A stretch of DNA of 51,338 bases from Eubacteriales bacterium (GTDB lineage: Bacteria > Bacillota > Clostridia > Oscillospirales > Oscillospiraceae): contig JAUMWJ010000011.1 in the NCBI GenBank assembly GCA_030529655.1, positions 1-51,338 of the forward strand. Reading direction: 5' to 3'. Of the stretch, positions 1-51,338 are shown in pieces; within the stretch, counting starts at the first letter, position 1, and every line of letters begins with the position of its first letter. The notes below the pieces were generated by a model that saw nothing but the letters and a program-made list of their open reading frames with translations, did no database searches and was not told where the DNA came from. Position numbers and translations under genes: made by a program.

Positions 1-80
1 GCACATCCGGTTTCCTTTGTCAAGTGCTTTTTTCGCCCTTTTTTCACCTTTTGTGCTTGCCTCGCCGCGACAGCTTCGTT

Positions 81-109
81 AGAATACCACCTTTGCTCTA
101 CCTTGTCAA
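81..109 (-). promoter_or_regulatory. Sigma-A promoter reading out of the left edge
   Basis: On the minus strand TTGACA (104-109) and TATTCT (81-86) are 17 bp apart. A second TTGACA lies at 18-23, and its -10 box would fall just outside the window. Two near-consensus promoters in tandem suggest a strongly expressed gene, possibly an rRNA or tRNA operon, to the left. The identity of that gene cannot be seen. Confidence 0.6.
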
Positions 110-196
110 TGCTTTTTGTGATATTTTTCTGCATTTGTAATCTCTGCCAAAAGCGCTGCTTATAGCTATTCGTGCTTCAGTCGATTCGACCTGTCA

Positions 197-225
197 TTGC
201 ACAATTTGGCACCATATGCTATACT
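197..225 (+). promoter_or_regulatory. Sigma-A promoter of the HAD nucleotidase gene
   Basis: TTGCAC (197-202) and TATACT (220-225) are separated by 17 bp. They lie about 35 bp upstream of the start codon at 260, with AAGGAG at 244-249 as ribosome site. Confidence 0.7.
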
Positions 226-259
226 ATATACACCCTAAGATGTAAGGAGCACATGGACT

Positions 260-943
260 ATGACTCGTTACCCTTACCTGCTTTTAGATGCAGACAATAC
301 CTTATTCCATTTTGACGCTGCTAATCGCAATGCTTTTCACGAGGTCTGCTTGCGCTGTGATATTCCTGACACGGAAGAAAATTTTATACTTTACGAATCC
401 TGCAACAATGCAATGTGGGCTGCTTTTGACCGCGGCGAGTGTACAAAGGATTTTTTAGTCGTCGAACGGTTTCGCCGTTTTTTGGATCAGATGCAACTCG
501 ACCGCGATCCCGTGTTATGCAACCGTATTCATCTGACTGCGCTGGGTCAAAGCACGCTCCTGCTTCCCTATGCAGAGGAGGTATGTCAGACACTCGCCAA
601 AGACCATCAGCTTTATCTCGTTACCAATGCAGTCGCCTCGGTGCAAAAGAGTCGTCTTGCCAAAAGCGCATTGCTTCCGTATATTACGGATGCCTTCATT
701 TCAGAGGAAGCCGGCGCCAGCAAGCCGTCCATCGCTTATTTCGATTACGTATTTGCTCATGTTGACGGTCTGACGAAGGATAACTGCATTGTCATTGGTG
801 ACAGTTTATCCAGCGATATACGCGGTGCCAATAATTACGAACTGGCCTGCTGTTGGTATAATCCCAAGCACCTCGCCAAGCCCGACGATCTGCGTATTGA
901 CTATGAGATCGACGATCTGCGCGAGTTGCTTCATATTGTATAA
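260..943 (+). CDS. yjjG: YjjG/YfnB-family HAD nucleotidase (noncanonical pyrimidine nucleotidase)
   Basis: A 227-residue HAD-superfamily phosphatase. Motif I is LLLDADNTLFHF near residue 8, where the two Asp residues of DxDxT form the phosphoaspartyl nucleophile and acid. The cap follows, then VTNA near residue 120 (motif II), a Lys in ASKPSIAYF (motif III) and GDSLSSDIRGA near 180 (motif IV). This order and length fit the YjjG/YfnB branch, which removes phosphate from nucleoside monophosphates, including damaged pyrimidine nucleotides. ATG is chosen because AAGGAG lies 10 bp upstream. The gene is monocistronic, between its own promoter and a strong terminator. The substrate is inferred from the family. 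Confidence 0.85.
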   Translation: MTRYPYLLLDADNTLFHFDAANRNAFHEVCLRCDIPDTEENFILYESCNNAMWAAFDRGECTKDFLVVERFRRFLDQMQLDRDPVLCNRIHLTALGQSTLLLPYAEEVCQTLAKDHQLYLVTNAVASVQKSRLAKSALLPYITDAFISEEAGASKPSIAYFDYVFAHVDGLTKDNCIVIGDSLSSDIRGANNYELACCWYNPKHLAKPDDLRIDYEIDDLRELLHIV

Positions 944-981
944 AAAAGCAGTGTGACCTTTACAGGTCACACTGCTTTTTT
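944..981. terminator. Bidirectional rho-independent terminator
   Basis: A perfect 11-bp GC-rich stem (GCAGTGTGACC with GGTCACACTGC) has a 6-base loop and is flanked by A and T runs on both sides. It serves the plus-strand nucleotidase and the converging penicillin-binding protein gene. Confidence 0.9.
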
Positions 982-1046
982 CACATCATTTAAAGTAATT
1001 GGCAGCGTAAGCTCACGCTTACTATCCGTCATTCCCGATTGAATGA

Positions 1047-3539
1047 TTAACCCTTGTTGGGATCTGCCGGGCCTGTCGCGTCCGGTTTTGCGGGCACAAC
1101 CGACTGCTCTGGGAGCAGCGGTGACGCCGCTTTATGCTTCGGGCAAACATCGTCCTTAGAAGCCGTGGCAAGCAGATACTCGTGATCGGGTGCCTTAATA
1201 TTCTTCAGAATCGGGCGATCTAAATCCAGCAGTGCTACTTCCTTCACCTTATCCTTGGGGCAGTATTGGGTAGCAACATGTTTGCCTTCCGTGCAGTAGG
1301 AAACAACCTTATGCACATTGCAGGTTTCTTTGGGTGCCGTATCGGCTGCCACCTCTACGGTGCGCAGGTGGCTGCCGCGAGGATCTTTTGCACAGGCGTC
1401 TGTCGCCAGAAGACCGCTTTCAGCGCACACCGTCACTTTTGTCAGGCCGGAATTGCAGCTATGGAATCCCGTGTCTTTTAAGTCGGCATGGATCCGCTTC
1501 ATCACTTCTTTCCACAACACAGCCGAGCCGTTACCAAAGGAATAAGACATCTCCTCATTAGATTCATAGCCGGTCCAAACAGCCGCGCAGTAATAGGGAG
1601 AAAAGCCCACGAAATAACGGTCCTGATTGATCTCTGTGGTACCGGTCTTACCGGCAATCGTCATGCCGGGGAAATACGCCTCACCGCCCGTACCGCCGGA
1701 AATAACGGTTTTAAGCATATTTCGCATCAAATAGGCGGTGGTCTCCTTCATGGCCACATTGGATTTACTTTTATTTTCTATGATGACATTCCCGTTGGCA
1801 TCTTCCACCTTAATAAAGGTACGAGGTTTGGTATAGATGCCGTCGTTCACGAATGCCGCATACGCCGCAGCCATCTCCTCGGTTGTCACGCCGTATTCAA
1901 GTCCGCCCAAGGCCATGTTACCGGCTTGGTTGCCGTCCATATCCGTCAGCGTGGTAAAGCCCAGCTTGTCCTCCATGAAATCGCGGGAAGAATTTGTTCC
2001 ATAAGCGATATTCACGCGCACAGCGCAGGTATTCAAAGACATAGCGATTGCATTTTGCACGGTGGTGATGCCGCCATATCGCCCGCTGGAGTTTTTCGGC
2101 CATGCTCTATCATGCTGCAGCTCCACGGGATAGTCATCTATGGCGGAGGCAGCCGTAATGGTTCCGTTATCCAATGCCGGTGCATAGGTGGAAATCGGCT
2201 TCATAGTGGAACCGCAAGGGCGGGTCGATGTTGCCCAGTTCCAACCGCGATCACGCATTTTGGCGCCGGTACCGCCCACCATCGCCACCACATTACCGGT
2301 ATACGGATCGACTACTGTAATAGCCGCCTGCAAAGGCTGACCTTCAGAGTCGGTATACTTTGCCAGTTCGGTATTTTCAAACACATCCTCACAGATTTCC
2401 TGATATTTCATATTCTGTGCGGTGTAGATCTTATATCCGGAGGTAAACAGGCGATCCTCTGCCTTTTTGGAAGCGGAGTACACCTCGCCGTTTTCGTCCG
2501 GTTCGTCATCCTGAATATTGAATTCTTTTATCAGTGCCTCGATAACATCCTCGATGACCTGATCGGTATAGTAGGAGTTTCCGGCTGTGCTTTCCGCCTT
2601 CTTGATGTCACCCTCTTCCAGATGGTCCTCTGTGTAGTTGCCAAAGCAGGTATAACCGTCGGTAAATACGACTTCCTCGTTCACCGCAGCCTCATATTCC
2701 TCTTTGGAAATCTTGTGCTGATCCAGCATGGCATCGAGCACATCCATCTGACGCCCGCGGTTATTTCCACGGCACCAGTCGCTGCGCAGGGGATCGTACA
2801 TCGACGGGTTGTTGGTAATAGAGACCAAGCTGGCGCATTCCGCAAGTGACAGCTCGCTGACATCCTTGCCAAAATACTTCTGGGAAGCGGTTTGCACACC
2901 GTAGCACGAATTGCCCAGATAAATATTGTTTAAGTACGCTTCCAGGATAATATCCTTGTCGTATTGCTTCTCCAGTTCCAGCGCACGGTAGATCTCCGTG
3001 ATCTTACGCTTCACTGTCACCTGATTATCGTGTGTCAGGTTTTTGATGAGCTGCTGGGTAATGGTTGAGCCGCCCTGTGTGTTGCTGGATGTCAGTGTGC
3101 TGAAGATGGCGCGCATGGTTCCGTGCCAGTCCACGCCGTGATGGGAGTAAAAACGCTTATCTTCGATGGCAACAGCCGCCTTCTGCAAAGCGTCGGGGAT
3201 TTCGTCCAGTTTCGCAGGGATACGGTTTTCGCTGTTCATGAACAGCGTTTGATACATGACCCACTCTCCGCTGTCAGCATCCTGATAATACAGTTCCGTT
3301 GAGCGTTTCGTGTCGTATTCGCTCATATATACTTCGACCTTGCCACGCATTTCCCTGTCGATGTATGCCATAAAGATGCCGACAAATATTGCGGCAGACA
3401 AAACAAGCACCAGCGCAACCGTACCGATAATTTTCCAGGTTCTCTTATGATTTGCACCTGTTTTTTTTGATTTGGCCTGTTGATTGGCGCTCTGTTCATC
3501 AAAGTCTTTCTTTTGACCCCAGCGACGCAGTTTTTTCAT
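1047..3539 (-). CDS. Class A penicillin-binding protein (PBP1A type)
   Basis: An 830-residue bifunctional peptidoglycan synthase. A cytoplasmic basic tail precedes one membrane segment (about 35-58). The GT51 glycosyltransferase shows EDKRFYSHHG with catalytic Glu126 and the QGGSTITQQ motif near 156. The transpeptidase shows STMK (Ser444), SLN (501-503) and KTGTT (631-635). Together they polymerise and cross-link lipid II outside the membrane. The C-terminal 140 residues are unusually Cys-rich (seven or more Cys), suggesting disulfides. An upstream in-frame ATG exists, but the ATG at 3539 has AGGGAGGTG six bases before it and is preferred. Confidence 0.93.
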   Translation of the reverse strand: MKKLRRWGQKKDFDEQSANQQAKSKKTGANHKRTWKIIGTVALVLVLSAAIFVGIFMAYIDREMRGKVEVYMSEYDTKRSTELYYQDADSGEWVMYQTLFMNSENRIPAKLDEIPDALQKAAVAIEDKRFYSHHGVDWHGTMRAIFSTLTSSNTQGGSTITQQLIKNLTHDNQVTVKRKITEIYRALELEKQYDKDIILEAYLNNIYLGNSCYGVQTASQKYFGKDVSELSLAECASLVSITNNPSMYDPLRSDWCRGNNRGRQMDVLDAMLDQHKISKEEYEAAVNEEVVFTDGYTCFGNYTEDHLEEGDIKKAESTAGNSYYTDQVIEDVIEALIKEFNIQDDEPDENGEVYSASKKAEDRLFTSGYKIYTAQNMKYQEICEDVFENTELAKYTDSEGQPLQAAITVVDPYTGNVVAMVGGTGAKMRDRGWNWATSTRPCGSTMKPISTYAPALDNGTITAASAIDDYPVELQHDRAWPKNSSGRYGGITTVQNAIAMSLNTCAVRVNIAYGTNSSRDFMEDKLGFTTLTDMDGNQAGNMALGGLEYGVTTEEMAAAYAAFVNDGIYTKPRTFIKVEDANGNVIIENKSKSNVAMKETTAYLMRNMLKTVISGGTGGEAYFPGMTIAGKTGTTEINQDRYFVGFSPYYCAAVWTGYESNEEMSYSFGNGSAVLWKEVMKRIHADLKDTGFHSCNSGLTKVTVCAESGLLATDACAKDPRGSHLRTVEVAADTAPKETCNVHKVVSYCTEGKHVATQYCPKDKVKEVALLDLDRPILKNIKAPDHEYLLATASKDDVCPKHKAASPLLPEQSVVPAKPDATGPADPNKG

Positions 3540-3753
3540 CACAGGGCACCTCCCTTTCTTTCTTGAATCAATCACTCATTTCCACAGAATGATACATACT
3601 TGCATTTTCTTTACCATTTTATCACATATGTCAAGCTGTAAAAAGGTTCTATTTTCATTTGGTTTGTTATAATATATTAAAAAATCAGGCCAAATAATCA
3701 CACTTTCTTCTTTGATAAGTTCTGCTATTTGCCAAAACCGCAGAATGTTAACC

Positions 3754-3782
3754 TTGCTTTTCACGGGAAAATCCGTTATATT
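3754..3782 (+). promoter_or_regulatory. Sigma-A promoter of the DUF1292 gene
   Basis: TTGCTT (3754-3759) and TATATT (3777-3782) are 17 bp apart. The start codon is 35 bp downstream. Confidence 0.65.
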
Positions 3783-3816
3783 ATAAAACACAAATGACAA
3801 AGGAGGACCTAAAACG

Positions 3817-4113
3817 ATGCAAGACGATTTCGGCCCTGATTTCATCAGTCTGACCGACGAAGACGGTAATGAATTTGAGTTGGAAGTGATAGACGCGCTG
3901 GAGTATAACGGCCAGACATACGTCGCCTGTTTCCCCACATTGGAGGAAGACTCGGAGGAGGCAGATACAGAGGAATACGGCTTGGTAATTCTCAAGTCGG
4001 TGGAGGAAAACGGAGAAACCTACCTTGCCACGCCGGATTCCGAGGAGGAGCTCAATGCTGTCTATGAGCAGTTCATGGAACAGTTAATGGAAGATGAGGG
4101 CGAAAATTCCTAA
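3817..4113 (+). CDS. DUF1292 family protein (YrzB-like)
   Basis: A 98-residue, very acidic soluble protein with the DUF1292 pattern: ISLTDEDGNEFELEVIDALEY, then YVACFP and later YGLVILK. The last 40 residues are rich in Glu. Family members are widespread in Firmicutes, often near yrrK-yrrL, and have no established function. AGGAGG at 3801 precedes the ATG with proper spacing. It has its own promoter and is followed by the structured-RNA region. Confidence 0.85.
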   Translation: MQDDFGPDFISLTDEDGNEFELEVIDALEYNGQTYVACFPTLEEDSEEADTEEYGLVILKSVEENGETYLATPDSEEELNAVYEQFMEQLMEDEGENS

Positions 4114-4143
4114 GCGTTTTTCCCTAAATCCCTTTTCTTCTCC

Positions 4144-4437
4144 CTGAGAATCTGCTACACTAAACATAACCACCGCAACGGTGGCACACTGCGCGGGCGT
4201 GACGGGCCTTTTTTATCCTCACATTTGGTTATAGGGGATGTCGGATCAGTATGCGGTTTGCAGGCCTCCCGGCTGCCGTTTGCGGCTGGATGTTGGAAGC
4301 AGTAAAGCAAGCTGGAGACAACCCACCTGCTTGAGAACGGTGCAGGTTATAACTTGGTCCTCACGACTCGCGGCAGATGTTGTCAGTATGTTGATGGGTG
4401 CCTGTCCGCTGACGAATCGTCGGGCAGGCACTTTTTT
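4144..4437 (+). ncRNA. ssrS: Structured non-coding RNA, candidate 6S RNA (SsrS)
   Basis: This 425-bp gap between two plus-strand genes has no plausible coding region but shows layered pairing. CTGA (4144-4147) and ATCTGC (4150-4155) pair with TCAG (4383-4386) and GCAGAT (4373-4378), like a closing stem interrupted by a bubble. Inside are hairpins CCACCG-CAA-CGGTGG, GCCG-TTTG-CGGC and ACCTGCTTGAGAACGGTGCAGGT. The last resembles the small 3' hairpin of 6S RNAs, and the CGCGGCAGAT after it resembles the 3' closing arm. 6S RNA mimics an open promoter and sequesters the sigma-A holoenzyme. The 5' end is uncertain: a TACACT at 4156-4161 could be a -10 box giving a shorter RNA. tcdA lies nearby; a 6S gene next to yrvM (tcdA) in Bacillus is recalled, not checked. 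Confidence 0.55.
4398..4437 (+). terminator. Terminator of the structured RNA
   Basis: GTGCCTGTCC pairs with GGGCAGGCAC (one G-U), an inner GACG/CGTC extends the helix, and six T follow. Confidence 0.85.
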
Positions 4438-4449
4438 ATGCCTAACCCC

Positions 4450-4478
4450 TTGCGAAAAAACAATATTCCTTGTATAAT
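4450..4478 (+). promoter_or_regulatory. Sigma-A promoter of the foldase gene
   Basis: TTGCGA (4450-4455) and TATAAT (4473-4478) are 17 bp apart, directly after the RNA terminator. The foldase therefore has its own promoter. Confidence 0.8.
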
Positions 4479-4538
4479 GGGTAGGTAATTTTATCAATAA
4501 GGGTACCATGATACCTGTTTTTGAGAGGATGGAACGCA

Positions 4539-6086
4539 ATGAGCGCATCAAGAGAAAAGAAAAATCGTCAAAATCTGGCAGCCAGCGGTGCTGTTGACCC
4601 CAAGGCCGTCCGCAAAGCAGAAGAAGCCGCCAAGCAGCGCAAGAGCAATATTCTTTATGGCTGCATTTTCGGTGTATTTGTATTGGTAGCGGCAGCGTTG
4701 CTGCTGTGGAACTCCGGTGTCTTCCAGCGCAATGCCACCGCCTTGACGGTAGACGGTGAAAAGTATACCGCCGCCGAAGTGGGGTACTACTATTCCTCTG
4801 CCTATAATTCCATTGTCAGTGGTCAGTACGCTTCCTATTACGGTTTGGACAAGGACAAGCCCCTGACTCAGCAGAACATGGGCGATATGGCCAAGATGAT
4901 GCTGGGTGTCAGCGAGGATATGACATGGGATGCCTATTTCAAGGAAACTGCCAAGAAAAACCTGACCAATATCGCAGTGCTTTGCAAGGAAGCCAAGGCG
5001 TCGGATTTCGCCTTTAACGATGAGATGCAGCAGGAGCTGGATGACACAATGGACGCTCTTGCTCAGTATGCCAAGCAGAACGGTATGTCCACCAAGTCCT
5101 ATGTGAAGGCTTTGTTCGGCAAATATATGACCATTCCCACCTTTCAGAAGATGATGAAAGACAGCATTCTCGCTTCCCATTATGAGAAATCTCATGTTGA
5201 TGGTCTGACCTACAGTGACGAAGCCATTGCCAAGTATTACGAGGAAAATAAGACGACCTTTGATGTGGCCGATTACGAGTACATTTACTTCAATGGTACC
5301 GCTTCCTCCACCACTGATGCTGACGGCAATAGCGTTGCCCCCACAGAAGAAGAGAGTGCCGCTGCTGCTGATGCCGCTAAGAAAGCCGCTGACGCTGCCA
5401 AAGCACGCTACCAAAGCGGTGAAAAGTTGAAAGCGATTGCCGAGGATTATGACATCGCCAACTATGCCAATCCCACCGTTTCCACCAATACCGGCGACAC
5501 AGTCAGCACATGGGTCTTTGATAAAGCTCGTCAGGCCGGTGATATGGATCTGCTGCAGGACGGCAATAATTATTATCTGGTGGTATTCCACCAGAGTGGC
5601 CGCAACGAGTATAACACCGTGAATGTCCGCCACATTTTGGTCAAGGTTGACAGCAGTTCTCTGGACAGCAAATCTGAAACCTACGAAGCCGATCTGGCTG
5701 CGCTGAAGGAAACCAAGAAGGCAGAAGCCGATAAGATTCTGCAGGAGTGGAAAGACGGTGCAGCAACGGAGACCTCCTTTGCCGAGCTGGCTGATAAGTA
5801 TTCCGAAGACAGCGCTGCCGGCGGTCTGTACCAGCAGGTATACCACAACATGATGGTAGAGAGCTTCAACGACTGGATCTTTGATGATGCCCGTCAGAGC
5901 GGCGACACCGATGTGGTGGAAACCACCTATGGTTATCATGTGATGTACTTTGTCGGCACGGATCTACCCTACTGGCAGGTGCAGGTAAAGACTGCTATGC
6001 AGAACAAGGATCATAGCGATTGGATGACCTCCCTGAGCGAAAATGTAACGGCAGAGGAAGGCTCCGGCATGAAGTACGTCGGCTAA
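4539..6086 (+). CDS. Membrane-anchored SurA/PrsA-type peptidyl-prolyl isomerase
   Basis: A 515-residue protein with a basic, charged N-terminus, one membrane segment at about 38-60 and an extracytoplasmic remainder. A SurA-like helical N-domain follows. The parvulin (PpiC) domain near residues 360-470 starts NVRHILVKV and contains FAELADKYSEDSAAGG and the terminal GYHVMYF. Such proteins speed folding of exported proteins at the membrane-wall interface. An Ala-rich linker near residue 275 separates the parts. There is no lipobox Cys, so anchoring is by the uncleaved segment rather than by lipid as in PrsA. The ATG at 4539 is preferred over an upstream TTG (4521), which lacks spacing to AGAGGA. 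Confidence 0.85.
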   Translation: MSASREKKNRQNLAASGAVDPKAVRKAEEAAKQRKSNILYGCIFGVFVLVAAALLLWNSGVFQRNATALTVDGEKYTAAEVGYYYSSAYNSIVSGQYASYYGLDKDKPLTQQNMGDMAKMMLGVSEDMTWDAYFKETAKKNLTNIAVLCKEAKASDFAFNDEMQQELDDTMDALAQYAKQNGMSTKSYVKALFGKYMTIPTFQKMMKDSILASHYEKSHVDGLTYSDEAIAKYYEENKTTFDVADYEYIYFNGTASSTTDADGNSVAPTEEESAAAADAAKKAADAAKARYQSGEKLKAIAEDYDIANYANPTVSTNTGDTVSTWVFDKARQAGDMDLLQDGNNYYLVVFHQSGRNEYNTVNVRHILVKVDSSSLDSKSETYEADLAALKETKKAEADKILQEWKDGAATETSFAELADKYSEDSAAGGLYQQVYHNMMVESFNDWIFDDARQSGDTDVVETTYGYHVMYFVGTDLPYWQVQVKTAMQNKDHSDWMTSLSENVTAEEGSGMKYVG

Positions 6087-6100
6087 ACACTCATGTAAGC

Positions 6101-6137
6101 AAAAGGGGCTGATGCCAAAAGCGTCAGCCCCTTTTTT
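6101..6137 (+). terminator. Rho-independent terminator after the foldase gene
   Basis: GGGGCTGA(T)GC pairs with GC(G)TCAGCCCC, followed by six T. tcdA begins 20 bp later, so some read-through or a weak promoter must feed it. Confidence 0.85.
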
Positions 6138-6156
6138 ACGAATTGAGGTGAAGTCC

Positions 6157-6870
6157 ATGAAAGAACAATTTTTGCGAACAGAGATGATACTGGGTGCAGA
6201 TGCGCTCAGCAAGCTGTCGCAGTCCCATGTAGCGGTGGTAGGTCTTGGCGGTGTGGGCAGTTACGCAGCGGAAGCCCTTGTGCGAGCCGGTGTGGGTGAG
6301 CTGACGCTGCTGGATCAGGATACGATCAGCGTATCCAACATCAATCGCCAACTCTATGCGCTTCACTCCACAGTAGGACAGTTCAAAGCAGAAGTAGCCG
6401 CGCAGCGCTGTCTGGACATCAATCCGGAGCTGACCGTCCACACACTCTGTATGACCTACGATGCCGCACATCGGGATGCATTTTTCTCCGCGCGTTATGA
6501 CTATATTGTGGATGCCATTGATCTGGTATCCTGCAAACTGGATCTGATCGAACAAGCCATGTTACAGGGCATTCCCATCATTTCCGCTCTGGGCACAGGC
6601 AACAAGCTGGAACCGCAGCTTTTGGAGGTGACCGACATTGCCAAAACATCGGGCTGTCCCTTGGCGCGTGTCATGCGTAAGGAGCTTCGCAGCCGCGGCA
6701 TCCGCCATCACAAGGTTGTCTTCAGTCCGGAACCGGCGCACGAAACACAGCAGTTAGAAGCTCCCTCACCCGGTCGTCGCAGCGTCCCTGCCAGCGTGCC
6801 CTGGGTTCCGCCTGTAGCAGGTTTTCTGCTGTCCGCTGCCGTTATCCACGATTTAATAGGAGATGTGTAA
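6157..6870 (+). CDS. tcdA: tRNA threonylcarbamoyladenosine dehydratase TcdA
   Basis: A 237-residue ThiF/MoeB/E1-like protein of the YgdL/YrvM branch. The Rossmann ATP-binding loop is VVGLGGVGSYAAEALVRAG near residue 28, followed by LLDQDTISVSNINRQ (adenylate site) and the conserved DAIDLVSCKLDLI. TcdA adenylates the carboxylate of t6A37 in ANN-decoding tRNAs and cyclises it to ct6A. ATG at 6157 is chosen because GAGGTG lies 8 bp upstream; an earlier ATG falls inside the terminator hairpin. The stop at 6870 is four bases before the DUF554 start, indicating co-transcription. Confidence 0.92.
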   Translation: MKEQFLRTEMILGADALSKLSQSHVAVVGLGGVGSYAAEALVRAGVGELTLLDQDTISVSNINRQLYALHSTVGQFKAEVAAQRCLDINPELTVHTLCMTYDAAHRDAFFSARYDYIVDAIDLVSCKLDLIEQAMLQGIPIISALGTGNKLEPQLLEVTDIAKTSGCPLARVMRKELRSRGIRHHKVVFSPEPAHETQQLEAPSPGRRSVPASVPWVPPVAGFLLSAAVIHDLIGDV

Positions 6871-6874
6871 AAAT

Positions 6875-7552
6875 ATGATCTTAACAGGCGCACTTGTTAA
6901 CGGCGCTGCCATTGTTGCAGGCGCATTGGTGGGAATGTTCGGTGGAAAGCTGATGCCGGACCGACTGAAAAAGGCCGTTATGTCTGCCTTAGCGCTTATT
7001 GTCATCGGTATTGCCGTGCCGGGTCTTATGAAAAGCAATCATGCGCTGATTCCGATTTTATCCCTTGTCATCGGCACCGTCATCGGCGAGCTGCTGGATA
7101 TAGACGGTGCGGTGAACCGCCTCGGTGATTTTTTGCAAAAGAAGGTCGGCGGACAGGGCAGCTTTACCCAGGGCTTTGTTACGGGCACATTGGTTTTTGC
7201 TGTAGGTGCCATGGCAGTCATGGGTGCACTGGACAGCGGTATCAAGGGTGATCACTCCGTTTTAATTGCAAAATCCGTTATTGACGGTATTTCTGCAGTG
7301 GTCTTTGCCTCCACCATGGGGCTGGGCGTGGCCTTTTCCGGCATTCCCGTGTTCGTTCTGGAGGGGCTGATCGCTGTGTTGGCATCGGTGGTGGCGCCTT
7401 ATCTCGGTGCAGCCGTTATCGCGGAAATCAGCTTCACCGGTTCGCTGATGATTCTTGCTATCAGCTTTAATATGCTGGGCATAACCAAAATCAAAGTGCT
7501 CAATATGACGCCGGGATTGCTGCTGCCGATCCTGCTGTGTCTTTTTATGTGA
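6875..7552 (+). CDS. DUF554 family membrane protein
   Basis: A 225-residue, very hydrophobic Gly/Ala-rich protein with about six to seven membrane segments. The N-terminus (GALVNGAAIVAGALVGMFGG) and the central TGTLVFAVGAMAVMGALDSG are typical of DUF554 (YdfK/YqgA), presumed transporters of unknown substrate. An ATG at 6863 overlaps the tcdA stop but sits directly against AGGAG; the ATG at 6875 has usable spacing. Function unknown. Confidence 0.85.
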   Translation: MILTGALVNGAAIVAGALVGMFGGKLMPDRLKKAVMSALALIVIGIAVPGLMKSNHALIPILSLVIGTVIGELLDIDGAVNRLGDFLQKKVGGQGSFTQGFVTGTLVFAVGAMAVMGALDSGIKGDHSVLIAKSVIDGISAVVFASTMGLGVAFSGIPVFVLEGLIAVLASVVAPYLGAAVIAEISFTGSLMILAISFNMLGITKIKVLNMTPGLLLPILLCLFM

Positions 7553-7560
7553 ACATAAGG

Positions 7561-7596
7561 AAAATGCGAAGTCCAACAGGACTTCGCATTTTTCTT
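7561..7596. terminator. Bidirectional terminator between DUF554 and FNT genes
   Basis: The stem AATGCGAAGTCC / GGACTTCGCATT has the loop AACA and is flanked by A and T runs. It ends both converging genes. Confidence 0.9.
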
Positions 7597-8353
7597 ATGG
7601 TTTTTTCTTCAAATAGATCATTCGGTAGAACCAACCGATCCCACAGCCGCCGATGATGTTGCCCAGTGTAACAGGCAACATATTTCCTGTCCACATCGTA
7701 TGCGCTGTCAATCCTTCCGCCAGTACATCGTAACGATCAGCGGCAAAAATGCCTGCCGGCAGATAAAACATATTGGCAACGCAGTGCTCAAAACCGCATA
7801 GCACAAAGAGGAACACCGGGAAGAACAAACCCACGATTTTACCGGCCACATCCCTGGCCATCATCGCCATCCATACGGCAAGACATACCAGTATGTTGCA
7901 CAGGATACCGCGTAGGAGTGCCGTGGCAAACGGCAGCGTCGCCTTTGTCACCGCTGTGGCGATCACTGTTTCGTACACACTGTCAAATGTACCGCCCCAA
8001 ACGGTCATAGTGGCAATCAGAATAGCTCCGATCAGATTCCCTGCATAGACGATCAGCCAGTTGCGGAGCATTTGCCGCACGGTGACGGTCTTTTCCAAAA
8101 GCGGCATGATCAGCAGGCAGTTGCCTGTGAAGAGTTCACCGCCGGCAATGATCACCATGGCAAGTCCTGCGGGAAAGATGGCGGCTCCCATGACCTTGTT
8201 CACATACACATTGCCTAAAAGCGCACCCGCACCGGCCAGCGCAATGAACATACCGGCCAGAATCGCCAGCAGTAGTGTCCGAAGCGGTGACAGGCATACT
8301 TTCCCTCTTCCTGTCTCCAAATAGTTCCGTGCTGTCTCCATCGGTGTACCCAT
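7595..8353 (-). CDS. Formate/nitrite transporter (FNT) family channel
   Basis: A 252-residue membrane protein with six segments and internal FNT signatures: LAGMFIALAGAGALLGN near residue 30, GGELFTGNCLLI near 85 and GNIIGGCGIGWFY near the C-terminus. FNT pentamers pass formate, nitrite, hydrosulfide or lactate with protons. In a fermenter, formate export is the likeliest job, but no pfl or nitrite reductase gene is nearby. ATG at 8353 has AGGAGG eight bases upstream; an in-frame ATG further up has no such site. Confidence 0.88.
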   Translation of the reverse strand: MGTPMETARNYLETGRGKVCLSPLRTLLLAILAGMFIALAGAGALLGNVYVNKVMGAAIFPAGLAMVIIAGGELFTGNCLLIMPLLEKTVTVRQMLRNWLIVYAGNLIGAILIATMTVWGGTFDSVYETVIATAVTKATLPFATALLRGILCNILVCLAVWMAMMARDVAGKIVGLFFPVFLFVLCGFEHCVANMFYLPAGIFAADRYDVLAEGLTAHTMWTGNMLPVTLGNIIGGCGIGWFYRMIYLKKKP

Positions 8354-8432
8354 AGCTGTCTCCTCCTGTCTCTCCATTAATCATAGCAAAATTCGACAGG
8401 ATATGCAATTCTTATTTCGCCCATGCTTTATA

Positions 8433-8468
8433 AAAAATCCGGCAATGCGATCGCATTGCCGGATTTTT
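8433..8468 (-). terminator. Terminator closing the SipW/TasA-like operon
   Basis: A nearly perfect palindrome (AAATCCGGCAATGCGA with TCGCATTGCCGGATTT) is flanked by A/T runs. It lies about 95 bp downstream of the last exported-protein gene. Confidence 0.85.
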
Positions 8469-8562
8469 GTGATATTGTCCGTACGAAAACTTCCTCGCTC
8501 AAAACCTGTGTATCCCTTTGGTTACCGTCCAAGCCGTTTTTTCTCAGCACATAAAGTGCGGC

Positions 8563-9219
8563 TTATTCTGCCGATGTATCAGTGGGATTTTCAGAGTTTT
8601 CAGGGGTTTCGGTTTCTTCAATTTGTGTCGGCTGTTCGGATTCTTTTATTTCAGGCGACGGTGACTGCACTGGATTGGGTGCAGAAACCTTTGGGGGCAG
8701 CGCAGATTGCATCGGTGCAGATTGTGTCGGCGTATGGTTGCCGTTTACCGTGGCGTTATTACTACCAATTTCCCCTGTTCCCGAATAGGTGCCCCAGATG
8801 GCTTGGAAAGAAATGCTGTCACAGTTTTTCACTGTAAAGGACAGTGTGCCATTCTTTGCAATTGGTGCGGTATGTTTCTCCGTGCCATCCACAGTGACCT
8901 TGCAGAAACCGGTCTTTCCTGTTCCCTTCGCCTTCAGTGTCACGGTATAAGTTTTGCTTGGATCAAGCGTATATGTTCCATTTGAAGAGGAAACCGTAGT
9001 ATCGCCATCCTTAACCTCTACATCAACATCATAGTTTGCCGCCTGGATGGTAATGACCTGACTGGTGACCGTGTCGGTGTACCATGCCCAAGTCGTACCT
9101 ATCAGGCAGATCAGACAAACGACGATGCCAATAACAGATGCCACAATCGATCTTGTCATGTCCTGTTCCGTAACCTTTTTATGCTTCGATGGCTCATATT
9201 GTCCATGAATAAGTCGCAA
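8563..9219 (-). CDS. Exported protein with SipW-type signal peptide and Pro/Ser/Glu tail
   Basis: 218 residues. A basic N-terminus precedes one hydrophobic segment (about 24-44) ending GTTWAWYTDTVTSQVITIQA. This matches the SipW-dependent signal pattern AWF/YTD with a downstream conserved strand, as in TasA and camelysin. A single small beta-domain (about 50-150, YDVDVEVKDGDTTVSSSNGTY) follows. The last 65 residues are low-complexity, rich in Pro, Ser, Gln and Glu, like a wall-spanning or spacer region without a sorting motif. The start is TTG, six bases after GGGAGGGG. It is the last gene of the cluster. Role in a surface fibre is inferred. Confidence 0.75.
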   Translation of the reverse strand: MRLIHGQYEPSKHKKVTEQDMTRSIVASVIGIVVCLICLIGTTWAWYTDTVTSQVITIQAANYDVDVEVKDGDTTVSSSNGTYTLDPSKTYTVTLKAKGTGKTGFCKVTVDGTEKHTAPIAKNGTLSFTVKNCDSISFQAIWGTYSGTGEIGSNNATVNGNHTPTQSAPMQSALPPKVSAPNPVQSPSPEIKESEQPTQIEETETPENSENPTDTSAE

Positions 9220-9244
9220 GTCAGACCCCTCCCATCCTCATAAT

Positions 9245-9311
9245 GCAGCGGTCAAAAGATACAAAGTATTCCTTATATCCTTTGATCGCTGCCCGACCGC
9301 AAAGGGTCGGG
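9245..9311 (-). repeat. Double-hairpin element, copy A
   Basis: Stem 1 is GCAGCGGTCAAAAGATA (9245-9261) with TATCCTTTGATCGCTGC (9276-9292). Stem 2 is CCCGACC (9292-9298) with GGTCGGG (9305-9311). It sits between the stop at 9328 and the start at 9219. No T run follows in transcript direction, so it is not a standard terminator. Copies B, C and D share the architecture. Confidence 0.75.
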
Positions 9312-9327
9312 TAGCCGTATGTATTTC

Positions 9328-9993
9328 TTATGGTATTTGCTCGATAGTGCCCGTCTGTGACGCGGTCACATTGACGCCAAGATCCACTCGAGGCACCTGC
9401 GTGCCGCGATAATTCGCCTCGTTGCCAACCACTTCCGGCATATACACCACGATCGCCGCAAACTCTTCCGCATCTGGTGCTAATTGATGGCGGTGCTGGG
9501 CAAAGCTATTCAGCGGATTGGCGGCAATATTGCGAGCACCGTGACGGTCGGCAATCTGCTGCATAAGCTCCGCTTCATTTGTGCCGAAAACAACACCGAA
9601 TTTCAAATATTGCGGCAGATGGATCACTGCGCCGGTTTCTGTTTTGCCATCCACCCAGTTATCCAAAATGACAGAAAAGCGATAGTCAAAATCTACATTG
9701 CCTGCGTTTTTAATTTTCACATACACTGTCTGCGTATAACCGGGCTCATACAGCGCCTCATCATCAAAAATCTTCGTGGTTTCATCGACCTGTTCATAGA
9801 CAAAGTGACCGTTGCCTTGATCGACCCTGTGGTAAAGCTCCACACTGACATCGCCGATTACAAATGTATTGACGGCCTTTTGGGAGGTGTCGGTAAACCA
9901 TGCCAATGTGGAGGTTGCTCCCAATATGACCCAGACCAATATCAAGAGGATACTGATTGAAAGCGCCGTTTTTGTGAAAGTTTTACGCTTCAA
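9328..9993 (-). CDS. TasA/camelysin-like protein with SipW-type signal peptide
   Basis: 221 residues. A hydrophobic segment (about 10-33) ends TSTLAWFTDTSQKAVNTFVIGDVSVEL, the clearest SipW-cognate signal in the cluster. The mature part is a predicted beta-sandwich with YVKIKNAGNVDFDYRFSV, a pattern seen in TasA-like fibre subunits. The start is TTG (9993), seven bases after AGAGGG and four bases after the preceding stop, so translation is coupled to the anchor protein. Cleavage by one of the two SipW-type peptidases upstream is inferred. Confidence 0.75.
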   Translation of the reverse strand: MKRKTFTKTALSISILLILVWVILGATSTLAWFTDTSQKAVNTFVIGDVSVELYHRVDQGNGHFVYEQVDETTKIFDDEALYEPGYTQTVYVKIKNAGNVDFDYRFSVILDNWVDGKTETGAVIHLPQYLKFGVVFGTNEAELMQQIADRHGARNIAANPLNSFAQHRHQLAPDAEEFAAIVVYMPEVVGNEANYRGTQVPRVDLGVNVTASQTGTIEQIP

Positions 9994-9997
9994 TACC

Positions 9998-10675
9998 TCA
10001 CCCTCTTTTCTCTGTTTCGTCGTCCTTGTTCCTCTTTTTCCAAAGCACCAGCCATATGACCAGTCCTGCCGCGCATACAGCGGCTATCCCGATCCATAGA
10101 CCCAGGTTGGTTTCATCGCCGGTTTGCGGCTGCGGATCGGTATTTTCTACAGGCAACTCTTCTACCATAAACTGCCACTGAACCGCACCCAGCTTCTGTT
10201 GATAGATATTATCAAGACTGGTAGGCACCGTCAGCGTGACATCCAACTGAGTCTTGCCGCCGGAATACAGTGTACCCAGCAGCATCCAGTTGTTCAATCC
10301 TGCGCTTTCATTGGCGGCTGCGTCAAATAGAGGAGTATCCTCTGCCTTTTTGACCGTCAGATGCAGTTCCTTCAAAAACTCATTGGATGCTTCATCATTT
10401 GCACCGCGAATACGCAGATAGATTTTTACCTTGACTTTTTTGTTGGCGTTGTTCTTCACCTCGATCTTTTGCCTCAGCACATCGCCGGGCATCACATCCT
10501 TAAAATTAGGAAACAGATCGGTGGGTGAATATTTGCTGCCCGGAGCGAATATGAACTCGCCGGCATTGCCGCTGTAAGTGACATTGGCATCCGCCGCCAG
10601 CGCCTGAACCGGAGCTGTACATAGCAACAGCAGCATAAAGAAGCATGACATCATTCTGCTCATTTTTTTCTTCAT
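9998..10675 (-). CDS. Sec-exported surface protein with LPXTG-like sorting signal
   Basis: 225 residues. An ordinary Sec signal peptide (KKKMSRMMSCFFMLLLLC, then APVQALAADA as type I cleavage site) distinguishes it from its SipW-type neighbours. The mature domain starts NVTYSGNAGEFIF and includes IEVKNNANKKVKVKIYLRIRG, a beta-strand pattern like the other subunits. The C-terminus reads QPQTGDETN, a membrane segment, then KKRNKDDETEKRG, which is the form of a sortase sorting signal with Q in place of L. It may anchor the fibre to the wall. The start ATG at 10675 is inferred from GAGG eight bases upstream; no sortase gene is in the window. Confidence 0.75.
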   Translation of the reverse strand: MKKKMSRMMSCFFMLLLLCTAPVQALAADANVTYSGNAGEFIFAPGSKYSPTDLFPNFKDVMPGDVLRQKIEVKNNANKKVKVKIYLRIRGANDEASNEFLKELHLTVKKAEDTPLFDAAANESAGLNNWMLLGTLYSGGKTQLDVTLTVPTSLDNIYQQKLGAVQWQFMVEELPVENTDPQPQTGDETNLGLWIGIAAVCAAGLVIWLVLWKKRNKDDETEKRG

Positions 10676-10685
10676 AGCCACTGCC

Positions 10686-11240
10686 TCAACTTTCCGTCGG
10701 CCAGCCGAGAACATTCATCGGCGATGTTGCCGGATTGTTCTCACTCTGTACCGCATAGGCCTTGACGGTAAGTGTCAGCGTCTTGTCCAGATAGCTGGTA
10801 TCCATACTGCCGGCTATCTTGACCTGCGTAAACAGCTTTTCCGTTACGGCGCCGGGCTGAACCGGCTTGTTGTAATAATAGAATCCGTCATTACCGGCGA
10901 TCCAGTCATCCAGATTCAGGTCAAGCTCAAATAAATCGGCAGAGAGACTGTCATCATCAATGCCGTTTTCCAATTTTACGCGCAGCCAGAAAGAATGATT
11001 GCCGATATTGGCAACCGTCACCTTTTTGGCAATCGTACTGCCGGGCATAACATAAACGCCTTCTTCGGGGAAATCCTGATCGCCCATTTTTTCGATGATC
11101 TCCATTTTAATATCACCGCTGGTGATCACATTGGTGGCCGCACCCGACACCGTGTAGTACGCCACCGTTTCTTGGGTTAAAAGCGTAACAAGCGATGCCG
11201 CCAAGGCAAGCATACACATCATAAACTTCGAGTGCCGCAC
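10686..11240 (-). CDS. Exported protein with SipW-type signal peptide
   Basis: 184 residues with GTG start at 11240, six bases after AAGGAGGG. A hydrophobic segment (about 7-26) ends TVAYYTVSGAATNVITSGDIKMEI, a SipW-type signal. The mature domain contains YVMPGSTIAKKVTVANIGNHSFWLRVKLENG, the beta-sandwich pattern of TasA-like proteins. First gene of the distal four-gene unit (gaps 10 bp, 4 bp, then 108 bp). It has its own candidate promoter at 11354-11384. Confidence 0.75.
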   Translation of the reverse strand: MRHSKFMMCMLALAASLVTLLTQETVAYYTVSGAATNVITSGDIKMEIIEKMGDQDFPEEGVYVMPGSTIAKKVTVANIGNHSFWLRVKLENGIDDDSLSADLFELDLNLDDWIAGNDGFYYYNKPVQPGAVTEKLFTQVKIAGSMDTSYLDKTLTLTVKAYAVQSENNPATSPMNVLGWPTES

Positions 11241-11353
11241 GTCAGATCCCTCCTTCTGTTTATAGGTAACCGTCCACATCATATATTGTCGGCGCTGCTG
11301 CTGACAATGCAGGACGCATTCGGATATATCTTACCGCTAATCGTTTCTTTTTT

Positions 11354-11384
11354 AGTATACTGCACTTGCGTTTTTTTTCGTCAA
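11354..11384 (-). promoter_or_regulatory. Possible internal promoter of the distal surface-protein genes
   Basis: TTGACG (11379-11384) and TATACT (11354-11359) lie 19 bp apart, a long spacer. It is in the otherwise gene-free 349-bp gap 11241-11589, which also holds hairpin copy B and a weak stem ATTGTC/GACAAT at 11286-11309. Confidence 0.45.
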
Positions 11385-11508
11385 GTATGTTCCCGTGTTT
11401 GATTCAGCGTTCCTTATTTTTGTAAAACCCCTATGCGTATAAGATATTTTCACATCCCAAATGCAAACACAGGCCATCGCTGTATCATATCAAGTTTTCA
11501 TATCTGCA

Positions 11509-11573
11509 CGGTGATCAAAACACACAAAGACAATGCGTGTTTTGATCACCGCCCGACCCCGTACAGGGTCGGG
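11509..11573 (-). repeat. Double-hairpin element, copy B
   Basis: Stem 1 is a perfect 15 bp, CGGTGATCAAAACAC (11509-11523) with GTGTTTTGATCACCG (11537-11551). Stem 2 is CCCGACCC (11552-11559) with GGGTCGGG (11566-11573). It follows the stop at 11590. No T run follows stem 1. Confidence 0.8.
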
Positions 11574-11589
11574 TAGTGGGGTTGATAAT

Positions 11590-12372
11590 TTAGTCGGTCA
11601 CAAAGTTGGGCAGCTTTGTGGAGTCGGTCGTAGGATCACCGAATGCGGCATTCAGCGCGGAAGCGGCATCAGTAAAGCCATCGGCCTGTACTGCCTGCGT
11701 AGCGACATAGATCGTAATGGGCTTATCTGCTTTCTGAGTGGAGGTATAGTTGCCTTTCACCAGATAGCCATCAGCGTTCACATCAGTTTTCTCATCCAGG
11801 TATACACCCTTCAAAACGCGAGTGGTGGTTGCATCCTTCGCAAGGGCATCCGTATATGTAGCCATATAGACGTTGTAAACAACACCGTTAATAGTTTTTT
11901 CTATCACAATCCAGTTGCCACTGGCATTTTTCCAATTCCAACCGGTAAAGTTGGAGTTGAAATGCAGCATGTTGTTGCTGGCAGTATCATCATCCAGTGT
12001 CTTGGGGATGGCAATAAAGGTGCGGACATAGGCGGGGTTATTGCCGTCGTTCGTAACGGTAACGATCTTGTCCTGATAGTTCTTGGCATTACCAGGGTTG
12101 ACTGCTTCATTTGCACCGTTGTTACCAACGCTGCCGACGATAGGCAGCAAAACCTTGTTCTGCACGAAAGGCTCCAGCTCATTATCGATAGGATTGCCAT
12201 TTTCGTTCAATTTACGCTGCTGCTCATTCTGCACAATGTGGATCTTGCCGATGGTGAAAACATTGGTTGCCTGATCCTTGGCGGTAAACCAAGCGAGAGA
12301 TGTGCCGATCACTGCGATGGCAGCAATAATAGCCACAACAGCCAAGGCAAGAATCTTTTTCTTTGCTTTCAT
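11590..12372 (-). CDS. TasA-like major fibre-subunit candidate, SipW-dependent
   Basis: 260 residues, the largest exported protein of the cluster. After KAKKK and a hydrophobic segment (about 6-27) comes GTSLAWFTAKDQATNVFTIGKIHI, a textbook SipW-type signal and first strand. The mature part has VLLPIVGSVGNNGANEAVNP, then KIVTVTNDGNNPAYVRTFIAIP, as in TasA/BsaA-like proteins that polymerise into biofilm fibres. RBS AGAGGA precedes the ATG. It lies 56 bp after a signal peptidase gene, mirroring the sipW-tasA pairing in Bacillus. Polymer formation is inferred. Confidence 0.8.
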   Translation of the reverse strand: MKAKKKILALAVVAIIAAIAVIGTSLAWFTAKDQATNVFTIGKIHIVQNEQQRKLNENGNPIDNELEPFVQNKVLLPIVGSVGNNGANEAVNPGNAKNYQDKIVTVTNDGNNPAYVRTFIAIPKTLDDDTASNNMLHFNSNFTGWNWKNASGNWIVIEKTINGVVYNVYMATYTDALAKDATTTRVLKGVYLDEKTDVNADGYLVKGNYTSTQKADKPITIYVATQAVQADGFTDAASALNAAFGDPTTDSTKLPNFVTD

Positions 12373-12428
12373 GGTTTTCTTCCTCTCAAAAAAATTTTAT
12401 ATAAGCGGGAATCCACTAATATACGCTT

Positions 12429-12962
12429 TTACTGCATTACTTCCTCTTTTAATTTCTTCTTGCCTTTGATGATGTCAGGCACAAAAACAACCAGCAGCAG
12501 CGCAAGGCCGCTTGCCACGGCAATGTAAGTGCCGGGAGGATTCTGCACCCAGGCGGAAACATAGCCCAGATACGGAAGGGCAAATATCGGCTTGCCGATC
12601 AGATTATTGTAATGCACAGGATTGGCATCCGCTGCTTCATTGGCATCACCCTTGGTGTAGAACCAATGATTATCTGCATCAATTTCGACCACTCTATGTG
12701 TTGCCACCACCAGATCCTCGTTCAGGACAAAGGTAATGGGATCTCCGACTTTGATGTCCTTAGCGTCAACCTTTTTCACATAAATCAGGTCCCCCACACT
12801 GTATGTAGGTTCCATAGATCCGGAAATCACCGTGTAAACATCCAGTCCCACCAGTCTTGCGCCCATCAACAGCACTGCGAACAGAACCACCAGGCAGACC
12901 AAAACGGTGGAGATAACATTCCACGCTTTTTGCAGCTTTCCGTTCGATTGATTTGTTTCCAT
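12429..12962 (-). CDS. sipW: SipW-type (ER-type) signal peptidase I, second copy
   Basis: 177 residues with membrane segments at about 15-40 and 145-163. The catalytic Ser is in ISGSMEP (Ser49) and a His replaces the usual Lys at ATHR (His89); GDANEAAD follows. That is the archaeal/ER Ser-His arrangement typical of SipW, which releases TasA-like preproteins at the outer face of the membrane. Length equals the family's usual 180-190. The ATG at 12962 is chosen because AAAGGAG lies eight bases upstream. Flanked by two TasA-like genes. Confidence 0.9.
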   Translation of the reverse strand: METNQSNGKLQKAWNVISTVLVCLVVLFAVLLMGARLVGLDVYTVISGSMEPTYSVGDLIYVKKVDAKDIKVGDPITFVLNEDLVVATHRVVEIDADNHWFYTKGDANEAADANPVHYNNLIGKPIFALPYLGYVSAWVQNPPGTYIAVASGLALLLVVFVPDIIKGKKKLKEEVMQ

Positions 12963-12997
12963 GTCGTTTTGCTCCTTTAAAACCGTATTGCCATCAA

Positions 12998-13060
12998 CAG
13001 TGAACAAAGGATACAAATACTCTTTATATCCTTTGTTCGCTGCCCAAACGATCCGTTTGG
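12998..13060 (-). repeat. Double-hairpin element, copy C
   Basis: Stem 1 is CAGTGAACAAAGGATA (12998-13013) with TATCCTTTGTTCGCTG (13027-13042). Stem 2 is CCAAACG (13044-13050) with CGTTTGG (13054-13060): a different sequence from copies A, B and D but the same pairing. It lies between the TasA-like gene ending at 13111 and sipW. Confidence 0.75.
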
Positions 13061-13110
13061 ACAGCGGAAATCAGTCATCTGAAATTCTGATACTACCGTT
13101 TTGCTTGCCC

Positions 13111-13761
13111 TTAGTTTGCCGTCAGCAGTGCAAAAGCGCCTTGTGCATTGGTGACAGTTGCGGGCAGGTTGTCAGCCTGAATGGCTTCAGCCACGATATC
13201 CAGGGTAAAATCAGTCATGCCGGCAAAGTCGGCCTGCACAAACTGAGTGGGAATCGTCACAGAGGTGAAGAGAATTTCATCACTGTTCGGAGCCAACACG
13301 CGGTTGAGATAGTACACATATGTAAGCGTATCACCATTTGTATCTGCGATAACTTCACCGCGCGTCCACTTAGCAGCATCATAACCGCCAAAAATAGTTG
13401 CCAAATCGGAGATGCCGTACTTGTTGCAAGCAGTCGTCCATGCGTTGGCGTGGTTGACGGTTACCTTCACGCGAGCATACTCATTGTATGCACCTGTGTT
13501 CTGAATGGTGGGGTCCTTGCTCAGCTGAGAGCCGGGCAGAATGTTTTCAAAGGTAAGACCAACATCTTCCTTGTCACCATTCGCTTTATGCTCAAACAGA
13601 TCGATGGAAAAATCGACTTTATCTTCGCTGTCGGTAGCCACTTTGAAAGTATTTTTTACCTCATCCTTTGCGTTGAACCATGCCAAAGATCCCACGGAGA
13701 GGATCGCCACCACGCACAGTACCAGAGCCAGCGTCAGGACCTTCTTCTTGTTCATTTTCAT
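13111..13761 (-). CDS. TasA-like protein with SipW-type signal peptide
   Basis: 216 residues. KMNKKK and a hydrophobic segment (about 8-25) lead to VGSLAWFNAKDEVKNTFKVA, the SipW-cognate signal. The mature domain has FENILPGSQLSKDPTIQNTGAYNEYARVKVTV, a typical TasA/camelysin strand pair. AAGGAGG lies seven bases before the ATG. It is the second gene of the operon, between the two signal peptidases. Signal region closely resembles that of 11590-12372, so the two probably share a peptidase and polymer. Confidence 0.8.
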   Translation of the reverse strand: MKMNKKKVLTLALVLCVVAILSVGSLAWFNAKDEVKNTFKVATDSEDKVDFSIDLFEHKANGDKEDVGLTFENILPGSQLSKDPTIQNTGAYNEYARVKVTVNHANAWTTACNKYGISDLATIFGGYDAAKWTRGEVIADTNGDTLTYVYYLNRVLAPNSDEILFTSVTIPTQFVQADFAGMTDFTLDIVAEAIQADNLPATVTNAQGAFALLTAN

Positions 13762-13819
13762 AGTTGCTTCCTCCTTTCTTCAAAACTACCGTCTTTTGAT
13801 ATCGATATCTCATATCAAA

Positions 13820-13888
13820 CGACGATTAAAAGGCACAAGCAATGATCTTGCGCCTTTTAATCGCCGCCCGACCTCAAAAGAGGTCGGG
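13820..13888 (-). repeat. Double-hairpin element, copy D
   Basis: Stem 1 is CGACGATTAAAAGGC (13820-13834) with GCCTTTTAATCGCCG (13852-13866). Stem 2 is CCCGACCTC (13867-13875) with GAGGTCGGG (13880-13888). It lies between the first signal peptidase and the first TasA-like gene. Further along the transcript a third stem, TTTGATAT/ATATCAAA, follows. Confidence 0.8.
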
Positions 13889-13898
13889 GCATGCGGAA

Positions 13899-14624
13899 TT
13901 ATTGCGGATCGGGCTTGCTCTCTGTTTCTGCCGGAGCGGAAGCAGCAGCTGCTGACGCATTCTGTGCCATCTGTGCCTTCAAAGCCAACAGCTCCGCCAT
14001 CATTTCTTCAGAACGCTTACGCTCCTCAGCGATCTCCGCCTTTTCAGCCTGCAGCTCGGCTACCTGCTCCGACTTGTACTGTCGGAACAGCTTCACCGTA
14101 TTCAACGCCTGCATACCGATCAGAACGAGGAACGGAACAAGAATGCAAACGATATAGCCGGGTACGGTCTTTAAGAACTGGAAGAAGGTGCCGAGTTTTG
14201 CAACGCTGAACTGGTATTTACCGTTAATAAACGGGTAAGTTACTACCAATTCATCGTCGGTACCGGTGGTCGTACCGTATGTAATGAAGCCGGGATCACC
14301 GTTGGCATCTGTGGTTCGGGCACGAATCTTATGGGTAACAACTTCGCCGTAATTTTCCTGGTTTTGAGAAGTGTAGGAGATGATGTCGCCCTCTTGCAGC
14401 GTGTCGGGATCAACATTCTTGACAAACACCACATCGCCTGCGCTGAAATCTGTGGCACTCATTGAATCGGACAGCACGATGAATGCCTTAAAACCGAACA
14501 AATTTCTGTCGTTTCGATTAAAAGTCGCCACCGAAATGATAGTAAACACCATCACCAAAACAGCAATCACTGCTACCAGAATGGTAAAAACTTTTTTTAC
14601 TGTTTGCCATGTCTTTTTCATCAT
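13899..14624 (-). CDS. SipW-type signal peptidase I with cytoplasmic coiled-coil tail
   Basis: 241 residues, about 60 longer than a usual SipW. Membrane segments lie at about 13-35 and 155-175. The nucleophile is in LSDSMSA (Ser54) and the general base in VVTHKI (His98), the Ser-His form. The acidic GDxN motif of the other copy is replaced by TGTDDE. After the second membrane segment a roughly 65-residue extension forms a charged coiled coil (VAELQAEKAEIAEERKR) and ends in an Ala/Pro/Glu tail. It is the first gene of the operon. Division of labour with the 12429-12962 enzyme is inferred; an ATG three bases downstream is also possible. Confidence 0.88.
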   Translation of the reverse strand: MMKKTWQTVKKVFTILVAVIAVLVMVFTIISVATFNRNDRNLFGFKAFIVLSDSMSATDFSAGDVVFVKNVDPDTLQEGDIISYTSQNQENYGEVVTHKIRARTTDANGDPGFITYGTTTGTDDELVVTYPFINGKYQFSVAKLGTFFQFLKTVPGYIVCILVPFLVLIGMQALNTVKLFRQYKSEQVAELQAEKAEIAEERKRSEEMMAELLALKAQMAQNASAAAASAPAETESKPDPQ

Positions 14625-14728
14625 TTTTACTCCTTACATATGTGATCTCGACAGCTTTTATGCTGCCGCAAAAAGTCGACCGTATGATTCTCTAGGCATA
14701 CTAAGCGCAATGATACATTCTCTTTTTC

Positions 14729-14756
14729 ATTCTATCACAAATCTTATATATTTCAA
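14729..14756 (-). promoter_or_regulatory. Sigma-A promoter of the SipW/TasA-like operon
   Basis: TTGAAA (14751-14756) and TAGAAT (14729-14734) are 16 bp apart, giving a leader of roughly 95 bases before the first signal peptidase. The leader contains an imperfect stem (GTCGACTTTTTGCGGCAGC... GCTGTCGAG region). Confidence 0.65.
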
Positions 14757-14800
14757 GGATTTTCCGTGAAAATTTTCTGCTTTTATGAAGCAGTCGCAGA

Positions 14801-15595
14801 CTATGATCGGGCATACAGCAGGCCAATCAGCCAGTTGAGGAATCGGCAGGGTAAAATGCGACTTAAAATGACAAACAGTTGATAGCTTCCGCCAATGGTG
14901 TACAGCGGTTTTACCGTTTTCTTCATCGCCACGCGGGCGATAAATTTGCCTGCTACCGCCGGATCCATACCGGTCTGCTCGTCATGCTCCATACGGTGTA
15001 CAGAGCGCTCGATGCGTCCACCATATATGTCATCGCCCACGATGACCTTTTCACGGGCTGCTGTGAAGCCGGTTTTAATGTCGCCGGGCTGCACAGCGCA
15101 AACGGATACACCATAGGGGCGCAGCTCATTGGCAAGTGCCATGGTATAGGCATTCACCGCGGCCTTGGTGGCGGAATAATACGCCTGAAACGGAATGGGG
15201 ATCGGCGCCGCCACACTGCTTAAGTTCACGATACGACCGCTGCCGGCCTCGCGCATGACAGGAATCACATGGCGATTGAGATTCACCATGCCAAAGAAGT
15301 TGGCATCAAATAAACGCTTGGCATCCTCCGTCGCGGTGAACTCAATGGCACCGGAAATACCGAATCCGGCATTATTCACCAGCACATCGATATGTCCCTC
15401 TGCCGCCATCACCTGATCAATGGCGGCCTTAACGGTATCCTCTTTGGTAATATCCGCCACGATGTGGCGCAGACCCTCTACCCCTGTTTCACGGCGGCTC
15501 AGTTCATACACGGTATAGCCCTCGTGCAGCAGCGCCAGCGCTGTCTGCTTCCCAATGCCGGAGGTGCCTCCGGTCACTACTGCCACCTTACTCAT
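14801..15595 (-). CDS. Short-chain dehydrogenase/reductase, candidate 3-ketosphinganine reductase
   Basis: 264-residue classical SDR. TGGTSGIG (8-15) binds NAD(P); NNAG lies near 76; LSS near 129 and YYSATK near 145 give the catalytic Ser, Tyr and Lys. The PGDIKTGF segment after the catalytic site and a hydrophobic, basic C-terminus (FVILSRILPCRFLNWLIGLLYARS) suggest membrane association, as in 3-ketodihydrosphingosine reductases. The ATG overlaps the end of the oxoamine synthase gene by 8 bases, so the two are translationally coupled. The ketone made by that synthase is the obvious substrate. Exact substrate is inferred. Confidence 0.72.
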   Translation of the reverse strand: MSKVAVVTGGTSGIGKQTALALLHEGYTVYELSRRETGVEGLRHIVADITKEDTVKAAIDQVMAAEGHIDVLVNNAGFGISGAIEFTATEDAKRLFDANFFGMVNLNRHVIPVMREAGSGRIVNLSSVAAPIPIPFQAYYSATKAAVNAYTMALANELRPYGVSVCAVQPGDIKTGFTAAREKVIVGDDIYGGRIERSVHRMEHDEQTGMDPAVAGKFIARVAMKKTVKPLYTIGGSYQLFVILSRILPCRFLNWLIGLLYARS

Positions 15596-16778
15596 GCTCG
15601 TTCACCAACACGTCTGCCATGATGTCCATGGCCTCGTCCAACAGTGCCTCAGTATGGGTAGCCATATAGCTGGTACGCAGCAGTGCCTCGCCTTCCGGCG
15701 TGGCAGGCGGCAAGGTGGGATTGACATACACACCCCGATCATAAATTTTCGCCGCCACATCCAGCGTGCGATAGGTTTCGTAGGTATAAATGGGAATAAT
15801 GGGCGTGGGGGCATTCAGAGCAGACTCACGGATCGTCAAACCACGCTCCGTCATACCCTTACGGGCATACATACTCAGCTCCTTCAAGCGCTCAGGCAAT
15901 TCGGGATGCTTTTCCAGATGGCGCAGAGCCGCCAATGCCGTGGCACAGTTGGCAGGTGGAATGGAGGCAGAAAAAATAAACGGACGGGAGGAATGACGGA
16001 CATAGTTCGCCACCTCATTGTCGGCCGCCATATAGCCGCCCAAAGAAGCCAATGACTTGGAGAATGTGCCCATATACACATCCACCTCGTCCTCCAGCCC
16101 GAAATAGCTGGCTGTACCGCGGCCGCCTTCACCCAACACACCTAAGCCGTGGGCATCGTCCACCATGACACGGGCACCGTACTTCTTCGCCAACGCACAA
16201 ATCTCCGGCAGCTTGGCGATATCGCCGCCCATGGAAAAGACGCCGTCAGTAACGATCAATGCGCCGTTTCTCTCCGGCACACGCTGGAGCTGTTTCTCCA
16301 GATCCGCCATGTCGCTGTGGCGATAGCGCAGCATCTTGCCGTAGCTCATCTGGCAGCCGGCATAGATGCTGGCGTGGTTTTCGCGGTCGCAGATCACGTA
16401 ATCGTGCATACCCACCAAGGCAGAAATAATACCTACATTGGACTGGAAGCCCGTACCAAAAGTAACAATGCCGGGCTTACGCAGGAACTGCCCCAGCTCA
16501 TGCTCCAGCTCCAAGTGCATATCCAGTGTTCCGTTGAGAAAACGGGAGCCGGAGCATCCGGTGCCGTACTGCTCCAACGCCTTGATGCCGGCCTCCACAA
16601 TCTCAGGGTGAATGGTCAGGCCCAGATAGTTATTGGAGCCCAACATAATGCGGCGTTTCCCTTCCATCATAACTTCCACATCCTGCCGTGACTGCAGCGC
16701 ATGGAAATAAGGATAAACCCCTTTCTCCTTCAACTCATCCGCCAACGAATGCTGATAACATTTTTCAAAAATATCCAT
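15588..16778 (-). CDS. Alpha-oxoamine synthase, serine palmitoyltransferase-like
   Basis: 396-residue fold-type I PLP enzyme. Motifs: GSNNYLGL (47-54), YGTGCSGSRFLNGTLDMH (71-88), FGTGFQSNVG (108-117), DDAHGLGVLG near 207 and GTFSKSLASLGG near 238 with the PLP-binding Lys. The SGSRFLNGT and HSSRPFIFSAS segments match recalled Bacteroidetes serine palmitoyltransferase better than BioF, Kbl or HemA. SPT condenses serine with an acyl-CoA to 3-ketosphinganine. A strong promoter and a palindrome precede it, and an SDR gene overlaps it. It could instead use another amino acid (glycine, alanine or cysteate), giving a related long-chain base or sulfonolipid. Confidence 0.75.
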   Translation of the reverse strand: MDIFEKCYQHSLADELKEKGVYPYFHALQSRQDVEVMMEGKRRIMLGSNNYLGLTIHPEIVEAGIKALEQYGTGCSGSRFLNGTLDMHLELEHELGQFLRKPGIVTFGTGFQSNVGIISALVGMHDYVICDRENHASIYAGCQMSYGKMLRYRHSDMADLEKQLQRVPERNGALIVTDGVFSMGGDIAKLPEICALAKKYGARVMVDDAHGLGVLGEGGRGTASYFGLEDEVDVYMGTFSKSLASLGGYMAADNEVANYVRHSSRPFIFSASIPPANCATALAALRHLEKHPELPERLKELSMYARKGMTERGLTIRESALNAPTPIIPIYTYETYRTLDVAAKIYDRGVYVNPTLPPATPEGEALLRTSYMATHTEALLDEAMDIMADVLVNEHE

Positions 16779-16805
16779 ATATACTCCTCGCCAGATACTC
16801 TTTGT

Positions 16806-16852
16806 TTGTTATTTAACAATTTATTATAACGCAGTTTATGAGAAGTTGTCAA
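16806..16852 (-). promoter_or_regulatory. Promoter and palindromic operator of the oxoamine synthase gene
   Basis: TTGACA (16847-16852) and TATAAT (16823-16828) are 18 bp apart. A perfect 14-bp palindrome TTGTTATTTAACAA (16806-16819) covers the expected transcription start, where a bound repressor would block the polymerase. Confidence 0.65.
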
Positions 16853-16881
16853 ATTATTGGCGGCAAAGATTTGATTAAGAC

Positions 16882-16971
16882 TTAGTGCTCCAGCCGGTCA
16901 ACCAGGCGCATAAATCCCTTTGTCAGCGTAGCCACCCCGCATAGTGTAAATACCATTGTCAAAGTTGTCAT
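16882..16971 (-). CDS. Small unknown protein (29 residues)
   Basis: A 29-codon frame starting MTTLTMVFTLCGVATLTKGF and ending MRLVDRLEH. It has a strong AAGGAGG eight bases before the ATG. The first 20 residues could just span a membrane, followed by an amphipathic charged end. Nothing else occupies the 300-bp gap 16779-17081 on this strand except this frame and a terminator. No family is recognised; the ribosome site is the main support. Confidence 0.45.
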   Translation of the reverse strand: MTTLTMVFTLCGVATLTKGFMRLVDRLEH

Positions 16972-17033
16972 GATTTTGTCCTCCTTTTTCTTATTGAGGA
17001 CAGTCTAACATCTTATGAGTCCCGAAAAGTGGA

Positions 17034-17066
17034 CAGAAAAATCGCCGCAGAAAATTCTGCGGCGAT
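17034..17066 (-). terminator. Terminator of the buk-iorA-iorB operon
   Basis: ATCGCCGCAGAA/TTCTGCGGCGAT is a perfect 12-bp stem followed, on the minus strand, by TTTTTC. It lies 15 bp after the iorB stop. Confidence 0.88.
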
Positions 17067-17081
17067 TTATTGTACCTTTTC

Positions 17082-17669
17082 TTACTTGGCAGCCTTAGCA
17101 GCCTCACGGCCTGCGCGGAATGCCTTCAGGTTCAGTTCCTTGACCTTAGCGGGAACGGTCTCGGCAACGATCTGCTCCCAATCAATGTCGGGGCAGCCCA
17201 GACTATCGCACATAGCGCCAAACAGCACCACATTCATGCACTTGGCATTGCCCAGTTCGATAGCGATCTCACCGGCCTTGACAGCGATGGTCTTGAAGTT
17301 CTTCTGCATTGCCTCGATGCAGCCCTGAGGATACTCCTCAGCGCCGGAGGCGATGGTGGTGGACTTCATGGCATAATCATTGATGACAGCCACGCCGTCG
17401 GGCTTCAAAAACTCGGCATAACGGACGGCTTCCATCTTCTCCAGAGCGACCATGATGTCAGCCTCGCCCTTACCGAACACGGGACCGTAAACCTTATCAC
17501 CCCAGCGAACCTGAGTGGACACGGAGCCGCCGCGCTGAGCCATACCGTGGACTTCGCTCTGCTTGACATCGTAACCGGCCTTCATAAAGCCGTTGGTCAT
17601 GATCTTGGAGATCAGAATAGCACCCTGGCCGCCAACGCCGACCAGCAGACAACTTTTCACATTAGACAT
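17082..17669 (-). CDS. iorB: Indolepyruvate ferredoxin oxidoreductase, beta subunit
   Basis: 195 residues of the pyruvate:ferredoxin oxidoreductase gamma-type fold. Signatures: LLVGVGGQGAILISKIM near residue 7, SEVHGMAQRGGSVSTQVRWG near 42 and FGKGEADIMVALE near 70. It pairs with IorA to oxidise arylpyruvates (indole-, phenyl- and hydroxyphenylpyruvate) to aryl-acetyl-CoA, CO2 and reduced ferredoxin. The ATG at 17669 follows GGAGG and comes two bases after the iorA stop. Length is normal. Confidence 0.92.
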   Translation of the reverse strand: MSNVKSCLLVGVGGQGAILISKIMTNGFMKAGYDVKQSEVHGMAQRGGSVSTQVRWGDKVYGPVFGKGEADIMVALEKMEAVRYAEFLKPDGVAVINDYAMKSTTIASGAEEYPQGCIEAMQKNFKTIAVKAGEIAIELGNAKCMNVVLFGAMCDSLGCPDIDWEQIVAETVPAKVKELNLKAFRAGREAAKAAK

Positions 17670-17671
17670 GA

Positions 17672-19444
17672 TTATTTCTCCTCCTTCTCGATAGCATCGA
17701 ACGGGCAAGCCTGTGCGCAAACGGTGCAGCCCACGCACTGGGTGCGGTCAATCGCGGCCTTACCATTCTCCAGAGAAACAGCAGGGCAACCCACCTTCAG
17801 GCAGCTCTTGCAGCCCTTGCACTTATCGGTATTGACCTTGCACATACCCAGATCGTGCTTGGCACGCTTCAGGAGCAGGCAAGGACGGCGAGTTACGATG
17901 GCGGGATGCTCACCGTTATTGAGGGCGGCAACGGCATCGTCAACGGCCTTCTTCATCGCGGTCAGATCCTGAGGATCGACGGTAATAACGGGAGCATAGC
18001 CGTAAGCGGTCAGAATGTTCTCGATATTCAGCATAGCGGTGGGATCACCCTGCAGGGTATAGCCGGAACCGGGGTTATCCTGATGACCGGTCATACCGGT
18101 GATACGGTTATCCAGTACGCAGGGGATCATCTTGCCGTTGTTGTAGATGATCTCGGCAGCGCCGGTCATGCCGCTGTGGAAGAAGGTGGAGTCGCCCATG
18201 ACGCCGAAGACCACCTTATCGGTGACGCCTTCACGCTCGAAGGACTTGGCCATACCCATACCGGCGGAGAAACCGCCGCCCATGCAGATGCACACGTCCA
18301 TGCAGTTCAAAGGAGCGGCAAAGCCCAGGGTGTAGCAGCCGATATCGCCGGTAACCACATAGTTCTTATTCTTGGACAGCGTATAGAAGAAGCCGCGGTG
18401 GGGGCAGCCTGCGCACAGTGCGGGAGGACGCTTGGCAGGAGCCACATCCACGGTCTTGTACTCAGCCTTCTGGCCCAGCACGCGCTCGCGCACCAACTGG
18501 GTGTTCAGCTCGTACATCTTACCGGTCAGTTCCTTACCGACACACTCGATGCCGGCGGCCTTGATCTGCTCTTCCATGAAGGGATCCAGCTCTTCGATGA
18601 CATACAGCTTCTCCACCTTGGAGGCGAAGTCGCGGATCAGGTTCATGGGCAGAGGATAAGTCAGACCCAGCTTCAGGAAGGAAGTGCCCTCGGGGAAAAC
18701 TTCCTTGGCATACTGATAGGAAATGGAAGCGGTGATCACGCCGACCTTGCCGTCGCCGATCTCAACCTTGTTCAGGCCGTTCTCCACGGCGGTGGTACAG
18801 CCGTACTCTTCCAACTTGGCCAAACGATCCTCAACCAGAGGATGGTTCAGATAAGCATTGGCAGGAGCGCAGATGTACTTACGGGTATTACGTGCATAGG
18901 CGGGAGCCACATGCTCCACACGCTCACCGAACTCCACCAGGCCCTTGGAATGGCAGACACGGGTGGTGGTGCGGAACAGCACGGGAGTATCAAACATCTC
19001 GGAAATCTCGCAAGCGTACTTCACATAGTCCTTGGACTCCTGAGGATCGCTGGGCTCGACCATGGCGATCTTAGCAGCGCGGGCATAGTGACGGTTATCC
19101 TGCTCGTTCTGAGAGGAATGGCAGCTGGGGTCATCAGCGGTGACAACGATGAATGCGCCGTTCACGCCCATGTAACCGGCAGTGAACAGGGGGTCAGCAG
19201 CCACGTTCAGGCCCACCATCTTCATGGTGCAGAAGCTGCGGGAGCCGGCCACGGAAGCGCCGTATGCCACTTCGGTAGCGACCTTCTCATTGGGTGCCCA
19301 CTCGCAATAGACATCACCCTTGTACTGGGGCATGTTCTCCAGGATTTCTGTGCTGGGGGTTCCGGGGTAAGCGGAACAGACCTTGATACCGGCTTCGTAG
19401 ACGCCACGAGCGGTGGCTTCGTTACCGGACATCAGATGTTTCAT
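17672..19444 (-). CDS. iorA: Indolepyruvate ferredoxin oxidoreductase, alpha subunit
   Basis: 590 residues. The N-terminal pyrimidine-binding domain begins HLMSGNEATARGVYEAG and has SAYPGTPSTEI. The central TPP-binding region has PALCAGCPHRGFFY, GDIGCYTLG and GDSTFFHSGMTG, and EDx-like TGMTGHQDNPGSG. Two ferredoxin-type 4Fe-4S motifs end it: CKGCKSCLKVGCP and CVGCTVCAQACP. It performs oxidative decarboxylation of aryl 2-oxoacids, passing electrons to ferredoxin. ATG at 19444 follows GGTGG. With buk upstream, the acyl-CoA can be converted to acyl-phosphate and ATP if a phosphotransacylase exists elsewhere. Confidence 0.94.
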   Translation of the reverse strand: MKHLMSGNEATARGVYEAGIKVCSAYPGTPSTEILENMPQYKGDVYCEWAPNEKVATEVAYGASVAGSRSFCTMKMVGLNVAADPLFTAGYMGVNGAFIVVTADDPSCHSSQNEQDNRHYARAAKIAMVEPSDPQESKDYVKYACEISEMFDTPVLFRTTTRVCHSKGLVEFGERVEHVAPAYARNTRKYICAPANAYLNHPLVEDRLAKLEEYGCTTAVENGLNKVEIGDGKVGVITASISYQYAKEVFPEGTSFLKLGLTYPLPMNLIRDFASKVEKLYVIEELDPFMEEQIKAAGIECVGKELTGKMYELNTQLVRERVLGQKAEYKTVDVAPAKRPPALCAGCPHRGFFYTLSKNKNYVVTGDIGCYTLGFAAPLNCMDVCICMGGGFSAGMGMAKSFEREGVTDKVVFGVMGDSTFFHSGMTGAAEIIYNNGKMIPCVLDNRITGMTGHQDNPGSGYTLQGDPTAMLNIENILTAYGYAPVITVDPQDLTAMKKAVDDAVAALNNGEHPAIVTRRPCLLLKRAKHDLGMCKVNTDKCKGCKSCLKVGCPAVSLENGKAAIDRTQCVGCTVCAQACPFDAIEKEEK

Positions 19445-19503
19445 AATGTTTTCCACCTTTCCTTTTTTATTTCTCCTAAATATTCTCAACTAAATGAATA
19501 AAC

Positions 19504-20559
19504 TTAATAAATGGCTGCTTCCTGCTCACCGTGCAGTACACGCAGCGCGCCTTCGGCCAGAGAGCGCATTTCTTCCTCGCCGGGCATACGGATGATGGGG
19601 GCAATCTTGCTCACATAGGCGCTGATGTCATCGCAGAAGAACTGCTCATATGCCATACCGGCCGTATAGACGATGGCGTCCACATCAAAGTGCAGCACAG
19701 CAGCCATAGCACCGATATCCTTTGCCAGCTGATACACCAGTGCCTGATAGGCCTCGACAAACTTGGGATCACCTTCCACGACCTTGGCGCAGATGACGCG
19801 GAAGTCAGTCGTACCCACATAGGACAGCATACCGGCACGGCGACCCATGGTCTTTTTGACCTCGGCCTTGGTTTTGCCGGAGAAGCAGTAGTCAATGAGC
19901 TGGTTAACAGGCAGCGCACCGCCGCGATCCAGGCCCATGGCGCCCTCGTCCTTCACATTGAAAACATCCACCACACGGCCGTGGTCATGGGCTGCCACGC
20001 TGACACCGCCGCCCAAATGGCAAACGATCAGATTGCAATCTTCATACTTCTTGCCCAACTTCTCGGCGGCCTTGCGGCCGGTGGCCTTTTGGTTCAGAGC
20101 GTGGAACAGACTGAGACGGCGGAAATCGGCAAAGCCGGTGTAGTGAGCCAGCTCGGTCATTTCATCCACGCACACGGGATCAACGAAGAAAGCGGGAATA
20201 CCCACCATATCACCAATCTTTTTGGACAGGTACGCACCCAGATTGGACGGATGCTCGCCATAGGGAGCTGCCTCCACATCGGCCATCACCTTGTCGTTGA
20301 CGGCATAGGTACCGGAGGGAATGGGACGATACAGACCACCGCGACCGCAGACAGCGTCAAAATCCGAAAGTTGGAAGCCGGCATCGGCAATGGCGGTTAA
20401 AATCGCATTTTTGCGATAGTCCGCCTGGTCGATCACACGCTCGAACTGATCCAATTCCTCCGCAGAGTGGTCAATACCCAGCTTGAAAAGCTGTTCCGTT
20501 TCTTCAAAAACGGCAATCTTCGTGGAGGTGGCGCCGGGATTGATAATCAATACTTTCAT
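19504..20559 (-). CDS. buk: Butyrate kinase family acyl kinase
   Basis: 351 residues, normal for the family. Starts MKVLIINPGATSTKIAVFE, the ASKHA phosphate-binding loop. VCGRGGLYRPIPSGTYAV, FVDPVCVDEM and VCHLGGGVSVAAHDHGRVVDV are butyrate kinase hallmarks. It makes ATP from butyryl- or branched-chain acyl-phosphate. Being first in an operon with iorA-iorB rather than ptb, its acyl group may be aryl-acetyl or branched. The ATG at 20559 is chosen because AAGGAGAGGAG precedes it; an upstream frame extension runs through the promoter repeats and is not real. Confidence 0.9.
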   Translation of the reverse strand: MKVLIINPGATSTKIAVFEETEQLFKLGIDHSAEELDQFERVIDQADYRKNAILTAIADAGFQLSDFDAVCGRGGLYRPIPSGTYAVNDKVMADVEAAPYGEHPSNLGAYLSKKIGDMVGIPAFFVDPVCVDEMTELAHYTGFADFRRLSLFHALNQKATGRKAAEKLGKKYEDCNLIVCHLGGGVSVAAHDHGRVVDVFNVKDEGAMGLDRGGALPVNQLIDYCFSGKTKAEVKKTMGRRAGMLSYVGTTDFRVICAKVVEGDPKFVEAYQALVYQLAKDIGAMAAVLHFDVDAIVYTAGMAYEQFFCDDISAYVSKIAPIIRMPGEEEMRSLAEGALRVLHGEQEAAIY

Positions 20560-20584
20560 GGTGTTCTCCTCTCCTTTTGCAGAA

Positions 20585-20655
20585 AATTCACCGAATAGTT
20601 TACCGAATAATTTAATGAACAATTTTATTATCGCAGGATGGCATCCTTTTGTCAA
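20585..20655 (-). promoter_or_regulatory. Promoter of buk-iorAB with three 12-bp tandem repeats
   Basis: TTGACA (20650-20655) and GATAAT (20627-20632) are 17 bp apart, and a palindrome AGGATGGCATCCT fills the spacer (20635-20647). Downstream lie three exact 12-bp units, AATTCACCGAAT, AGTTTACCGAAT and AATTTAATGAAC (20585-20620), over the 5' leader. These are good operator candidates for the TetR-type regulator next door. Confidence 0.6.
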
Positions 20656-20696
20656 TGTGATTTTCCCATTTCCGAAAAAGTTGTAATGCCGCACAA

Positions 20697-20742
20697 AAAA
20701 AGCAGCTTCTGACTGTCAAAATCATCAGAAACTGCTCTTTAT
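20697..20742 (-). terminator. Terminator of the tetR-type gene
   Basis: On the minus strand AGCAGTTTCTGA pairs with TCAGAAGCTGCT around a 12-base loop, followed by seven T. Confidence 0.85.
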
Positions 20743-21348
20743 TTATTTCTCTTGATAGCCCCGCAGCAAAACGCTTGCCATGTCCCGTCCGCGAGCTGCC
20801 ACATCGAAAGACTGCTCGTAGATACGCCACTCAAACAGCATACCGCGGTGCAGCACCACCAACTGCTCCACGATCTCATCCGGATCATATTCTGCAGCTA
20901 TACTGCCCTCACTTTGGCAGGCCGTTACCAGTTCGCGCAGCAAGCGGAAGTAGACACGCTTTTCTCCCTTTTTCAGCACACCTTGCTCCGGATATTTTAA
21001 GCCGTGGATAAAGCTCTTATACAATACCGTTTCCTGTCCGCTGATTTGCAGGGATTGACCCACAAAATCGATCAGCTTATCCCTTGCCGCACGGTGATGA
21101 TCGGCCTGATAGGATTGCTCCAGCTCCAGATAGGCGGCATCCACAGAGCTTGTCACCTGGATCGCCAGCTCGTCCTTACTTTTAAAGTAGTGGTAGATAT
21201 TGCCCACGGAGCAGCCGGCGCATTGCGCGATCTCCTCCACCGATACATTTTCAAAGCCCTCTTTATCAAACAAATCCAGCGCAACGCTCTGAATCCGGCT
21301 GCGCATTTCCATGGCCTGTTTTTTTCTTGCGGTCATTTGTTCTGCCAT
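20743..21348 (-). CDS. TetR/AcrR family transcriptional regulator
   Basis: 201 residues. The N-terminal helix-turn-helix reads ALDLFDKEGFENVSVEEIAQCAGCSVGNIYHYFKSKDEL, typical of TetR. The C-terminal ligand domain is all-helical and unassigned. It is upstream of buk on the same strand but ends in its own terminator, and buk has repeats in its promoter, so it probably regulates buk-iorAB in response to an acyl-CoA or acid. The ATG at 21348 follows GAGGTTACC; a later ATG (TARKK) is possible. Confidence 0.85.
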   Translation of the reverse strand: MAEQMTARKKQAMEMRSRIQSVALDLFDKEGFENVSVEEIAQCAGCSVGNIYHYFKSKDELAIQVTSSVDAAYLELEQSYQADHHRAARDKLIDFVGQSLQISGQETVLYKSFIHGLKYPEQGVLKKGEKRVYFRLLRELVTACQSEGSIAAEYDPDEIVEQLVVLHRGMLFEWRIYEQSFDVAARGRDMASVLLRGYQEK

Positions 21349-21385
21349 TTTGGTAACCTCTTGCTTATTCCCAATCTTTGTGATT

Positions 21386-21413
21386 ATTATAACGCAGTAT
21401 AGCAAAATGTCAA
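21386..21413 (-). promoter_or_regulatory. Sigma-A promoter of the tetR-type gene
   Basis: TTGACA (21408-21413) and TATAAT (21386-21391) are 16 bp apart. Its core ACTGCGTTATAATAA is identical to that of the oxoamine synthase promoter. Confidence 0.7.
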
Positions 21414-21486
21414 CGACGAATTGTTTAAAGCGTCAAAGTGCGATAAGAAAATTAACAGAAGGAATCTTGTGCGCCGTCTCCGGCGG

Positions 21487-21530
21487 CTGCGGAATATTCG
21501 GCTGTTTCTATGCACCGAATGTTCCGCAGC
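21487..21530. other. Stem-loop without T run after the DUF896 gene
   Basis: CTGCGGAATATTCGG pairs over 15 positions with CCGAATGTTCCGCAG (one wobble). It lies 10 bp past the DUF896 stop in the gene-poor stretch 21414-21539. It may end the ylmH-DUF896 transcript inefficiently or protect its 3' end. Confidence 0.5.
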
Positions 21531-21539
21531 ATTCCCTCA

Positions 21540-21755
21540 TCAGGACTTGATTCCTTCCCGTTTTGTCAGTTTGCGTTTGTTGCCGTTGGCATCTACCACA
21601 TAGGTATTGTCCAATTCCCGGCGCAGATTGCCCACCACCGAATCAATATATTCCCGGCGCAGCACATCGCGCTCTGCGAGCTCCTCTGCGGTCAGCCCCT
21701 CTGCTTTTGCCTTGCGAGCCAGTTGGTTGATGCGGTCAATTTTCTTCTGATCCAT
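21540..21755 (-). CDS. DUF896 family protein (YnzC-like)
   Basis: 71 residues, mostly two long helices: KKIDRINQLARKAKAEGLTAEELAERDVLRREYID, the DUF896 signature, followed by a basic C-terminus. YnzC-type proteins are small cytosolic proteins of uncertain role, linked in Bacillus to the SOS-induced yneA operon. AGGAG precedes the ATG. It begins 10 bases after the YlmH gene ends, so they form one transcript. Confidence 0.9.
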   Translation of the reverse strand: MDQKKIDRINQLARKAKAEGLTAEELAERDVLRREYIDSVVGNLRRELDNTYVVDANGNKRKLTKREGIKS

Positions 21756-21765
21756 GATATTCTCC

Positions 21766-22548
21766 TCATATATATCGCTGTAAGGTCACAAATACGCGGC
21801 CTTTCTTTGTATAGTTCCCTACGCTTTCCAGACAGCATTTGCCCAGACCGCGCACGCTCAGTACATCGCCCTCAGACACAGGTGCATCACTTTTCAGACA
21901 GGTGATCCAATTCACCTGCACCCGTCCGGCAGCAATCGCCTCCGCCGCCTTTACGCGACTGGCGGAAAATCCTGTCGCCACTATACAGTCAAGGCGCAAT
22001 GAAGGGACCGTATCGTGAATTTCCTTGGTCTGCTGCTGCGGTATGTGTAAACTGTGCAGATCCTGTTGAGTCACTTTAATCTTCGTATGGCCTGCAGCGT
22101 TCCATTGCGTCAGCAAAAATTCCGACACAGAATCGCTCACCAGAATATCGGCACTTTGATCCGTTACCAGTATATCCCCGATCTTCTCACGGGTCAATCC
22201 CAACCCCATCAGACTGCCCAAAAAATCACGGTGCGTCAACGCGCCTTCTTCATAGAAGCGGCAGCGTAATAAGCAAACGGTATCCTCCGCTTCCTCCTGC
22301 CAATCGGGCAGGAAGTGGAGTTGACAGCGCTCGGCACCGTCATAGCCGCCCCAGAACAGAAATCCTGACTGCACACCCATCACGTGCAGCAATCGTCGGG
22401 CCAGCGATTGCTCCTGTGGGGTCAGGAAACCTGTTACCGCCGGCATATTGCGGCGTCGGCACTGCTCCCATTTATCCCAGATACGCCCCAGTAGCAATCG
22501 TTCGTCGCCTGTCACCGCCATGCGATCCAGCAGTTCCCGTTTGTCCAT
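21766..22548 (-). CDS. ylmH: YlmH-family S4-domain RNA-binding protein
   Basis: 260 residues. The C-terminal S4 domain (about 182-245) begins LRLDCIVATGFSASRVKAAEAIAAGRVQVNW, with GDVLSVRGLGK. The N-terminal region contains FLTPQEQSLARRLL and VCLLRCRFYEEGALTHRDFLGSLMGLGLTREKIGDI, the usual YlmH pattern. YlmH helps rescue stalled 50S-peptidyl-tRNA complexes and is classically encoded beside divIVA and sepF, but here it stands alone. The start is ATG after GGAGAG. Confidence 0.9.
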   Translation of the reverse strand: MDKRELLDRMAVTGDERLLLGRIWDKWEQCRRRNMPAVTGFLTPQEQSLARRLLHVMGVQSGFLFWGGYDGAERCQLHFLPDWQEEAEDTVCLLRCRFYEEGALTHRDFLGSLMGLGLTREKIGDILVTDQSADILVSDSVSEFLLTQWNAAGHTKIKVTQQDLHSLHIPQQQTKEIHDTVPSLRLDCIVATGFSASRVKAAEAIAAGRVQVNWITCLKSDAPVSEGDVLSVRGLGKCCLESVGNYTKKGRVFVTLQRYI

Positions 22549-22641
22549 ACTGCTCTCCTAAATCCAATCCAAAACTATCAGATATACAACAATCTGCATT
22601 ATATCAGATTCCCTTTATCGCCGCAAGGTTGGATAACACAC

Positions 22642-22680
22642 AAAAAGCGTTCACCCTTACAGGTGAACGCTTATCGTTTT
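22642..22680 (-). terminator. Terminator of the zinc-ribbon protein gene
   Basis: AAGCGTTCACC / GGTGAACGCTT, an 11-bp stem with a six-base loop, followed on the minus strand by TTTTTG. Confidence 0.88.
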
Positions 22681-22685
22681 TTTGA

Positions 22686-23468
22686 TCAGCGAACGATCGC
22701 TTTAATCGTCTGTCCGTCCACGGTGGCGGTAATAGACACCTCGCCGGAGGCAACACGCTTGATCGTACCGTCATCGCTGATGGTCACCTTCGCGCTGTCA
22801 CTGCTGCTCCAAGTAACCGTCGAATCCGTACCTTCTACAGAGAGGGTAAATTCATCGCCCACGCTCATGCCAAAGTCATATGCACCGCCATTCTTGGACA
22901 AGTTCGGATTCACGCTGGCCACCAGCTTCAAGTCCTTCTTCGGTTCGTCCTTTTTCGCCACCGTTACCACGCAGGCAACGGACGCATCCTCCGTCGAAGC
23001 GGTGATGGTCGCCGTACCGGCCGCCACAGCCGTGACTGTGCCGTTTTCGTCCACGCCGGCCACCTTACTGTCGCTGCTGCTCCACTGGCAGCTTTCAGCA
23101 CCGGACAGGGTCAGCACAGCAGCTTCACCCGGGGTCATCATCAATTCGCTTTTATCCAATGTCAGCGCACCGGACGGGGTATCGTCCGGATCAGCAGGGT
23201 CGACAACCGGCGGCTTATCTGTGCCGTCAAACAGCGACACAATCTTGTCACCCAGAAAGGTGTATACCAAAAACGCCGCCAGCAGGAACAGCACCACCAC
23301 CAAAGCCGGGCCGAGAATACTGGGACTTTTCTGCTTTTCTACGCGGCGGCCGCTTGCTCTTGTCTTTTTCCCGCCTGCCAGATACGCTTCATCTTCCTCG
23401 CAGAACGGACATTCTTTATAGCTATCGGAGAACATTTCTCCGCATTTCGGGCATTTTAACAGGTTCAT
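22686..23468 (-). CDS. Zinc-ribbon membrane protein with Ig-like (BIG2) domains
   Basis: 260 residues. N-terminal zinc ribbon (LKCPKCGEMFSDSYKECPFC, two CxxC pairs) is cytoplasmic. A basic linker and a membrane segment at about 50-72 follow, then a Pro/Asp linker and two extracellular BIG2-type Ig-like domains, seen as repeated WSSSDSKVAGVDENGTVTAVAAGTATITA and WSSSDSAKVTISDDGTI. This modular type is common in gut Clostridia; a surface or sensing role is possible, but function is unknown. ATG follows GGAGG. Confidence 0.82.
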   Translation of the reverse strand: MNLLKCPKCGEMFSDSYKECPFCEEDEAYLAGGKKTRASGRRVEKQKSPSILGPALVVVLFLLAAFLVYTFLGDKIVSLFDGTDKPPVVDPADPDDTPSGALTLDKSELMMTPGEAAVLTLSGAESCQWSSSDSKVAGVDENGTVTAVAAGTATITASTEDASVACVVTVAKKDEPKKDLKLVASVNPNLSKNGGAYDFGMSVGDEFTLSVEGTDSTVTWSSSDSAKVTISDDGTIKRVASGEVSITATVDGQTIKAIVR

Positions 23469-23526
23469 ATCAGTTCCTCCGTAAAAACGGCGACATACGC
23501 CGATACTCTATTTTACACATATCTAC

Positions 23527-23555
23527 ATCATACTCATTTTACCGTCGTCCGTCAA
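23527..23555 (-). promoter_or_regulatory. Sigma-A promoter of the zinc-ribbon gene
   Basis: TTGACG (23550-23555) and TATGAT (23527-23532) are 17 bp apart, facing away from the udk promoter. Confidence 0.6.
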
Positions 23556-23605
23556 CTGTATTTCCTGGAAATTCATGCTTTTTTTACAAGTTTCCCGTCT
23601 GCATC

Positions 23606-23634
23606 TTGCTTTTTTCTCTTTCTTTTTTTATAAT
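23606..23634 (+). promoter_or_regulatory. Sigma-A promoter of udk
   Basis: TTGCTT (23606-23611) and TATAAT (23629-23634) are 17 bp apart in a T-rich stretch, 35 bp before the start codon. Confidence 0.7.
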
Positions 23635-23669
23635 ACGCACAGTACCACTTCTTAGGGAGGGACATAGAT

Positions 23670-24284
23670 TTGAATACCATCTTTATCGGCATTGCCGGCG
23701 GCACAGGCAGCGGCAAAACCACATTGACCCAGCACCTGTCTTCCCACTTCGGTGAGGAGATCAGCGTGGTGCATCACGATAATTACTATAAGCGTCAGGA
23801 TCGGCCATTTGAGGAGCGATGCAAGCAAAATTACGATCATCCCGATGCGTTTGACACCGATTTGATGATCGAGGATCTGAAAAAGCTCAAACGCGGTGAA
23901 ACCATCCACTGCCCGGTCTATTCCTACGCTGAGCACAACCGTACAGAGGAAACGCTGGCGGTCAAGCCGACTAAGGTGGTCATTGTGGAGGGAATTCTCA
24001 TTTTCCATGATCCGCGGCTGCGTGAGCTGCTGGACATTAAGATCTTCGTAGAAGCAGATGCCGATGTGCGTATCCTGCGCCGTGCCCTGCGCGATGTGGA
24101 GGATCGCGGTCGATCCATGCAATCGGTGGTGACGCAGTATCTTACCACCGTTAAGCCCATGCACGAGCAATTTGTGGAGCCAAGCCGGAAATATGCCGAC
24201 ATCGTGGTGCTGGAGGGCGGTCATAATCTGGTGGCGCTGGACATGATCATGCAGCGCATTGCCAACCACATTGCAGAAAATTGA
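23670..24284 (+). CDS. udk: Uridine kinase
   Basis: 204 residues, normal length. The P-loop is GIAGGTGSGKTT (7-18). VVHHDNYYK near 33, YDHPDAFDTDLM near 55, PVYSYAEHNRTEET near 82 and RRALRDVEDRGRS near 138 are uridine kinase motifs. It phosphorylates uridine and cytidine in pyrimidine salvage. The start is TTG, preceded by AGGGAGGG with seven-base spacing; no closer ATG exists. Monocistronic, between its own promoter and a strong terminator. Confidence 0.93.
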   Translation: MNTIFIGIAGGTGSGKTTLTQHLSSHFGEEISVVHHDNYYKRQDRPFEERCKQNYDHPDAFDTDLMIEDLKKLKRGETIHCPVYSYAEHNRTEETLAVKPTKVVIVEGILIFHDPRLRELLDIKIFVEADADVRILRRALRDVEDRGRSMQSVVTQYLTTVKPMHEQFVEPSRKYADIVVLEGGHNLVALDMIMQRIANHIAEN

Positions 24285-24287
24285 CGC

Positions 24288-24324
24288 AAAAAAATGTTGC
24301 AGACCGTTGTCTGCAACATTTTTT
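24288..24324. terminator. Bidirectional terminator
   Basis: AAAAAATGTTGCAGAC / GTCTGCAACATTTTTT with a four-base loop separates udk from the converging YcxB-like gene. Confidence 0.9.
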
Positions 24325-24905
24325 CATTTCCTGATCTCGCGCTCATAAATGGTGTCGCCATAGCCGTAATGCTCCAACGCATATCTGACGGTAAGCACCG
24401 ATTCCGGTGTATATGGCAGAAGGAACATCATCGGAATCTTCAAGGGAAGCACAATTACCTCATCCGTGATGAAGCAACCGTCATAGTCGCTCCACAGCAC
24501 CTTCATCTCCGTCCCGTTATCCCTGCACATCTGAATCCCCACCTCGTCGAATATGATTCGACCGGTGTGGCCGCTTCGTTCATGAAATTGCTTCCACGCA
24601 TTGCTATAGGAACGGCGGTAGGATAATGCCAGCAACAGCTCGAAAATGCCGCAAAAGCCACAAATCACAGCCAGACATTGTATCCCATCATCGACAAGCA
24701 GTATGGCCAGAACAAAACTCAGAACCGCCAATATTCCAAAATATCCTGCGCATATATACAGTCTGTGCAGCATCCGGGTACCCGATCTGCACTTGATATT
24801 GCGCTTTTTCAAACGCCGGCGGTTGGCAGCGATTCCTTGCGCCACATCGAACTGGCGCTCGCAATTCGACAGCTCATAGTCCAGCGTAAAAACCGTATCT
24901 GTCAT
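24324..24905 (-). CDS. YcxB-like membrane protein
   Basis: 193 residues with two membrane segments (about 48-66 and 74-92). The C-terminal part (HTGRIIFDEVGIQMCRDNGTEMKVLWSDYDGCFITDEVIVL) matches the YcxB-like domain pattern of a short beta-domain behind a two-helix hairpin. Function unknown. The start overlaps the TSCPD stop as ATGA, so translation is coupled. Confidence 0.7.
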   Translation of the reverse strand: MTDTVFTLDYELSNCERQFDVAQGIAANRRRLKKRNIKCRSGTRMLHRLYICAGYFGILAVLSFVLAILLVDDGIQCLAVICGFCGIFELLLALSYRRSYSNAWKQFHERSGHTGRIIFDEVGIQMCRDNGTEMKVLWSDYDGCFITDEVIVLPLKIPMMFLLPYTPESVLTVRYALEHYGYGDTIYEREIRK

Positions 24906-25156
24906 TCTGCCTGCTCCAGCGCTTTTTCCAACGCAACAGCGATTTGGTCAGGGCAGGAGCTGGGCTTCATGCCGCAGCGAATGCCTTTCATGCGGCGAAT
25001 GGCCTCCTGCGCCGGCATACCGATAATCAGGGAGGATATGCCCTGCAAATTGCCGGAACAACCACCCAACACCTGCACATCACGGATGATGCCGTCTTCT
25101 ACATCCACCTGGATTCTTTGAGAGCAAACACCCTTAGGTGTATACGTATAAGTCAT
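24902..25156 (-). CDS. TIGR03905-type TSCPD domain protein
   Basis: 84 residues with the typical pattern TYTPKGVCSQRIQVDVEDGIIRDVQVLGGCSGNLQGISSLIIGM and IRRMKGIRCGMKPSSCPDQIA. The TSCPD-type domain resembles the C-terminal part of B12-dependent ribonucleotide reductases. The four conserved Cys suggest a metal or redox role; function is not established. AGGAG precedes the ATG. Confidence 0.9.
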   Translation of the reverse strand: MTYTYTPKGVCSQRIQVDVEDGIIRDVQVLGGCSGNLQGISSLIIGMPAQEAIRRMKGIRCGMKPSSCPDQIAVALEKALEQAE

Positions 25157-25180
25157 AGCTGCATTCTCCTTTATCTTTGG

Positions 25181-25210
25181 ATTTTATCTTTATTGTATCA
25201 CATCTGTCAA
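25181..25210 (-). promoter_or_regulatory. Sigma-A promoter of the TSCPD/YcxB-like pair
   Basis: TTGACA (25205-25210) and TAAAAT (25181-25186) are 18 bp apart. Confidence 0.65.
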
Positions 25211-25254
25211 CATTTTACGCAACAGCTTCCCCTGTTACTTTCCATTTGCGGCAT

Positions 25255-25299
25255 AAAAAAGGCACTGATACATTTCTTACAAATGTATCAGTGCCTTTT
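25255..25299 (-). terminator. Terminator of spo0A
   Basis: AAGGCACTGATACATTT with AAATGTATCAGTGCCTT, a 17-bp perfect stem, followed by TTTTTT on the minus strand. Confidence 0.9.
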
Positions 25300-25306
25300 G
25301 CTTCAT

Positions 25307-26062
25307 TTATGCCCGTTTCTGCTTGATCTGAAGCTGCAGGCGGTCAGCGATCATGGCGATGAACTCCGAATTGGTGGGCTTGCCCTTGGCTGAATTCACC
25401 GTGTAGCCGAAGTATTTCTGCAAAGTCTCCAGATCACCCCGATCCCACGCCACCTCAATGGCGTGACGAATGGCGCGTTCTACGCGAGAGGGTGTGGTGG
25501 AAAACCGCTTGGCCACCTCGGGGTACAGCACCTTTGTCACCGCATTGATCACATCCATGTCATTCACGGCAATCATGATGGCCTCACGCAAATACTGATA
25601 GCCCTTGATATGGGCCGGAACGCCAATTTCGTGAATGACTGCGGTAACGCGGCTTTCCAGGAGAGGTTGCGCAGGTGAATGACTTTCTTCACGGCAGGCA
25701 TGACGCATATGCTCCAACAGAGATTCTTCGCTGCACGGTTTGGGCAAAAAGTAACTGACGCCCAGCTCCATGGCTTCGGCAATGGTTCGCTCTCCGCAGA
25801 AAGCCGATACCACGATCACGCGGGGCAGATACGCTTTCCGACTGCGCATCTGACGAAGTAAGCCAAAGCCGTCCAGTCCCGGCAGCATAATGTCCATCAC
25901 CAGAAGATCCGGCTGCGTTTTGGCGATTTGATTCGCTGCCTCCAAACCGTCGCTAACCGATCCCACTACCGTGAACTCCCCCGTATTTTCTATGCTCTGT
26001 TGCAGCAAAAGTCGCATTTCCTCACTTGCATCAGCAAGCAGTACCTTCATTTCATTCTTCAT
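25307..26062 (-). CDS. spo0A: Sporulation master response regulator Spo0A
   Basis: 251 residues. The receiver domain has LLADASE, phospho-acceptor Asp57 in [17 protein letters not shown] and FLPKP (conserved Lys). The C-terminal effector domain contains [45 protein letters not shown] (recognition helix) and [16 protein letters not shown], which are diagnostic for Spo0A. It binds 0A boxes and commits the cell to sporulation. It lies downstream of spoIVB, as in most spore formers. The ATG at 26062 follows AAGGA; the ATG four codons on is also possible. Confidence 0.95.
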
Positions 26063-26150
26063 ATCGTTCCATTCCTTTTCCAACCTAAAAATGTTCACAG
26101 AGCTTTCAGCCTTGTGCGGCAAATCAACATTTATCGCTTGCCTCGGTTAT

Positions 26151-26226
26151 AAATTAGCAGAATCAGACATCCTATTCAAGGGAATTTTGTCGAATATAAC
26201 CAATAATTATCCAACTCTTTTCGACA
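26151..26226 (-). promoter_or_regulatory. spo0A promoter region with two 0A boxes
   Basis: TTGAAT (26174-26179) and TAATTT (26151-26156) are 17 bp apart. TGTCGAA, the 0A-box core, occurs at 26188-26194 on the plus strand and at 26220-26226 on the minus strand. Their position just upstream of the -35 box suggests that Spo0A controls its own gene. Confidence 0.65.
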
Positions 26227-26286
26227 TTATTTGTATATTGTGCCGTATATTGTGGTAAAGCGTCGATATTGATGCCATATCCTGTG

Positions 26287-26499
26287 TCAACGCACCATCC
26301 CGCAGCGATACTCCTCGTTGATCTGACGCAGCTCCTTTTCTCCGTCGATATAAGGGTGTTAGATCGTTTCCACGCGGCCTCCGCCTACATTGTCACAGCC
26401 GTTGCAGTTTTCACATTCTCCGCCGCAAGCTGCTAATCCACGGTGGACAATTTCCATCCGTTCCTTTCGTGTGGTATCTTTTATCAATAAGGATTTCAT
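26287..26499 (-). pseudogene. Small Cys-rich protein gene with in-frame stop
   Basis: Read from ATG 26499 (GAGGTGAG upstream), the frame gives MKSLLIKDTTRKERMEIVHR, then a Cys-rich part (AACGGECENCNGCDNVGGGRVETI). It stops at TAA (26359-26361) and continues in the same frame as HPYIDGEKELRQINEEYRCGMVR to a proper TGA. I recall clostridial proteins of about 70 residues in which a Tyr stands at this point before PYIDGEKE, so TAC or TAT to TAA is the likely change. The 46-residue Cys-rich part could still be functional. It lies between spoIVB and spo0A. Confidence 0.65.
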
Positions 26500-26520
26500 C
26501 TGTTCTCACCTCTTTTCAAC

Positions 26521-26557
26521 AGAGAGAAAACCGGGGATCAACCCCGGTTTTCTCTGT
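26521..26557 (-). terminator. Stem-loop terminator after spoIVB
   Basis: AGAGAAAACCGGGG/CCCCGGTTTTCTCT is a perfect 14-bp stem with a five-base loop. On the minus strand only CTGTTG follows, so termination may be partial, leaving the Cys-rich gene and spo0A partly linked to spoIVB. Confidence 0.75.
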
Positions 26558-26560
26558 GAA

Positions 26561-27595
26561 TTATCCTGCTGCATGGAGCATATTTTCCATGAGTATGCCA
26601 TATCCCTGTTGGGGATCGTTTACCAGAACATGGGTCACTGCCCCGACAAATTTTCCGTTCTGGATAATCGGGCTGCCGCTCATTCCCTGCACAATACCGC
26701 CGGTGGCATTTAACAATCGCTGATCGGTGACGCGCAGCAGCAGATTTCGCGTCGGCTGTGTGTCGTCATACAGCTTGACAATTTCCACCGCATATTCCTG
26801 CGTTTCGCTGCCGCTGATAGTGGCAAGGATCGTCGCCTTGCCGGTGGACACTTCCTGTGGGCTTGCCACCGGAAGGGCCTTGGCATCCTTGAGAAAATCC
26901 TGATCATCTACCGTACCGAAGATACCGCCCTCGGTATTGGCTGACACAGTGCCTACATCACGCTGTACGGAAAAATCGCCTTTCAGCTCACCCGGATCGC
27001 CGCGAGTGCCCTTTTTCACCGCCTTCACTGTGGTTTCCATAATGGAACCGGAGGATAGCGGCATCAACTGGTGCGTGTCCACATCCGTAATACCGTGTCC
27101 CAGCGCGCCGTATGCGCCGCTTGCCGGATCATAATAGGTCAAGGTACCGATACCCGCCATACTGTCACGGATCCATGCACCCAGACGGCAGACTCCGTCA
27201 GGGCAGACCACCGGTTTGGCGGAAACATCCATTCTTTTACTGCCTCGCATGACCGTTAATGTCACCGCCGCAGTTCCGTTCTCCTGTAAAAAGGACTGCA
27301 GATGCTCCGTAGATTCAACTTTTGTTTCGTTTATCTGGAGAATCAGGTCTCCTTCCTTTAAGCCGCAATCCTTTGCAGGAGATACCGTTTTCCCTTGCAT
27401 TTCCACTTCCGAGGTGGCCACGATCAATACGCCATCGGCAAAAAGCTTAATGCCCACCGCTTTGCCTAACGGGATCAAGCAGCGTTCACCGGGTGTTGCC
27501 CATGCCCACTGGCAGCACGAAAACAGCGATAGAACGGCTGCCAGCATAAATGCAGCAAGGCGCTGCACGGTTCGCTTTGTTTGCGTTTCATGCAT
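26561..27595 (-). CDS. spoIVB: SpoIVB peptidase (S55 family)
   Basis: 344 residues. An N-terminal signal anchor (about 11-33) is followed by a PDZ domain (about 55-125, VSPAKDCGLKEGDLILQINE) and the S55 serine peptidase. The catalytic His is in GALGHGITD (His167) and the Ser in GMSGSP (Ser306). In the forespore SpoIVB is secreted across the inner membrane and cleaves SpoIVFA, which releases pro-sigma-K processing. ATG follows AAGGGGTGA. A palindrome TTGTCGCCGACGACAA lies at 27618-27633 upstream. About 80 residues shorter than in Bacillus, as in other Clostridia. Confidence 0.93.
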   Translation of the reverse strand: MHETQTKRTVQRLAAFMLAAVLSLFSCCQWAWATPGERCLIPLGKAVGIKLFADGVLIVATSEVEMQGKTVSPAKDCGLKEGDLILQINETKVESTEHLQSFLQENGTAAVTLTVMRGSKRMDVSAKPVVCPDGVCRLGAWIRDSMAGIGTLTYYDPASGAYGALGHGITDVDTHQLMPLSSGSIMETTVKAVKKGTRGDPGELKGDFSVQRDVGTVSANTEGGIFGTVDDQDFLKDAKALPVASPQEVSTGKATILATISGSETQEYAVEIVKLYDDTQPTRNLLLRVTDQRLLNATGGIVQGMSGSPIIQNGKFVGAVTHVLVNDPQQGYGILMENMLHAAG

Positions 27596-27704
27596 TGGAT
27601 CACCCCTTATTAAATTGTTGTCGCCGACGACAATGTTACTTTGTGCAAATCACATCGTTTCATGTCAAGCAAATAAAGGTGTTGTTGGTCTGGCACTTTT
27701 TAAC

Positions 27705-27732
27705 AAAAAAACGCCGCAATAGCGGCGTTTTT
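27705..27732 (-). terminator. Terminator of the ABC ATPase gene
   Basis: AACGCCGC / GCGGCGTT with loop AATA, followed on the minus strand by a run of seven or more T. Confidence 0.88.
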
Positions 27733-27738
27733 GATGTA

Positions 27739-28494
27739 TTATTTGCGGCACTCCGCGGTGATCTCCGCCTTGAGTTTCTGCATTTGAGGCGTGTTCAGAT
27801 CTCGGGGATAGGACAATGCATCCAAGTCAAACTCACGCACGGTGCTGTCCGGGTGCATCACGATGATCTTTTGCGCCAGAAGCAGCGCCTCCTCCAACTG
27901 ATGGGTCACCAGCACAATGGTACGCTGCATTTCCTCCTGAATATGCAGCAGTTCGTTTTGCAGTTCCTCCCGTGTAATAAAGTCCAACGATGCAAACGGC
28001 TCATCCATCAGCAAAAGCTGCGCCTGACTCGCCAGTACACGCGCCAGACCCAAACGCTGCTTCATGCCGGTAGACAGCTCCATCGGGGTCAGATCGGCAT
28101 AGTCGCCCAGACGCGCCAGCTTCACCAGACGCTCCGCCAAGGCCATGCGCTCCTCCGGCGTGCGGCCGGCACCGGCTGCCAACGCCACATTGCGCAGCAC
28201 CGATGTCCATGTAATCACATAGGGTTCCGGCGTCAAAATGGCGCTGTGCCAATCTGCAGGCATGGAAATTATGCCCTCATCCGGCTGGTCCTGTCCGTTC
28301 AAAAGGCGCAGCAGCGTGCTTTTACCGCAGCCGCTGCGGCCTACAATGGCTGTCAGTTTGCCAATAGGGAAGGAAACATTCAGATCGCGCAGCACTGTCT
28401 GTGTGCGCGTGGGACGCTGGGCGTGATCCACAATAATATCCGTACCCTGGGTTGTATAACTTTTTGTGATATGTTCCAGTTTAATCTCTTTCAT
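27739..28494 (-). CDS. ABC transporter ATP-binding protein, nitrate/taurine-type, orphan
   Basis: 251 residues. Walker A is GRSGCGKST (52-60), the signature LSTGMKQR (140-147), Walker B LLLMDEP (160-166) and the switch His is in VLVTHQLEEA. The overall pattern is the SsuB/TauB/NitT group, which normally powers uptake of small anions. The Q-loop Gln expected before the xPxxxxxW segment is absent: the sequence reads AILTPEPYVITW. No permease or binding protein is adjacent. ATG follows GAGG with its own promoter and palindrome, so it may serve a transporter encoded elsewhere. Confidence 0.82.
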   Translation of the reverse strand: MKEIKLEHITKSYTTQGTDIIVDHAQRPTRTQTVLRDLNVSFPIGKLTAIVGRSGCGKSTLLRLLNGQDQPDEGIISMPADWHSAILTPEPYVITWTSVLRNVALAAGAGRTPEERMALAERLVKLARLGDYADLTPMELSTGMKQRLGLARVLASQAQLLLMDEPFASLDFITREELQNELLHIQEEMQRTIVLVTHQLEEALLLAQKIIVMHPDSTVREFDLDALSYPRDLNTPQMQKLKAEITAECRK

Positions 28495-28504
28495 ATTTGT
28501 GCCT

Positions 28505-28554
28505 CATTTTGCAAAATGTATTCGTATTTTAGCAGAAATCGACCTCCTTTTCAA
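28505..28554 (-). promoter_or_regulatory. Promoter and palindrome of the ABC ATPase gene
   Basis: TTGAAA (28549-28554) and TAAAAT (28526-28531) are 17 bp apart. The perfect palindrome CATTTTGCAAAATG (28505-28518) lies just downstream of the -10 box, in repressor position. Confidence 0.6.
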
Positions 28555-28625
28555 TGCTTTATTCCGATTTGTTTTTTGTACAGGCAGAATCGGATGCAGG
28601 CAGATGGAAATCCCATCTTGCGCTC

Positions 28626-28653
28626 TTGACATAGCACTGTTGTATGATAAACT
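28626..28653 (+). promoter_or_regulatory. Promoter of the ROK-family gene
   Basis: TTGACA (28626-28631) and TAAACT (28648-28653) are 16 bp apart. Confidence 0.6.
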
Positions 28654-28710
28654 TTTAGTAGCCGTTTTTCTGATTTGACAGCGATTTTACACGAAGGAGC
28701 GATGGAGGCA

Positions 28711-30096
28711 ATGAATCAGTTAATCCGTCATGGCATTTCGGCAAATCTTCGTTTTGTACCGGAGCTTGATCCTACCTTTTTCCCTATCGGGCGCTACAAC
28801 CGTGCGTTTCTGTCCACAGCCGCCAAAAGGGTAGCGATCGCCGTGGAACGCACTGACGGTCAGATTGCCGCTGTCCACACCCGTATTCACGGCACACCGG
28901 ACCGTACAGAGGCAGACTGCTACTACATTGATCGCTTAGTCAAGACACTGCTGTGGATGAAAGGCGGCTATAAAATCTATACCGATGATGCCGACACCGC
29001 TTCTTTTTTGCGCTCCCTCTACTGCAAAGGCGGCAAACGGGAATTTGATTGGGATTTCATGAGCAGCGTATTTGAGCAGCCCTTTGAAATCGTGCTGACT
29101 CACACCGTTCCCGAAAGCTGCGACACACCTCAGGCCATAGGCGGCCATTGGGACGGATGCCGCATCGGGTTGGATGCCGGCGGCTCTGACAGGAAGGTAT
29201 CTGCCGTGGTAGACGGAAAAACCGTATATTCTGAGGAGGTCGTCTGGTTTCCCAAATCCCATATCGATCCGGACTATCACTATAACGGTATTGTGGCTGC
29301 GCTGCAATCCGCTGCCGCACATATGCCCCGGGTAGATGCAGTAGGGGTATCCAGCGCAGGTGTGTATATCAACAACCGCACCATGCGCGCCAGTCTGTTC
29401 TTGCAGGTACCGCAGGAGGATTTCAGCGCCAAGGTGCAGGATATTTATATTCGTGCCATTACCGATACCTTCGGCGAGGTGCCGTACCGTGTCATCAACG
29501 ACGGAGATGTCAGCGCACTGGCAGGTGCGATGTGTCTGCGCGATACCTCTGTGTTGGGGATCGCCATGGGGACCAGTGAAGCCGCCGGATACGTGGACGA
29601 AGCAGGCCATCTTACCGGCTGGCTTAATGAGTTGGCCTTTGTTCCCGTAGATGTGTCAAACTCCGCCATGCGCGATGCGTGGTCACAAGATATTGGCTGC
29701 GGCGTCAATTACTTTTCCCAAGAGAGCGTGATCGAATTGGCCACTCGTGCAGGCATTCCGTGGGAGAGCGATATGTCTGCCGCCGAAAAGCTGAAAGTCG
29801 TGCAAAAACACATGGCAGAGGATGATCCGCGTGCTGTGAAGGTGTTTCAATCCATCGGCATATATCTGGGTCATACGCTGGCTTATTACTATGAGCTGTA
29901 TGTCTGTCGCCATGTGTTGCTGTTAGGTCGTGTTATGTCCGGCAAGGGCGGCGATCTGATTCTTGCCACCTGTCAGAAGGTGCTGCAAGGAGAGTATCCG
30001 GAGTTGAATGGCAAAATCGCCCTGTCGCTTCCCGATGAAACCTTCCGACGGATCGGTCAGTCTGCGACGGCGGCCAGTCTGCCTTCGCTGACATAA
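28711..30096 (+). CDS. ROK-family protein (sugar-kinase-like)
   Basis: 461 residues, longer than a usual ROK kinase (about 300). An N-terminal extension of about 150 residues precedes RIGLDAGGSDRKVSAVVDG, the ASKHA phosphate-1 loop. GVSSAGVYINN, VINDGDVSALAGAMC and LGIAMGTSEAAGYVD follow, as in ROK sugar kinases. The ROK zinc-binding CxCG motif is not visible, so catalysis is uncertain; many such Clostridial proteins are simply annotated ROK. Start ATG 28711 has AAGGAG 11 bp upstream; ATG 28702 is too close to it. Substrate unknown. Confidence 0.72.
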   Translation: MNQLIRHGISANLRFVPELDPTFFPIGRYNRAFLSTAAKRVAIAVERTDGQIAAVHTRIHGTPDRTEADCYYIDRLVKTLLWMKGGYKIYTDDADTASFLRSLYCKGGKREFDWDFMSSVFEQPFEIVLTHTVPESCDTPQAIGGHWDGCRIGLDAGGSDRKVSAVVDGKTVYSEEVVWFPKSHIDPDYHYNGIVAALQSAAAHMPRVDAVGVSSAGVYINNRTMRASLFLQVPQEDFSAKVQDIYIRAITDTFGEVPYRVINDGDVSALAGAMCLRDTSVLGIAMGTSEAAGYVDEAGHLTGWLNELAFVPVDVSNSAMRDAWSQDIGCGVNYFSQESVIELATRAGIPWESDMSAAEKLKVVQKHMAEDDPRAVKVFQSIGIYLGHTLAYYYELYVCRHVLLLGRVMSGKGGDLILATCQKVLQGEYPELNGKIALSLPDETFRRIGQSATAASLPSLT

Positions 30097-30150
30097 GAAA
30101 ACCGCAGTCCGGCACATATCTGCTTTCGTTTCAGTTTACTTGCAGACACA

Positions 30151-30199
30151 AAAACAACGCAGCCTGATCCCATAAGAACAGGCTGCGTTTGATCATTTT
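30151..30199. terminator. Bidirectional terminator
   Basis: AACGCAGCCTG pairs with CAGGCTGCGTT around a 12-base loop, with T runs on both outer sides. It ends the ROK gene and the converging PAP2 gene. Confidence 0.82.
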
Positions 30200-30907
30200 T
30201 TATGCTGCTGTTTTATTGCGGCGGCTTATCATGCGTTGTGCCGGATTGATTTTCTGCACCACAGCATAACAGATAAACGAAATGCTGAGTCCGCCGATGA
30301 TGTCGATAAAATAGTGCTGCTTGGTAAATACGGTAGACAGACAGATCAGAATAGCCATCACCAGAGAATAAACGCGAAGTCCCTTGGATACCTCCTGCTG
30401 TTTCCGTATGCCCAAATAGCAGTAGATACTGATCAGGCAATGGTAGGAGGGAAACAGATTGAATGCCAGATCGCTTCCGTCACTGCTGTAAACGATACCC
30501 AGCAGGTGATTGAAAAATCCCTGTTGGGAAGCGATATTCAGCAAACCCTCAGCCCCACGGTCCATGTAGGTGGGAGCAAAGACAAAGATCAGAAAACCTA
30601 TGATATAGGCAGCAGACAGACCGATGATGTAGTTGATGAAATTTTCCTTTCGGGTCAAAGAGGCAAAGATGGGGCCAAAAATCCAGAACACATAGGAAAA
30701 CAGGTAAATCACCACAAAAATGCTTACCACGGGAATATGGTCGTCGATCATGGGGATCTTAGGAACAAATGCCCACGATACCGTTCCGGTCAGATTGGCG
30801 ATCCAGTTTGCCAAACGGTACATACCGTATTGCAAGCCAAAATAGACGAGTCCCAAAATCCACCCGTAACGGGGTATGGCTTTGATGCGCTGCACGATGT
30901 AGTTCAA
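30200..30907 (-). CDS. PAP2-family membrane phosphatase
   Basis: 235 residues with about six membrane segments. Conserved PAP2 features are NLFPSYHCLIS (PSxH motif with Tyr in place of Gly) and STVFTKQHYFIDIIGG (HxxxD), which form a vanadium-peroxidase-like phosphatase site. The Pro-Ser-Tyr-His variant resembles the PAP2_3 group. Probably acts on a lipid phosphate at the membrane. The start is TTG (30907), eight bases after AGAGGA. The ATG 12 codons upstream lies at the expected transcription start, so it is unlikely. Confidence 0.78.
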   Translation of the reverse strand: MNYIVQRIKAIPRYGWILGLVYFGLQYGMYRLANWIANLTGTVSWAFVPKIPMIDDHIPVVSIFVVIYLFSYVFWIFGPIFASLTRKENFINYIIGLSAAYIIGFLIFVFAPTYMDRGAEGLLNIASQQGFFNHLLGIVYSSDGSDLAFNLFPSYHCLISIYCYLGIRKQQEVSKGLRVYSLVMAILICLSTVFTKQHYFIDIIGGLSISFICYAVVQKINPAQRMISRRNKTAA

Positions 30908-30941
30908 ATCGTCACTTCCTCTTTTCTTGTTGATTGTTTCC

Positions 30942-30969
30942 ATTATATCGAAAAACGAAAAAAAAGCAA
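30942..30969 (-). promoter_or_regulatory. Sigma-A promoter of the PAP2 gene
   Basis: TTGCTT (30964-30969) and TATAAT (30942-30947) are 16 bp apart across a T-rich spacer. Confidence 0.6.
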
Positions 30970-30991
30970 CAAAGAAAGCAGATCCCCGCAT

Positions 30992-31024
30992 AAAAAAATC
31001 CTCCGCCCAAAAGCGGAGGATTTT
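30992..31024 (-). terminator. Terminator of ftsZ and the division cluster
   Basis: AAATCCTCCGC with G(C)GGAGGATTT, an 11-bp stem, followed on the minus strand by TTTTTTT. Confidence 0.9.
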
Positions 31025-31034
31025 ACATTTGCTA

Positions 31035-32147
31035 TCAGAATCGATTCTTATTAAAAATCTCCAAAATGGCATCAAAGGAGTGATCCACCTCTGCTTCGGC
31101 GTTCTTCTCCTCCTCGGTCTGATCCAAAGGCATGGGAGCTGTCGGAGCGTCTGCCTGCGCAGGCTGTGCCGTTTCTTCCACCATCATATTACCCTCGTCA
31201 AAACCGGTAGCAATGACCGTCACGCGGATCTCATCGTCCAGCGTTTCGTCGAAGGTGGCGCCGAAGATGGTCAGCGCATCGGGATGTACCGCCTGCTGCA
31301 CCAAAGTCGCTGCCTGTTCAACTTCTTCCAGACCAATATCCACAGAACCGGTCACATTGATCAGCACGCCCTTGGCACCGTTGATAGAGGTTTCCAGCAA
31401 CGGGCTGGAAATGGCCATGCGAGCGGCCTCTTCCGCCTTGCTTTTGCCTGCGGCACGACCTACGCCCATATGAGCAAGACCGGCATCCTTCATCACAGCC
31501 GTCACATCGGCGAAGTCCAGATTGATAAAGCCGGTATCCCGGATCAGGTCGGAAATGGACTGCACCGCCTGACGCAGCACATCATCGGCAATTTCAAAAG
31601 CGTTGGCAAAGGTGATCTTCTGATCGGTGGCGAACTTCAAACGCTCATTGGGGATGATCACAAGGGAGTCCACCTTGCCGCGCAGTTCCTCGATGCCCTG
31701 CTCGGCAGCGGTCATACGGCGGCGACCTTCAAAGCCAAACGGCTTGGTGACAACACCAACGGTCAGCACGCCCAGCTCACGGGCAATTTCCGCCACTACA
31801 GGTGCCGCACCGGTACCTGTACCGCCGCCCATACCGGCGGTGATAAAGACCATGTCTGTTTCTTCCAGCGCCTTGGTGATCTGATTACGGCTCTCCTCCG
31901 CGGCCTTGCGGCCCACTTCGGGGTTGGATCCTGCGCCCTTACCACCGGTCAGTTTTTCGCCGATTTGAATTTTATAATTAGCACTGGACGCATTCAATGC
32001 CTGTTTATCTGTGTTGATCGCAACAAAGTCAACGCCCTTTGCGCCGGAGCGCACCATGCGGTTGACAACATTATTGCCGCCGCCGCCAACACCCACCACT
32101 TTGATGCTGACTACATTTTCGGGGCCAGTTTCCAATCCAAAAGCCAT
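31035..32147 (-). CDS. ftsZ: Cell division protein FtsZ
   Basis: 370 residues. N-terminal GTPase: [23 protein letters not shown], the tubulin signature [16 protein letters not shown], and [14 protein letters not shown]7 loop region [11 protein letters not shown]. The variable linker starts near residue 320, and the C-terminus ends [18 protein letters not shown], a usual partner-binding tail. FtsZ polymerises into the Z ring. ATG at 32147 follows CAGGAGGA. It is last in the cluster and has its own promoter. Confidence 0.97.
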
Positions 32148-32223
32148 GACGGTTCCTCCTGCCATAATTTGTATCACGACGACAGATTATCTGTTCGTAA
32201 ACACTAAATAGAGTATCTACCTT

Positions 32224-32252
32224 ATTGTATTACGGATTGGCTTCGCGGTCAA
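32224..32252 (-). promoter_or_regulatory. ftsZ-proximal sigma-A promoter
   Basis: TTGACC (32247-32252) and TACAAT (32224-32229) are 17 bp apart in the 143-bp gap between ftsQ and ftsZ. Confidence 0.7.
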
Positions 32253-32290
32253 GAGTTCTGCTGCGATTTTCCTGCAATTTCTTCACTTTT

Positions 32291-33049
32291 TTATTTGGGA
32301 ACAAAACTTGCCTTGCCATCCTGTGTCAGGTCGATCGTGCCCTTCTCATTATCCTCCAGTCGCTCCACCACCGCCTTGAGGTATTCCAGCTTATAGTCAA
32401 AGTCTGCCGTCCACAAGAGCTGCACATCAAAGCGGCCCAGATAGCGCAGCGACAGATAAGCGTCTTCCTCTAAGTGGATCTCCTGTAGGTCAGATAGCAT
32501 ATTTTTCTGATATAACTGCCGCAAAAGCAACAGCAGCGCATGATATTTGCTCTCCTGCTCTGCCAGTGGGATCATCGACTGTCCCACTGTCGGTTCCTGC
32601 AGTGTCAAGCCGGTCAGCATGACATAATTTGCTTTATCCTTTATCGGTGCTGTGTCGGCAATTTTGCCGTTATAGCAGCCAAGCCACAGCGCGCCATCCT
32701 GCTCCACCGCCACGGCGTGTTCGCACTCACTTACCGCAATGCAAAGTGTATTGGGCAGGCGGCGGCTGATCTGTACCGATTCGACATAGGTAAGATCCCC
32801 TGCGATACACGATGCCACCTCGTATTTATTCAGGAAAAACAGGTTTTCACCGATGGCAACACCGCCGGCCTCTACAATTTCCTCCGTACTGTAACGGCTG
32901 TTGCCGCTTACCTCAACACGGTCTACCTTGAAAAACAGAGCCAGCGCCGCTGCAATGGCACCGCAAATAATGACAAAAATCAACAAACGGTAGACAAAAG
33001 CAAATTTACCCCGTGTGTTTCTGCGCCGATACCTGCGTCGTCTGGCCAT
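32291..33049 (-). CDS. ftsQ: Cell division protein FtsQ/DivIB
   Basis: 252 residues. A very basic N-terminus (ARRRRYRRRNTRGK) is followed by one membrane segment (about 17-40) and a POTRA domain, FKVDRVEVSGNSRYSTEEIVEAGGVAIGENLF, then the beta domain. FtsQ with FtsB/FtsL recruits septal peptidoglycan synthase. It begins 21 bases after murA. ATG follows AGGAGG-like AGAGGAGG. Confidence 0.9.
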   Translation of the reverse strand: MARRRRYRRRNTRGKFAFVYRLLIFVIICGAIAAALALFFKVDRVEVSGNSRYSTEEIVEAGGVAIGENLFFLNKYEVASCIAGDLTYVESVQISRRLPNTLCIAVSECEHAVAVEQDGALWLGCYNGKIADTAPIKDKANYVMLTGLTLQEPTVGQSMIPLAEQESKYHALLLLLRQLYQKNMLSDLQEIHLEEDAYLSLRYLGRFDVQLLWTADFDYKLEYLKAVVERLEDNEKGTIDLTQDGKASFVPK

Positions 33050-33070
33050 GTTTTCCTCCTCTCTGATACC

Positions 33071-34321
33071 TTACTCGTATCGTATAGCGGCGCCAAGCTG
33101 CGCCAGATTCTCCACCAGGCAATCGTAGCCCCGATGGATGTGATAAATATCGTCTATGTGCGTCTCGCCGTTCCCTTGAAGTCCGGCAATCACCAACGCT
33201 GCGCCACCGCGCAGATCCGTCGCCCGTACTGTTGTACCGCACAGCTTTTCCACGCCGCACAGCACCGCCACACGCCCTTCCAGCCGGACATCTGCACCCA
33301 TACGCAAAAATTCCGGCACATGGCGGTAGCGGTTTTCAAATATGTTTTCCACAAATACCGTTGTACCTCGACTGCGCAGCAGCGATGCCATCACGATCGC
33401 CTGGGCATCGGTAGGGAAACCGGGATAAGGGGATGTTCGCACCGGACTGATCCCCTGCAAGATGCCGTCACTTTTCAGGCAGATCAGGTTTTCTTCGCTG
33501 CGGATTTGGCAGCCCGCCTGTACCAGCGCCGCGGTCACTGTGGACACATGGCGGTAATCCACATCACGCAGGCAAACCTCGCCGCCTGTGGCGGCAACTG
33601 CCGAAAGGTATGTAGCCGCAACGATCCGGTCGGCAATACACCGATGCACACAGCCGTGCAATCCTGTGCCGCCCTCTACCGTAATTGTCGAGCTTCCTGC
33701 GCCTTTTATGCACACGCCCATTTTTTGCAGGAAATACTGCAGATCAACTATCTCCGGCTCACGGGCAGCGTTGGTAATGGTTGTTGTTTCCTCTGCGCCG
33801 CAGGCAGCTAAAATAGCATTTTCCGTGGCTCCCACGCTGGGAATAGACAGCACGATCTCTCTGCCGCGCAAATGTGGCGCCCGGCAGCACAGGCAGCGGT
33901 CGCACACTTCTATTTCTGCGCCTAAATCGCGCAAGGCCGACAAGTGCAGATCTATAGGTCTTGGCCCTAATTCGCAACCGCCGGGATAAGACATCTCCGC
34001 CCGACCGCAGCGCGCCAATATGGCACCCAGAAAAATGACAGAAGAACGCATCTGGCGCATTAGATCTTCCGGTATATCACAGCGACTCATGGTGGCGGTG
34101 TCCACCACCAGATCGTCCGCTTCCCAGTGAACGCGGCAGCCGAGATAACGCAAAATCTCCGTCGCGGTTTCTACATCACGCAGACGGGGACAAGCGTGAA
34201 TCACGCAAGTATCTCCGCCCAGGATGGTAGCTGCAAGGATAGGCAGAACGCTGTTTTTCGCGCATTGCACCGTGATCTCGCCGCAAAGTCTGCGTCCGCC
34301 CTCCACTTTGATCAAACTCAT
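33071..34321 (-). CDS. murA: UDP-N-acetylglucosamine 1-carboxyvinyltransferase MurA
   Basis: 416 residues. Catalytic Cys116 is in GGCELGPRPIDLH, and Lys22 is in AKNSVLPIL. VDYRHVSTVTAALVQAGC, SPYPGFPTDAQAIVMA and ENIFENRYRHVPEF are enolpyruvyl-transferase motifs. It makes UDP-GlcNAc-enolpyruvate, the first committed wall precursor; having Cys, it should be fosfomycin-sensitive. ATG at 34321 has GGAGG four bases upstream. Its place between murG and ftsQ, usually filled by murB, is notable. Confidence 0.94.
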   Translation of the reverse strand: MSLIKVEGGRRLCGEITVQCAKNSVLPILAATILGGDTCVIHACPRLRDVETATEILRYLGCRVHWEADDLVVDTATMSRCDIPEDLMRQMRSSVIFLGAILARCGRAEMSYPGGCELGPRPIDLHLSALRDLGAEIEVCDRCLCCRAPHLRGREIVLSIPSVGATENAILAACGAEETTTITNAAREPEIVDLQYFLQKMGVCIKGAGSSTITVEGGTGLHGCVHRCIADRIVAATYLSAVAATGGEVCLRDVDYRHVSTVTAALVQAGCQIRSEENLICLKSDGILQGISPVRTSPYPGFPTDAQAIVMASLLRSRGTTVFVENIFENRYRHVPEFLRMGADVRLEGRVAVLCGVEKLCGTTVRATDLRGGAALVIAGLQGNGETHIDDIYHIHRGYDCLVENLAQLGAAIRYE

Positions 34322-34378
34322 TTGACCTCCGCCTTTCATCGCGTTTACGCCATACTATGCGAAGGACAAATTACAGGG

Positions 34379-35497
34379 TTACTTCAGGATACTCATCACC
34401 GTATTATAAAGGCGTTCGGTCGCATCGAGAATCCCCAATTCCGCCATGCTGCGGCTCATGGATGCCTGCCTTGCCGGATCGGACAAAATTTCCTTTGCCG
34501 CCTCATACAAGGTGTTGCCATCCGCCTCTTTTTCCGTCAGAAGCACCGCACCGCCGTGTTTTTCCAGAATACGGGCGTTTTTCTCCTGATGGTTATTGGT
34601 CACATACGGTGAAGGCACGATCACCGTTGGCATGGCCAGCGCGGTAATTTCGCTGACTGTGGACGCGCCGGCACGGCAAATTACCAGATCAGCCGCACGC
34701 ATCACCACCGCCATATCGTAAATATATTGCCGAATGTCCAGTGACGGACAATCATTCAGGCCGTTCTTCCGCAGTTCGGACACCATCTGCTCCCAACTGC
34801 CGGCACCCACCGCATGAATATGGTGGAACGGCAGACCTTCCGCCTTTTCCCGTCGGAAAAAGTCCAACATCTGGCGGTTCATGTTACTGGCACCCAAACT
34901 GCCCCAGAAGGACACGATCAGAGGTCGTTCATCGTCCAATGCCAGTTTTTCACGGGCCTGCTCCTTTGTCAGGTCAAAGAAGTCGCCCCGTACCGGCGTG
35001 CCGGTGACAATAATCTTCTCCGGATGCTGATAGTGCCCTCGGCACTCCTCAAAACCCACCATAATGCGATCCACATACTTTTCCAGCATTTTCGTGGTCA
35101 GACCCGGCACCATATTGGACTCATGTACCGCCGTGGGGATCCCTGCGCGAGCCGCTTGACGCACCACAGGATAGCTGGCATAACCACCGGTACCCACCAC
35201 CAGATCGGGTTTGAAATCCCGCAAAATACGATTCGCCTGACGGCGGCTGGTCACCACTTTTACCAACGCATCCGCGTTATGCAGCAGCTCTCTGGGTGCC
35301 AACGAACGGTGGAAATTGGAGATGACAACGCTGCGAAATTCGTATCCGGCCTTTTTTACAAGGCCACCCTCCATACCGTCCGGTGTGCCGACAAACAGGA
35401 TCTCTATATCGGGATGTTTTTTTTGCATATAACTTGCCAGCGCCAGTGCAGGATTCACATGACCTGCTGTGCCGCCGCAGGTAAAAATCACTTTCAT
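34379..35497 (-). CDS. murG: Lipid II synthase MurG
   Basis: 372 residues, normal size. The N-terminal TCGGTAGHVNPALALA binds undecaprenyl-PP-MurNAc; GFKPDLVVGTGGYASYPVVRQA and HESNMVPGLTTK follow. The C-terminal ICRAGASTVSEITALAMPTVIVPSPYVTNNHQEKNA binds UDP-GlcNAc. It adds GlcNAc to lipid I on the inner membrane face. ATG at 35497 follows GGAGGTATTG; the frame continues upstream through ftsW's 3' end but has no ribosome site. Confidence 0.96.
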   Translation of the reverse strand: MKVIFTCGGTAGHVNPALALASYMQKKHPDIEILFVGTPDGMEGGLVKKAGYEFRSVVISNFHRSLAPRELLHNADALVKVVTSRRQANRILRDFKPDLVVGTGGYASYPVVRQAARAGIPTAVHESNMVPGLTTKMLEKYVDRIMVGFEECRGHYQHPEKIIVTGTPVRGDFFDLTKEQAREKLALDDERPLIVSFWGSLGASNMNRQMLDFFRREKAEGLPFHHIHAVGAGSWEQMVSELRKNGLNDCPSLDIRQYIYDMAVVMRAADLVICRAGASTVSEITALAMPTVIVPSPYVTNNHQEKNARILEKHGGAVLLTEKEADGNTLYEAAKEILSDPARQASMSRSMAELGILDATERLYNTVMSILK

Positions 35498-35511
35498 TGC
35501 GTCAATACCTC

Positions 35512-36711
35512 CTATCCGTTTCTCGGTGCGGGTATTTGCCGCGATACACTCATGACGATACCCATTTCCACTAACTGCAGCGCCAATGCCGTACCGCCAT
35601 AGGAGAAGAACGGCAGAGAAATACCGGTAGCAGGAATCAATCCCGTAACCACCGCGATATTCAAAAATGTCTGCAATGCCACCTGGGTGATAACACCCAC
35701 CACCAACAGCGCGCCAAAGCGGTCTTTCGCATGGAGTGCGATCCAGAAGCCGCGTATGATCAGCAGCACGAAAATCAACATGATGACACACGCGCCGATC
35801 AAACCCAGCTCCTCGCAGACGATGGCAAAAATACAGTCATTATGCCGCTCCGGCAGGTACAGAAACTTTTGACGGCTTTTGCCGAGTCCTACACCCAACA
35901 GTCCGCCTGATCCAATGGCGATCAAGCTCTGGCAAATCTGATAGCCCGCATCACCGGCATCGGACCAGGGATCGCGCCACAGCAAGATACGGTCAGCGTT
36001 GTATTTAATGACACCGGCGTCCACCAATTTAATAAACAGCACCGCCACAGCGCCCACACCGCCGACACCGACCCCAATCAGCCAACCCTGCATACCGCCC
36101 ACCGCCATCATCACGGCACCGGTGCCGACGATCAGAATAGCGCCGGACAGGTGCGGCTCAAGGAGCATGAAAATCCCTACTACACCCAGTATGGCCACAT
36201 AGGGCACCACGCCATAACGCCATGTAAGCATTTTTTCCCGTTTTTTGGAAATACTGTCGGCAAAAAAGACGATCACGCCCAATTTAGCGATTTCAGAGGG
36301 CTGGAAGGTCAGCAATTCGCCAAAGCCCAACCAGCGTGTGGCACCATTGCGTGTAATGCCCACACCGGGGATGATTACCAGCACCAGCAGGAAGATGGAT
36401 AGGCCAAGCAACAGCTTCGCCATGCCGCGCCAACGCTGATAATTCACGCGGGAGATGACGAACATAGCCGCAAGTCCCAACAGGGCAAAAATCAACTGTC
36501 GTTTGAAATAGTAAGCCGCATCGCCTGTTTCGTAATAGGCAGCAGGAAAACTGGCAGAGAACAGCATGACAAGCCCCACGCCGGTCAAGAGCAGCGTCAG
36601 AAGCAAAAACGGCATATCTACAGTCCCCTGTGCCGCCTCGCGGCTCTTTCGCTCCAGCTTTTCGGCACTGCGGCGCCGTCTCAGCGCCTCTGCGCGTTCC
36701 TTTTGCGTCAT
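35512..36711 (-). CDS. ftsW: SEDS glycosyltransferase FtsW
   Basis: 399 residues with about ten membrane segments. Conserved SEDS segments are QPSEIAKLGVIVFFAD, GATRWLGFG, LLEPHLSGAILI, GLGKSRQKFLYLPERHNDCIFAIVCEELGL and GISLPFFSYGGTALALQLVEMG. FtsW polymerises lipid II at the septum with the class B PBP encoded upstream. An RA-rich cytoplasmic N-terminus precedes the first segment. The ATG follows GAGGAGGG. Sporulation paralog SpoVE is also possible by sequence; context favours FtsW. Confidence 0.93.
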   Translation of the reverse strand: MTQKERAEALRRRRSAEKLERKSREAAQGTVDMPFLLLTLLLTGVGLVMLFSASFPAAYYETGDAAYYFKRQLIFALLGLAAMFVISRVNYQRWRGMAKLLLGLSIFLLVLVIIPGVGITRNGATRWLGFGELLTFQPSEIAKLGVIVFFADSISKKREKMLTWRYGVVPYVAILGVVGIFMLLEPHLSGAILIVGTGAVMMAVGGMQGWLIGVGVGGVGAVAVLFIKLVDAGVIKYNADRILLWRDPWSDAGDAGYQICQSLIAIGSGGLLGVGLGKSRQKFLYLPERHNDCIFAIVCEELGLIGACVIMLIFVLLIIRGFWIALHAKDRFGALLVVGVITQVALQTFLNIAVVTGLIPATGISLPFFSYGGTALALQLVEMGIVMSVSRQIPAPRNG

Positions 36712-36748
36712 ACGGTTCCCTCCTCTCCTTTTTTATGATACCTTTCCG

Positions 36749-37738
36749 TTAAATGGCAAAACGGTCACATACACCGAAATAGGCCAGCAGGCAGAAAATG
36801 GTGCTGACGGTCGTGAATACCGCCACCACTTTTTTCTCATTCCAGCCGCACATTTCAAAATGATGGTGCAGCGGTGCCATTTTGAAAACACGCTTACCGC
36901 GGGTCAGCTTGTAATAAGCCACCTGAATAATATCGGACATGGTTTCGCAGATATAGACGATTCCCACCAGCAGCAGTACCAGCGGCATATCATAGGCAAA
37001 TGCCAATGCCGCTACCGCACCGCCCAGGAACAGCGAGCCGGTATCGCCCATAAACACCTTGGCAGGATAATGGTTGTAAAGCAAAAAGCCGAACAATCCG
37101 CCCAATAAGGCGCCGGCAAACACACCAAGCTGTGTATAGCCGCTCCATACATAGCCCAGAATGGCAAAGAACGCCGCCACAGGCACGGTCACGCCGGAGC
37201 TGAGTCCGTCCACGCCGTCTGTAATATTCACCGCATTCACTGTACCCACGATGACAAAGGCGGCAAAAATCAGATAGACCACCCAGTTCATGACAATGTG
37301 CGTCTGGAAGAACGGGATATACAGTTTCGGGCTGAGCATACCCTCATAGCGCATCAGGCACAAGAAGGCAATAGCCGCCGCGAGCTGCAGCAGGAACTTC
37401 TGGATGGAAGTCAGGCCTGTATTCTGATGGTGCTTCACCTTCTGATAATCGTCAATATAGCCGATGATGCCAAAGACCAGCGCGAAAAGATACACATACA
37501 GATGGGTAAAATCGCCCTCCAACATACCACTCCAGCCAAGAAGCAGAATGGCCACGCCGATGCCGATAATGAACATCAGACCGCCCATGGTAGGGGTGCC
37601 CTGCTTGCTCATGTGCCAAGTGGGGCCAATCTCCTTGATACTCTGTCCTGCCTTCAGGCGCACCAGCGCAGGGATCAATACCTTGCCCACCAAAGCAGTA
37701 ACGACAAAGCTGACGACTAAAGCCAATAAAATCTTCAT
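36749..37738 (-). CDS. mraY: Phospho-MurNAc-pentapeptide translocase MraY
   Basis: 329 residues, ten membrane segments. QSIKEIGPTWHMSKQGTPTMGGLMF, NAVNITDGVDGLSSG (catalytic Asp) and KVFMGDTGSLFLGG are MraY motifs, and APLHHHFEMCGWNEKKVV is the HHHFE segment. It makes lipid I from UDP-MurNAc-pentapeptide. The ATG at 37738 has AGGAGGGAG upstream; the extended frame would overlap murE. Confidence 0.96.
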   Translation of the reverse strand: MKILLALVVSFVVTALVGKVLIPALVRLKAGQSIKEIGPTWHMSKQGTPTMGGLMFIIGIGVAILLLGWSGMLEGDFTHLYVYLFALVFGIIGYIDDYQKVKHHQNTGLTSIQKFLLQLAAAIAFLCLMRYEGMLSPKLYIPFFQTHIVMNWVVYLIFAAFVIVGTVNAVNITDGVDGLSSGVTVPVAAFFAILGYVWSGYTQLGVFAGALLGGLFGFLLYNHYPAKVFMGDTGSLFLGGAVAALAFAYDMPLVLLLVGIVYICETMSDIIQVAYYKLTRGKRVFKMAPLHHHFEMCGWNEKKVVAVFTTVSTIFCLLAYFGVCDRFAI

Positions 37739-37779
37739 AGGTAATACGCTCCCTCCTGCCCTGTCAGAGCGGGCAGTTT

Positions 37780-39225
37780 TCATTTGTTATTGTTCAGGTA
37801 TTCTGCCACGATCTCACGCTCATCCAAATGGTATTTTTCGTGTCCGATTTCCTGATAAGTTTCGTGTCCCTTACCGCACAGCACGATCACATCGTCTGTC
37901 CGGGCTTGTGCAAGAGCGTACCGAATCGCCTCTGCACGACCTGCCACCTCCTGCCAGCAAGCAGTTTGGGGAATGCCGGCTATGATTTCCTCGCGGATCA
38001 TTTGGGGTGACTCTGTACGGGGATTATCGTCCGTGACGATGACAAAATCCGCTTTATTTGCAGCAATAGCGCCCATCTGCGCTCTTTTGGAGCGGTCTCT
38101 GTCACCGCCGCAGCCGAAAACCGCTATAACACGGCCTTTGGCAAAGCCACGAACCGCTGTCAACATATTTTCCAACGCATCCGGCGTGTGAGCATAGTCG
38201 ATCAGCACCGTATAGTCCTTGCCGAATGCAGGCACCACTTCCATTCGTCCTTTGACGCCTCGGTATTCCCGCAGCGCAGGTACGCTCTCTTGCAGGGGGA
38301 TACCCAGTGCTTGGCAAGCGGCCAATGCACCCAGTGTGTTATACACGGTAAATGCTCCCGGAATCGGTGTTTCCGCAAAAACACGCTCCTGTTCCGTCAC
38401 TGCCAGATACACCGTAGTGGCTGCGGTCATTTTCACATTCTGTGCCTGCAGTGCTGCCTCCGTTTTGATACCGTAAGACAGCCGTTTTACCGATGCAAGC
38501 TGCAATATGCGCTCATGCCACGGATCATCTGCATTATACACCGCCGTGTCACATTGGGCAAACAGCTGTGCTTTCGTGGCGCAATAGTCCGTCATGGAAT
38601 CATGAAAATCCAAATGATCCTGTGTCAAATTGGTAAAGACACCCACAGCGAACCGCAAGCCGTAAACCCGATCCAGTGCCAGCGCATGGGATGACACCTC
38701 CATTACCACATGGCTGCAGCCCTCATCTGCCATTCGGCGCAGCAGCCGCTGCATTTGCCATGCATCCGGTGTAGTACGCAATGCGTCCTCTGCGCATGAC
38801 CCCACCATATTCTGTATGGTGCCGATCAGACCCACCTTTGCCTGACGCGTCGTTTCCAGAATGTGCTTAATGAGATAGGTGGTGGTCGTTTTCCCGTTTG
38901 TGCCGGTCACACCGATCAGCGTCATGGCAGCGGCCGGATCGCCAAAGTAATTTTGTGCCATGATTGCCAATGCCTGACGAGTGGAATGTACCAGCACATA
39001 GGGCACATCGTCCCGGGGTACTTCCCCACAGACCACACAGCAAGCACCTTGCGCCATTGCCTGCGCTATATACCGCTTTCCGTCCGCCTGTGTGCCTGTG
39101 ATGGCCACAAACACCTGCCCGGGCTGTATCTTTTGTGAGTCGCTGCTGACGCCGGAGATCTCCCGCGCCAGCTCTGCCGTACACAGCAGAGGCCTTACCC
39201 CTGCCAGCAGATCTTTCAGCCTCAC
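37780..39225 (-). CDS. murE: UDP-N-acetylmuramyl-tripeptide synthetase MurE
   Basis: 481 residues. The P-loop is GVTGTNGKTTTTYLIKHILE near residue 108. EVSSHALALDRV and VLIDYAHTPDALENML follow, and DNPRTESPQMI near 403 matches the DNPR motif that selects meso-diaminopimelate. It adds diaminopimelate to UDP-MurNAc-Ala-Glu. The start is GTG (39225), after GGAGAGGAG. A murF gene, usually next, is missing. Confidence 0.95.
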   Translation of the reverse strand: MRLKDLLAGVRPLLCTAELAREISGVSSDSQKIQPGQVFVAITGTQADGKRYIAQAMAQGACCVVCGEVPRDDVPYVLVHSTRQALAIMAQNYFGDPAAAMTLIGVTGTNGKTTTTYLIKHILETTRQAKVGLIGTIQNMVGSCAEDALRTTPDAWQMQRLLRRMADEGCSHVVMEVSSHALALDRVYGLRFAVGVFTNLTQDHLDFHDSMTDYCATKAQLFAQCDTAVYNADDPWHERILQLASVKRLSYGIKTEAALQAQNVKMTAATTVYLAVTEQERVFAETPIPGAFTVYNTLGALAACQALGIPLQESVPALREYRGVKGRMEVVPAFGKDYTVLIDYAHTPDALENMLTAVRGFAKGRVIAVFGCGGDRDRSKRAQMGAIAANKADFVIVTDDNPRTESPQMIREEIIAGIPQTACWQEVAGRAEAIRYALAQARTDDVIVLCGKGHETYQEIGHEKYHLDEREIVAEYLNNNK

Positions 39226-39248
39226 AAAAAGCTCCTCTCCGTTTTCTA

Positions 39249-41492
39249 TTAATCCTCCACGCTTGAGTCACTGAGTTGAACGGTAATCACTGTTCCTGCC
39301 GCCACCTTACTGCCTGCCGTTTCCGACTGCGAGGTGACACGGATGCTGCCGGAGCTGCTATCCGTTGTGCCGGAGAAGCGCAGCAGCAAACCGGCATTGG
39401 AAACAATGGTGTTGGCCTCCGATGGCGTTCTTCCCACCAGATTAGGCACTGTGCACTGTGTATCCGGCTTCTTTTCACCGGCGTACAGTATCACGGTAGA
39501 CTTACCGGGAATAACGGCACCGCCAAGCGGTGTCTGGTCGGTGATCCTGTCACCGCCGCCGACAACGCGGCAATCCAATCCGCGATCCTTTATCTTCTGT
39601 CGGGCTTCATCCACGGTCAGTTTTACCACATTGGGTACGGTTGTATCCGCGCCTAAAAGTTCCTCTGCCGTATAAGTCGGTTCGATTCCCAGATAGGGCA
39701 AAATTTCAGCCATTACCTTGCCGGAATAGGGCGCCACAGAGCCGCCGCCGGATGCCGACATAATGGACTCATCCGGTTCATCCATCGTGATCAGCATAAT
39801 GATTTCGGGATCATCTGCCGGGGCAAAGCAGGTAAAGGATACAACGACCTTTCCGGTCTTTCCCTTATCTGCCGTACCGGTCTTGCCGCCGATACGGTAA
39901 CCTGCCACCTGACCGTTTTTACCGGTACCGCTTGCCACAACGGTTTCCAGACATTCGCGCACATTGGCAGAGGTTTTCTCGCTGACAATCTTGCGAATCG
40001 GCGTATTGTCATGCTGATAGACCACATTACCGTCATCATCCACGATTTTCTCTACCACATACGGCTCATGCAAATAGCCGCCGTTGATACAGGCCGCCTG
40101 TGCCGCCACCAGAGCAATGGGCGTAATGTTGAAGTTCTGGCCAAACGCATAGCAGGCCAGATCCAACTGAGAGAACTTGCTGGGGTCCATGAAAATACCC
40201 TTTGCCTCGCCGTCCAGATCCACGCCGGAACCGTCCATCATGCCAAAGGCCTTCATGTATTCATAAAACTTTTCATTGCCCAAACGCAAACCGTAAGTGA
40301 TAAACGCAGGGTTGCAGGAATTGGCCGCTGTTTGCTGGATCGTTTCATGTCCGTGCTTGCTGGTGCAGTGGATCGTCGCATCTGACACCTTGATATAGCC
40401 CGGGCAGTCGAAGGTGGTGTTCATATCGATCACGCCTTCCTCCAGCGCTGCCGCCAGCGTTAGAATTTTGAAAGTAGAACCCGGCTCATATGTATCATTC
40501 AGGGTTTTGTTTCGCCATTGGCGAAGCTGCATATCGCCCAGCGACACCTGTTTCGACTGAATGGCCGCCTTCAATCTGGCGTTTTGTATGGCACCGTAGT
40601 CATTCAGATCATAAGTGGGATAAGACGCCATCGCCAGTATGGCGCCGGTCTTTGCATTGAGTACGATGCCCGTAGCGCCTTGACCGGCATTGTGCTTCTC
40701 TGCCATTTCGGCAATGTTTTTCTCCAGATAGTACTGCACGGTCGTATCCAGCGTCAGCACCAGGTCATTGCCGTTTTTCTCCGCAAAATACTGCTCATAT
40801 TCTGACAGCATATCATGCTCATTGGCTGCCTTTGCCGTCACCACCAAGCCGGTCTGCCCTTCCAGTTCCTCTTCGTAACGGGCTTCCAAGCCGTACAGTC
40901 CGGTATTATCGTTGCCTACAAAGCCGATAACATGAGCCGCCAGCGAACTGTAAGGATAGTAGCGTTTCGTGTCCGTCACCATGTATACACCACGGATCTC
41001 GTACTCGTTGATCAGCTCACGCACCTGATCGGCAAGCTCCTCATCGGCGCGCAGCTTGATCACCTCATACTGAGAATCGGTGTTATCCATGCGCTTTAAG
41101 ATGCCCTCCTCATTGACACTCAGGATCCGCGCCAGCTCCTTGGCAAGAAATTCCTTCGTCCACTTCGGCGGATTCTCCTTGTCGCTCTGCGCCTCTTCAA
41201 TTTCCATCGGAGATAAAAACACCGTTTCCGCTGTGGCGGAAATTGCCATTACATTGCCGTTGCGATCATAGATGGTGCCGCGGCTGGCCGTTACCACCGT
41301 GCTGCGCATCTGCTGATTCGCTGCCTTGGCCTGCAGTTCGTCATGCTGCACGATCTGCAAACTGTACAGCTTAAAAAACAGTATCACAAACAGCAATACA
41401 CCCATAATCAGCATCAGCCAGAATGTGCGGTTTTTGATCACGCGGTTTGCGCGCCGTACTTGTTCGGATTTTCGTGTTGGATTCTGTGACAC
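39249..41492 (-). CDS. Class B penicillin-binding protein with PASTA domains (FtsI/SpoVD type)
   Basis: 747 residues. A short cytoplasmic part and one membrane segment (about 22-43) precede the dimerisation domain, then the transpeptidase: EPGSTFK (Ser339), SCN (392-394), KTGT (537-540). Two PASTA repeats follow (about 612-680 and 682-747; VPNVVKLTVDEARQKI, VPNLVGRTPSEANTIV). It cross-links septal peptidoglycan with FtsW, and the PASTA domains bind muropeptides. Position right after ftsL supports the division role, but two PASTA domains also fit SpoVD. The start is GTG after GGGAGG. Confidence 0.93.
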   Translation of the reverse strand: MSQNPTRKSEQVRRANRVIKNRTFWLMLIMGVLLFVILFFKLYSLQIVQHDELQAKAANQQMRSTVVTASRGTIYDRNGNVMAISATAETVFLSPMEIEEAQSDKENPPKWTKEFLAKELARILSVNEEGILKRMDNTDSQYEVIKLRADEELADQVRELINEYEIRGVYMVTDTKRYYPYSSLAAHVIGFVGNDNTGLYGLEARYEEELEGQTGLVVTAKAANEHDMLSEYEQYFAEKNGNDLVLTLDTTVQYYLEKNIAEMAEKHNAGQGATGIVLNAKTGAILAMASYPTYDLNDYGAIQNARLKAAIQSKQVSLGDMQLRQWRNKTLNDTYEPGSTFKILTLAAALEEGVIDMNTTFDCPGYIKVSDATIHCTSKHGHETIQQTAANSCNPAFITYGLRLGNEKFYEYMKAFGMMDGSGVDLDGEAKGIFMDPSKFSQLDLACYAFGQNFNITPIALVAAQAACINGGYLHEPYVVEKIVDDDGNVVYQHDNTPIRKIVSEKTSANVRECLETVVASGTGKNGQVAGYRIGGKTGTADKGKTGKVVVSFTCFAPADDPEIIMLITMDEPDESIMSASGGGSVAPYSGKVMAEILPYLGIEPTYTAEELLGADTTVPNVVKLTVDEARQKIKDRGLDCRVVGGGDRITDQTPLGGAVIPGKSTVILYAGEKKPDTQCTVPNLVGRTPSEANTIVSNAGLLLRFSGTTDSSSGSIRVTSQSETAGSKVAAGTVITVQLSDSSVED

Positions 41493-41523
41493 GCCTTCCG
41501 CCTCCCTGTCAGTCTAATGTCAA

Positions 41524-41558
41524 GCAAGGAGCAAGAAGTCAACCTTCTTACTCCTTGC
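41524..41558. other. Stem-loop between ftsL and the PBP gene
   Basis: GCAAGGAGCAAGAAG pairs with CTTCTTACTCCTTGC (one mismatch), 15 positions with a short loop. On the transcribed strand no T run follows, so it is more like a processing site or attenuator inside the division operon than a terminator. Confidence 0.55.
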
Positions 41559-41581
41559 GCGTTTTCACTATATGGCACCGC

Positions 41582-42127
41582 TTACCGGAAATATTCCACC
41601 ACAGCTTCGATTCCCTCTTTCACTGTACCGAAGGCCTGTGCAAAAAAGCCCTCTGCGCCGCTCTGATGGATCACAACCGCATCAGAACCGGAAATGTCGA
41701 TATACTCGATCTGTCCGCTGGTGGGTTTGCTCATACCAGCCGCCTCGGCGCGTTCTTTCACCGTTGCCAGATCAAATGTCTGCTCATACTTGGTCACCAA
41801 AGCAACATGAGTATCCTGCGCCTGGCTCAGGTCATTTCTCAGCGTCATAACGGCCTCAGATGTTTCCGTCAACTGCGCATAGCCGATCATCAGTCCCACC
41901 ACCATTGCCGCCAGAACAGCTACCGCGCCGATCAGCAGCGGTGATGCCTTGGTTTTCGGCTGGGGCACGCTTCTTGTGCGTGGTTGCTGCTGCACCTGTC
42001 TGCGGCGCTGTTCTTCATGGATCTCACCGGCATGCTCCAGATTATGCTCTCTGACAAGGGTATCCAGATCGTATGCCAGGTTGCCATATACAGGCATATT
42101 CGGTTTTCTCTTCCGCGGATCTGCCAT
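41582..42127 (-). CDS. ftsL: FtsL-like cell division protein
   Basis: 181 residues, longer than usual (about 110). The long, polar cytoplasmic N-terminus contains QQQPRTRSVPQPKTK. One membrane segment lies at about 63-84, followed by a coiled coil (TSEAVMTLRNDLSQAQDTH) and a conserved FDLATVKERAEAAGM. Position between rsmH and the PBP gene makes FtsL the likely identity; sequence conservation in this family is low. Confidence 0.8.
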   Translation of the reverse strand: MADPRKRKPNMPVYGNLAYDLDTLVREHNLEHAGEIHEEQRRRQVQQQPRTRSVPQPKTKASPLLIGAVAVLAAMVVGLMIGYAQLTETSEAVMTLRNDLSQAQDTHVALVTKYEQTFDLATVKERAEAAGMSKPTSGQIEYIDISGSDAVVIHQSGAEGFFAQAFGTVKEGIEAVVEYFR

Positions 42128-42144
42128 TGTCAGTCATTCCTCTC

Positions 42145-43107
42145 TTATAATTTCTCCGCCACACGGAGTTTTGCGCTGCGAGCGCGAGGGTTATAAACCA
42201 ATTCCGCCTGACCCGATACGATGGGTTTGCGGGAAATCAGTTTCATCTTCGGTTTCTTGCCGCACACACAAACCGGGAAGTTCGGAGGACAAGTGCAGCC
42301 TGTTGCCAGCGTCTGCATGGTTTTCTTGATCACCCGGTCCTCCAGCGAATGGAAGGAGATTACCGCCAGTCGTCCGCCCACACGCAGCTTGTCCGCTGCG
42401 GCTTCCAGCATCGGCGGCAGCGCATCCAGCTCACCGTTAACGGCAATGCGAATCGCCTGAAAGCTGCGTTTGGCAGGATGCTGCTTTTCTCGCAGCGCCG
42501 CCGGCGGCATGGCACCCTTGATGATGTCCGCCAGCTCCAGCGTTGTTTCAATGGGCGTTTCCTCACGCCTTTGCACGATATGTTTGGCGATCACCGGTGC
42601 GTAGCGTTCCTCACCGTATTCATATAAAATGCGCCGCAGCTCCTCATAGGGCCATTCATTGACCACCTCACGGGCACTTAATGCTGCCGTGCGATCCATG
42701 CGCATATCCAAGGGCGCATCGTGCATATAAGAAAAGCCACGCTCGGCATCGTCCAACTGGGGTGACGATACGCCCAGATCAAACAGCATACCGTCCACAC
42801 CGTCGATGCACAGTTCCTCTAAAATCTCGCCTACGCGATCAAAATTGCTATGTACCAGCGTCACACACCGAGCATAGGGAGCCAGTCGTTCCTGTGCGGC
42901 AGCAATCGCCGTTTCGTCACGGTCCACGCCGATGAGTCTGCCGGAGGTCAGTCGCTTCACGATTTCCAATGAATGACCGGCTCTTCCCAATGTGCCGTCC
43001 AGATAAATGCCGTCAGGTTTAATTGCCAGCGCATCCAAACACTCATCCAGCAAGACCGGCTTGTGTCCGTATGCCTGATCTGCCTCCGCATTACGGTCGA
43101 ACGCCAT
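42145..43107 (-). CDS. rsmH: 16S rRNA m4C1402 methyltransferase RsmH
   Basis: 320 residues. SAM-binding: YLDGTLGRAGHSLEIVKRL and VDGMLFDLGVSSPQLDDAERGFSYMHDAPLDMRMD. IAVNGELDALPPML and VISFHSLEDRVIK are further RsmH signatures. It methylates N4 of C1402 in the decoding site. It lies between mraZ and ftsL, the standard order. The Cys pairs near 270-285 (CTCPPNFPVCVCGK) are common in the family. Confidence 0.96.
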   Translation of the reverse strand: MAFDRNAEADQAYGHKPVLLDECLDALAIKPDGIYLDGTLGRAGHSLEIVKRLTSGRLIGVDRDETAIAAAQERLAPYARCVTLVHSNFDRVGEILEELCIDGVDGMLFDLGVSSPQLDDAERGFSYMHDAPLDMRMDRTAALSAREVVNEWPYEELRRILYEYGEERYAPVIAKHIVQRREETPIETTLELADIIKGAMPPAALREKQHPAKRSFQAIRIAVNGELDALPPMLEAAADKLRVGGRLAVISFHSLEDRVIKKTMQTLATGCTCPPNFPVCVCGKKPKMKLISRKPIVSGQAELVYNPRARSAKLRVAEKL

Positions 43108-43110
43108 GGC

Positions 43111-43527
43111 TTACAACCCCATTTCTTCCATGGCCTGCTCCAGCGATCCGGAGGAGAAAGCCTCGCTCTCCATCTGCGTCCAGCGCTCTGCATTCCAGAT
43201 CTCCACCCGATCGAAGCTGCCAATAACGATTACTTCCTTTTGCAGCTCTGCATAGCTGCGCAGCTTAGCAGGAATCAGAATACGGCCCTGGGCATCCGGC
43301 TCACAGTCAGCTGCGTTGGCAAACACCGTACGCAGCGCTTTGATCTGGCTGTAAGACATGGTCTTCAAGCGCTCTTCAAAGGCCTTCCAACTCTCCTCCG
43401 AGTAAACCGACAGACAGTGATCCTGCCCGATGGTCACATGGAATGTGGCGCCCAACTCCTCGCGCAGCTTGGCAGGGATGAACAGGCGGCCCTTCGCGTC
43501 GATGTTATGTGCGTATTGACCCGTCAT
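43111..43527 (-). CDS. mraZ: Transcriptional regulator MraZ
   Basis: 138 residues with two SpoVT/AbrB-like halves: GQYAHNIDAKGRLFIPAKLREELG and GRILIPAKLRSYAEL. MraZ binds direct repeats in its own promoter and controls the division cluster. The ATG at 43527 is four bases after AAGGAGGTGG. First gene of the operon. Confidence 0.96.
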   Translation of the reverse strand: MTGQYAHNIDAKGRLFIPAKLREELGATFHVTIGQDHCLSVYSEESWKAFEERLKTMSYSQIKALRTVFANAADCEPDAQGRILIPAKLRSYAELQKEVIVIGSFDRVEIWNAERWTQMESEAFSSGSLEQAMEEMGL

Positions 43528-43587
43528 GCTGCCACCTCCTTGCTGCCTCGGATAAAACGCTTTTCGTGGTTCCCGTGGGCTACTCCA

Positions 43588-43616
43588 CCACAATTAGGGA
43601 TAATTGCCCCACAATT
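43588..43616 (-). promoter_or_regulatory. Candidate MraZ boxes
   Basis: AATTGTGG occurs twice on the minus strand, at 43588-43595 and 43609-43616, exactly 21 bp apart (two helical turns), each continuing into GTGG/GGGG. MraZ boxes are short G-rich repeats between promoter and mraZ. Confidence 0.45.
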
Positions 43617-43632
43617 CACCACTCACACGCTT

Positions 43633-43661
43633 AGTATACATAAATTCCGTTTTAAATGCAA
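43633..43661 (-). promoter_or_regulatory. Sigma-A promoter of the mraZ/division operon
   Basis: TTGCAT (43656-43661) and TATACT (43633-43638) are 17 bp apart, giving a leader of about 95 bases. Confidence 0.72.
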
Positions 43662-43765
43662 GGAATTTTTTGCATATAATGGTTTCCATTTTGTCCTTTA
43701 TTTAGCACATTTTCTATTATTTTCCCGGCTTTTATAAAACAACCGTTTCAGTTCTACGGCACAGA

Positions 43766-43803
43766 AAAAGGCACAAACACTATATATAGTGTTTGTGCCT
43801 TTT
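43766..43803 (-). terminator. Terminator after the coiled-coil protein gene
   Basis: AAGGCACAAACACTATA with TATAGTGTTTGTGCCTT, a perfect 17-bp palindrome flanked by A and T runs, lies about 90 bp downstream of the stop. Confidence 0.85.
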
Positions 43804-43891
43804 ATTTCTCGCAATATCTGCTTATCTTGGTGTTTGTCTGTTTCGCGTCCCTATTTCATTGTGCAGTTTTCACGAACTTTATATGGGTTTT

Positions 43892-44431
43892 TTATTTATT
43901 TTCACTATCTCTTTCCGAAGTTTTCACTTCAGACTCTCCACGCAGCTGTTCACGGCCTGCCTGCATTTTTTCGGCAGAGGCGGCACGGAAACGCACGCGA
44001 GATTCCTTGACCTCATCCAGGGCGGCCTGAATGGCCTCCTCGGTGCGGCGCAGGGCATCTTCGGTATAGGTGTTGGCCACCTGGTACAGCTCCTTGGCAC
44101 GGTCTTCTGCGCGGCGAATGATCTCGCTGCTCTTCTGGCGTGCCAACTGTATCGTTTCACTCTCAGATACGATGACCTTGGCATCCAACTCGGCCTGACG
44201 CAGCATCTTTTCCACTTCCTTTTTGGCGGCAGAAACATACTCGTCACGGGCGCGCACCAGTTCCTGCGCTTTCTTCAATTCCAGCGGCAGCTTAGCGCGG
44301 ATTTCATCCAGCAGGTCCAGTACCTCATCACGGCTGATAACGCACTTGTCAGAACTGAAAGCGGCGCTTTTTGCCTCATCAACTATGCCATAGAGCATAT
44401 CCAATAAACGCTGAACATCTTTTTCTTCCAT
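43892..44431 (-). CDS. Conserved coiled-coil protein, unknown function
   Basis: 179 residues, nearly all helical and charged: LELKKAQELVRARDEYVSAAKKEVEKMLRQAELDAKVIVSESE, and RRAEDRAKELYQVANTYTEDALRRTEEAIQ. Such proteins next to coaD in Clostridia are often labelled ATPase because they resemble the stalk coiled coil, which is not evidence of function. No membrane segment. It starts six bases after the coaD stop, so it is in one operon. Confidence 0.8.
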   Translation of the reverse strand: MEEKDVQRLLDMLYGIVDEAKSAAFSSDKCVISRDEVLDLLDEIRAKLPLELKKAQELVRARDEYVSAAKKEVEKMLRQAELDAKVIVSESETIQLARQKSSEIIRRAEDRAKELYQVANTYTEDALRRTEEAIQAALDEVKESRVRFRAASAEKMQAGREQLRGESEVKTSERDSENK

Positions 44432-44437
44432 CCGATT

Positions 44438-44911
44438 TTACTTCCTTTCTTTCAATTCCTCCGCCACCGGTGCGGGCACATATTGTTCCAAAGGTTGGCC
44501 GTATCGTATCATCTCACGCACCATGGTGCTGCTGAAATGCACATAAGGTGCGCTGGCAGGCAGCAAAACCGTTTCCAGCTCCGGGCAAATGCCTTTGTTG
44601 ATCAAGGCCTGCTGATATTCCAAATCAAAATCCGTGGCATTCCGGACGCCCTTGACCAAAACCGTTGCGCCCTTTTCACGGGCATAAGACGCCAGCAGAC
44701 CGCTATGCGCTTCCACCTCCACATTGTCCAATCCGGCTATGGAGGCGCGGATCAGCTTCAAACGCTTCTCCGGCTCAAACATCGGCTGTTTGGCGCAATT
44801 TGTCATCACGCACACATACACCTTATCAAAGCAGGAGGCGGCACGCCTGATAATATCTAAGTGTCCCAGCGTGATCGGGTCAAAACTACCGGGATAAATG
44901 GCAATTTTCAT
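44438..44911 (-). CDS. coaD: Pantetheine-phosphate adenylyltransferase CoaD
   Basis: 157 residues. IYPGSFDPITLGHLDIIRRA contains the (T/H)xGH nucleotidyltransferase motif, and FSSTMVREMIRYG the second ATP-binding motif. It catalyses 4'-phosphopantetheine + ATP to dephospho-CoA in coenzyme A synthesis. Located four bases after rsmD, a near-universal pair. Confidence 0.96.
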   Translation of the reverse strand: MKIAIYPGSFDPITLGHLDIIRRAASCFDKVYVCVMTNCAKQPMFEPEKRLKLIRASIAGLDNVEVEAHSGLLASYAREKGATVLVKGVRNATDFDLEYQQALINKGICPELETVLLPASAPYVHFSSTMVREMIRYGQPLEQYVPAPVAEELKERK

Positions 44912-44915
44912 GGGT

Positions 44916-45467
44916 TTATTCCTCGTTTCCGCTGCGATGATAGACCGTCAGCTTGATTTTGCCGTATTGATACTGACGGTACATTTGATAGGGCGGCGTC
45001 AAAAGCGGCAGCTCTTTGTCTGCAGCACTCTCCGCCACAATTATACCATGCTCACGGCAAATGTCAAACATAGCAATTTGTTCCAGTGCTTGCTCCAGCA
45101 GTCCCGAAGCATACGGCGGATCCAAAAAAATCAAATCGAACTTCTCGCCTGACTTCAAATAGGCCATGGAATCGCCGTTTTTCACATACGCCCGGTCGCT
45201 CAGATCACAGATCGCCAGATTTTCACGAATCAGCTTCACTGCATCGGCACGGCGATCGATAAATACCGCCTCGCAAGCACCGCGGCTAAGGGCCTCAATC
45301 CCTAACTGACCCGTTCCTGCAAACAGATCCAGTACACGCCGTCCCTCAATATCAAACTGTATGATGGAAAACAGACTCTCCTTTACCTTACTGGTGGTAG
45401 GGCGCGTTTCCAACCCCTCCAGTTCTTTCAGCCGTCTGCCTCTGGCAGTACCCGTAATCACTCGCAT
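44916..45467 (-). CDS. rsmD: 16S rRNA m2G966 methyltransferase RsmD
   Basis: 183 residues. MRVITGTARGRRLKELEGLETRPTTSKVKESLFSII, the SAM site VLDLFAGTGQLGIEALSRGA and the NPPY-type FLDPPYASG motif are typical of RsmD. It methylates G966 in assembled 30S subunits. The ATG at 45467 follows GAGG; the frame is open further up but has no ribosome site. Confidence 0.94.
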   Translation of the reverse strand: MRVITGTARGRRLKELEGLETRPTTSKVKESLFSIIQFDIEGRRVLDLFAGTGQLGIEALSRGACEAVFIDRRADAVKLIRENLAICDLSDRAYVKNGDSMAYLKSGEKFDLIFLDPPYASGLLEQALEQIAMFDICREHGIIVAESAADKELPLLTPPYQMYRQYQYGKIKLTVYHRSGNEE

Positions 45468-45591
45468 CGTATCGTTCCTCTCATTTCCCTCGTAGGTCGA
45501 ATTGTACAGAAGTCGCCGAACACATATCCTTTTTTCTAAGCAAGCTCGGCACGGTGCGGCTTGCCGATTATGATACATTGCAAGCATAACA

Positions 45592-45630
45592 CAAAGCCGT
45601 TTCGCTGGCAAGCAAAACGACTTTGTATCG
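45592..45630 (-). terminator. Weak terminator of the germination gene
   Basis: ACAAAGTCGTTTTGC pairs with GCGAAACGGCTTTGT (several wobbles), just after the stop at 45639. The T run is poor. Confidence 0.5.
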
Positions 45631-45638
45631 CGCAAATT

Positions 45639-47045
45639 TTATGTGTTTTTTCGGCTGATGGGACGGCGGTGAAGCAATGCCTTCAAGTCCTTTCTGTTAA
45701 ACGGGAATAACGGATAGAGGTAACCGTGCCCCACAAGGGGTTTTGCCGTGGCGATCAACAGCAGAATGCCCACCACACCGATGGCAAATCCGATCCAATC
45801 GGCAATAAAAATCAAAAGCAGCAGCGTCATGCGGCTGAGCTTGCTGGCATAACTCAGCTCAAAGCTGTGCTGTGCGTAGTCTGCCACCGCCACAAAGGCC
45901 ATATACACCAGCACCTCCGGCACCAGCCATCGTGCCTGCACGGCAAAGTCACCCAGAATCAACGCACCCAGCATACTGAACGAATTACTGAGCACATTGG
46001 GCGTATTCAGCGAAGCCAGCTTAAGAATATCCACGATAAACTCCACCAACAAAAGTTGTACGATCAAGGGCACGAAGTAGTCTTCGTTGATAAGCAGGAA
46101 TTGCAGGTGGGCATCCAGTCGATCCGGCGTTTTCACCAGCAGATACCAAAGAGGCGTAATGAAAATGGTCAGAAAATTGACCACCAGTCGCACGATCTGT
46201 AAATACGAGCCGATCAGCGGTGGGAAGTAGTAATCATTGATCTCCTCGGCGAAGCGAAAGATCGTAACAGGCAGCAGCATGGCGGCAGGCGAATTGTCGA
46301 TCATCACCAGTATGTCCCCCTCCATAATACTGGCGGTGGCCACATCGGGCCGTTCGGTATATCGCACCTTGGGAAAAGGATTATACCACTGTCGTGGCGC
46401 AATGGCTTCGGCAATACTCTCCTGACTCATGGCAATAGAGTGCACATCGATCGATGCCAGTTTTGTCCGCAGCTCCTGCAGCAGCTTACGATCCACTTTG
46501 TTTTCCATATAGCAAAGGGCTATATCGGTCTTGGAACGATCACTGATTTGCAGCCGCTCCAGCGTCAGCTCCGTATCGCGGATACGGCGGCGCAGCAGGG
46601 CAGCGTTTTCCATAATACTCTCTACAAATCCGTCGTGACTGCCACGCAATACTTTGCTGCTGTCCGGCTCCTCCACATTACGGGTAGGGAACTGTTTGGC
46701 ATCCATCACGATGCCGCCGTCAAAACCGTCGATGATCAGCAGGGTTTTGCCTGAAAACACCGCCGTTACGGCCTTCATCCTTTCTTTTTCCACCGATGCC
46801 TCACAGGCGCTGACATAGCGGTCCATAAAATCCTGTAATGAGCGGATGTCCTTCAGGTTCTCAATCGTAAGCCAGACAGCGATCATGCGCTCGAGCATCT
46901 GGTCTTTGGCATAGCCGTTGACCACCCAGAGATTTGCCTGTTTGCCGCCGATCTGCAGCGACCTGCCCACTATATCAAAACTGCGGCCCACACCCAACAA
47001 TTCATCCAATTCCGACCTGCGTGCGGCAAAGTTCTGCCCCTTCAT
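45639..47045 (-). CDS. GerA-family spore germination protein (SpoVAF-like)
   Basis: 468 residues. A soluble N-domain (about 1-225) carries LWVVNGYAKDQMLERM, LLIIDGFDGGIVMDAKQFPTRNVEEPDSSKVLRGSHDGFVESI, the GerA signature. Five or so membrane segments follow (FPPLIGSYLQIVRLVVNFLTIF onward). GerA-type receptor subunits sense germinants in the spore inner membrane; SpoVAF-like proteins link to the SpoVA channel. GerB and GerC partners are absent, which favours SpoVAF. AGGAGG precedes the ATG. Confidence 0.9.
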   Translation of the reverse strand: MKGQNFAARRSELDELLGVGRSFDIVGRSLQIGGKQANLWVVNGYAKDQMLERMIAVWLTIENLKDIRSLQDFMDRYVSACEASVEKERMKAVTAVFSGKTLLIIDGFDGGIVMDAKQFPTRNVEEPDSSKVLRGSHDGFVESIMENAALLRRRIRDTELTLERLQISDRSKTDIALCYMENKVDRKLLQELRTKLASIDVHSIAMSQESIAEAIAPRQWYNPFPKVRYTERPDVATASIMEGDILVMIDNSPAAMLLPVTIFRFAEEINDYYFPPLIGSYLQIVRLVVNFLTIFITPLWYLLVKTPDRLDAHLQFLLINEDYFVPLIVQLLLVEFIVDILKLASLNTPNVLSNSFSMLGALILGDFAVQARWLVPEVLVYMAFVAVADYAQHSFELSYASKLSRMTLLLLIFIADWIGFAIGVVGILLLIATAKPLVGHGYLYPLFPFNRKDLKALLHRRPISRKNT

Positions 47046-47106
47046 CGCCTACCTCCTGAGAAGTTTTTTGTTAGTATGGCAGGCAACGGGTGCATTTATG
47101 CGAAAA

Positions 47107-47139
47107 GCAGGATGAGCCGCTTGCTCATCCTGCTTATTT
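47107..47139 (-). terminator. Terminator of the small unknown gene
   Basis: AAGCAGGATGAG with CTCATCCTGCTT, a perfect 12-bp stem, followed by TTTTCGC on the minus strand. Confidence 0.82.
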
Positions 47140-47328
47140 TTACTTGATACGCCCTGTCAGCGAGTTTACATAATGCTGCATCTCTGATTTGGAGCGGATC
47201 TGATGTGTGCCTTCCACAAACTGTCGCTGTTCATCGGCGGACATACCCATGAAGTAATTCATCGCCACAGGATTGTTGGCAAGTGCCATGCCCAATCCCA
47301 TCGGCAGCTCCTCTAAATAGCTGTCCAT
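47140..47328 (-). CDS. Small conserved protein, unknown function
   Basis: 62 residues: MDSYLEELPMGLGMALANN, then FMGMSADEQRQFVEGTHQIRSKSEMQHYVNSLTG. Good ribosome site (GAGGTGATAGACG). The pattern is common in clostridial genomes as a short helical protein without a known role. It ends in a strong terminator and lies 43 bp after the DUF2156-GNAT gene. Confidence 0.7.
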   Translation of the reverse strand: MDSYLEELPMGLGMALANNPVAMNYFMGMSADEQRQFVEGTHQIRSKSEMQHYVNSLTGRIK

Positions 47329-47371
47329 CGTCTATCACCTCTCGGCAATAGCTTGCCACGCAGTCGGCGGA

Positions 47372-48781
47372 TTATACCCGTTTTTCAAAATAGTAAAAGG
47401 TATCGTCCTCTCCGCTACGGCGCATACAGGAAGAGAGCATTTTGTAGGACGCATCGTTTTCTTTATAGCATTTTGCCACCACGCGGAACAGGCCCAAGCG
47501 GTACAGCGCCCATTCTGCCACAGCGGCAAAGGCCTCCGTGCCGTAGCCGTTACCGGCATACTGCGGTGCAATGCGGCAGCCCAGTTCTGCGCCGCCGCGC
47601 CAATCCGGTGCATAAAGCACCGCTTCGCCGATACAGGTTCCGTGCAAACGCACCGCAAAATTCACCGCGCGATGTGCTGCAAAATCCTCCCGCACCACTT
47701 TCAGAAAATAGTCCTCCGTCAGTTCACCCTGCAAGTCCCTGCGATAATCGTAACCCCACCAGCGATTGCGCTCATCATCAAGGCACAGGGCATTATAGGC
47801 CTGCTTATCCCATTCGCGCAAGCCATCCAACGTCAAGCGCTCGGTTTTGATGCTCGGCTGCTGCTGTAAACGGTCCAGCTCGCTCTCCACCACAAAACAC
47901 GGCTTACTTCCCAGTTCCGCCGGAAGATACTGCAATTTGGAGGTGCGCAGTCCCTTGTCTCCCGCGTCGTCCTCCCGGTTGACCCACTGTATCTCCGGGT
48001 ATCTCTCCATTGTCTCTGTTACGAATGACTGCACCATCGCGGGATATACACCGGTATAAGAATAAAGTGCCTTTTCGATGTGTAAGACCAATGTTTTGCC
48101 GCAGATTTCGCCCAAACTCAACGCTACCAGTCGTCCGTCTACCGTCAGACCCCCTGCGCAGAAACAGCCGCTATCCAGCAGCGCAAACAACTCCTTGGCG
48201 AGAATCAATTCCCGCTTCGCACCGGCGCTGTCTTTCCGGAACTCTGCTTCGTAGTCCGTCCAAAACCGCTCGATCAGCGGCTTATCCTCCGAGCAGAGCG
48301 TTACATACTGTGCCTGGGGATATTCCTTGCGGAATTTGTTGATATGGTTGCGCTGACCGCTGTAATGCCGACCGGCAAAACGCTTCAGATCCTCGGCACG
48401 GTACAGATAATCCTTCCATGTCCGCTCATTGGCATAGCGGAAACGGGGATAGCGCTGTATCAAAAAGACCGCTTTCTCCTCCGGCACCACCGATAATACC
48501 AGCCGATTGCCCGTTTCGGTGCACCAGTTCTCAATAGCAGTCAAAGCCGCCTCCACATCTCCCTCCGTGCCCGGCACAGGGTAATCGAATTGGTAGCGTC
48601 CGTCAATACAATTTCGCATCACAAGGCATCCTGCTGTCTCTGCAAAGGTGGGATGGAGCTGATCGCGCCACATGATCTTTACGCCCACACTGTATTCACA
48701 CAGACGGTAGGTGCCGTTTTGGTAATATTTTCTTAATTTTGCCGCATGCTGCGGCAGAACAGGTTCAAAGTGCAACATCAT
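47372..48781 (-). CDS. DUF2156-GNAT fusion protein
   Basis: 469 residues. The N-terminal 300 residues match DUF2156 (FemX-like GNAT fold): YHSGQRNHINKFRKEYPQ, FWTDYEAEFRKDS and VYPAMVQSFVTETMERYPEIQWVNREDDAGDKGLRTSKLQYLP. The C-terminal 160 residues are a RimJ/RimL-type acetyltransferase: LTLDGLREWDKQA, ELGCRIAPQYAGNGYGTEAFAAVAEWAL with the acetyl-CoA loop GNGYGT, and MRRSG. Two acyl-transfer domains in one chain suggest action on an aminoacyl or amino group; substrate unknown. The preceding LysR gene ends five bases upstream, so they are co-transcribed. An ATG directly after the first is also possible. Confidence 0.78.
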   Translation of the reverse strand: MMLHFEPVLPQHAAKLRKYYQNGTYRLCEYSVGVKIMWRDQLHPTFAETAGCLVMRNCIDGRYQFDYPVPGTEGDVEAALTAIENWCTETGNRLVLSVVPEEKAVFLIQRYPRFRYANERTWKDYLYRAEDLKRFAGRHYSGQRNHINKFRKEYPQAQYVTLCSEDKPLIERFWTDYEAEFRKDSAGAKRELILAKELFALLDSGCFCAGGLTVDGRLVALSLGEICGKTLVLHIEKALYSYTGVYPAMVQSFVTETMERYPEIQWVNREDDAGDKGLRTSKLQYLPAELGSKPCFVVESELDRLQQQPSIKTERLTLDGLREWDKQAYNALCLDDERNRWWGYDYRRDLQGELTEDYFLKVVREDFAAHRAVNFAVRLHGTCIGEAVLYAPDWRGGAELGCRIAPQYAGNGYGTEAFAAVAEWALYRLGLFRVVAKCYKENDASYKMLSSCMRRSGEDDTFYYFEKRV

Positions 48782-48785
48782 TTTC

Positions 48786-49658
48786 TCACATCTTTTCTAT
48801 CATATCCCGGGCTTCGGCAATAAATCTCCGTACCATGGGACGCAGTTCTTTCTTCGGTCTTGCGGCAATGCCCAGTTCACGCACAGCAGGCGGATCCATC
48901 GGCACAGCCAGCACATCGTCCTTGCGTCCTTTGAGCACCAATTCCGACAAAATACTCATGCCCAAACCATGTTCCACCATGGAAATGATCACGCTGTCAT
49001 TGACCTGCGTGGTACGCACCAGCGGCATCACTCCGTGGCGGTTCAGCACACGCATGATATCCAGATCAAATCCCATGGACGGCATCAGAAATTCCTGTCC
49101 GTCAAACCCATACACATTAAAGGTTTCCCTTCCGCGCATGGCAAAGTCCGGCGGCAAAATCGCCAGCAGTCGATCGTTGCGTAAAAAGGTCCACTCCAGC
49201 GTCTGCCCTTCCTGGCGGCTGGCAAAGCACATATCCGCCTTATCCTCACGCACCCAGCGGTAGACCTCCTCCACGCTTCCCATCTGAATGTCCACATTCA
49301 CACCCGGATGATCCCGGCGAAACTGCTGGATCACCTCCGGCAGCCAGTGCATGGCAATGCTGGCATAGGCCGCCACGCGAATCGTCTCTTCTTTATCGGT
49401 GTTGATCATGCGGATCTCCTGCTCCAACAATTCATTTGAAGACAGGCAATCCCGCACCAACGGGAAAATGCGCTCGCCGGCCTGGGTCAAACGAACGCCG
49501 GCACGACCCCGCATCAACACAGGAAAGCCAAAATCTTTCTCCAGACTGTTCATCATGTGCGTCAGACCCGATTGGGTATAACCCAGCACCTCCGATGCCC
49601 GGGTGAAGCTGCCCAGTTCTACCGCCGTCACTAACGCCTCTAATTTCTTCGTATCCAT
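48786..49658 (-). CDS. LysR family transcriptional regulator
   Basis: 290 residues. Wing-helix: LEALVTAVELGSFTRASEVLGYTQSGLTHMMNSLEKDFGFPVLMRG, with the typical RLTQAGERI. The co-inducer-binding domain follows (about 90-290). It heads an operon with the DUF2156-GNAT gene and the small 62-residue gene, so it may regulate them. Its promoter carries a 17-bp palindrome, consistent with autoregulation. Co-inducer unknown. Confidence 0.92.
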   Translation of the reverse strand: MDTKKLEALVTAVELGSFTRASEVLGYTQSGLTHMMNSLEKDFGFPVLMRGRAGVRLTQAGERIFPLVRDCLSSNELLEQEIRMINTDKEETIRVAAYASIAMHWLPEVIQQFRRDHPGVNVDIQMGSVEEVYRWVREDKADMCFASRQEGQTLEWTFLRNDRLLAILPPDFAMRGRETFNVYGFDGQEFLMPSMGFDLDIMRVLNRHGVMPLVRTTQVNDSVIISMVEHGLGMSILSELVLKGRKDDVLAVPMDPPAVRELGIAARPKKELRPMVRRFIAEARDMIEKM

Positions 49659-49672
49659 GAGATTTTCTCCAT

Positions 49673-49723
49673 TATGAAATTATTTCATAGAATGATTATA
49701 CACACACCGCGCAGAAAAAGCAA
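49673..49723 (-). promoter_or_regulatory. LysR promoter with 17-bp palindrome
   Basis: TTGCTT (49718-49723) and TATAAT (49695-49700) are 17 bp apart. TATGAAATTATTTCATA (49673-49689), perfect but for its central base, lies between -10 box and gene; LysR sites are A/T-rich dyads of this size. Confidence 0.65.
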
Positions 49724-49808
49724 GTTCATTACTTTTCGTTGTTTTCTGTCATTTTTGCTTGTTTTGTGATCTATGACATTTTCTAATACATCCATGAAAT
49801 TCTGTCGC

Positions 49809-49847
49809 TTTACAAATAAGGTGACATATTGTACTGTATGTACAGTA
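49809..49847 (+). promoter_or_regulatory. Promoter overlapping a palindrome, upstream of the amidotransferase unit
   Basis: TTTACA (49809-49814) and TACTGT (49832-49837) are 17 bp apart. The -10 box is the left half of the palindrome TACTGTATGTACAGTA (49832-49847), so a protein bound there would block the promoter. Confidence 0.5.
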
Positions 49848-49891
49848 ATTCCTGCAACATGAATTGCTTTTTCCTTTCTATCCTCAAATCA

Positions 49892-49927
49892 GCATACGGC
49901 TGCACAGATTGCTGTGCAGCCGTATGC
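49892..49927 (+). other. 16-bp perfect stem-loop in the leader
   Basis: GCATACGGCTGCACAG pairs fully with CTGTGCAGCCGTATGC around ATTG. No T run follows on either strand. It sits in the 388-bp gene-free gap 49659-50046, 52 bp before a true terminator. Confidence 0.65.
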
Positions 49928-49978
49928 GTTAGAGAAAAGCCCCTCAAATGGTACCGCTTATTGCAGACGGGAGAAAAC

Positions 49979-50004
49979 TGCCGACAGATGTCGGCAATTT
50001 TTTT
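49979..50004 (+). terminator. Leader terminator before the amidotransferase gene
   Basis: TGCCGACA with TGTCGGCA, an 8-bp stem with two-base loop, followed by seven T. It lies only 43 bp upstream of the start codon and could make the leader an attenuator or a short separate RNA. Confidence 0.78.
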
Positions 50005-50046
50005 GTCCTGTTTTGCATAGATTGTGGAGCATAAGGAGGCGTTTTT

Positions 50047-50634
50047 ATGGCAGGCACGGTTTTTCTTTGGGGCGAGAACGGGAGTTACCAAAACTATTCC
50101 GCCGCCCTGCTTACCTGCGGCTGCGAGGTGCGTTTGAGCCGCGATGTATCCCAAAGCGAGACTTGCGATGGTTTGCTTCTTCCCGGCGGCGGCGATATTT
50201 TTCGCTATCTTGACGAAACGGAGTATTTGCTGATACAATCATTTGTAACGACACGCCGCCCCATTTGGGGGATCTGTCGGGGTATGCAGGCGCTGAATGT
50301 ATGGTTTGGCGGCACGCTGTATGACCACATCTGCGGCCATCAATTACCGCAGGGCGACCTGGTACATTCCACCCACGCCGCCGGGATGATGGCAAAGCTG
50401 CTTGGTAAAACACCCACCGTCAACAGCAATCATCATCAGGCGATTGCACAGCTTGGCAATGGTCTTACGGCCATGCAATGGTCATTTGACGGCGTGGTGG
50501 AAGCCATTTGTCACGACACACTGCCCATCTGGGGCGTACAATGGCATCCGGAGCGGCAGAGTTTTGCCCTGCAGCGCAGCGATGCCGCGGACGCTGCGCC
50601 CTTATTCCACTATTTTCGGACGCAAATGAGGTAA
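50047..50634 (+). CDS. Class I glutamine amidotransferase-like (gamma-glutamyl hydrolase, C26) protein
   Basis: 195 residues, shorter than PuuD-type enzymes (about 240-250). The nucleophile elbow is GICRGMQALN (Cys77), and VQWHPE (His167, Glu169) completes the triad. LLLPGGGDIFRYL is the oxyanion region. PuuD-like enzymes hydrolyse gamma-glutamyl-GABA in putrescine breakdown; no puu gene is nearby. AAGGAGG precedes the ATG. Co-transcribed with the Smr gene four bases downstream. Confidence 0.85.
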   Translation: MAGTVFLWGENGSYQNYSAALLTCGCEVRLSRDVSQSETCDGLLLPGGGDIFRYLDETEYLLIQSFVTTRRPIWGICRGMQALNVWFGGTLYDHICGHQLPQGDLVHSTHAAGMMAKLLGKTPTVNSNHHQAIAQLGNGLTAMQWSFDGVVEAICHDTLPIWGVQWHPERQSFALQRSDAADAAPLFHYFRTQMR

Positions 50635-50638
50635 AGGT

Positions 50639-50983
50639 ATGAAGCAAATTCGCCAGATCAATCTGGAATTAGGCCATCCCACGGTAGACGAAGCCCTGCG
50701 CCGTCTGGAAAGCGAGCTGTGTGCCGCAAAAGCAATGCGTGCGCCTGTTTTGAAGATCATCCACGGGTACGGCTCTTCCGGCAAGGGCGGCCGCATCCGC
50801 ACCGCCAGCCGTGCCTATCTGCGCCGGGCGCAGGAGGGCGGCAAAATACGCGATGTGATTTGCGGCGAGGATTTCTCTCTTTTTAATGATGCCACGCGCC
50901 GTGCTTTTTGCGCGTGTGATGCGCTGCGGCAGGATCGGGACCTGGATAACTACAATAACGGCGTGACCTTTGTGATTCTGTAA
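50639..50983 (+). CDS. Smr domain protein
   Basis: 114 residues forming one small MutS-related (Smr) domain: INLELGHPTVDEALRRLESELCAAKAMRAPVLKIIHGYGSSGKGGRIR. The HGxGxG motif is the nuclease/nucleic-acid contact of Smr proteins, which cleave mRNA at collided ribosomes or nick DNA. The remaining residues (GKIRDVICGEDF) are common to this stand-alone form. GAGGTAAAGGT before the ATG is the ribosome site. Target unknown. Confidence 0.85.
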   Translation: MKQIRQINLELGHPTVDEALRRLESELCAAKAMRAPVLKIIHGYGSSGKGGRIRTASRAYLRRAQEGGKIRDVICGEDFSLFNDATRRAFCACDALRQDRDLDNYNNGVTFVIL

Positions 50984-51016
50984 GGAGAAAAGTTTTCATT
51001 TTTTTGATATTTTTCC

Positions 51017-51046
51017 TTGACATATACTGTCGGCATATGGTAATAT
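51017..51046 (+). promoter_or_regulatory. Promoter of the tRNA cluster
   Basis: TTGACA (51017-51022) and TAATAT (51041-51046) are 18 bp apart, 33 bp before tRNA-Gly. Confidence 0.7.
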
Positions 51047-51079
51047 ATCAAAGCTGACGATTTACCGCGGAGGGCGCAT

Positions 51080-51154
51080 GCGGGTGTAGCACAATGGCCA
51101 GGGCACCAGCCTTCCAAGCTGGGGATGCGGGTTCGATTCCCGTCACCCGCTCCA
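51080..51154 (+). tRNA. tRNA-Gly (TCC anticodon)
   Basis: 75 bases. Acceptor GCGGGTG pairs with CACCCGC, T is the discriminator and CCA is encoded. The anticodon loop CTTCCAA is on stem CCAGC/GCTGG, and the T loop reads GGTTCGATTCC. It reads GGA/GGG glycine codons. Confidence 0.96.
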
Positions 51155-51165
51155 ACTGTCATTAT

Positions 51166-51242
<77 letters not shown>

Positions 51243-51289
51243 CTTTTTAAGGAGCATCGTTTAGCAAATTCCCTTGCGGATGTATATGT

Positions 51290-51338
<49 letters not shown>

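What the first reader, a model, noticed from the sequence alone, without database searches (positions are those of the whole stretch)
9245..13888. Four copies of a covarying double-hairpin element inside the surface-fibre operon
The 65-70-bp element occurs at 9245-9311, 11509-11573, 12998-13060 and 13820-13888. Each copy has a long A/T-rich stem (15-17 positions, loop with ACAA) directly abutting a short GC-rich stem (mostly CCCGACC/GGTCGGG). All four lie between a stop and the next start. Arms differ among copies but compensate: copy C changed the second stem to CCAAACG/CGTTTGG. No T run follows, so they are not ordinary terminators. They could set stoichiometry by mRNA processing, stabilise 3' ends or bind a regulator. 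None is seen outside this cluster.
Basis: seen in the sequence. Interest (0 to 1): 0.7.

Follow-up and report, generated by a model that had tools for sequence, protein, structure and literature searches.

The report
Conserved double hairpin between fibre genes
Gut Clostridia carry an RNA element not found in the reference catalogue, two back-to-back hairpins placed just after the stop codons of genes for secreted surface fibres, which probably sets how much of each protein is made from one long message.

Summary
Four double hairpins lie between co-directional genes of a SipW/TasA-type fibre operon read on the minus strand. In the RNA a short GC-rich hairpin abuts a 16-21 bp hairpin. They are one RNA family: a covariance model from nine relatives, without window sequence, finds all four (E 2.6e-11 to 2.5e-7) and no other full copy in the genome. 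In 56 copies from 30 genomes and 13 families, 24 of 26 base pairs change on both sides with pairing kept; 0 of 500 shuffles match. Of 65 copies, 64 follow the stop of a same-strand frame (median 24.5 nt) and 63 precede another. In the clusters they follow large SipW-dependent proteins (35 of 53) more often than SipW (7 of 34) or small ones (9 of 60), partly because those lack room. No Rfam family matches. Most score well below ordinary terminators, though copy D scores weakly positive. Best reading: an intercistronic processing and 3'-end-stabilising element setting subunit stoichiometry, like cip-cel stem-loops but sequence-conserved and repeated. The RNA family is near certain; the mechanism is inferred (about 0.45). 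A dedicated binding factor and a weak internal terminator remain open.

The parts
9245..9311 (-). Copy A: short stem 9293-9310, long stem 9245-9292; model match begins 14 nt after the stop of the 9328-9993 gene
   Evidence: fold -39.7 kcal/mol, z -7.0; R2 E 6.7e-11; distance
11509..11573 (-). Copy B: short stem 11552-11573, long stem 11509-11551; model match begins 14 nt after the stop of the 11590-12372 gene; about 260 nt before the next start
   Evidence: fold -47.6, z -7.9; R2 E 6.1e-9
12998..13060 (-). Copy C: short stem with changed but still pairing sequence, then long stem; model match begins 47 nt after the stop of the 13111-13761 gene and ends 30 nt before the SipW start
   Evidence: fold -40.3, z -9.2; R2 E 2.5e-7
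13820..13888 (-). Copy D: short stem 13867-13888, long stem 13820-13866; model match begins 8 nt after the stop of the 13899-14624 peptidase gene
   Evidence: fold -50.0, z -10.6; R2 E 2.6e-11
13899..14624 (-). SipW-like signal peptidase I gene
   Evidence: TIGR02228 62.6 bits, cut-off 51.85
13111..13761 (-). SipW-dependent secreted protein (BsaA/TasA-like)
   Evidence: TIGR04088 28.6 bits, cut-off 19; TIGR04090 30.4 bits, below its cut-off of 60
12429..12962 (-). SipW-type signal peptidase I gene
   Evidence: TIGR02228 112.3 bits (on the longer frame 12429-13016); start taken from the ribosome-site search
11590..12372 (-). SipW-dependent secreted protein
   Evidence: TIGR04088 29.8 bits
10686..11240 (-). 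BsaA-like SipW-dependent protein
   Evidence: TIGR04090 49.6 bits, E 4.2e-13, below cut-off 60 (on the frame 10686-11282)
9998..10714 (-). LPXTG surface protein; overlaps its upstream neighbour, 4 bases from its downstream one; no element at these junctions
   Evidence: TIGR01167 22.9 bits, cut-off 15.9; ORF coordinates
9328..9993 (-). SipW-dependent secreted protein
   Evidence: TIGR04088 26.4 bits
8563..9219 (-). Last gene of the cluster, SipW-dependent-like
   Evidence: TIGR04088 18.6 bits, just under the cut-off of 19
8433..8468 (-). Ordinary intrinsic terminator after the last gene (contrast to the elements)
   Evidence: inverted repeat I6; terminator score 51.9 on this strand

Best explanation
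A structured mRNA element of one family marks junctions of SipW/TasA-type fibre operons. As the polycistronic RNA is made, the short GC-rich hairpin folds about 25 nt after the stop codon and abuts a roughly 20 bp hairpin with a conserved base. I infer that an endonuclease (a double-strand cutter of the RNase III kind on the long stem, or RNase Y in the single strands on either side) cuts the message there. The upstream message then keeps a hairpin as a 3' end resistant to exonucleases while transcription continues into the next gene. Repeating the element gives each segment its own lifetime, so fibre subunits, minor subunits and peptidase are made in different amounts. Shown: position, strand, predicted structure with covariation, conservation, gene association, generally poor fit to terminators. 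Inferred: co-transcription, cutting, protection, stoichiometry, the nuclease.
For: One covarying family: 24 of 26 pairs with double changes, 0 of 500 shuffles, in 56 rows. The model without window rows finds all four window copies. Transcript-sense: an open frame of 150 or more codons ends within 250 nt upstream for 62 of 65 copies in sense and 24 of 65 in antisense; sense folds better in 55 of 65; G-U cells 112 against A-C cells 36 of 1,444. Anchored to the upstream stop: median 24.5 nt, interquartile range 17-42, against 38 and 26-97 to the next start. Operon-internal: 63 of 65 have a same-strand start within 450 nt. Mostly not terminator-like: score above 0 for 5 of 56 full stems and 13 of 56 apical hairpins, against 25-55 for 12 strand readings of ordinary window terminators. 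It follows large SipW-dependent proteins in 35 of 53, SipW in 7 of 34, small SipW-dependent proteins in 9 of 60. The last window gene has an ordinary terminator instead. Precedent: intercistronic stem-loops of the cip-cel operon cut and stabilise mRNA (PMC4423207, PMC10311766, passages).
Against: No RNA ends, decay rates or expression were measured. The different cip-cel stem-loops share no conserved sequence (PMC10311766), whereas this helix does (column 48 G in 52 of 56, column 46 A in 55 of 56), which processing alone need not require. Where at least 90 nt are free the preference shrinks: 33 of 40 large, 6 of 10 SipW, 9 of 28 small, so lack of room explains much of the low SipW figure. In the window itself three copies follow small secreted proteins (216-260 aa) and copy D follows a peptidase, which does not fit 'protect the big fibre gene'. 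Copy D scores as a weak terminator (8.1 apical, 15.2 full stem). 46 of the 75 order genomes with TIGR04088 show no match, so it is dispensable for such operons.
Confidence: 0.45

Rival explanations
1. Binding site for a dedicated trans-acting protein (or RNA) that co-regulates all segments of the fibre operon; the long stem's conserved base is the recognition site and the short stem is scaffold.
For: Short-stem sequence drifts (mean identity 0.48 between families) while the base of the long stem stays at 0.75; copies within a genome are more alike than shuffled labels give, 0 of 1000 permutations. Apical loop length is free: 5-47 nt in 56 rows, and one copy has over 100 extra nt with the 3' arm kept.
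Against: No candidate factor was identified; sequence reading inside a perfect A-form helix is unusual (recalled); within-genome likeness may be duplication of copies.
Confidence: 0.22
2. Weak internal intrinsic terminator: the apical part of the long stem followed by UUUUGAUU releases some polymerases, lowering downstream genes; read-through RNA closes the long stem over its own U tract.
For: The U-rich stretch is conserved; median T-tract score 4.26 for the apical hairpin; window copy D scores 8.1 (apical) and 15.2 (full stem), and one relative's full stem (26.3) exceeds the lowest control (25.1); copy D is on the terminator-like list of the consensus scan. Internal terminators with poor, paired U tracts exist in cellulolytic Clostridia (PMC9045158, passages). 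Ordinary terminators of this window share the AAAAGGCAC/GTGCCTTTT core (43766-43803, 25257-25299). The 5' flank can pair with the 5' arm, as it could if the 3' arm were absent, and does so over 8 pairs in the partial C30 copy.
Against: Score above 0 in only 13 of 56 (apical) and 5 of 56 (full stem), against 25-55 for ordinary ones; window copies A, B and C are negative both ways. The U stretch is forced by pairing, so its conservation is not independent evidence. C30 still carries a separate strong terminator (score 58.6).
Confidence: 0.17
3. Polarity insulator or antitermination signal (put-, EAR- or LoaP-like) that keeps polymerase going through long operons.
For: Long same-strand clusters; operon-internal position; two adjacent hairpins recall HK022 put RNA (recalled, no call).
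Against: Repeated at several junctions rather than once near the start; no LoaP over its cut-off in the genome; no Rfam match.
Confidence: 0.09
4. DNA-level element: REP-like palindrome or recombination site that shuffles fibre genes.
For: Near-perfect palindromes; copies within a genome are more alike than between genomes; patchy distribution, 3 of 31 congeners.
Against: Gene-sense orientation and G-U excess; not dispersed in the genome; no match to copy D in phages or plasmids and no exact pattern match in viral contigs; no integron integrase over its cut-off.
Confidence: 0.07

Closest known systems
Selective RNA processing and stabilisation (SRPS) stem-loops, cip-cel operon of Clostridium (Ruminiclostridium) cellulolyticum
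   Same: Intercistronic, at the 3' side of genes, mostly without a U run, in an operon for an extracellular multi-subunit structure; several cip-cel regions have two consecutive stem-loops (PMC4423207, PMC10311766, passages).
   Different: The stem-loops of that operon differ from each other in sequence and structure, although orthologous ones occur in related species; here one sequence- and structure-conserved double hairpin with no linker recurs at many junctions and in many families.
Internal terminators of ABC-importer operons in cellulolytic Clostridia
   Same: Operon-internal stem-loop with a poor, paired U tract (PMC9045158, passages).
   Different: Most copies score below zero and far below the window's ordinary terminators; a second GC hairpin abuts directly; different gene class.
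sipW-bsaA operon of Clostridium perfringens
   Same: Same protein system; a predicted terminator after bsaA with read-through into the rest of the operon, giving two transcripts (PMC7395162, passages).
   Different: Described there as a terminator; not compared by sequence here.
put RNA, EAR, LoaP antitermination elements
   Same: RNA hairpins acting on elongation in long operons (recalled; a LoaP paper was seen only in the listing).
   Different: Single promoter-proximal elements (recalled); no LoaP over cut-off; no Rfam hit.

Membership tests
Any Rfam 15 family | covariance-model match at the gathering score | tested here: not met
   only tRNAs in the window; no match at the elements to E 5 in 8400-14700; in seven related loci three sub-threshold matches to E 1, one of them (Acido-Lenti-1, 24.1 bits, gathering 37) touching the 3' edge of the L021 element on the other strand
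SRPS stem-loop | intercistronic stem-loop at the 3' side of a gene in an operon that continues | tested here: met
   64 of 65 after a same-strand stop, 63 of 65 before a same-strand start; co-transcription itself not tested
SRPS stem-loop | no canonical U tract | tested here: met
   mean 2.2 T in the 10 nt after the long stem, 3 of 65 with six or more; median tail score 1.69 in 56 copies against 4.5-5.5 in controls; copy D is an exception at 3.84
SRPS stem-loop | processing site at the stem-loop and higher upstream transcript level correlated with folding energy | not testable with these tools
   no RNA data
Intrinsic terminator | GC-rich hairpin followed directly by a U tract, score in the range of the genome's own terminators | tested here: not met
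   as a family: 13 of 56 apical and 5 of 56 full-stem scores above 0, highest 26.3; controls 25.1-55.1 (scoring formula recalled). Exceptions: copy D weakly positive (15.2) and listed by the scan; one L094 copy inside the control range
REP/BIME-type repeat | dispersed among unrelated genes of one genome, either orientation | tested here: not met
   four full copies, all in one operon and in gene sense
Integron attC array | integron integrase in the genome | tested here: not met
   TIGR02249: four matches, none over the cut-off of 265 bits
LoaP-dependent antitermination | LoaP gene | tested here: not met
   NF033641: one match, 85.8 bits, cut-off 125
put / EAR antitermination RNA | effect on downstream termination | not testable with these tools
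   needs a transcription assay; no Rfam match

The most novel reading that the evidence does not exclude
A new RNA family acting as a two-state intercistronic switch in surface-fibre operons of gut Clostridia. The 5' arm of the long stem pairs either with the flank before the short stem or with its own 3' arm, and a dedicated factor reading the conserved stem base sets, junction by junction, how much of each fibre subunit is made.
Probability: 0.18. Interest if true: 0.85.

Novelty: new variant of a known kind. Interest (0 to 1): 0.62.

Why it matters
Operons for extracellular fibres need very unequal amounts of peptidase, anchor, minor and major subunits. A recurring, sequence-conserved RNA module at their junctions would give a tractable genetic part and a handle on how uncultured gut Clostridia build surface matrix. 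The strong covariation also makes it a ready candidate for an Rfam entry, and its conserved helix base asks which factor reads it.

Tried and rejected
Dispersed repeat: rejected, only four full copies in the genome. Ordinary terminator: rejected for the family by score against 12 strand readings of window terminators plus the C30 terminator; but copy D scores weakly positive and the scan lists it, so a weak internal terminator is kept as a rival, and on rechecking I raised its odds from 0.15 to 0.17. Phage or plasmid origin: no match to copy D in phages or plasmids and no exact match of a consensus pattern in viral contigs; these are narrow tests. attC and LoaP.

Rows dropped: from the 67 non-overlapping hits L081 and L100 were left out of the counts on 65; they look like ordinary terminators and lie in genomes without TIGR04088. 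They were still in the protein sets (L081 upstream only, L100 both sides). L025 (relatives) and L139 (class) also look like terminators and were not used. L085 (65.6 bits, genome without TIGR04088) was kept although its neighbours are not SipW-type.

Extended short stem, flank against own 5' arm: longest helix 4.34 against 3.83 with shuffled flanks, 0 of 500. Mean folding energy -22.05 kcal/mol, against -17.46 (lowest of 60 trials -18.69) with shuffled flanks and -19.44 (lowest -20.20) with flanks of other genomes; but the mean number of pairs (5.0) is not separated from the other-genome control (maximum 5.07), and part of it is simply a short stem longer than the model's eight pairs. Suggestive only.

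A phylum sample gave no further genome at 1e-4 (own only of 398). Caveats: the strand of each hit was chosen by model score, which favours G-U on the modelled strand, so the fold and G-U counts lean that way; the gene-direction count uses the same strand but not G-U scoring. Gene starts, frames and the SipW-cognate pattern are my own heuristics, not a gene caller; the clusters were chosen because they hold an element. E-values are rough (short calibration).
Full report
WHAT IS THERE. The surrounding genes lie on the minus strand: two SipW-type signal peptidases, four proteins with a SipW-dependent-type signal peptide (one of them just under the family cut-off), one BsaA-like protein (below its cut-off) and one LPXTG protein. 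So this is a TasA/BsaA-type fibre or matrix cluster. Read as RNA, each element is a short GC-rich hairpin followed directly by a long hairpin. All four fold far better than shuffles, and in each the minus strand folds better than the plus strand (-39.7/-33.7, -47.6/-42.5, -40.3/-31.2, -50.0/-41.3 kcal/mol). The elements separate the cluster into five segments. Junctions with overlapping or nearly touching genes (10686/9998, 9998/9328) and the short gap between SipW (12429) and 11590-12372 have none. The last gene (8563-9219) is followed by an ordinary terminator (8433-8468).

IS IT ONE FAMILY? Across the four copies 11 of 26 pairs change on both sides and 0 of 500 shuffles match; sliding the pairing by 1-3 columns lowers the paired cells from 97% to 33-49%. 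Model R1 from these four found matches at E 0.1 or better in eight of the 59 other genomes in a sample of 60 relatives, one of which (L025) looks like an ordinary terminator. Nine copies from relatives, with no window row, gave model R2. R2 finds the four window copies at E 2.6e-11, 6.7e-11, 6.1e-9 and 2.5e-7 and nothing else in the genome below E 2 except antisense readings of the same sites. In the order, 32 of 394 genomes and 22 of 168 genera have a match at E 0.001 or better. I read two of these, L081 and L100, as ordinary terminators. In the class 10 of 391 genomes have one at 1e-4, six of them outside the order, one of these doubtful (L139). In the phylum sample only the own genome does, of 398 (model R3). 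Fetched regions gave 113 matches on both strands at E 0.01, 67 non-overlapping.

The 56 best matches, each on its better-scoring strand, come from 30 genomes and 13 families. In them 96.2% of 1,444 pair cells are standard, 24 of 26 pairs change on both sides, 248 cells do so against 56.9 in shuffles, 0 of 500. The rows were aligned with a model of this structure, so counts lean towards it, but the slid controls (32-49% paired) use the same alignment. The two hairpins abut without a linker in 55 of 56.

Consensus of the long stem: CGGCAAUCAAAGGGCAUAA, loop, UGUGCCUUUUGAUUGCCG. Its base is conserved (mean identity 0.75 between families) while the short stem is not (0.48). Copies within a genome are more alike in both parts (0.86 and 0.67; 0 of 1000 permutations reach either). 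The apical loop varies from 5 to 47 nt; one copy carries more than 100 extra nucleotides with the 3' arm kept.

WHERE IT SITS. After dropping L081 and L100, 65 copies remain. Of these, 64 have a same-strand frame ending upstream: median 24.5 nt before the element, interquartile range 17-42. For 63 a same-strand start with a ribosome-site-like sequence follows: median 38 nt, 26-97. A frame of at least 150 codons ends within 250 nt upstream for 62 of 65 in sense and 24 of 65 in antisense. Of 63 upstream proteins (N-terminal 190 residues at most, the two dropped hits included) 44 match TIGR04088 (SipW-dependent signal peptide) and 7 the SipW peptidase. Of 49 downstream proteins not already in the upstream set, 16 match TIGR04090, 16 TIGR04088 and 11 SipW (overlaps between families not resolved). 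In the order sample TIGR04088 is in 75 of 394 genomes. Comparing the two lists by handle, and taking the two samples of 394 to be the same genomes, 29 of the 32 element-positive genomes are among the 75; the exceptions are G258 and G140 (the two dropped hits) and G178 (L085). So 46 of 75 TIGR04088 genomes show no element.

Within the fetched clusters the element follows 35 of 53 large SipW-dependent proteins (400 aa or more), 7 of 34 SipW genes and 9 of 60 small SipW-dependent proteins (Fisher p 5.6e-5 for large against SipW, 2.8e-8 for large against small). Where at least 90 nt are free the counts are 33 of 40, 6 of 10 and 9 of 28, so lack of room accounts for much of the low SipW figure. In the window itself the upstream proteins are small (216, 221 and 260 aa) or a peptidase.

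A second route: a consensus pattern over the collection of 84,980 species genomes gave 28 stretches, titled as Oscillospiraceae, Ruminococcaceae, Tyzzerella, Lachnospiraceae, Eubacterium, Candidatus Avimonas and unassigned Clostridia, most of them metagenome-assembled and many with animal-gut sample names. They hold 33 elements; 23 of 33 have a neighbour that fits a SipW profile or a strict signal-peptide pattern, and that pattern fired on 0 of 127 window frames outside the cluster. Three of these contigs have the same lengths as contigs used above, so the two sets overlap.

Outside the order, L135, L142 and L137 lie in SipW/TasA clusters by eye, while L134, L141, L136 and L138 lie after InlB-repeat surface proteins (PF18998), and for the three tested before a cadherin-like protein (PF12733). 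So the link is to surface-protein operons, mostly but not only SipW-type.

WHAT IT IS NOT. Rfam has no such family. Intrinsic-terminator scores (formula recalled) are above zero for 13 of 56 apical hairpins and 5 of 56 full stems; 12 strand readings of the window's ordinary terminators score 25.1-55.1 and the C30 terminator 58.6. Against this: one L094 copy reaches 26.3, and window copy D scores 8.1 (apical) and 15.2 (full stem) and is on the terminator-like list; copies A, B and C are negative both ways. No copy-D match in phages or plasmids, no exact pattern match in viral contigs. No LoaP and no integron integrase over their cut-offs.

HOW IT PROBABLY WORKS. Position after the stop, stable transcript-sense structure, general absence of a free U tract and continuation into the next gene are the anatomy of SRPS stem-loops. 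In C. cellulolyticum such stem-loops lie at 3' ends of highly transcribed genes, mostly without a U run (28 of 33), and their folding energy correlates with transcript ratio (PMC4423207, passages). In the cip-cel operon they also direct cutting; some regions have two consecutive stem-loops, and in one (IR4) the small upstream stem-loop matters by structure rather than sequence (PMC10311766, passages). Our short stem behaves the same way in evolution: pairing kept, sequence free. What differs is the conserved base of the long stem, which suggests a specific reader, and the use of one module throughout an operon. Processing, protection and stoichiometry are inferences.

A FURTHER OBSERVATION. 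The flank before the short stem can pair with the 5' arm of the long stem, extending the short stem at the cost of the long one. Over 56 rows own flanks give a lower mean energy than shuffled flanks or flanks of other genomes in all 60 trials of each kind, though the pair count does not differ from the latter. In the partial C30 copy, which lacks the 3' arm and has an ordinary terminator downstream, the flank pairs over eight bases. This could be a folding intermediate, a switch, or the form of a terminated message.

LITERATURE. SRPS papers as above. PMC8219983, on predicting such operons, has no occurrence of SipW, surface, biofilm, S-layer or pilus in its main text (find). PMC7395162 reports read-through past a predicted terminator after bsaA (passages). 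PMC8040213, a resource of 3,161 candidate structured RNAs of human microbiomes, has no occurrence of SipW, TasA, camelysin, biofilm or hairpin in its main text; its supplements were not read and could hold this element unnamed. The listings showed no paper that I could recognise as describing it; subscription papers and preprints are not covered.

VERDICT. A real RNA family, absent from Rfam 15 and not recognised in these searches, working most likely like SRPS stem-loops; not filed as a proven SRPS element because its defining behaviour could not be tested.

Noticed in passing
L012 1500-1545 (own genome, contig C30): Partial fifth copy after another SipW-dependent gene: short stem plus the 5' arm of the long stem, followed by an ordinary strong terminator; its upstream flank pairs with the 5' arm over 8 bases.
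   Followed up: partly
L134, L141, L136, L138: Element in other families of the class after InlB-repeat surface proteins (next gene cadherin-like in the three tested), so not restricted to SipW clusters.
   Followed up: partly
window 43766-43803 and 25257-25299: Ordinary terminators with the same AAAAGGCAC/GTGCCTTTT core as the long stem; the element may derive from a terminator hairpin that gained a clamp at its base.
   Followed up: partly
L111 2214-2386, L098 6116-6257, L086 8096-8210, L090 several: Copies with long insertions in the apical loop of the long stem while the stem base is kept.
   Followed up: partly
genus sample: Patchy distribution: only 3 of 31 congeners match at E 0.1, although other families of the order do.
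   Followed up: no
L079 6250-6819 (+) and L099 4818-5387 (-), N-terminal parts: Similar-looking membrane-anchored proteins (325 and 415 aa) recur as the gene directly after an element; not identified.
   Followed up: no
L085 and L098 near 11100: Small cysteine-rich (zinc-ribbon-like) frames next to elements.
   Followed up: no
window 16852-16823 (-): A perfect sigma-70 consensus promoter (TTGACA, 18, TATAAT) about 2.2 kb upstream of the cluster.
   Followed up: no
window 51080-51338 (+): Three tRNA genes in a row at the contig end, the last cut off.
   Followed up: no
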